DNA of 29,676 nt from IMG/VR virus record IMGVR_UViG_3300046804_004672, positions 1-29,676 of that record; one strand, given 5' to 3'. The position numbers and the translations under genes were made by a program. The notes under the pieces were generated by a model. The model had not been told where the DNA came from, did no database searches, and saw only the letters and a program-made list of their open reading frames with translations. Shown here in pieces: positions 1 through 29,676 of the stretch. This DNA comes from a virus. The number at the start of each line of letters is the position of its first letter. The stretch's first letter is position 1.

Positions 1-1026
1 GTTATGAGTGCTCACACGGGATACGTCACTATGCGCAATACTGCGCGATACATCATTATGCGAATTTTGAAAAGATATATCGGTATGCGCATCTGCATGT
101 GAGTCGGAATGACTATCTACAAAATCTTCTGTAACATCGTGATGGTATTCAAGCAACCAACCATCGCTATGCACGGGTGTTCGAGGTTCAAGCGGAAAAT
201 GCTGTGCATTGTTCGTATTGCCACCAATGAAATTGGTGGGGCTATCATAATGATATCCATCATAATGAGGTTCATCGGAGTAAGCATCAGAGTGCGAGTC
301 AAAAAATTCCGCCGGTTGATCATAATGATTTTCTGGGTCATACCCACCATCACCATAAGGATAATAATTATCCGTATGCGTGTCGGTATGTGAATCGGAA
401 TGACTGTATCCCGCCTCGTCCGTATGATCATCATGTTGCTCGATTTCATCATCATGATAATAGGGTTCATCAGTGTACGCATCGGTGTGTGCGTCTGAAT
501 GCGCACTACTGAATGCAATATCGGTGTGCGCGTCGGTGTGGGCAATGTCCGTGTGCGCGTCCGAATGCGCAATGTCCGTATGGGCATCGGTATGTGCAAT
601 GTCCGTGTGGGCATCCGTGTGGGGAGTCACTGCGGTGGTATCGGTATGTGGAGTATCCGTATGTAAATCTGTGTGCGCTGTATCGGTATGAGAATTTACA
701 AATGAGGTGTCATTATGTGCCCAGTGCTCATATTGCGATTCCCCAAGAAAATGTAACTGTCCGTTTGCACTAGACGGCGCATACGAAGTCTCAATCCAGA
801 TAGAACCCGCTTTTCCCGTCTGCTGTTCTACTGCGGCTCCGTTTGCACGACGTTCAACCCCCAATGCGTCAATATAATGAATATTATTCGCTTCAATCCA
901 CAGACTCCCCGATTTCGCACCAGCGGGTGTGGCGACCGTCGTACCTAAAAAACGGAAACGGGTGTTAGCCGCATTTCGCCAATACAGATACGTTCCGTCA
1001 ACCCACATCGAACCATTTGCTGCCAT
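1..1026 (-). CDS. Distal tail fibre protein with His-Thr/Ser-Asp repeats (partial, runs off left edge)
   Basis: The minus frame is open for 342 codons from an ATG at 1026 to the window edge, with no stop. Residues 1-100 contain two copies of a fibre-type motif (GSLWIEANNIHYIDALG and GSIWIETSY, plus GSMWVDGTYLYW at the start), the kind of short beta repeat seen in phage tail fibres. From about residue 103 to the edge the protein becomes a His/Asp-rich repeat (HTD, HSD, HND, HYD), with a strict 9-residue unit at residues 136-171. It starts 4 bases after the stop of the upstream fibre gene, with a GGAG 11 bases before the ATG. The regular His/Asp spacing suggests metal coordination in a thin trimeric shaft, as the HxH motifs do in the T4 gp37 tip, but this is inference. 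Receptor-binding role is likely from position and composition; the C-terminus is not visible. Confidence 0.72.
   Translation of the reverse strand, partial: MAANGSMWVDGTYLYWRNAANTRFRFLGTTVATPAGAKSGSLWIEANNIHYIDALGVERRANGAAVEQQTGKAGSIWIETSYAPSSANGQLHFLGESQYEHWAHNDTSFVNSHTDTAHTDLHTDTPHTDTTAVTPHTDAHTDIAHTDAHTDIAHSDAHTDIAHTDAHTDIAFSSAHSDAHTDAYTDEPYYHDDEIEQHDDHTDEAGYSHSDSHTDTHTDNYYPYGDGGYDPENHYDQPAEFFDSHSDAYSDEPHYDGYHYDSPTNFIGGNTNNAQHFPLEPRTPVHSDGWLLEYHHDVTEDFVDSHSDSHADAHTDISFQNSHNDVSRSIAHSDVSRVSTHN
514..621 (-). repeat. Four tandem 27-bp units coding HTDAHTDIA
   Basis: Four consecutive in-frame 27-base units encode HTDAHTDIA, HTDAHTDIA, HSDAHTDIA and HTDAHTDIA inside the partial fibre gene. The units differ at a few bases, mostly silent, so the repeat is kept at protein level. 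Degenerate copies with the same H-x-D rhythm continue on both sides (about 1-720). Such arrays can expand or contract by slippage and change fibre length. Confidence 0.9.
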
Positions 1027-1030
1027 GCTA

Positions 1031-2311
1031 TTACGTGCTCCACTTATCTGTGCCTACTGGGAGAACCAACCGACCACTCGTCGAATTATTCAAATCCACG
1101 GTATTTGCGACTACCACGGTACCATTTACGGTCAACGTACTGGATGCCACAAGTGCTCCTGCGAACGTTTTGGTACCAGCAAATGATTGTGCGGTAGTAT
1201 TAACATATCCCGTAACACTTGTATTTGCATCAACGCCAATTGGGGCGCTAATTACTCGCCACCGAGCACCACTACCGACACTGACATCATAGTATAGCAT
1301 ACAGGTTCCACCGCCAGGAATTTGGAAATCTGTACTACCGGGGCAAAGCACGCCATTGGCCCCTGCGGCGGTATTCGCGTGTTGAAAAATCAACGTGACC
1401 GTGCCGGTATTAAACAACACCAATTGACGGTATTGCGTCGTATTGGCTTGTGCAATACCCGATACAAGTTTCCCGGTATACCCAGAGGACGGGTCGGTTG
1501 CGGTGACACGATGAATGACCGCATTCGCGTTGGCAGATAACGGTGCGGCGATACCGGTGCCACTTAAATTGGTAGACGTTTCAACAAAACTACTACTGAA
1601 TGCAAGCGGGCCGCCAAGTAGTAGCGCACTATTAAATGTCACGTTACTGTTAAACGTCACATTGCCGTTAAACGTGCTAATATTATTAGTCGTCAGAGTA
1701 CCGTTGGTGATCGTATTTGGACTTAACGTTAAATTTGTGCCCGTAAAGAAAATATTAGCAGCATTGGTAGTGTATACCGTACTGTTTGTGACGATTTGCG
1801 ATATTGTCGCATTTATGTTGTAACTTAATCCCGCCCCCACCGTCATCGTGTTGACTGACGAGTTTGTCGTAACAGTCAGTACCGTTGTGGCCAGCGCAAC
1901 GTTCTTGGTCAGAGTCGCTACCGCGTTGATGGTCACCGCACCTTGAAACAGAGCGTTCGGGCCAAACGTTACGTCGGTGCCCGACCACACGGTGTTCGTC
2001 ATCGTAATACTAAGATTTGTACCGTAGAGCGACGCAGTATTCACATTGCTTGCGCCCAGTTTCAAACTTAGCAATGGGGTAGATGCTCCCAATGACGTAC
2101 CACCTAACACCACGTTCGCATTAGCGACTAACGACGTGGTATGCACCGCTCCATTCACATACACATTACCCGTCGCCACTAAATTGGCGCTGGAGGTGTT
2201 CGTCACTAGCACATATGCGTTAGTATTAGCAATATGCGCAATAACGTTATTCGTAGCATCAAGCCACGTATTAAATGTGTCGGTCGTTTGAATGGGTGAT
2301 GGTAGAGGCAT
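1031..2311 (-). CDS. Tail fibre / structural protein, Asn-Thr-rich beta repeat type
   Basis: 426 aa, rich in Asn, Thr, Val and Ala, with many short beta-strand-like repeats (residues about 20-250 of the pattern 'NVTFNSNVTFNS'), typical of trimeric fibre shafts. Near residues 300-350 there is a conserved-looking fibre segment (VTLIFQHANTAAGANGVLCP, then GGGTCMLYYDVSVGSGARW), seen in many phage fibre proteins. It ends abruptly after LVLPVGTDKWST, a motif that in other fibres usually continues into another domain. The next gene starts 4 bases later in a +1-shifted frame and begins with just such a domain, so the two may once have been, or may still be, one polypeptide. The start has only a weak Shine-Dalgarno (GAGA) and lies 2 bases after the upstream stop. 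Exact role (long or short fibre, or a collar/baseplate attachment) cannot be decided. Confidence 0.72.
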   Translation of the reverse strand: MPLPSPIQTTDTFNTWLDATNNVIAHIANTNAYVLVTNTSSANLVATGNVYVNGAVHTTSLVANANVVLGGTSLGASTPLLSLKLGASNVNTASLYGTNLSITMTNTVWSGTDVTFGPNALFQGAVTINAVATLTKNVALATTVLTVTTNSSVNTMTVGAGLSYNINATISQIVTNSTVYTTNAANIFFTGTNLTLSPNTITNGTLTTNNISTFNGNVTFNSNVTFNSALLLGGPLAFSSSFVETSTNLSGTGIAAPLSANANAVIHRVTATDPSSGYTGKLVSGIAQANTTQYRQLVLFNTGTVTLIFQHANTAAGANGVLCPGSTDFQIPGGGTCMLYYDVSVGSGARWRVISAPIGVDANTSVTGYVNTTAQSFAGTKTFAGALVASSTLTVNGTVVVANTVDLNNSTSGRLVLPVGTDKWST

Positions 2312-2313
2312 AG

Positions 2314-2580
2314 TTAGTCTCGTTCAGAAAAGATTACTGGATATTTAGCGACCAGTGTAGAAACGTGTTGCACCAGTTCTTGTAATAATGCCTCACACCG
2401 ATCGATGCGACCATTTAAGGCTTCAAATCGTTCGTCCACCGTGCGTTGTTGGGTGGTCACCTTTTTCAAGGTTGCTCGCATTCGACGATGCCGCGCCAAT
2501 TCGTCCGCATTAGTTGCCAATAGCGCCTGCGTTTCTGTATCTCTTACGACGCGAGAATCTTTGGTCTGCACTAAAGCCAT
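2314..2580 (-). CDS. Small coiled-coil protein of unknown function
   Basis: 88 aa, highly charged (MALVQTKDSRVVRDTETQAL at the start). Residues about 15-75 read as a continuous amphipathic helix with heptad-like spacing of Leu/Val, consistent with a coiled coil. No enzymatic motif is visible. It sits between the giant DUF4815-type protein and the fibre gene, with a 14-base gap upstream and 2 bases downstream, so it is probably co-expressed with them. A fibre-attachment trimer or an assembly chaperone is possible, but I do not recognise the family. AAGGA lies 11 bases before the ATG, and a GATAAATA box lies exactly 5 bases before it. Confidence 0.65.
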   Translation of the reverse strand: MALVQTKDSRVVRDTETQALLATNADELARHRRMRATLKKVTTQQRTVDERFEALNGRIDRCEALLQELVQHVSTLVAKYPVIFSERD

Positions 2581-2585
2581 ATAGA

Positions 2586-2593
2586 TATTTATC
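2586..2593 (-). promoter_or_regulatory. TAAATA box 5 nt before the small coiled-coil gene
   Basis: On the minus strand GATAAATA is followed by TCTAT and then the ATG at 2580. The octamer differs by one base from the T4 late consensus TATAAATA. If used with T4 spacing (octamer at about -13 to -6), transcription would start at the A of the ATG. The same geometry occurs before 16259 and 22037. AAGGA overlaps the box, so it could also simply be leader sequence. Confidence 0.35.
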
Positions 2594-2594
2594 C

Positions 2595-5500
2595 TTATTC
2601 ATCCAACGCAATGATGCGCAGGTTGGAGATTAACGGCACATTAACTGTATCTACCTCATACGGACTATCCGTTTTTGACGACCGCAACACCACTTTAATC
2701 GCAAACGTATGGAATCGATCAAACGTGGTGCCATTAGAAACATACGACGCTTTATTATCTACTGTGCGATATTCGTATTCTCGACGAATTGCGCTTGATG
2801 TTGAGTAGAGTTCTTCTTGTCCTTCCTTTAACACCATCAACGTCCACGGTTTTTCTTCAAATTTTTGCGGGTCGCCGGTGGCTAAGATACGGTAATAGAC
2901 ATCAATGTTATGCTGTGGTGCTCGCACCGCAGACAGATACACCTTCAAGTCTCCCGCATCAAATCCATCGGCCAACGTGATAGGCAGCGTCAGATACCGC
3001 GCCTTCTGTTCTCCATATACACGCGAGGTTCCGCTAGTTTCTCCAACATACGTAAAGGTGGGCTGACCAGTCGCCGTAAAATCAGTATTGGAAGCCATCG
3101 CGAGTGTCGGAGTTTCCGTATATCCGTATCCAGCATTAGCGACGTAAATACTCGTAACATATCCCGTCGTATTTGTATTCGCATACAATACCGCACCGGT
3201 ACCATTGCCTCCACTCACGGTCAATGCGTATGAATTTCCGCTCGTAGAATAGTTGGCAGACGCAGACGTATTTGGAGTTGCTGCCGTAAACGCCACTCCA
3301 TTGGCGTACAGCCGACCATTGTCTACCATGTTTTTAATTAACAGTGCGCTCAACCGCTCCACATCATACACCGGAGAGACATGCGAATTTGACGTGCGCA
3401 ATGTTGCCGTTAATTGTAAGGACGATGCGTGACCTTCAACAATGCGCTTACGTTCCGACATTGCAACCGTCATATTCGGCGTAAAGACCTGCGAACTTGC
3501 CACATCTGACGTGTTGACCGTCTTGAGCGTGTAGTGTGTATATTGTTGAGTTGCAGGGAAATCCAAATGATCGACCCCCAGATACAACAAGTCGTAATCA
3601 ATCTCGTCAATTAACGTGCTGTAATTGTTCGCTAATTGTAACGCGAGAGTGCCCTGAGACATACTAAACTCGGCCCGATGAATGACAAACGTTAAATCTT
3701 CCAATGGTTCGGGTACCCATGTCCGCGCATTTTGGGACTTGAAGAGCACACCGCCATGCGGTTGCTGTGTAATGATATTACTCGACCCAATCAATTGTTT
3801 GCCAAGTTCACCCACAAACACTTCATATTCATTTGAGTTGGACAGCACCACAAAGGCATATTCAAAATTTGGCGCCAAGTATTGTGGTGTATCGAAAGTA
3901 AAGCGCGTATAGTGCGACGAATTCCCCGGTGACGGCGTGACACCCGTAGGAACTACCTTAATGTTCCCTGCGGTCACCGTCGCTTTGGCCAAGGTTGTAT
4001 CCGCAGAAGGCACACCATTAACCGTGGTGCGAAGTTCTACGGTCACGTCCATATCAGTGACGCCTTTTTTACCAAAGAACAAATCGACCGCCGTAATGTA
4101 TACTCCGTTTGGATATTCTTCTTTACTAATCAAGAATGTCTGGGCTAACGGATCGATATACCGAATAAATTCCCAATCCTCATCAACGTTAGTTGTTGTA
4201 GAACTCGATGACGTAATCTCACCCTGTGTCGTCCACGACTCCGTTTGGCGCGTACGCACAATTTCTTTTTGTTTGACCACGGTTGTGCCTTGCGCACTAA
4301 ATTGACGACGCGCTGACGATTCTATCAAACTATTTGGTGTAATGTTTTCTAACCGGAATACGCGGGTGCCCGTATTAAATTGTAAATCCGTGCTCATCAC
4401 GCGCATGTTAGCATTGGCGCCGGCTCCTGTAGGTTGACGCATACCCGGCAGTCGGAACATTCCAAAAAACGAGCCGGGGCTGACCGCCGACGCGGTGGTA
4501 TTACCCGTTCCGGTTGTTTGGAGGTCTCCGATGCTATACCGAATAGGATTATCCGTTGTATATGATGTAAACTGTTGCGCAAATGCCGCGCTTACGTCAC
4601 CTGGCAATCCTTCGAGCACCACGTCACGAGTGCTTGGGTTGTAACTTGTAATTCTGGCCATATACCCCGCAACGCCTGATGTTGCGACGGTTGGTGTAGT
4701 ATTGTCCAACAAGTTAACATATCGCAAATATCCACCATCGGTAAAATGAATAATTTTTCCGGTGTAGGGATCGCTAGTAGTTACCGCACCCGTACCCAGT
4801 CGAAGAGTCCACGGAGAATTACTTGTTACCTGCTGCGCTTGTCCGTGCCAATGGTCGTATCCAGTAATAGATACACCACTCACCGTAGTTTGCCCAACCA
4901 ATGCGTCGGGATTTTGACGTGAGGTGATGGTCGCGCCCGCAAATGCCCCTCGCGCATCAGTCACATACAAATAGGCAGTTCCCGTTGAGGCGTTTGTCAC
5001 TATCCCAACGATACGAGCCGTAGCGCCGCCATTTGTAGTGATAATATCTCCCACTTGAAATGTTGCGGCATTGGTATCGGTAATGGTAATACGATTGGCA
5101 CGTTCCATGTAATTGGTGACATCAATTTCATCAAACGTGGCGCGAAGCGTTGCGCCGGGTAATAATCCACCTGACATGATATCCACATCAATTCCACGCA
5201 TCTTATGCGCGATGGATTGATCGATTACTCGTTCACCCAAATCCGTAGTAATAGTACTTACTTTAGTATGTGCAAATGTGGCCTGTGCGTAGTTGGTAGT
5301 CGTGGTGGGAGTAATAGTTTTAGTAACTAACCATTCCTGCTCACGCACACCCGCCGTGCCGCGCGCCCATTCTTGATCGGGATGGGGATTATTTGGATCG
5401 GTGGTTCCAGTTTTCCATCCAGTCCAATGTGACACTTCCGTAGTGGGCGATCCCGTAACGGACGTTTCCCAATAATTCCACGACGTAGAAACCGTTTCAC

Positions 5501-8500
5501 CATCCACAATGCCATCATTTTCATTAAATAGGGACACTACTAAATCTGGTTTTGTGATGGTATCTATCCACGTATCACTACTTGGGAACATACGTATTGA
5601 CCCAATCCACGAAAACACGTTAAATGGATTAATGTTAATAGATTTAGATGCTAGTCCTTGTGTTACCAACGGCACTTGCGTATACGTTAACGATATCAGT
5701 TTTGACCCGCCCGTGCCCATTTCCTGTACGTTTGACGACCCCGTGGGATTGACGGTCAATGATTTTTGTCGAACGACACCGCGTGGGCGCATCTGCTGAT
5801 TTTCATGATCCAACGCAACGGTCATATCTCGATGCTTGAAATTTCCAACTTTATCAGTTGAGAAATTATCGGTGACGATACCATTCTTAAACCGCTCGTT
5901 ATCGTACTCGTCTAACTCAGGATTGTTGAGCGACTGTAAGTCCATTGTGGACAATGCCGCGTAGTATTCTAAATTTTCAATACGCTTTTCCAGTGTGCGA
6001 ATATCTTTCATCGTGTAACGGCGATATTCAAATGGATGCACCACGACGGTATTTGCGAACGGTGTATATGCGGGATATGACATCACATACAACGTAATGC
6101 CATCAGGATCATCTCCCGGAACTTGTGGGTCAACTGCCGGTGTGCCCGTAATGACACGGAATCGCTTATCCTTCGTGAGTACTAATTTATCTACACGAGG
6201 CAAATAAAATTCATAATCTGCTCGATACGACGCCATAGGATACGGCAGTACGGTGGTATCAAACGTGACCGTTCCTGACGTATAGGGGTTTGTTGCGGTA
6301 TTGGCTGATGCAAGATTCGTCGTGCGAACCGGGCGGAAATCTACATGCGTGGCCAACGGTTTTACGTCGCCATTTTTAGAATTAACAAAGACGGGTATCT
6401 CTTCAATGGCAACGCCACTGTAACTTGCTGGATTAAAATATCCAAGTCCTGCGGTTGCGGCGCTATGCGCCCACCGATCGACGATGACTAACAATTGCGA
6501 GCAATTCGTGGTGTAATGAACTTTTCCGGCTTTCAATTCAATGGATGAAAAATCATAACACCAATCACGTTGCCCAGAATCAAACTGATAATTATCCGTA
6601 ACATCAACTACCGCCGAAGTATTGGTGCTAATCGTGTTTGCGTCTTTGACCGCATAAATTTTCTTGATGGCGTTTACATCCGCAATACCTAAACTGACCA
6701 CGCGATTCGACGAGGTATTAATACTATTAATTGCAATGTGGCCTTTGTTGTTATTCGTATTAGAAATAAGCATTCCTAATGAATTAACACCGACACTACT
6801 GAGTGAGGTATTGCCCACATACAGCGTCTTGGTGCGCGCCCCGTTAGAGTCAACCGCCATTCTTGCATACACGTCGATTGTCGTTGTACCGGGACTAGTA
6901 AATCCAGAGATTGCCGTGTTGGGTACGCCCATCCGAATAGTGTAATCGTCCACATCCGCAACGGCCGCATTCAACGGAATGGGGCATCCGTTGCTACTCA
7001 AAGACGCGACAATGTAATGAAACACATCTTCGGACTGTGGATACGGAAATTCACCGGTGCCCAACGCCACGGTTAATGAGTTAATGGTAAAGACCACATT
7101 CCCTGTAGTCACTGAGTCATTACCTGATACCGAACCGAGGTAGCGCAGGACTTCATAGTTTTCGTCCGTAATTGTGTTAGGCTCAATCACTCCACCGCGA
7201 TACCGAAACAAGAGCGGTGTGGCGTTTGTGTTCTGCATTACGGTATTTCCGTTGGCTGCGTAACCAACTTTACCAAAGATGCTTACTGAAGTGCCTTTGG
7301 TTTTAGTATTGGCATTATTAGTCATTGACCGAATGCACTTGTCACTAAACGTCACCTGTACATTTGCTGTAGTATTAACCGTGCCAAGCACATCGTCGGA
7401 ATCAAGCGTCAACGTATGCTGACGCAAAGTGGTCGTGTTGCTAGAGTCCACGGACGCCAATACCGGATAACTAACCTCGTAGCCATCTACCGTATAGAGT
7501 TTAACGGTCGCGCCCACAAATGCGTGATTGCCAACGGGAAGAGCGCCGCCACTTGACGATGACGCATTTTGTGTCAGCGTAAGAGTTTTTGCACTCAGAT
7601 TTTTTGCAACACCCGTAAGTTGAACGTTGGAGTTAGCGTCACCCGTTACCGTAAAAGTCTTGGTCTGGAACTCGGCACCAACCAAATACATCTTGTAGGT
7701 GGTGTTTGCGTCACCAATACCCGAATGATATAAAAACGATCGCACTCGTGCTGTACCAATCTTGCTAGACAGATAGTTACCTGCGGTTGCGTTTACAAGA
7801 TTGACATTCACATTAGAAAATGGCACACAATGTAAATCTACTTGTTCCATTGTGTTGATGTTAAACAAGCCAGTGTCTCGGGTCACAATGACATACGGGC
7901 CAAATCCTGTGCTCACCGTCCCATTGTCTACCGTTTGCGTTGTTCGCGCACGATCGACCGGAATTTTTGAAACCCCACGAGTCTCAATTTCGTACCCACG
8001 CACATACGCTTTGCCGGCTTCTAATTCTATGTTGAGTTTATCAGCAGACACTACCGTCGCAACAGTGTTTGTAAACTCAATAGTAAATGCCGCATTAACA
8101 ACTAACGCGGTATTACTGGTAATACTGACAACTTTTCGTCGTTCACCATTTACTACTAATACATCACCAACGACAATTTCTGATTCGAACAACGTGGTAA
8201 CATTACTTGTTGACCCATTAGCCAACGTAATAGTCGTAATGATATTGGCACCTTGAATGATTGGACTGGTCGCATTCCCCGTTACAAACCCCGTAATATT
8301 GGGAATATTCAGTGGCGGATTATGGTCTTTGACCAACAACCGAAATGGCTTGACTACATAATCTCCCGACTCATCATTAGTGCGACGAGCCAGCGTATTT
8401 TCAATAAAGGTTGATTGAAGACGATCAGGTTGTGGTTGAATGACACCTTCCACGATACGCGCAATTTCAATAAAATCCGTATTGCTGTTTGTCGCGATTC

Positions 8501-9275
8501 GATCGTCTAAAATATCTTTAGCCGTTAAAATCGCAGAAATTTTCAAGCGGTCGGCACCAGGCCCTGCATAGTTAGTGGTGCCTAACGCAGGATCAAGAAG
8601 CGTCGCATCGTCGGCCGCGGTAACAATACTTTCAAGAATCGTGAATCCTACCCGCTTGCTTGGCGACTGGGATCCTGTATTCAAGATAATTGTTTGCTTG
8701 GGCACCTCGACTAGATGCCCACGCAAATAAAATACGCCTTTTTCTACTGAGAACGTGCTGGCAACGTTAGTAGCCGCAGTGCCAGGAGCCACGACCATTG
8801 TTGTGATCGCGTCACCCGTCGTGATATCCGAAAATTGCACACTTTCTTCTGGGTCAAATGAAGTGGCAGATAAAGGAGCAAACAAAATAGCCGCGTACGA
8901 TGACGTAGGTTGTTTGGATACTTGAATTACAATCGCACGAGCACCGCTTGTCAACCCTTCGGCTAACGCACCGACATTGGTTTCGGGATTAAAAAAGTTA
9001 TTGATATCAACCGCATCATTGCGTACCACTTGCAACACAACACCGTTGGTATCAAGCGTCTGTTGCCCGCCGCTGACCGCTGCACCTTCACGATAGACAC
9101 TGGATGTCACCTGCTCCACCTGATTTTGCAGGATAGACTGCACTTGATTCAGTTCTCGCGTCTGTACTGGTGTACGTGGTTTAATTAGCACCCGATGAAA
9201 CCGCTTGTCGCGGTCGTAATCATCCCAGTAAGGGCTGCTGCGAAGAATGTCCTGTGTCGTGTTTGATAGCGGCAT
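2595..9275 (-). CDS. Giant DUF4815-type baseplate/fibre structural protein
   Basis: 2226 aa. The N-terminus (FHRVLIKPRTPVQTRELNQ, then QSILQNQVEQ, residues about 28-55) is the signature start of DUF4815 proteins, large virion proteins of T4-like and other phages. Further hallmarks are the coiled stretch MKDIRTLEKRIENLEYY (about residue 1090), MRGIDVDIMSGGLLPGATL (about 1360) and DPLAQTFLI (about 1710). Between them lie Asn/Thr/Val-rich beta modules, including an SH3-like 'VGDVLVVNGERRKVVSI' unit near 360 and a GxGY repeat near 2050. It lies directly after gp8-like, where T4 has gp9-gp12, and probably provides peripheral baseplate and fibre-anchoring functions; gp9, gp10 or gp11 homologues are not otherwise visible. 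AGGAA lies 7 bases before the ATG and the gap to gp8-like is 12 bases. The domain assignment is firm, the position in the particle is inferred. Confidence 0.85.
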   Translation of the reverse strand: MPLSNTTQDILRSSPYWDDYDRDKRFHRVLIKPRTPVQTRELNQVQSILQNQVEQVTSSVYREGAAVSGGQQTLDTNGVVLQVVRNDAVDINNFFNPETNVGALAEGLTSGARAIVIQVSKQPTSSYAAILFAPLSATSFDPEESVQFSDITTGDAITTMVVAPGTAATNVASTFSVEKGVFYLRGHLVEVPKQTIILNTGSQSPSKRVGFTILESIVTAADDATLLDPALGTTNYAGPGADRLKISAILTAKDILDDRIATNSNTDFIEIARIVEGVIQPQPDRLQSTFIENTLARRTNDESGDYVVKPFRLLVKDHNPPLNIPNITGFVTGNATSPIIQGANIITTITLANGSTSNVTTLFESEIVVGDVLVVNGERRKVVSITSNTALVVNAAFTIEFTNTVATVVSADKLNIELEAGKAYVRGYEIETRGVSKIPVDRARTTQTVDNGTVSTGFGPYVIVTRDTGLFNINTMEQVDLHCVPFSNVNVNLVNATAGNYLSSKIGTARVRSFLYHSGIGDANTTYKMYLVGAEFQTKTFTVTGDANSNVQLTGVAKNLSAKTLTLTQNASSSSGGALPVGNHAFVGATVKLYTVDGYEVSYPVLASVDSSNTTTLRQHTLTLDSDDVLGTVNTTANVQVTFSDKCIRSMTNNANTKTKGTSVSIFGKVGYAANGNTVMQNTNATPLLFRYRGGVIEPNTITDENYEVLRYLGSVSGNDSVTTGNVVFTINSLTVALGTGEFPYPQSEDVFHYIVASLSSNGCPIPLNAAVADVDDYTIRMGVPNTAISGFTSPGTTTIDVYARMAVDSNGARTKTLYVGNTSLSSVGVNSLGMLISNTNNNKGHIAINSINTSSNRVVSLGIADVNAIKKIYAVKDANTISTNTSAVVDVTDNYQFDSGQRDWCYDFSSIELKAGKVHYTTNCSQLLVIVDRWAHSAATAGLGYFNPASYSGVAIEEIPVFVNSKNGDVKPLATHVDFRPVRTTNLASANTATNPYTSGTVTFDTTVLPYPMASYRADYEFYLPRVDKLVLTKDKRFRVITGTPAVDPQVPGDDPDGITLYVMSYPAYTPFANTVVVHPFEYRRYTMKDIRTLEKRIENLEYYAALSTMDLQSLNNPELDEYDNERFKNGIVTDNFSTDKVGNFKHRDMTVALDHENQQMRPRGVVRQKSLTVNPTGSSNVQEMGTGGSKLISLTYTQVPLVTQGLASKSININPFNVFSWIGSIRMFPSSDTWIDTITKPDLVVSLFNENDGIVDGETVSTSWNYWETSVTGSPTTEVSHWTGWKTGTTDPNNPHPDQEWARGTAGVREQEWLVTKTITPTTTTNYAQATFAHTKVSTITTDLGERVIDQSIAHKMRGIDVDIMSGGLLPGATLRATFDEIDVTNYMERANRITITDTNAATFQVGDIITTNGGATARIVGIVTNASTGTAYLYVTDARGAFAGATITSRQNPDALVGQTTVSGVSITGYDHWHGQAQQVTSNSPWTLRLGTGAVTTSDPYTGKIIHFTDGGYLRYVNLLDNTTPTVATSGVAGYMARITSYNPSTRDVVLEGLPGDVSAAFAQQFTSYTTDNPIRYSIGDLQTTGTGNTTASAVSPGSFFGMFRLPGMRQPTGAGANANMRVMSTDLQFNTGTRVFRLENITPNSLIESSARRQFSAQGTTVVKQKEIVRTRQTESWTTQGEITSSSSTTTNVDEDWEFIRYIDPLAQTFLISKEEYPNGVYITAVDLFFGKKGVTDMDVTVELRTTVNGVPSADTTLAKATVTAGNIKVVPTGVTPSPGNSSHYTRFTFDTPQYLAPNFEYAFVVLSNSNEYEVFVGELGKQLIGSSNIITQQPHGGVLFKSQNARTWVPEPLEDLTFVIHRAEFSMSQGTLALQLANNYSTLIDEIDYDLLYLGVDHLDFPATQQYTHYTLKTVNTSDVASSQVFTPNMTVAMSERKRIVEGHASSLQLTATLRTSNSHVSPVYDVERLSALLIKNMVDNGRLYANGVAFTAATPNTSASANYSTSGNSYALTVSGGNGTGAVLYANTNTTGYVTSIYVANAGYGYTETPTLAMASNTDFTATGQPTFTYVGETSGTSRVYGEQKARYLTLPITLADGFDAGDLKVYLSAVRAPQHNIDVYYRILATGDPQKFEEKPWTLMVLKEGQEELYSTSSAIRREYEYRTVDNKASYVSNGTTFDRFHTFAIKVVLRSSKTDSPYEVDTVNVPLISNLRIIALDE

Positions 9276-9287
9276 ACTATGTTCCTA

Positions 9288-11039
9288 TTAAAAAGTCAGT
9301 ATTGTACGAATGGCTTCTGATTGTGAATTAGCACGAATAACCGGCACGACATGATTCACATACAAAATTTCTCCGGTTTGAGGCAAAATATATGGGGGAG
9401 TTACGGCGGTTACAGTCGCCGTCGCGCCCGACGCCTCGACAATATTTGTAAACATCTCGGGGAGGGCAGAGGGCACATGATTATCGGATGCTAGTAGCAC
9501 GGCTTCGGTGTTGCCATTTCCAATACCAATAATGGTAGTATCTTCTACAGTTGTGGAAAATGGAATTCGTGAAACATGTACTAACTTTAATGTACCTCCG
9601 GATTGTTCAACCACTACTCCATATGCACCCGTATCTGGCTGATACACAACTTCATCTTTAGCAAACGTATCGGCAGTTGAAATAATTAATGTTGTAGACA
9701 AATCATACGTATTAGCCGACGCAATTTCTCCATTAATTAGTAATGGGTTTTTTACAATACCAATACGGCGATATTCATTTGCTGTTGTAATTAATCCTCC
9801 TTCCGCACCAGTCAGTTCTGCATACAGCATTACTTGATGCGCGTGAAGTTCGTGCCGAGGATTGATACCATGATTTGATTTGTAGTAAGTGCCACTAGTA
9901 TTACTAAATGCTGCGCGAGGAGAAATAATTGCAGTAGCCGCGGCTCCACTACCTGAGCTATGAGTTGTGATTGACACAGTGGCAAAACTATAATTTTGCC
10001 CATAGGCTTCCATGTGAATGCCGGTCACCACATTGCCCGTCAGTCGGACTGAAGCAATTGCGCCAGTACCGTCTCCATCAATCGTCACACTCGGTGGATT
10101 ATTTGGATTATAATCATGACCACCCGATTCAACTACAATTTGATAAATGGCCCCATTGCCTGAGTTACGCGCAGCATTAAAGACGGTATACGCGGCCGAG
10201 TTATCATCTTGCACATCGCCTGTGCCAGGATCAAGTGTATCACTTGAACAAAATACCGGCATATACTCAGCCGTCTTAAATTTTTGATCTGCTTCTTGGG
10301 ATATGGAATACAAATACTTCCATGTATAGAATTTGTTATTGTCTGCTTGTGACGTTACCAAATCGCTAGGAGACGCGACACCTGAAATTGTTGGTTCTTG
10401 AATGCTGATACCAATAGTTTCATCATCAGACGATGTACGACCATTAAAAATACATTTGAACACATCATTGGTGGACGTAACCACATACGGATACCCTAAT
10501 TCTGTATTGGCAAAATCCCCTGAAGTGCTACGATGGTCATACATCTGATAGATTGATCCGGTAGTCCACGTATAGCGCGGAACCACATATGCCACGTCGG
10601 TATCGCTTAATCGACGAAGTGCCAGTGCGTCTCGTAAGTAATCATATGACGCTTGTTCTGTATCTACCGGAATTTCGGGCGCGGCGTCCGATTCTGCCCA
10701 CGGCGTAGACCGACCAATAAACAAGTAGTACGTATCATATTGGGCGAGTTGTTCGCGGGTCTTAAATAATTGATCGCTGATCGCCGTAGAAAATGTGGCA
10801 TTAACAGTGACGGAGGTGCCATTGGAGGCGATAGCCGTAATAAGTCGGGACTCGTTATTGATAATCAAAATGTCACCGACACGCATTGTGCTGAACACAT
10901 TGCTTGATATGGTTAATACCGTGCTGTTGGCATTTACCGTTGCGGTATTCGCACCGTATGTACGCAATCCTTCAGTCAAGGATTCCACAAACTGCTGGGC
11001 GCCATGAATGTGGTATTTTTCAGTGGTAATAACCGGCAT
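9288..11039 (-). CDS. 8: Baseplate wedge protein, gp8-like
   Basis: 583 aa, longer than T4 gp8 (334). Residues about 100-210 carry the gp8-type core as it looks in marine T4-like phages: YDTYYLFIGRSTPW, then ALALRRLSDTDVAYVVPRYTW, then GSIYQMYDHR. An SH3-like insert (MRVGDILIINNESRLITAI) sits near residues 52-70, and two GxGY-type beta repeats lie near residues 300-360 (VESGGHDYNPNNPPSVTIDG), which may account for the extra length. In T4 gp8 dimers link gp7 to gp10 in the wedge. Gene order gp25-6-7-8 supports the call. An exact TATAAATA precedes the gene, and GAGGAGAT is a clear ribosome binding site. The 41-base gap to gp7 is among the widest in the minus block. Confidence 0.82.
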   Translation of the reverse strand: MPVITTEKYHIHGAQQFVESLTEGLRTYGANTATVNANSTVLTISSNVFSTMRVGDILIINNESRLITAIASNGTSVTVNATFSTAISDQLFKTREQLAQYDTYYLFIGRSTPWAESDAAPEIPVDTEQASYDYLRDALALRRLSDTDVAYVVPRYTWTTGSIYQMYDHRSTSGDFANTELGYPYVVTSTNDVFKCIFNGRTSSDDETIGISIQEPTISGVASPSDLVTSQADNNKFYTWKYLYSISQEADQKFKTAEYMPVFCSSDTLDPGTGDVQDDNSAAYTVFNAARNSGNGAIYQIVVESGGHDYNPNNPPSVTIDGDGTGAIASVRLTGNVVTGIHMEAYGQNYSFATVSITTHSSGSGAAATAIISPRAAFSNTSGTYYKSNHGINPRHELHAHQVMLYAELTGAEGGLITTANEYRRIGIVKNPLLINGEIASANTYDLSTTLIISTADTFAKDEVVYQPDTGAYGVVVEQSGGTLKLVHVSRIPFSTTVEDTTIIGIGNGNTEAVLLASDNHVPSALPEMFTNIVEASGATATVTAVTPPYILPQTGEILYVNHVVPVIRANSQSEAIRTILTF

Positions 11040-11061
11040 TGTGTGCTTTTATCTCCTCGTC

Positions 11062-11069
11062 TATTTATA
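11062..11069 (-). promoter_or_regulatory. T4-type late promoter, exact TATAAATA
   Basis: The minus strand reads TATAAATA, identical to the T4 late consensus recognised by gp55/gp33 with RNA polymerase. It lies 22 bases before the gp8-like ATG. With T4 spacing transcription would start near 11056, giving a short leader with GAGGAG placed to serve as the ribosome binding site. It lies in a true intergenic gap between gp7 and gp8. Confidence 0.7.
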
Positions 11070-11080
11070 CGGAGTCGCGA

Positions 11081-13891
11081 CTACCCACGGCTCGCCGTTG
11101 GGGCGCTCATAGTTAATACTAGTGCTTCTGGGTTGGAGACGGTCAATATCTGAGTTGTTTCATATGGGCTGATTGCTTGTATATTGTACATGTTAATGAC
11201 GGTTTCCGTCGTTACGCTCAGTGTAATTTCAGTTGGCACGGTTATCTGAGGTACAATCCACGATAATGATACCGAAGCAACGGTCAACGTGACACTCTCA
11301 ACTTGTGATTCTTCTTGGTTACTGACCGTAATCACCGCCGCCGGCATGACAATAGTTCTCAATAACGCACAGGTGACCGCAGGCGCCGTTAATGACACCG
11401 TTGTTGTAGATACCGGTATTTTCAGCAACTCAGTTTCTTCTTGATTAGTGACCGTTATTACCGCCGAATTAACATATACACCTAACGCAGTAGTAACGGC
11501 TCCGGGGGTCATCGCAAGTGTAGCACTAGGACTTAGTGTAACTCCTCTACTAATGGCCGCAGATGGTGCAGATACAGTAATAGTTTTACTGTTAGGCGGA
11601 ACTTCTGAGTCGGAATTAATCGTCAACGTCAAATCAATTCCGCCAAATGTTACGATTGACGTTAAATCAATTTCGGTGGTAATTGTTTGCCGTGGAAGTA
11701 ACAAACCACCGGCCGGATGTACCAATCGTTTTAATATCGTAGCATACCGAGACAAATCTTCTTCTACGGTCATGACATACGCAAACGGTTGATATTTTGT
11801 GATGTCTTGAAAATACTGGTCTGCGGACGTAAAACTGCGCGTATTACGGAAATACGGTTCTCCATAACTCAACGCACCAAGCGTCATCGATAATTCCGCA
11901 TCATGACCACTAGTAGTTGTTGACGTGCTGCTGTTGACGGTAAATGCTACATTACTGTATCCAGATCCACCTGTAATTACATCAACTTGACCAATTTGGC
12001 CCGTTTCTTTTTGTACAGACAGGAGCGCGGGATGAAATGCTTCACCAAAAATTTCTTCATAGGTAAGCGGTTCTGTTCCCGCCGCATCTGCCGTAGGTGC
12101 GACTGGCGTTTGAACCGCAACCGTTGGCAATGCTACAACATACCCCTGTCCAAAACTTTCAACCGTCACACTGAATATTTCGCCCAATTCTGTGCGAATA
12201 CCATTCACAAATACTGGATACGTGGAGAAGGTTGAAGTCAGCCCAACAATTGTCGTCTGAAGATTGGCACCATAAATTGCAGACGACGGATTGCTGCTCC
12301 ATGATACTTGGTTTAGTGTTATCGCGGCTTCTGATAGCAATTGACGACCATCCTCGGTCTGCAAGTCACTTCCCGTATTGCCATCACCTTCAAGTAATAA
12401 TCCTCCAAACAAATCGGACAACGACACACCGACTTCATAGTAGTCAATTTTTTCGCGACTGGCTTCATACTCCAATCCATCGGCTTCGAAGGTAAATGTA
12501 AGAACGTCACCATTAGTTACACCATTTGCGTTTGGTGTATCGGCGTTAATTATTAAATTGCCAGGAGAAACCGCCGAAACGTATCCCGACAGACCATAAC
12601 CGCCACCCGTACCAGTATTATCAACAATTAAAGGTAATCCTGTATAGTATCCTAATCCTGCGTCATCAATATTCAATTCGTTCAAATCTACGTCGGTAAA
12701 TTTAGCAATGCGGCCTACACCACCAAATCCACCCGTGGCAACCACTCCATTGGCATATCGTGCGGGAGGATACACTAATTCACCTTCATTGTATCCGGCA
12801 CCCCGTTGATTAATGATAAACCCCGTGATTGATCCTAAGAGTTGCCCCGTAATAGCGTCGGGGTCATTGGTCGGTACCGTCGAGATAGTTTCTCCCGCCT
12901 GAAATGTGGTGGCGGTCACAAATTCTTGAATAAGATTATACGTATAAACGGTATCGGCTAACCCTTCGGGGGGTACACCATATTTGGTCGCAACAAGAAC
13001 CCCTGTCCCATCTTCTAATTGTATTCCACCCAATTCTTGCGTAATAACAGGATCGCTAATAAACAATCGTACTACCCGACGATTACCTTCAAAGGCTTGC
13101 ACGCCTTGCAACACTGTCGCGTGAGCATTACTAGATAATCCAACAATCTCTCGCGTTTCAATTAGCGCGACGTTACCTGTTACTGAAGCGTCGGTATCAT
13201 AGTCTAACCGAAGAATTGTTGGCTTGACCCATTCGTTGTCGGAAGTCGTAAAGACGGATTCGCGAGGATATGAAAATTCTACTTCTTTGCCATATAACGA
13301 GCGAAATAAAAATTGATACGAGGCTTCACTACCACGCGATTGATAAAAATCAAGAATACGTGGAATCAATACACTAGTGTTTGTTAGTCCCTGTGGAATC
13401 TCCCGCAGGTACGTGTCACGAAAATATGTGACGAAATCGGCTAACGTGTGCTCCACATCATGCACCGTCAATATTTGCCGAATGGCCCCCGAGGCTTGAC
13501 GAATGGATTTATTCGTTTCAACCGTGTGGGTATTCGCAAAATACGAACGAATGGGCACCTCATACACAATTAAATGGTCGTTATTGGCAATACTACGAAT
13601 ACGAAACTGGTCGCTTCCTACCCGAAATTGTACATTGTTGGCATAAATTTCAGTATTACTAAACTGAGTACCTCCGCCAATAATTGTCGAATTCCCAGAC
13701 CGTACGGTGACAACCCCCGGCTGAAGCGTATACGTTGATGTGACAGGTTTATCGTCGTATTGTTCTAAAAACTCATAGTATGCTTTGACAAATGAGACAA
13801 ACGCCGGATATTCTGACTCTACAAAGTCAGGGATAATATCGCGAATACGTGTGCTCAGGCGATGATGAACATCGTTGGCAAAGTGTGCCAT
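11081..13891 (-). CDS. 7: Baseplate wedge protein, gp7-like
   Basis: 936 aa. Residues about 18-45 (IPDFVESEYPAFVSFVKAYY followed by EFLEQYDD) and about 180-220 (ILDFYQSRGSEASYQFLFRS, then LYGKEVEFSYPRE) match the T4 gp7 C-terminal half, whose corresponding segments I recall as a FEAFCEAYIQYL helix and a KGIEASYKFLFKVLY motif. A further match is LKRLVHPAGGLLLPRQ near residue 735 (T4 has a RFVHPVGFGF motif). The large N-terminal part of T4 gp7 is absent; instead there are SH3-like and GxGY modules between the core motifs and a repetitive beta-rich tail from about 760 to 936. In T4, gp7 with (gp6)2 and gp53 forms the wedge core. Position between gp6 and gp8 homologues agrees. GGAG lies 11 bases before the ATG. 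Confidence 0.78.
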   Translation of the reverse strand: MAHFANDVHHRLSTRIRDIIPDFVESEYPAFVSFVKAYYEFLEQYDDKPVTSTYTLQPGVVTVRSGNSTIIGGGTQFSNTEIYANNVQFRVGSDQFRIRSIANNDHLIVYEVPIRSYFANTHTVETNKSIRQASGAIRQILTVHDVEHTLADFVTYFRDTYLREIPQGLTNTSVLIPRILDFYQSRGSEASYQFLFRSLYGKEVEFSYPRESVFTTSDNEWVKPTILRLDYDTDASVTGNVALIETREIVGLSSNAHATVLQGVQAFEGNRRVVRLFISDPVITQELGGIQLEDGTGVLVATKYGVPPEGLADTVYTYNLIQEFVTATTFQAGETISTVPTNDPDAITGQLLGSITGFIINQRGAGYNEGELVYPPARYANGVVATGGFGGVGRIAKFTDVDLNELNIDDAGLGYYTGLPLIVDNTGTGGGYGLSGYVSAVSPGNLIINADTPNANGVTNGDVLTFTFEADGLEYEASREKIDYYEVGVSLSDLFGGLLLEGDGNTGSDLQTEDGRQLLSEAAITLNQVSWSSNPSSAIYGANLQTTIVGLTSTFSTYPVFVNGIRTELGEIFSVTVESFGQGYVVALPTVAVQTPVAPTADAAGTEPLTYEEIFGEAFHPALLSVQKETGQIGQVDVITGGSGYSNVAFTVNSSTSTTTSGHDAELSMTLGALSYGEPYFRNTRSFTSADQYFQDITKYQPFAYVMTVEEDLSRYATILKRLVHPAGGLLLPRQTITTEIDLTSIVTFGGIDLTLTINSDSEVPPNSKTITVSAPSAAISRGVTLSPSATLAMTPGAVTTALGVYVNSAVITVTNQEETELLKIPVSTTTVSLTAPAVTCALLRTIVMPAAVITVSNQEESQVESVTLTVASVSLSWIVPQITVPTEITLSVTTETVINMYNIQAISPYETTQILTVSNPEALVLTMSAPTASRG
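11100..11620 (-). repeat. Degenerate beta repeats in the gp7-like C-terminus
   Basis: The last 160 or so residues contain approximate repeats: VITVTNQEETELL, VITVSNQEESQVE and ILTVSNPEALVL, each separated by 'VSLTAP'-like strands. Copies are about 45 residues apart and diverged at DNA level. No equivalent is known to me in T4 gp7. They may be a stalk or carbohydrate-binding-like beta array. Confidence 0.6.
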
Positions 13892-13897
13892 AAGTAA

Positions 13898-15841
13898 CTA
13901 TGCTCCGAATGACCCAAACCCTAATTGACCCACAAAGTTATTGCGGCCGGTGGTGGTATTCCGACGATTCAATAAATCTTCGACCATTGTTATTTTAATA
14001 TTGTCTGCGGGCAATACAATAATTTGACTGCGATTGGGTGTTACATCTGAATTGAGCGGAATTGCACGAATTCGTAATTCATTAATAAGATTAGTCGTAA
14101 TGGCGCGAGGAAAAAAGTTTGTAAAGGTTACTTTTCCTAACGCAAAGTCAACCACACCGACATTTGCCTTCACTGTAACAGTGGTATTGTTAGCGTCTGT
14201 TTTGTACACATGTAACGCGGTTCCTTCATTTTCAACCCAACAAAATTTTTGCACAAACCCAGATTCATCAATATGCGAAAACGTTTGGGTACCAATCTTA
14301 CTGCTGACCGACACGACCCCATTGGCACTTGTATATGCGCCAATTCCCGTCGTTGTGCTCGGGGCAAAAATTGGATTGGCAAAATTAAGCGTATAATTAA
14401 CTGCTCCAGTATCGACGCGAAGTTTCTTTTCCAATAAGACCGAAGACATATTACTTTGAATGCTAATTTCAGAGGTGTCAATAATACGAGACAATTGGGA
14501 ATACCGAAAATACGAACCAAATTGCCCCAAGTATTGCGTCGCATAATTTTGAATAGCGGTGCTCACAGTCTGTTGTAGTTCCTGCACAGACAATGCCGTT
14601 GAAGCGGAAGTGTACCGAACTTCAGAATCCGTAACCAAATAAATGTAGTCTGGATCGACGGCCTCAAACGCTAATGTAGGCGATGATTTTGGGCGCAGCA
14701 CATTTTTAATAATTTGGGCTTTTTGTGTGGGGCCAAACCGTTCGGCGTTTACTGGTTTCAAACAGAGAAACATTTTTCCGTACGTTGGTGGGTCATTATC
14801 TTCGCCGCCCCATATCGTGAGCGAGTCAATTCCACTGACTTCCGACAAGAGAATTGCCCGAGCATCGTCTGGCGTTACAATGCGACCCTGTGTCTGGTAA
14901 ATATTCGGCGCTAATCGTTTAATACTCTCAATACTCTCTCGGGGTGCGCCACCGTAAGACGGAATATTCACATTACTTAGCACCACAGACACATTTGCCG
15001 TTTGACTAACTGTGCCTAGTACCGTTCCCGTATAGACAAACGTGTTCGCACCCGAACTTGCCGCCCCTCGCGAATCCAAATATTTGATAACTACTTGCTG
15101 CCCAATATTCAAATTTCGGCCAAGACGACCATCACCAAACTGAATCTCGTAATCCCCCGTGTTGGTTTCAAACAAGAAATATACGTTAGACGTAGCATTG
15201 ACGGTGACCGCCGATGTTGCGCGAGTATAGGTGTGGGAAGTAGTTGAGGTTGGAGGTGTTACGGTAACACTAATGGTCGTGGTGTCTACGTTTTGATTGA
15301 ATATGCGCAGCACCGTACCAGTATCAGAATAGTTAGTTTCGGTAATATCGTACGTTTGCGTCAGCAACGTGCCTTCGCGCAGTTGCACTCCCGTGAATGT
15401 TACGTTGGTATTGCCATTAGGATAGACGAGCGTGTCCTCTAGGACATAAAATGTGAACACCGTTCCTAATACATTTGATTGAAACGAAGCGTATTTGGGC
15501 AACAATAACGTACCTTCACCCACGGCCACATCATTCACCGTAATATCCACTTCTGCGGTAGACCCCGTAACTGACCGAGGAATGTAGCCCACCTGTTTGG
15601 CGGCCGCCACAACCGAGTTGCGAATTTGTGCGGTCTGGAGAAAGACTTCATTGACCGCAAAATTGGTGTACCACCCGTGATAATACGCATCATACGACAA
15701 AATATCCAGCAGCAGCGACAGCGACGAGCCTTCGAAGTTATAGTCTTGAAACTCGGTCTGGGCTTGGAGATACCGCTTCAGGTCAGCCCGAATGGTATCA
15801 AAGTCAAGGGGGACAATCTGGATATTGGATGTAATGGCCAT
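13898..15841 (-). CDS. 6: Baseplate wedge protein, gp6 (gpJ-like)
   Basis: 647 aa, close to T4 gp6 (660). The N-terminal region (residues about 8-100) has the family pattern: DFDTIRADLKRYLQAQTEF, LLLDILSYDAYYHGWYTNFA, NEVFLQTAQIRNSVVAAAKQ and VGYIPRSVTGSTAEV. The middle (about 300-420) contains the gpJ/baseplate_J-type segment (APRESIESIKRLAPNIYQTQ, then GRIVTPDDARAIL). In T4 two gp6 copies per wedge form the inner ring that locks the sheath-contraction trigger. It lies 7 bases downstream of gp25 and 6 upstream of gp7. No good Shine-Dalgarno is visible before the ATG (GGTAACGCATAT), so translation may be coupled to gp25. Confidence 0.92.
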   Translation of the reverse strand: MAITSNIQIVPLDFDTIRADLKRYLQAQTEFQDYNFEGSSLSLLLDILSYDAYYHGWYTNFAVNEVFLQTAQIRNSVVAAAKQVGYIPRSVTGSTAEVDITVNDVAVGEGTLLLPKYASFQSNVLGTVFTFYVLEDTLVYPNGNTNVTFTGVQLREGTLLTQTYDITETNYSDTGTVLRIFNQNVDTTTISVTVTPPTSTTSHTYTRATSAVTVNATSNVYFLFETNTGDYEIQFGDGRLGRNLNIGQQVVIKYLDSRGAASSGANTFVYTGTVLGTVSQTANVSVVLSNVNIPSYGGAPRESIESIKRLAPNIYQTQGRIVTPDDARAILLSEVSGIDSLTIWGGEDNDPPTYGKMFLCLKPVNAERFGPTQKAQIIKNVLRPKSSPTLAFEAVDPDYIYLVTDSEVRYTSASTALSVQELQQTVSTAIQNYATQYLGQFGSYFRYSQLSRIIDTSEISIQSNMSSVLLEKKLRVDTGAVNYTLNFANPIFAPSTTTGIGAYTSANGVVSVSSKIGTQTFSHIDESGFVQKFCWVENEGTALHVYKTDANNTTVTVKANVGVVDFALGKVTFTNFFPRAITTNLINELRIRAIPLNSDVTPNRSQIIVLPADNIKITMVEDLLNRRNTTTGRNNFVGQLGFGSFGA

Positions 15842-15848
15842 ATATGCG

Positions 15849-16259
15849 TTACCGTAAGCGGCGTAGCAACACGCCCGTTGTAATAAGATTTGGCAAATTT
15901 AAGACCTTGACCGCAATTTCAATCCATAACGTGTTCGCATCAAGATACTCGCCTGTCGGTTTTTTATCAAAATAGACATCAATATGTTGCAATTCCACTC
16001 GACGTTCAAATTGACGAATCGTGTCTCCAATGTTCTTGACCAGCACAGTTGTGGTGACTTTATCCAATGGCTCAAATAACATGCGATTGACCGTGCCACC
16101 CAATCCAGGCTGAAATAGACGTTCACCTACCGATGTCAACACTAACAAACGCAATGATTGCTTAATCGATTCCTCATTTTCTACTTTCATCAAATCCGCA
16201 GTGATAGGATCCGGAAGAAACGAAATGTCAAAGTCGCTGTATAAAGTTTGAGTTGCCAT
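15849..16259 (-). CDS. 25: Baseplate wedge protein gp25 (lysozyme-like fold)
   Basis: 136 aa, matching T4 gp25 (132). The family core is clear: NEESIKQSLRLLVLTSVGER near residue 28, LFQPGLGGTVNRMLFEP (about 49-65) with the conserved FEP of the 'EPR-type' loop, then LVKNIGDTIRQFERRVEL. gp25 sits in the inner baseplate next to gp6 and gp53 and marks where the sheath begins; the same fold is in type VI secretion TssE. The gene opens a gp25-6-7-8 block. The 38-base gap upstream holds a TAAATA box exactly 5 bases before the ATG and no obvious Shine-Dalgarno. Confidence 0.93.
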   Translation of the reverse strand: MATQTLYSDFDISFLPDPITADLMKVENEESIKQSLRLLVLTSVGERLFQPGLGGTVNRMLFEPLDKVTTTVLVKNIGDTIRQFERRVELQHIDVYFDKKPTGEYLDANTLWIEIAVKVLNLPNLITTGVLLRRLR

Positions 16260-16264
16260 ATGCG

Positions 16265-16272
16265 TATTTAGT
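16265..16272 (-). promoter_or_regulatory. TAAATA box 5 nt before gp25
   Basis: The minus strand reads ACTAAATA, then CGCAT, then the gp25 ATG at 16259. It lies in a 38-base gap, so it is not simply coding sequence. Two bases differ from TATAAATA. With T4 late-promoter spacing the start would fall on the A of the ATG. Confidence 0.4.
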
Positions 16273-16297
16273 CATGTGTCATTAAACTAATGCCGTC

Positions 16298-18007
16298 CTA
16301 ACTGGGCGCACCTTTACCCCCACCACTTCCACCATTACACGGCCATTTACTCGTCCACTTGGGATCAATGACATTTGCGGAACTACAACGACGAGGATCG
16401 GCAGAACCAGTTTCCGAGCATTTTGAATTATATGCGTTTTCAATACGCGCCAACCAATATCCTTGCCATCCAATAACCCACCGACCGTCACTGAGTGTGT
16501 CGGGTTTTGATGAGTAGCCAACCCAACCATCCACACTAAACGGTTCGCCTGAGCATGATAATGCGGCACGACCTTCTTCGGTATCAATATCAATCGGTCT
16601 ACCGTCAGGAAGCCGTAATGCGGCGTCGTTGTAAATATCATTACGAATTGCTTGACGTAGATATCCGGGGTCAATACTAATTCCCGGAGGCAATTCCCAA
16701 TAATACGGATTGGTAGGATCTGTGCCTGGTGCAGGGAAAACAACTCCTTCACACGCACCACCACCGCCACCATCACTTGAACCTCCAGCACCCGCGCTCG
16801 CGCTCAAAATACTAACAGGTTGTTCCTGCGGAAGTTGAGTATCCAACCCCACTGGCTGTAACCGTTGTTGTCGTTCTGCCAACATATCCAAAAGTTTTGT
16901 GCCCGCTTCTATATTTCGCTGGGCTTGGGTATCCGTACCAGTTGAAGGTTGATAGATGTGCAGCCCATCTACAAAGGTGTCATTAAATGTTTTGGTTTGC
17001 ACTTGGCGCCGGCGTGCGTCAATACTGAATGACACATGAATCCATGCTTGACCACCCCCCGAGATGTCATAGCATAAAATTAGTTGGTCGTATAAGATAT
17101 TATCTCGCATCCATCGGGCTAATTGATATAACGATGAGGCAGCGGCTAATGACCCATCCCCGACCGTAATGTCTATGGCTTCACCTCGCTCGTGTTGAGA
17201 CGTTCCCGTAGTTTCTGAGCGGAATCCTTCTAAAATATAAGGGACACCTAATCCTGAAGATTGGGCGTAATTTCGTGTTGGCGCATACACATTTTCGGCC
17301 AACAATGTTAACCGATACATAATCTCATCTTCCAACAAGCCAGATTGTGGGTATAGTCGTTCTTCTGGAGTACTAATTACCACATATTTAACCGCTTTTT
17401 CTGCGGTAGTTTTTTCTTTACTGTCTAATGTATATTTGGTGGCTTTTGGATTAAAAAATCTTGGAGAACTAACTAAAGCGGATGCAGTTTTGAATTCACG
17501 CGGTAGCGTTGGAATCCCCGCACCCAATGGAGCACCCGATACCAATGACTGCGCAACAGACCGAGCGACCGTTTCAGACAATGATTTTCCTGCCGCACTA
17601 GCAGACGCAGATAATCCCTCTTTCAACGGTCGCCGAATATTATCTGGATTTGATTCCTCAACAATCGACACACCAAGCGCGGCACTACTGGCGGCTTTTG
17701 TGGCAGTACCTATTCCACCCGTTAATTTTTTTCCACCAAATAATTTGAACTTCCCGAGAACTTTTCCCGCAATCGCTCCCCCGACTGGACCCAAGGCGGC
17801 TTTTAAGCCAATGGATATCGCCTGCGATTTTAACGATGCAGTAAGATTTCCCTTAAGTTTATTCGCAAGTTTACCGAGTTTACTTGACGCAGGATTATTC
17901 TTCGAGAAACTTAACGATTTGGGCGGCCGACCAGACGCCAGTAACTCGGCGGTATCGCGCACGTCCCGAAACGCAAATTTTTTCTTTCCGCTTGTATCTA
18001 CCGCCAT
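16298..18007 (-). CDS. Virion M15-type zinc peptidase (peptidoglycan-cleaving, putative)
   Basis: 569 aa. The catalytic region shows the M15 (D-Ala-D-Ala carboxypeptidase/endolysin-like) zinc pattern: SQHERGEAIDITV with His272 and Asp279 as two ligands, and WIHVSF with His324 as the third. The upstream segment (ILEGFRSETTGTS) is also typical. This enzyme would cut peptide bridges during penetration. Residues 60-112 are Gly/Ala/Lys-rich and amphipathic (KAALGPVGGAIAGKVLGKFK), perhaps membrane-active. After a Gly/Ser linker near 400-415 a Cys-containing C-terminal domain (about 415-555) is unassigned; it has WVGYSSKPDTLSDGRWVIGW. It starts 3 bases after the spike gene's stop, with GGTAGGAT just before the ATG. 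Domain call firm, substrate inferred. Confidence 0.78.
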   Translation of the reverse strand: MAVDTSGKKKFAFRDVRDTAELLASGRPPKSLSFSKNNPASSKLGKLANKLKGNLTASLKSQAISIGLKAALGPVGGAIAGKVLGKFKLFGGKKLTGGIGTATKAASSAALGVSIVEESNPDNIRRPLKEGLSASASAAGKSLSETVARSVAQSLVSGAPLGAGIPTLPREFKTASALVSSPRFFNPKATKYTLDSKEKTTAEKAVKYVVISTPEERLYPQSGLLEDEIMYRLTLLAENVYAPTRNYAQSSGLGVPYILEGFRSETTGTSQHERGEAIDITVGDGSLAAASSLYQLARWMRDNILYDQLILCYDISGGGQAWIHVSFSIDARRRQVQTKTFNDTFVDGLHIYQPSTGTDTQAQRNIEAGTKLLDMLAERQQRLQPVGLDTQLPQEQPVSILSASAGAGGSSDGGGGGACEGVVFPAPGTDPTNPYYWELPPGISIDPGYLRQAIRNDIYNDAALRLPDGRPIDIDTEEGRAALSCSGEPFSVDGWVGYSSKPDTLSDGRWVIGWQGYWLARIENAYNSKCSETGSADPRRCSSANVIDPKWTSKWPCNGGSGGGKGAPS

Positions 18008-18010
18008 ATC

Positions 18011-21000
18011 CTACCTATACCAGTCTGACCCAGTGCCGGGCGCACACACAGGAAGCCATTGAATTTTAGCCTCAGGGCTTACGGCGCTGGAAATAATATC
18101 CACACCCTGCGCAATTTTTCCGTTATACAATGGTGTGGTACTCTTATACAAAATCGCGTCAACCGCATGACCATTGTATTGGGTCTGCGCACCTGATTTT
18201 CTAATGTGCCCCCATTTATCAGGCAATGCGTTTACTACCGCTTCAACAAATACACCGCAGCCCGCGAGCGTTGAAAGATTGAAATTACCATTTCTGAATA
18301 TCTCTTCAATTTTTGCAAATTCATTTGGTATAGTTGAATCAGGCGCACCGCAATCTCCATCTGCACCGCCTGCTCCGCCTACTCCACCCGAGCCACTTTT
18401 CAACATAGACGCATTAATTTGAGGCACTTCAACTACAGGACTGGTAAAGTTCACCATCATATCAGCAAGACGCAATCCACTATACCCAAGTGACGCACTA
18501 TCGCTATACTTAAATTTACCAAAAAATTCCTGCATTGGACGTACACGATATACCTGCAATGCCCCAGATTGAGTGCCAAATTTCCACGGTTCTGTTAAAA
18601 CTAATGATGTATCCGATGCAATTGACTGAATGACGGCTTTATTGTCGCCAATTATAATTGTAAGACCTTCTTCCAAATCTTCCGTAAATTTAGTTCCGAC
18701 TCCGGTAATAATATTATTGTTTGTAACACACCGAACAAATCCCCCAGATGGTAAATTAAACGCATAGGGCGGTGGGGGTTCTGGTAGTGGAGAGGTCGTG
18801 TCAGATTGCACAATTGTGCCAGGAGAAGTTTTTGCAGTAGCAGAATAATCTCCTAATTCCACACTAAGATTACTGTGAGTGCTATAACTTTCTCCATTAA
18901 TATCCTCGGGGGTATCAAATGTGCGTCCTCGCAATTTTGCATATACAATAGGAGAAACGACCGCAGCACCGGTCGCGGCGGTCGCGGCTAATGTCGCCGC
19001 CGAACTATACAATTTAGGATTAGATAATGGCAGTTCCCCAGGCTGCTCCGTGAGTTTTGAAAATGCAGGCTCACCAGTCGCATCCAACGCAGTATTTGCG
19101 AGAATTGATGCCATTTTTGCTTGTGCGACCGAGGGAGTAATTTTTCCATCTTTAACTTGCTTGGTCAAATCGCTCATACTTTTTTGACCTATTGCCGTCA
19201 ATGGCATTTTTAACGTCGGAACAAATATAGGTGGAATTGAAGGCGCGGGATATGGTGCTATGTTGGTAGGAATCGACATTATAGGCATACCACCCGGTGA
19301 CATCCCACCAATATCCACCTTTGGTGAATTTAGGAAAATGTTTTTCGAGGCTTTCATCTCAATATCATCTGCGGATATTTTCAATTTGCCTTTAACATTA
19401 AATGCCGCACCATCTTTCGCATCAATAACCAATTCCCCTTTACGAACATGTAACGTATACCCACCCTCCACCACAATATTCCAATCACCGGCGACATACA
19501 CATCATGATCACCGATTGTGATATCTTGGCGTTTTTTTACTGTCTTATATTTGACTCCCCCATCAGGTCGCATTTCAATGTGTGACCCAGAGCGATGGTA
19601 AACATGCACCCGTTCTGCGCCGGGAGAATCATCTACTTCAATAAGATGACCCGATTCCGATTCCATTAATACTGTATTAAATGGATACTGTGGATTATAG
19701 GACGGAGCATCTTCTTCCATAGATGCTGACCCAGAACCAAACAACGTTGCCGCAATAGGACCGCCGGCCGCAACAGCGGCCGATAATGATGACGTGGCGG
19801 TAGAGGTGGATTTAGCCGCCGCCATCAAAACTTTGGCTGTTGGAGGAATACTTTGGGGTTGTCGAAATACACGAGTATTCTTTTTTAATTCAGCGGGAGT
19901 AGTATCAGTTGAACTTTGAGCACCAGTGGTAAGTGGTGGTACCTCCACTGGTGGGAGCGATAGTCCCGGAGTTAAGCCAGTTTCAAGGTCAATTTGTCCT
20001 AATGGTAAAAATTCAGAAATCTTAAATGTACGATTTGAGGGCACTACGACAGGAAATGAATTTCCTGACAAATCGTATTCCAATGCCAATCGTGACTGTA
20101 TTGGTGTGTAGCCATTCCACACTACATAGGCTTGCTGTCTCGCGCTGTTCCACGCAACTAGTCGATCGACACGGCACGTGGGTGACACATCTTGCCCAAT
20201 TGTCCAATCCCCGCGTGTTGTTGCAAGTCCAATTTTGATATATCCATACCATTCATATCGATGCTCATCCGTGGGAATGGGTTCACCATATTCGTCAAGA
20301 TCCAACATACCTTGAGAACCAAATGAAACAAAACCCGACGTGGTTATCGTATCAATTAATTGAAGATTTGTGTCTAGTCGAGCACGACGATATGCTTCAC
20401 CAGGCGTACCGCCACCCCCCGCATATACCCACGTCACTTCCCAAACAGGATCGTTAATTGTGGTCAATGGATCTGGGCGAATGGCAACACAATGAATACC
20501 ATGTGCGACTTCTCCCCCATCCCACGTATTCCCGAGTGAATCTTTAACAAAGACGTTACCTGAGCCGTTGTCGCCTACTTGTGCTACTACTGCGGTCACG
20601 CCGTATTGCCATGCACCGCGAATATAATTCCCACCACCATTTGGAAACCATTCTTTACTAGAAATAACTTTAGAAAATCCCTGACCTGAGCCATCTGGAT
20701 TACGGCCAATCGTAATGACATCCGAACCAATGACGGGTGCGGAGGAATTTTGTAGCGCCGCCGCATCTTCTAGTGTATATCGTTCCCCTTCGTTCGAATA
20801 CAAAAAATATTGAGTGCCCGATGTATTAATTGTATACCGCCGAATATGATTGAACGCTTCTCCTTCACTGTAACTGGTAACAACATAAATTTTACCATCT
20901 GGTGTAACCCGAATATCACCATTAAAATCTCGGTCTCCAGTTACAACTTGGTATGCGTATAATTTTCCAAATTCAAATGCTACTAAATCAAGTCCATTTA

Positions 21001-21652
21001 GATGCCAACCAAGTATCCAATTTCCATCATTTTGCCCAAATAAAACAGGAACATTAGTTGAATCAAATCGGTCATTTTCAATATCATACCGAGTAAGTAA
21101 CCCATTAGCATTATATACAACAACACCGTTTCGAATACCAGCATTTCCTTGATCCAACGTATCTGTAGTAATTAAAACCACATCATCCGCGCTTGCTGCG
21201 GTTGGTGGTAAATATCCTAATCCATATCCATATTCGCGATTTAATACGACAAGCACAGTGCCATCATCATCTACACCCATTAGCCCATAATCAGGATGCG
21301 TTCGACCCAATGAGTCGTAATATCCCACATGGTCTAACCATGCCGCCCACACACCTCCACCCGCACGAGTGAAGTTTGCTCCTTGTGTTGAAACTCTATT
21401 GATAGCCCCAGTCCGAATATCATAGGTATATAAACTACACCCCGGCGTATAGTCCGGATTATCTGGAGTTTGGCATGATTGAAATACCAGTGTCCACGGA
21501 TTGACCCACGACGTATCTCCGCCAATAATTGGTTGCCCAATTAATTCGGGATACAACGGATGGGAAGTCCATGTGAGTAAATTCCCGTCGTAGGATATAG
21601 GTAATAACCCTATACCCATGGCAACTTTATATTGAGTGCTTAGTCGCGGCAT
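18011..21652 (-). CDS. 5: gp5-type central spike protein with propeller-like N-terminus and Cys/His C-terminal domain
   Basis: 1213 aa, twice T4 gp5 (575). Residues about 1-580 consist of repeated strands such as DGTVLVVLNREYG, NGVVVYNANGLLTRYDI and RVTPDGKIYVVTS, suggesting a beta-propeller. Residues about 650-790 are the gp5C/VgrG-type needle: NTVLMESESGHLIEVDD, HVYHRSGSHIEMRPDG, then DITIGDHDVYVAGDW and KLKISADDIEMKASKNIF. Residues about 970-1020 form a GTKF/SH3-like module. The last 90 residues have a Cys/His pattern (GCGVFVEAVV with Cys1132, YNGHAVDAILY with His1162). The OB fold of gp5 is absent here but encoded by the gene just upstream, and no lysozyme domain is visible. It probably forms the trimeric membrane-piercing needle under the gp27 hub. 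It starts 1 base after the OB gene's stop. Confidence 0.82.
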   Translation of the reverse strand: MPRLSTQYKVAMGIGLLPISYDGNLLTWTSHPLYPELIGQPIIGGDTSWVNPWTLVFQSCQTPDNPDYTPGCSLYTYDIRTGAINRVSTQGANFTRAGGGVWAAWLDHVGYYDSLGRTHPDYGLMGVDDDGTVLVVLNREYGYGLGYLPPTAASADDVVLITTDTLDQGNAGIRNGVVVYNANGLLTRYDIENDRFDSTNVPVLFGQNDGNWILGWHLNGLDLVAFEFGKLYAYQVVTGDRDFNGDIRVTPDGKIYVVTSYSEGEAFNHIRRYTINTSGTQYFLYSNEGERYTLEDAAALQNSSAPVIGSDVITIGRNPDGSGQGFSKVISSKEWFPNGGGNYIRGAWQYGVTAVVAQVGDNGSGNVFVKDSLGNTWDGGEVAHGIHCVAIRPDPLTTINDPVWEVTWVYAGGGGTPGEAYRRARLDTNLQLIDTITTSGFVSFGSQGMLDLDEYGEPIPTDEHRYEWYGYIKIGLATTRGDWTIGQDVSPTCRVDRLVAWNSARQQAYVVWNGYTPIQSRLALEYDLSGNSFPVVVPSNRTFKISEFLPLGQIDLETGLTPGLSLPPVEVPPLTTGAQSSTDTTPAELKKNTRVFRQPQSIPPTAKVLMAAAKSTSTATSSLSAAVAAGGPIAATLFGSGSASMEEDAPSYNPQYPFNTVLMESESGHLIEVDDSPGAERVHVYHRSGSHIEMRPDGGVKYKTVKKRQDITIGDHDVYVAGDWNIVVEGGYTLHVRKGELVIDAKDGAAFNVKGKLKISADDIEMKASKNIFLNSPKVDIGGMSPGGMPIMSIPTNIAPYPAPSIPPIFVPTLKMPLTAIGQKSMSDLTKQVKDGKITPSVAQAKMASILANTALDATGEPAFSKLTEQPGELPLSNPKLYSSAATLAATAATGAAVVSPIVYAKLRGRTFDTPEDINGESYSTHSNLSVELGDYSATAKTSPGTIVQSDTTSPLPEPPPPYAFNLPSGGFVRCVTNNNIITGVGTKFTEDLEEGLTIIIGDNKAVIQSIASDTSLVLTEPWKFGTQSGALQVYRVRPMQEFFGKFKYSDSASLGYSGLRLADMMVNFTSPVVEVPQINASMLKSGSGGVGGAGGADGDCGAPDSTIPNEFAKIEEIFRNGNFNLSTLAGCGVFVEAVVNALPDKWGHIRKSGAQTQYNGHAVDAILYKSTTPLYNGKIAQGVDIISSAVSPEAKIQWLPVCAPGTGSDWYR

Positions 21653-21653
21653 A

Positions 21654-22037
21654 TTATACGTTCATCTCCGGAAATTTAGAAAACTGCGGGACTTGAATCA
21701 CTTCTTTGACACGAGCACCGGGTAATACACCAAGCATCACTGGTTGTTGGGCAATTTGTCCATCGAGAAAAAACCCAAGCACCCATGACGACTCTTCGGG
21801 AGATTTGACTCCGTGGGGATTATTCAATGGCGCAAGAGGTAATGCCCACGGTAAATCTTCTTTGGGAAGCAAAGTCTGATCGGAGGTGTGGTAACCGAAC
21901 ACACGCACTCTTGCGCGGCCTAATTTCAGTGGATCATTGCGATCTTCAACGACCCCAATCCACCAAAAGAAACCATTCTTCCCCATGTAGTCGTGGGCGC
22001 TGATAGTGCCCAGTCGAAGTGATTCATTGAGTTCCAT
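21654..22037 (-). CDS. Free-standing gp5 OB-fold hub protein
   Basis: 127 aa, the same size as the OB-fold domain of T4 gp5 (about 129). The text GFFWWIGVVEDRNDPLKLGR followed by ARVRVFGYHT is the gp5_N signature, and WALPLAPLNNPHGVKSPEES and WVLGFFLDGQIAQQPVMLG complete the barrel pattern. In T4 this domain docks the spike to the gp27 torus. Here it is its own gene, between gp27-like and the needle gene. The C-terminus ends in a short tail (FSKFPEMNV) and the stop is one base before the spike ATG, so translation is probably coupled. An AATAAATA box lies exactly 5 bases before its ATG, overlapping the gp27 stop. No Shine-Dalgarno is visible. Confidence 0.85.
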   Translation of the reverse strand: MELNESLRLGTISAHDYMGKNGFFWWIGVVEDRNDPLKLGRARVRVFGYHTSDQTLLPKEDLPWALPLAPLNNPHGVKSPEESSWVLGFFLDGQIAQQPVMLGVLPGARVKEVIQVPQFSKFPEMNV

Positions 22038-22042
22038 ATGAG

Positions 22043-22050
22043 TATTTATT
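22043..22050 (-). promoter_or_regulatory. TAAATA box 5 nt before the OB-fold gene
   Basis: The minus strand reads AATAAATA, then CTCAT, then ATG at 22037. It matches the T4 late consensus at all but the first two positions and overlaps the gp27-like stop codon. Spacing is the same as before 16259 and 2580. Confidence 0.42.
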
Positions 22051-23422
22051 AGGACGCCGCAAACGAATCAGTCACAGCTTCAAACGTCGTTTCATAGAAG
22101 AATCCACGGCGACCATCCGCAACAATACTATGTTTGGCATTAATGATAATGTATCGGCCTGATGCCAAATCCTTGAATGGTGTGCCTGTATTTTTGTTAT
22201 TCAGTGGAGTCGGAAATTCCACATCAATAAAACTACCCGCATGTAATTCAGGAGCACCAGCAACGCGGCCGCGAATACAGCGTGATTGTAATCCGAGCAA
22301 CTCCCGATTGCGCCCGTCTAATGTTTGCGCAATAAAGTTATCCGTGATGGTAGAGTCTTTACTCGTCAGTTGGGTATTGGCCGCGCTGAATGCCGTAGTA
22401 GGCACCACAAATATACGAGCCGTCGGTGGTGTATTCAATCCTAATTCTTTAGGATAAATGTCGCGTCCATTCGGGTTGACGCGCAACCGACGATCATACG
22501 CACCATCCCATCCCGCACCAGAAATTTCTACACCACAGACACCTGATAGGACATCTGGAGCAATGGTTGTAGATGCAAAATATCCTCGGGACATGGCATA
22601 CAAAATATCAAACCCCGAAATAACTTGTAATTGTTCGGCTTTGATACGAGTGCGGGTATTACCAACTTCACGCTGACCCGCCAAATCCAAATATATGGTC
22701 GGAATTTTTGTATTACGCGCCGCAATCTGCAACAATCGACCAAACGACGTATAGTGATACCCTTCCAACGTTTCAAAAAACAAATAATTAGTTTCGTTTG
22801 TATCAGATTGTCCCTGTAACGTCAGCAATTGAATGACCTCTAACGGTCGCATGTATGGCACTACTAATTTAATCGGTCGCTTAGTTGTTTGCCGTTCAAC
22901 AAAAGTTTTCTTACTAGACAATCCGTAGGGCTGCTCTACAATATCTTTAATAATGTCCTCGGGTTTTTTGTTGACGTATGACCGTGAAATTTTTCGCACG
23001 GTTGACGCAATTAATTCAGGACTACAAATACCTAACGCAAATTCTTCACTGGCTTTATTGACAGGTGAACGATTAGATTGATTGTATATGGCAAATGGAA
23101 ACGGCCCAAATTTACGTTGGTCTAGATTTTCTTTATCGCGCATACTAAACTGCAACCATAATTGGTCTAACCCGCGCATTAATGCCAAATTAGTCAAGGC
23201 TTGCGTGTCACGAAAATATACTTCGCCCGTCAATGCGGGCGAAAACATATTCTCAAAAATATCAATCCGATTAACGTAGGTGCGTACATCATCCAGTATG
23301 TCTTTAATTTTTTGTTCGTCGCTATTTTTTGGATTGAGTAGATACGGCGACAGAATTTGAAGTCGATCAACGGAGACGGTTTTATCGGCTGCGGGAGACA
23401 GACTAACGGGTGGAGTTGACAT
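22049..23422 (-). CDS. 27: Baseplate hub protein, gp27-like (gpD family)
   Basis: 457 aa, somewhat longer than T4 gp27 (391). The layout fits the hub/gpD family: an N-terminal tube-like barrel (YVNRIDIFENMFSPALTGEV, residues about 48-67), a central part with RPLEVIQLLTLQGQSDTNET and YLFFETLEGYHYTSFGRLL (about 190-230), and a C-terminal barrel ending YIIINAKHSIVADGR and FYETTFEAV. The trimer would form the pseudo-hexameric torus joining tail tube and spike. It overlaps gp53-like by 20 bases and has a strong GGGGAG 8 bases before its ATG. The next gene downstream is the OB-fold partner it would bind. Confidence 0.82.
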   Translation of the reverse strand: MSTPPVSLSPAADKTVSVDRLQILSPYLLNPKNSDEQKIKDILDDVRTYVNRIDIFENMFSPALTGEVYFRDTQALTNLALMRGLDQLWLQFSMRDKENLDQRKFGPFPFAIYNQSNRSPVNKASEEFALGICSPELIASTVRKISRSYVNKKPEDIIKDIVEQPYGLSSKKTFVERQTTKRPIKLVVPYMRPLEVIQLLTLQGQSDTNETNYLFFETLEGYHYTSFGRLLQIAARNTKIPTIYLDLAGQREVGNTRTRIKAEQLQVISGFDILYAMSRGYFASTTIAPDVLSGVCGVEISGAGWDGAYDRRLRVNPNGRDIYPKELGLNTPPTARIFVVPTTAFSAANTQLTSKDSTITDNFIAQTLDGRNRELLGLQSRCIRGRVAGAPELHAGSFIDVEFPTPLNNKNTGTPFKDLASGRYIIINAKHSIVADGRRGFFYETTFEAVTDSFAAS

Positions 23423-23987
23423 TATTCAATCTCCCCATCAACTGTTCAAATTGCCGTAAAAACGATTGGAATGTATCCGGCAATAATCGTTTAATGTCGC
23501 GTCGTTTATCGTTTAATCCATTTTCATAGTCGTATACCGATATTTCGCGGCGCTCATATAATGGTGTGGCACTGTACAACGTCTCATCAATTACTAACTC
23601 CTGACCTGTGTCGGGATTTTTCCACAGATATTGATACACGGTATCTTGACTTTGTTCCACGCCATCGTTAAGACCAGGCACAGACTCATATTTTTTGGCC
23701 ATATAATGATGAAATTCCAAGTTGTTCATAGGCCAGTCATAAAGATCTCGCATATTATTAGACAACATGACCACCCACGAATATCGAGAATCCCCATACC
23801 ACTGCGCCGCCAATAAGTCAGCACGGTCTCGGTCTTGTATTTTATACCACTCATACGCACCCAATTCGGTAATAGATTGCAACCGTACCGTCATATTAGG
23901 CACAGTACGAAGAATTTTTTGCGGCAATCCATTTTGAATTTCCGTGGTGCGATAGGTGAGCGTAGGAAAATATTGAAAGTATCGCAT
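23403..23987 (-). CDS. 53: Baseplate wedge protein, gp53-like
   Basis: 194 aa, almost exactly T4 gp53 (196). Residues 1-12 (MRYFQYFPTLTY) and the central block (YKIQDRDRADLLAAQWYGDS, RYSWVVMLSNNMRDLYDWPM, about 46-90) are characteristic of the gp53/LysM-like family, with Y-G-D and WPM as landmarks. gp53 binds gp6, gp7 and gp25 and helps lock wedges around the hub. The 9-base gap upstream reads TTAATTCAT with no Shine-Dalgarno. Its last 20 bases overlap gp27-like and carry that gene's ribosome binding site, so the two are coupled. Confidence 0.87.
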   Translation of the reverse strand: MRYFQYFPTLTYRTTEIQNGLPQKILRTVPNMTVRLQSITELGAYEWYKIQDRDRADLLAAQWYGDSRYSWVVMLSNNMRDLYDWPMNNLEFHHYMAKKYESVPGLNDGVEQSQDTVYQYLWKNPDTGQELVIDETLYSATPLYERREISVYDYENGLNDKRRDIKRLLPDTFQSFLRQFEQLMGRLNNVNSTR

Positions 23988-23996
23988 ATGAATTAA

Positions 23997-25004
23997 TTAG
24001 AAACGGAATCTTAATTTATCACCAGTATCAGGATCTCCAAGAGAAGTTTCATTTGTTGAATTTACATCTTGCAAGATTCTGTTGCGAGTCAACAATACCA
24101 TTTCTTTGAATCTCATTGAAATAGAAATTTTAGCCGGATATTGACCTCTCCCAGTGAGGTTAAATAATTTTGGTGTGTCTGCACCTCCACTATAATCCAC
24201 ATCAAATGACTCTAATACAGATGGCAATAATGTAAACGTCGTGCTTTGGATAGAATGTGTAATTTGAAATTCATAGGGAAAATCAAAATATCCAAATTGT
24301 CCTGCAATAGACCCAGATCCGGGGCGTGGAAGCATTGCGAATTTGAATACCTGAATAATACGATCAATTTGCTCAGACTCCGCTTTATTTCGTGGCATGA
24401 ACGTATAAGCAAAATCATGTGAGCGAAACTCTACGTTCTTGAATACGTTTTCTGCGTATGGGTTGTCGGCTTGCCCAATGGCCACATTCATTATTCCCGC
24501 ACCACCACCCGCAGCCTCTAGTGCGGCTTGAATAACAGCGACACCTGCTTGTTTTGTGGCAGATGCCGCACCTTGACCTAACTTTTTAAGAGCATCAGTA
24601 GCAGTACCATCTTTACTAAAAACAGAATCAACCGCAGACCCTAATGCACCGCCTATACTTCCTATTGCTTGCCCCACATCAAACGGACTATATATTGCGG
24701 CGTAATTTGTTTTAAGCGCACTGCTTGGAGTCGGAAGCGCAATCGCAAAATCAGGCTGTGGTAACGTAGTGTATAAATCTTCGTTTTGCTTAGTTGAATA
24801 AAATCCACCAGTTTTCGTTGCGCGTTTATACGGCATAAACAGAGTGAACGGAATAGTCGCGGTAGACAATCCGGCACCCAACCCAAGCGGAAACTGTAGC
24901 ACCCCACCTCTATTGGGAAGGCCGGACAAATCTTGGATAGATTTGTCTTGATATCCACCGAGATATTGAAAAACGTTTGGGTTATCGTATGTTGTTCCGG
25001 CCAT
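23997..25004 (-). CDS. 48: Tail tube-baseplate protein, gp48-like
   Basis: 335 aa (T4 gp48, 364). The C-terminal half carries the T4 tail-cap/tube-initiator pattern: FKNVEFRSHDFAYTFMPRNK, AESEQIDRIIQVFKFAMLPR (about residues 190-230), FGYFDFPYEFQITH, then a final beta part ending ISISMRFKEMVLLTRNRI. The middle (about 105-170) is a Gly/Ala-rich stretch (GQAIGSIGGALGSAVDSVF), likely flexible or helical. gp48 caps the hub and starts tube polymerisation with gp54. It is the first gene of the minus block, facing gp4 across 39 bases. GAGGG lies 4 bases before the ATG. gp54 is the alternative, since both share the tube fold. Confidence 0.75.
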   Translation of the reverse strand: MAGTTYDNPNVFQYLGGYQDKSIQDLSGLPNRGGVLQFPLGLGAGLSTATIPFTLFMPYKRATKTGGFYSTKQNEDLYTTLPQPDFAIALPTPSSALKTNYAAIYSPFDVGQAIGSIGGALGSAVDSVFSKDGTATDALKKLGQGAASATKQAGVAVIQAALEAAGGGAGIMNVAIGQADNPYAENVFKNVEFRSHDFAYTFMPRNKAESEQIDRIIQVFKFAMLPRPGSGSIAGQFGYFDFPYEFQITHSIQSTTFTLLPSVLESFDVDYSGGADTPKLFNLTGRGQYPAKISISMRFKEMVLLTRNRILQDVNSTNETSLGDPDTGDKLRFRF

Positions 25005-25043
25005 AATGCCCTCTAAATAGAGTGGAGACTCCTCTTTGTATAT
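25005..25043. promoter_or_regulatory. Divergent intergenic control region
   Basis: This 39-base gap is the only divergent junction in the window and should hold promoters in both directions. On the plus strand TCTAAATA (25012-25019) resembles the T4 late octamer, with a 24-base interval to the gp4 ATG, like the 22-base interval of the exact promoter before gp8. Two small inverted repeats lie here: CTCTA-AA-TAGAG (25011-25022) and GGAG-A-CTCC (25024-25032). On the minus strand the same bases read CTCTATTTAGAG. No other promoter element is convincing. Confidence 0.5.
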
Positions 25044-25490
25044 ATGGCATTAAAAGGACGCTTCTTCCCGCGCAACCCGAGCAAATATTTAGGGAATCCG
25101 AATAACATTATCTTTCGGAGTGCCTGGGAACGCACCTTCATGGAGTACTGCGACACCCACGCAGACATTCTTCAGTGGGCCTCGGAAGAACTCACCGTGC
25201 CGTATTATTTTACGGGCGATAGTAAGTGGCATCGCTACTACCCTGACTTCATCATCAACGTGCGCACCAAGGCGGATGAGAAACAAACATGGATGGTCGA
25301 GATTAAACCGTCAGCACAAGTGCAGTCGCCTGTTAATAAACGGTATGCCAACAAGCGTCGTCAAATTCGTGAGACGATTGAGTATGCCAAAAATCAAGCA
25401 AAGTGGACGGCCGCCAAATCATTCTGTTCCAACAAGGGATGGAAGTTTGTTGTCATCACCGAAAAGGAACTGTACCCTAATGGCCGATAA
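25044..25490 (+). CDS. 4: Head completion protein gp4, PD-(D/E)XK nuclease-like
   Basis: 148 aa, matching T4 gp4 (150), which stabilises filled heads and allows head-tail joining. The start MALKGRFFPRNPSKYLGNPN and the WERTFMEYCD stretch fit T4 gp4 closely. The TnsA-like nuclease pattern is complete: Glu29, Asp68 in YYPDF, and Glu86-x-Lys88 in WMVEIKPSAQ. The chosen ATG gives the family N-terminus; a Shine-Dalgarno is weak (GGAG about 16 bases upstream). It is the first plus-strand gene; the next ATG lies 11 bases inside its end. T4 keeps gp4 near gp2 and gp53, and here gp53-like is two genes away on the other strand, so neighbours are kept but orientation has changed. Confidence 0.9.
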   Translation: MALKGRFFPRNPSKYLGNPNNIIFRSAWERTFMEYCDTHADILQWASEELTVPYYFTGDSKWHRYYPDFIINVRTKADEKQTWMVEIKPSAQVQSPVNKRYANKRRQIRETIEYAKNQAKWTAAKSFCSNKGWKFVVITEKELYPNGR

Positions 25491-26223
25491 CTTTCTCGAC
25501 CTACTCATTCAGCATTATTTGCGCGGAGGACGCGACACGACTGCACTCCGAGGTCAACTTCATGAGCAGCAACCGGCACGGGTTACAGGACGCGCCACGA
25601 CCCCTAAACCGCTTCCTAATCAACTCGGGGTGTCCGTCGTCCCGATGACGGGTATGATGGGGAACAACCCCGCGACCAAAGCAAGCGGAAGTGCGATTGC
25701 GTGGGCACAGAACATCACCCAAGTGCTTGGGCAAATTGACCCAGACGACCAGACAGACATTGTTGACCGCTATGGCAAGTTTAAGAGCATGTTTGTTGAT
25801 GGCAAACAAATGATTCCTGGCATGTTTTACAGTTTTAGTTATCGAGCCAAAACCACGAATCAATACGACATGTTTCCATTGGTGTTGGTACTTGACCGTA
25901 CACCCACCAGTGTATTAGCCATGAATTTTCATTATCTTCCCCCGAAACTTCGGTTTGGCTTGTTTGAGTCCATGATGCCGTTAATCGCGCCGCTGCCCGT
26001 CTTTCAATTGAGTCGCATATTCCTGACCTATCAACAGTTGACGAAACGTCGCATGGTTGGCAAATTACCTACGATTAAACGGTACAACTATACCCACATA
26101 CGCGGGCGAGCATTGTTCATTTCCCCGCTCGAATGGGCGGTAGCCTTGGCGTATCCCAGTGAGCGGTTTATCGGGACGACCTCCACAAAAGTCTGGACGG
26201 AGAGTCGTCGGAATCTTTCCTAA
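25480..26223 (+). CDS. gp2-like DNA end protector-type virion protein (tentative)
   Basis: 247 aa, starting MADNFLDLLIQHYLRGG at an ATG inside the gp4 stop region (11-base overlap; AAGGAAC lies upstream). The frame stays open further upstream, to a spurious start at 25120, but that part would overlap gp4 fully, so the internal ATG is preferred. The conserved-looking block is residues about 105-240: PGMFYSFSYRAKTTNQYDMF, FPLVLVLD, MNFHYLPPKLRFGLFESM, IKRYNYTHIRG and EWAVALAYPSERFIG, ending VWTESRR. I have seen this pattern in T4-like phage proteins labelled DNA end protector (gp2), and T4 gp2 (274 aa) also neighbours gp4. The family name is from memory, so the function is tentative; a head-tail or DNA-packaging-related virion protein is the safe reading. 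Confidence 0.6.
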   Translation: MADNFLDLLIQHYLRGGRDTTALRGQLHEQQPARVTGRATTPKPLPNQLGVSVVPMTGMMGNNPATKASGSAIAWAQNITQVLGQIDPDDQTDIVDRYGKFKSMFVDGKQMIPGMFYSFSYRAKTTNQYDMFPLVLVLDRTPTSVLAMNFHYLPPKLRFGLFESMMPLIAPLPVFQLSRIFLTYQQLTKRRMVGKLPTIKRYNYTHIRGRALFISPLEWAVALAYPSERFIGTTSTKVWTESRRNLS

Positions 26224-26226
26224 ATA
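26219..26226 (+). promoter_or_regulatory. TAAATA box before the tube-family gene
   Basis: CCTAAATA overlaps the upstream stop codon and lies 9 bases before the ATG at 26236. No Shine-Dalgarno is visible in this gap. It is a weaker member of the TAAATA set because the spacing differs. Confidence 0.25.
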
Positions 26227-26235
26227 CTTACTGCA

Positions 26236-26883
26236 ATGCCTAATATTTTTGACCCACAAGCATTTTTCACCAAAACTGCCTATTTTGGGAGTCAAGGTCG
26301 AGGTCTGTTTACCTTAACGAGTCGCCCTGCGGTCTTACGACGCCGAGGACAGAGTGATCTGGTCGATACGGGGTGGGCGTTATTGAGCAGCGGACTAATG
26401 GCAAAATCTATTAGCATGGCGGGATATAACCTGGCTACATTTGAAGAATTTAGTTATATCGGACCTACCCGTAAGCATCCACATACTCAAATATTTGGAC
26501 CGATGACCGTTGAGTTTTTACTGATGGGAGGATCATTAAATGAAGCCAAGGCACTACACCACACGTTTTTAGTATGGCAAGAGCAAATTGCTGGAGCGCG
26601 ATTTGCGCAAAATGAGGTTGATCAAGGCGCACGATCAGATTCTACATTTTTTGCCATTGAATACTATGATGACTATGTGAGTGAAGCAGAAGTGCAAATT
26701 TTTACCCCGCACATTTCACCAAATGGGGTTGACACTACCCCAACGCCAGTCATTCATAACAAGTATCGTGAAATTTATCCACAGGCGTTAGGGGGGATAT
26801 CAACATCATGGGAATCCGCTGATGCACCGCTTACCTTATCTGTTACATTTGAATTCTTTCACACCAACTCGCTTATTCGTTAA
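26236..26883 (+). CDS. Tail tube-family protein (gp19/gp54-like)
   Basis: 215 aa. Features of the tube fold: an N-terminal arm (FFTKTAYFGSQGRGLFTLTS), a central segment AGYNLATFEEFSYIGPTRKH followed by QIFGPMTVEFLLMGG, and a C-terminal strand pair IYPQALGGISTSWES and LTLSVTFEFFHTN. The 'YPQALG-I-s-sWES-DaplTLsVtFeF' ending is typical of T4 gp19, gp54 and related ring proteins. T4 gp19 has 163 aa and gp54 320, so either the main tube or the tube initiator is possible; next to gp26 and a tape-measure-like gene, an initiator or second tube ring is plausible. It starts 12 bases after the previous stop without a visible ribosome binding site. Confidence 0.62.
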   Translation: MPNIFDPQAFFTKTAYFGSQGRGLFTLTSRPAVLRRRGQSDLVDTGWALLSSGLMAKSISMAGYNLATFEEFSYIGPTRKHPHTQIFGPMTVEFLLMGGSLNEAKALHHTFLVWQEQIAGARFAQNEVDQGARSDSTFFAIEYYDDYVSEAEVQIFTPHISPNGVDTTPTPVIHNKYREIYPQALGGISTSWESADAPLTLSVTFEFFHTNSLIR

Positions 26884-26897
26884 TTTTGAGGTGATTT

Positions 26898-27653
26898 ATG
26901 AAACTACCTGTACTTGATACCTATGCGTTTCCCGTAACGCTCCCGTCTAATAAAAAAACTATTACCATGCGACCCTATCTGGTGCGTGAAGAAAAATTGC
27001 TTTTAATGGCACAAGAATCTGAAAACTATCAAGATCAAGTAGAAGCGATATCGCAAATTATTCGCAACTGCACCAATGACCAAGTAAATCCTCGGGTAGC
27101 ACCCTACTTTGACATCGAGTATCTACTGTTACAACTGCGAGCACGAAGCGTTGGTGAAGTGGCCACCCCCATTTACGTATGCCACAATAAACCCAATGGG
27201 GGAGAGGTTGAGTGTGGCCATCGCACAAATGTGCCTATCAATCTGACAGAAATTCCCGTCGTCGGATTAGACCAACCCGACGAAAAATTTTTACTAAAAC
27301 TCTCGGATCGGTATACCTTACGTCTGCGATATCCTACGGTCTACACCATTCATCAATTGGTAATGAACGCCATGGAAGAAGGCAAAATTAACTCCCAACC
27401 ATTCATGGAAGCGGTGTGTGACGTATTCGATACATTGGACGATAGTGAAACGGGGCAATCATATACCTTTGTGGACTATACGACCGACGAAAAAATGCAA
27501 TTTTTAGAATCACTCTCGACTCGTAACTATGAAGAACTAGTTGAATTCCTCGACGGTTTGCCTACGGTAGAAAAAAACATTACATATACATGTGAAGGGT
27601 GTGGATTTGAGCATACCATTGCACTATCGGGAGTCGTGGATTTTTTAGACTAG
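26898..27653 (+). CDS. 26: Baseplate hub assembly protein, gp26-type (T4_baseplate family)
   Basis: 251 aa (T4 gp26, 208). The N-terminus KLPVLDTYAFPVTLPSNKKT and ITMRPYLVREEKLLLMAQES (residues about 24-43), then AISQIIRNCT and DIEYLLLQLRARSVGE are the family pattern. Two Cys pairs, YVCHN...VECGH (about 94-108) and CEGCGFEH (about 234-241), suggest a zinc ribbon. GAGGTGA before the ATG is a strong ribosome binding site. At its end the reading frame passes through a T TTT TTA heptamer, two codons before the stop, and the -1 frame is open for a further 66 codons, so an extended product is probable. gp26 is needed to assemble the T4 hub and behaves like an assembly factor. Confidence 0.83.
   Translation: MKLPVLDTYAFPVTLPSNKKTITMRPYLVREEKLLLMAQESENYQDQVEAISQIIRNCTNDQVNPRVAPYFDIEYLLLQLRARSVGEVATPIYVCHNKPNGGEVECGHRTNVPINLTEIPVVGLDQPDEKFLLKLSDRYTLRLRYPTVYTIHQLVMNAMEEGKINSQPFMEAVCDVFDTLDDSETGQSYTFVDYTTDEKMQFLESLSTRNYEELVEFLDGLPTVEKNITYTCEGCGFEHTIALSGVVDFLD
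27641..27647 (+). promoter_or_regulatory. Putative -1 ribosomal frameshift site (T TTT TTA)
   Basis: In the gp26 frame the codons are GAT TTT TTA GAC TAG, so the heptamer is X XXY YYZ with the T of GAT as X. This is the same slippery sequence (U UUU UUA) used by HIV-1. Slipping back one base puts ribosomes in the frame of the downstream open region. A 6-bp perfect stem with an AGGA loop (TGATGC/GCATCA, 27702-27717) lies 55 bases downstream, too far for a standard stimulator. Confidence 0.7.
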
Positions 27654-27847
27654 TCGCCCGCTACGATACCCTCCTGAATCATTATCAGACCATCTTTACA
27701 CTGATGCAGGAGCATCATTGGTCGTGGGGGGACATACAAAACATGATTCCGTTTGAACGGGACATCTATGTTATCTTGTTAAAACAGTGGGTGGATAAGA
27801 AAAACGAGGAAATTGCCAGACAGCAGCAATCTCGGCAACTACGATAA
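27647..27847 (+). CDS. Frameshift extension of gp26 (GT-type assembly chaperone tail)
   Basis: This frame is open from 27611, through the end of gp26, to TAA at 27845-27847. Its first ATG is only at 27704 (47 aa) and has no good ribosome binding site at the right distance, so translation by -1 slippage from gp26 is favoured, giving a product of about 316 aa (250 + 66). The extension begins RLVARYDTLLNHYQTIFTLM and continues QEHHWSWGDIQNMIPFERDI, YVILLKQWVDKK and a charged end. The 'MxxHxW-WxxIxxMiPFERDIYVxLL' pattern resembles the C-terminal parts of tail assembly chaperones (P2 E', lambda T-type) made by frameshifting. The next gene starts 9 bases later in the same frame. A separate 47-aa protein starting at 27704 is the alternative. 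Confidence 0.68.
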   Translation, partial: RLVARYDTLLNHYQTIFTLMQEHHWSWGDIQNMIPFERDIYVILLKQWVDKKNEEIARQQQSRQLR

Positions 27848-27850
27848 ATA
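27843..27850 (+). promoter_or_regulatory. TAAATA box before the tape-measure-like gene
   Basis: GATAAATA is followed by CCTTAT and then the ATG at 27857, a spacing of 6 bases instead of the 5 seen before 2580, 16259 and 22037. The box overlaps the stop codon of the frameshift extension. No clear Shine-Dalgarno precedes this large gene. Confidence 0.33.
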
Positions 27851-27856
27851 CCTTAT

Positions 27857-29676
27857 ATGGCAAAAAACGGCTATCCTAAAAATACAAAGACTCGTCTTTC
27901 CAAAACAACACGAGACGAACTTCGTCAATTGTTTGGGGACGACGAAAAAAATTTGTATAAGTTAGACCAAAAACTTACTACAGGAATATCCGCCACTCGG
28001 TCGGGGCAAATGAGTATTGACCGAGGTCGCCTAAACGTTATCCGTGATTTGTCTCAAAAAGATGCCGATAAATTAGTTGGGTTTGTAGAAAAAGAAGAAC
28101 AGCGAGTTGCGGTATCCTTAAAACAAGCCTCCGAACAACAAAATGAACCCCTTCTTAATCTGATTGATTTTTATCGTGAGGAATTGCAATCGCTGTATTA
28201 TGATTCATCGCAAAATGCCGATTCTCTGATTGGTGGCGATAAACCTCTGCAAAAAGAATATCTACCACGACTTGACTTGATTATTAAAAACATCAAGTCA
28301 GATAAAGTATTGACGCAGTTCAAACAAACCGAACCATTACTAGCATTAGCAGAAAAAATTAAACAAAAACTCACCGAACGAACCAGTCGGGTTGGAAAAT
28401 TAAAAGATGTAGGCCGGCGTCTTGTTAAAAGCGATATTGCCGCTAGTGTGTTAGCGGGTGCTGCCACTAAAAGCCCCTTTGCAGCGTTAGCAGTCTTTGC
28501 GTATAAAAATAGACCTAAGAAAAATGAGTATGCACGTCGCGCCGATTTACGAGCAAAACAACAAGACATTGAAGAACGCCAAACACAAGCGCAACGAGGT
28601 GCAAACGATGCACAGCATCAATCGGATAAAGCCACCGATAAAGCGATCGCACGTCATAAAAGAAAACTAGGTGAAGAAGTTGCGGAATCAAAAAATACCG
28701 CCATGATGTCATCAACTGATATCAGCAATGCTACAAGCACAGCGGATGACCAATTAGCCGTTTCCGGCCGTACCGGTGTGTCCACGGGATTGGGTAAAGA
28801 AGATACGGGCCAGATTGTTAAAATCCTGAACCAGCACACAAGTCTACTGGGAAAAATTTATGGCGTGAACGCCAAAGCCCTTAGGATTCAAGAAGACCAA
28901 ATTGCAAAACAAGCAACTGCCGCAGAAGAAAAAGACCTTGAAACACAAGGTGGTACGGCAAGTAAACTTGTGGGCAGTGGTGTAAGTGACGAAGAGAAGA
29001 AAGAAGGTGGAGGACTGTTTAGTTCGCTGTTTAACTTAGCCACCAATTTTATGGGGGATAAGTTTGGCGGTATCACCAAGTTATTCAAAGGTGGTAAAGG
29101 TGGACTCCTCCGGCGCGTAGGAGGCAAAGCACTCGAAGTAGCCAAAAACAGTCGAGTAGGAAAAACCGCCACAAAGTTGGCTGAAGTTGGTGGAGAAGCA
29201 CTCGGAAAAGTTACGGGAACGGCTAGTAAGTTAGGTGGCAAGTTACTGGGAAAAGGTGCAGAAGAAGCCGCAATGGTCGCGGGAAAAACTGCGGCTAAAG
29301 GGGCGGGTAAAGGTGCGCTCACGGCCTTTATTAAAAAAATTGTCCCGAAACAAGTTGGTAAATTGGCTGGAAAAGCCGTACCATTCTTGGGTGCGGGTCT
29401 TGCCGCAGGGTTCACCGCATGGAAACTCCTACAAGGAGATGTAAAGGGTGCGGCGTTAGAAGCCGCCGCGGCCATTCCCGGTGCCGGTATTCTTGCGGCC
29501 GTCGCGTCGATGGCGCGAGACATCTATCATGACTATTACGGGGTGCAACACGAAGATGATCCAGAAGCCGGCTCGCGGTTTACTGAAGTTAAAGATGAAG
29601 TAAAGAGTGTTGCGAACGAAGAATTAGAAAAATTAGGATTAAAAGGAAAACAAGAAAACGACCAGAAAGAACAAAA
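27857..29676 (+). CDS. Tape-measure-like large tail protein (partial, runs off right edge)
   Basis: The frame is open from an ATG at 27857 to the window end, 606 codons, so the true length is unknown. Residues about 1-130 are charged and helical (LSKTTRDELRQLFGDDEKNL, SQKDADKLVGFVEKEEQRVA). Residues about 215-275 are an Arg/Gln/Lys-rich coiled coil (RRADLRAKQQDIEERQTQAQ). From about 370 comes a long Gly/Lys/Ala-rich section (GGKALEVAKNS, GGKLLGKGAEEAAMVAGKTA) and a hydrophobic stretch near 510-555 (FLGAGLAAGFTAWKLL, AAAAIPGAGILAAVASM). This is the composition of tape measures and gp29-like tail proteins, and the gene follows a frameshifted chaperone-like gene as tape measures usually do. T4 gp29 homology is inferred from this, not seen as a clear motif. 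A virion protein with membrane-active segments is a second reading. Confidence 0.6.
   Translation, partial: MAKNGYPKNTKTRLSKTTRDELRQLFGDDEKNLYKLDQKLTTGISATRSGQMSIDRGRLNVIRDLSQKDADKLVGFVEKEEQRVAVSLKQASEQQNEPLLNLIDFYREELQSLYYDSSQNADSLIGGDKPLQKEYLPRLDLIIKNIKSDKVLTQFKQTEPLLALAEKIKQKLTERTSRVGKLKDVGRRLVKSDIAASVLAGAATKSPFAALAVFAYKNRPKKNEYARRADLRAKQQDIEERQTQAQRGANDAQHQSDKATDKAIARHKRKLGEEVAESKNTAMMSSTDISNATSTADDQLAVSGRTGVSTGLGKEDTGQIVKILNQHTSLLGKIYGVNAKALRIQEDQIAKQATAAEEKDLETQGGTASKLVGSGVSDEEKKEGGGLFSSLFNLATNFMGDKFGGITKLFKGGKGGLLRRVGGKALEVAKNSRVGKTATKLAEVGGEALGKVTGTASKLGGKLLGKGAEEAAMVAGKTAAKGAGKGALTAFIKKIVPKQVGKLAGKAVPFLGAGLAAGFTAWKLLQGDVKGAALEAAAAIPGAGILAAVASMARDIYHDYYGVQHEDDPEAGSRFTEVKDEVKSVANEELEKLGLKGKQENDQKEQ

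Follow-up and report, generated by a model that had tools for sequence, protein, structure and literature searches.

Gp5 of phage T4 is the textbook example of a cell-puncturing protein, and a single chain that is cut once by proteolysis is taken to define its design. The locus examined here, from an uncultured T4-like phage, raises the question of whether the same device can be encoded in pieces. The window, meaning the whole stretch of DNA that was analyzed, is a 29.7-kb fragment, and the negative results for lysozyme and PAAR given below hold within these 29.7 kb. The following genes were placed in the hub cluster and its syntenic context.

15849..16259, minus strand: gp25-like wedge protein, downstream syntenic context (Pfam GPW_gp25, E 1.8e-12)
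16298..18007, minus strand: predicted third gene of the hub, 569 aa, with an N-terminal region rich in Ala/Gly and an M15-like peptidase core (phrog_894, BLASTP, hhalign)
18011..21652, minus strand: spike protein, 1213 aa, propeller-like module, needle and C-terminal region (ORF, phrog_430, T4 gp5)
21654..22037, minus strand: stand-alone gp5-type OB-domain protein, 127 aa (phrog_430, T4 gp5 and Pfam Gp5_OB matches)
22049..23422, minus strand: hub protein of 457 aa at the gp27 position (phrog_350 'tail protein', E 1.1e-47; gp27 equivalence from gene order)
23403..23987, minus strand: gp53-like wedge protein, syntenic context (Pfam Phage_gp53, E 4.5e-7)

Only base 21653 separates the OB and spike ORFs, and their coordinates agree with the layout in an earlier note on this DNA (127 aa and 1213 aa, one base apart). 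The gene order of the window is kept in the clade loci that span the whole cluster. Single-chain gp5s found elsewhere contain homologues of the OB chain, of the needle and of the M15-like core, so it is probable that positions 16298-22037 represent a T4-like gp5 broken into three genes.

The OB domain and the needle lie on different genes

Profile searches matched the OB protein to positions 12-110 of phrog_430 (E 6.7e-32), and it was also matched to residues 5-102 of T4 gp5 (E 2.3e-11), bearing out the gp5 OB fold that the earlier note had assigned to this small protein. The match to Pfam Gp5_OB (E 9e-4) scored 19.9 bits, under the curated cut-off of 25 bits. A Pfam Gp5_OB search of the record itself gave no match and was uninformative, as the control likewise gave none. 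The needle was found on the spike protein, which carries the following features from its junction motif onward.

19838..19879, minus strand: junction motif NTRVFRQPQSIPPT, spike residues 592-605 (sequence comparison of relatives)
19283..19726, minus strand: gp5 needle head and short octad beta-helix, spike residues 643-790 (phrog_430, T4 gp5, periodicity)
18014..19282, minus strand: C-terminal extension past the needle, spike residues 791-1213, with a tail-fibre-type small domain at 977-1031 (phrog_1980, E 6e-8)

Spike residues 643-738 align with phrog_430 positions 321-415 (E 7.9e-31) and residues 614-731 with T4 gp5 residues 344-461 (E 9e-13), while residues 690-790 show a hydrophobic period of 8, with a peak at lag 8 that was equalled by 1 of 5000 shuffles. 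The needle repeats previously placed at about residues 650-790 were thereby recovered, and the separate ORFs and homology matches place OB and needle on different genes, as had been claimed. The C-terminal extension was found in all five sequences of alignment A2.

The OB domain was a separate ORF in 11 of the 11 clade contigs where this was assessable, and in one such contig the spike region matches the window at 100% identity. Comparison with the related locus L023 shows purifying selection on both OB and needle (dN/dS of 0.051/2.36 and 0.06/1.96, respectively, with dS near saturation). Because of this shared separation and this selection, the OB/spike split is not a sequencing slip. The lysozyme that the earlier note reported missing is indeed not detected: no lysozyme profile from PHROGs or Pfam matched the OB or spike protein, and none was found in the other window proteins scanned (20 scanned with Pfam). 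Clade members share no conserved sequence around the position that aligns with the maturation site of T4.

Fused and split gp5 among relatives

The 80 loci most similar to the window OB were scored for needle and OB in one or in different ORFs. The two were fused in 40 loci and in different ORFs in 26, with 14 not assessable; both arrangements, which the earlier note had proposed looking for, thus occur among relatives. The scored tree of these loci requires at least five fused/split changes. The labels 'SGNH' and 'TG' given to L015/L016 in a tree were assigned by eye, not from a profile. These results indicate that the covalent link from OB to needle has been repeatedly lost or regained, and genomic splitting of gp5 is, by these ORF assignments, recurrent among uncultured relatives and not a one-off.

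In the single-chain gp5 of other phages the parts run in the order OB, lysin, needle, M15. It was noted that the slot between OB and needle holds a lysozyme, a GH19 domain, a helical module, a propeller, or nothing. The fused gp5s gave Pfam matches to Gp5_OB, to GH19 or transglycosylase, and to M15_3, several of them under the Pfam cut-offs.

The propeller-like module of the spike

Two regions of the spike precede the needle.

20792..21640, minus strand: beta-propeller-like domain, spike residues about 5-287 (AlphaFold2 model, VIA structure match)
19955..20743, minus strand: conserved all-beta region, spike residues 304-566 (alignment A6)

An AlphaFold2 model of 604 spike residues was all-beta at a mean pLDDT of 51.9, with blocks from about 31 to 220 mostly at 60-89. 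For residues 5-287 the best VIA match reached Z 12.8 (rmsd 4.0, 228 aligned) on a model of low confidence, and a beta-propeller-like fold is tentatively supported for about these residues. A second AlphaFold model, of residues 304-566, had a low pLDDT of 53.6, and its best Z of 8.3 was the sole one of at least 8 among 992. Support for the propeller of about 580 residues described earlier therefore extends to about residues 5-287 only. The all-beta model with its propeller-like first half agrees with the view that the spike N-terminus is something other than a lysozyme or a short gp5 linker. Sequence searches with the module returned nothing significant in Pfam, PHROGs or PDB sequences.

Every contig that carries the module has it placed after OB and before the needle, intact across relatives at about 42-57% identity over its length. 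It is fused to the needle in the window and L023, and the two are separate ORFs in L028 and L026; such a pattern of split and joined forms gives a Rosetta-stone hint that propeller and needle work together. The junction motif recurs close to the start of the stand-alone needles in L009 and L034 and, in L028, close to the end of the ORF that encodes the propeller separately. Because relatives either lack both propeller and lysozyme (L034 and L043) or carry the propeller as a gene of its own (L028 and L026), lysozyme loss and propeller gain are, from these gene complements, separate events, and the earlier suggestion that another module simply occupies the lysozyme place does not hold.

The module could also be dispensable cargo or decoration, fused to the needle by chance in this lineage and without a hub role. 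Its lack in L034 and L043 would fit this, as would its replacement in L002 by an unrelated-looking 281-aa ORF (hhalign probability against the propeller 5.8%, E 0.0065). So would the lack of any match at E<=1 among 50,697 phage records and of a confirmed relative in a pattern scan of genome contigs, a scan that may miss divergent ones. However, the constant position, the intact length and the needle fusion in both the window and L023 argue against cargo, and we consider it the less probable account, if one to be taken seriously, compared with a propeller that belongs to the hub.

The M15-like third gene

17009..17383, minus strand: M15-like core, residues 209-333 of the 569-aa protein (alignment, BLASTP)

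The core matches the C-terminus of the fused gp5 of L016 (BLASTP 2e-19, 38% over 125 columns), and profile comparison of the M15-like gene with the fused-gp5 C-terminus gave an hhalign probability of 99.1%. H272, D279 and H324 are invariant in 5/5 aligned clade proteins, and we take them to be the zinc ligands of the H-x6-D ... H motif of M15 families. Against Pfam VanY the core reached E 0.088 and 13.0 bits, under the cut-off of 25; the best Pfam M15 score among the related proteins scanned was that of Milchi (22.2 against a cut-off of 23.2). The M15-like profile (alignment A3) matched no M15 structure and no peptidase in the PDB, and weak hedgehog-family matches of the alignment A5 profile (E 0.2 and above) were not counted as evidence. 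Two of seven fused gp5s have lost the three conserved positions, and in some phages the domain may therefore have a structural role.

The top PHROG match of the 569-aa protein is the endolysin phrog_894 (E 1.4e-7), as would suit a lysis endolysin and not a tail part. This is unlikely, since the gene is flanked by those for spike and gp25 wherever a locus reaches that far and its homologues are fused-gp5 C-termini or PAAR fusions. Because the downstream gene encodes a homologue of the C-terminal part of fused gp5, the hub is predicted to have at least three chains; the two-chain hub proposed in the earlier note was correct in separating OB from needle and missed this third gene.

A transmembrane N-terminus on the M15 gene was rejected, as its best 19-residue Kyte-Doolittle mean was 1.37, under the usual threshold of 1.6 for a membrane span. 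The M15 gene of phiM19 was likewise rejected as a homologue, its match being at chance level and the parallel one of position only. The propeller ORF of L028 ends in a 137-residue domain that shares 76.6% identity with the end of the M15 ORF of L026 (E 4e-77), which suggests that domains move between these chains.

Proposed hub architecture and its significance

The hub is likely built of OB, propeller-needle and M15 chains. Three OB chains would form an adapter ring beneath a gp27-type trimer, and three spike chains would form the beta-helical needle below it. Propeller modules would hang around the base of the needle, at the position of the lysozymes in T4, and the M15-like protein would act as a wall hydrolase carried on the tail, close to the hub or the tip of the needle. 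The chain break would be fixed genetically, akin to the proteolytic cut of T4 gp5.

For the propeller, contact with the host surface (perhaps glycan) or a spacer role seems most likely, though this step is weak. Some structure matches are glycan-active (oligogalacturonate lyase, GH74, GH43), and the propeller might itself be a wall- or glycan-degrading enzyme that replaces the lysozyme. We think this quite improbable, as non-enzymatic matches (lectins, WD40) were as good or better inside the 1-Z tie range and no catalytic family was matched by PHROG or Pfam profiles.

Translation coupling at the one-base OB/spike junction would keep the doses of the two chains matched. It is very improbable that they are also made as one chain by ribosomal frameshifting or stop read-through, even with ORFs that almost abut and a stop-T-ATG layout common to L004, L005 and L006, because a stop lies in the spike frame four codons ahead of the spike ATG, the OB frame closes again 8 codons past its stop (leaving 3 codons for any shift), and 15-48 bases lie between the ORFs in L009-L011.

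More broadly, the spike may consist of separate chains that are interchangeable (OB, middle module, needle and tip peptidase), with modules swapped between chains and a needle propeller that recognizes surface glycan during envelope passage. We offer this tentatively and consider it rather doubtful; if true, recognition would be borne by the puncturing device itself.

Split gp5s are natural experiments on which parts need one chain, and the terminal peptidase is also able to leave the gp5 chain. Chains encoded separately can be expressed and assayed more easily, and for many such genes the annotation 'baseplate hub and tail lysozyme' is a misnomer. A genomic split of gp5 was not found in searches of the open-licence PMC literature, which is not proof of its being unpublished. 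Excerpts of the work on pelagimyophages describe their gp5 as divergent and in various protein clusters and add nothing further on it (PMC7029224), and excerpts of the Melnitz paper make no mention of a gp5 split (PMC9004378).

Comparison with known systems

The mature T4 hub is described as (gp27-gp5*-gp5C)3, with OB and needle on different chains after gp5 is cut between lysozyme and needle (PMC3004832). The OB domain and needle of T4 gp5 are homologous to those of the window. However, T4 has a single gene cut at Ser351/Ala352 past the lysozyme, whereas the window has separate genes broken directly past OB. The earlier idea of a genomic cut in place of T4 cleavage therefore stands for the separate genes and not for the place of the break. 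The window also differs in its missing lysozyme, its extra propeller, its 420-aa region beyond the needle, and an octad beta-helix that appears by eye shorter than the eleven VXGXXXXX repeats of T4.

Central spikes without lysozyme have been described for A-1(L), with the enzyme relocated to hub gp15 (PMC10966104), and for P1 gp5, with the enzyme relocated to the tape measure (PMC9024508); unlike the window, both keep OB and needle in one chain. The isolate Methylophilales phage Melnitz (MZ577098) has its gp5, like that of the window, broken up over adjacent genes, here two, annotated as a 346-aa 'OB domain protein' and a 667-aa hub protein, the second chain being a needle with an M15-like end. 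Its genomic break lies at a T4-like place, after an OB plus VanY-type lysin chain, and in contrast to the window its M15 is still on the needle and a propeller is lacking.

Pseudomonas phages Milchi and Lauda resemble the window in that a gene of the group between gp5 and gp25 carries an M15-like domain. Their M15 is fused to a PAAR tip protein, which places it on the spike tip, whereas no PAAR match was found in the window. The single-chain gp5s of uncultured L012, L016, L018 and L020 have OB, needle and M15-like parts that are homologous to the three window chains, but they combine all parts in one 878-1107-aa chain, where a lysin of GH19 or transglycosylase type separates OB from needle.

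Gene content of the baseplate block

ORF and profile searches placed a T4-like baseplate block on the minus strand of this 29,676-base IMG/VR virus record, in the order gp53-like, gp27-position protein, OB protein, spike, M15-like protein, gp25-like, gp6-like, wedge and gp8-like. The features with coordinates of interest were:

21654-22037 (-), OB protein, 127 aa
18011-21652 (-), spike, 1213 aa
16298-18007 (-), M15-like protein, 569 aa
11081-13891 (-), wedge protein, 936 aa
2595-9275 (-), baseplate-block protein, 2226 aa
25120-26223 (+), gp2-like ORF, overlapping a gp4-like ORF at 25044-25490

The OB protein and spike were found where the earlier note had put them, with one base between their ORFs. 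The OB protein was matched by profiles of gp5, the T4 cell-puncturing protein (E 6.7e-32), and by T4 gp5 residues 5-102 (E 2.3e-11). The gp5 needle previously assigned to the spike was likewise recovered: T4 gp5 residues 344-461 aligned with spike 614-731 (E 9e-13), the gp5 profile phrog_430 matched residues 643-738 (E 7.9e-31), and hydrophobic residues recurred with a period of eight over residues 690-790, a signal that 1 of 5000 shuffles reached.

It was also noted that the 2226-aa protein matched phrog_358 (unknown function) very strongly and DUF4815 (E 1.4e-67). The wedge protein was longer in two related loci, L037 and L038 (1158 and at least 1305 aa), where it contained additional partial copies of the 730-934 region. 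The profile match of the gp2-like ORF was confined to residues 222-364, so its true start probably lies downstream of 25120.

A gp5 divided among three genes

The closest relatives of the window, termed the clade, were assembled by scans with the OB, spike, propeller (the N-terminal part of the spike) and M15-like sequences as queries. We found that the OB/spike gene split is real in both the window and the clade. OB was its own ORF in all 11 clade contigs where the OB stop and next ORF were visible, a set in which one contig had the same spike sequence as the window and several more were near-copies of one another. Comparison with the clade contig L023 indicated purifying selection, with dN/dS of 0.051/2.36 for OB and 0.06/1.96 for the needle and dS near saturation. 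Read-through or a frameshift joining OB and spike in the window was nearly excluded.

The split of gp5 into an OB gene and a spike gene, as earlier claimed, therefore stood; the gene count did not, as the adjacent M15-like gene (569 aa) had been missed. Residues 209-333 of its product aligned with L016 residues 737-852, the C-terminal end of this one-chain gp5 (E 2e-19), and the M15-like and fused-gp5 C-terminal families gave a profile-profile match of 99.1%. The domain order of one-chain relatives was OB, GH19 or transglycosylase-like lysin, needle and M15-like end, with several Pfam matches below cut-off. Together, this homology and domain order indicate that the window gp5 comprises three genes, minus the lysin and plus the propeller. 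The H-x6-D...H positions were invariant in the five aligned clade M15-like proteins and lost in two of seven fused gp5s. Both of the latter, L013 (1468 aa) and L020 (1107 aa), carried an M15-like C-terminal domain in which none of the three conserved H/D/H positions was kept, and it may therefore be structural in them.

The propeller module and its history

An AlphaFold2 model of spike residues 1-604, built from six aligned sequences, had a mean pLDDT of 51.9, with ten-residue blocks from about 31 to 220 mostly at 60-89. The propeller-like region proposed ahead of the needle found tentative support for residues of about 5-287, where VIA structure comparison of this low-confidence model scored as high as Z 12.8 against PLL5 lectin (228 aligned, rmsd 4.0); we take all 50 matches listed to be beta-propeller proteins or complexes with one. 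Lectins, WD40 proteins and peptidase propellers were all among the best matches, about 1 Z apart at most, which gives no basis for assigning a function; surface or glycan contact is our best guess. Residues 304-566, folded separately as a low-confidence model (pLDDT 53.6), reached Z of at least 8 for 1 of 992 chains.

A single ORF encoded propeller and needle together in the window, in the contig nearly identical to it, and in L023. Two ORFs encoded them in the L028-type (802 + 700 aa, seen in three contigs, in one of which the contig end truncates the needle) and the L026-type (572 + 707 aa, seen in two contigs). L034/L010 and L043 had no propeller, and a 281-aa ORF took its place in L002. 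In a tree of 22 rows, the clade grouped together (support 100/100), with L043 outermost, then L026, and the window, L023 and L028 as a trio of open inner order. In the simplest reading, the three-way split would be ancestral to the clade, and the propeller would have entered as a separate gene, later fused to the needle in the window lineage. In L028 the junction motif NTRVFR...IPPT fell close to where the propeller ORF ends, whereas in L026, L009 and L034 it fell close to where the needle ORF begins. This difference hints that L028 arose when a fused ancestor was split again. The final 137 residues of the propeller ORF in L028 (L028:3548-5953) shared 76.6% identity with the end of the M15 ORF in L026 (L026:8447-10081; E 4e-77), indicating that this domain has moved between hub chains.

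Recurrence of split gp5

An OB-alignment scan yielded at least 584 confirmed relatives among at least 600 pattern matches. We analyzed the best 80, which are the loci most similar to the window OB rather than a random sample and include L051, which is the L002 contig itself. Fused and split versions, which the earlier note had suggested seeking in relatives, were both found among these best 80 of at least 584: OB and needle shared one ORF in 40 loci and lay on different ORFs in 26 (20 clusters at 90% OB identity), with 14 left unscored because of a contig end or no detected needle. In some split loci OB stood by itself (97-130 aa), in most cases with a 199-382-aa ORF between it and the needle; in others it was joined to a middle module (295-374 aa), with the needle on its own ORF. 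One helical-looking middle module was common to 24 sequences by single-linkage BLAST, as its own ORF in 10 and joined to OB in 14. A helical-looking 199-382-aa module between OB and needle, separate or OB-joined, was seen in L054, L057, L060, L062, L084, L086, L107 and others.

Just 49-89 residues separated the OB and needle matches in 36 of the 40 one-ORF cases, leaving no room for a T4-type lysozyme. A tree of 98 rows, 84 of them scored (51 fused, 33 split), needed at least five state changes by a quick method with long branches present. These short gaps and state changes indicate that lack of lysozyme and genomic split are both recurrent.

Proposed hub and comparison with known systems

T4 gp5 is cleaved at Ser351/Ala352, the mature hub is (gp27-gp5*-gp5C)3, and the OB domain is an adapter between gp27 and the needle (PMC3004832). 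Because the mature T4 hub already holds gp5* and gp5C as cut chains, separate genes could supply what T4 obtains by proteolysis. The window hub would then contain three OB chains and three spike chains. The putative M15 peptidase may be positioned near the tip, since one-chain gp5s carry M15 on the C-terminal side of the needle and the Pseudomonas phages Milchi and Lauda carry it on PAAR.

Splitting of gp5 was not found in the open-licence PMC articles searched. P1 (PMC9024508) and A-1(L) (PMC10966104) are known examples of phages whose spikes lack lysozyme. In phiM19, gp5 is followed by a gene annotated as peptidase M15; as a sequence counterpart of the window M15-like gene it was rejected, as the sequences do not align. 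Milchi and Lauda encode a PAAR + M15-like fusion protein directly after or close to gp5 (L049:4383-5387, L050:4458-5465). In Melnitz (MZ577098), a 346-aa protein annotated 'OB domain protein' (OB + VanY-like) ends where a 667-aa needle + M15-like protein starts.
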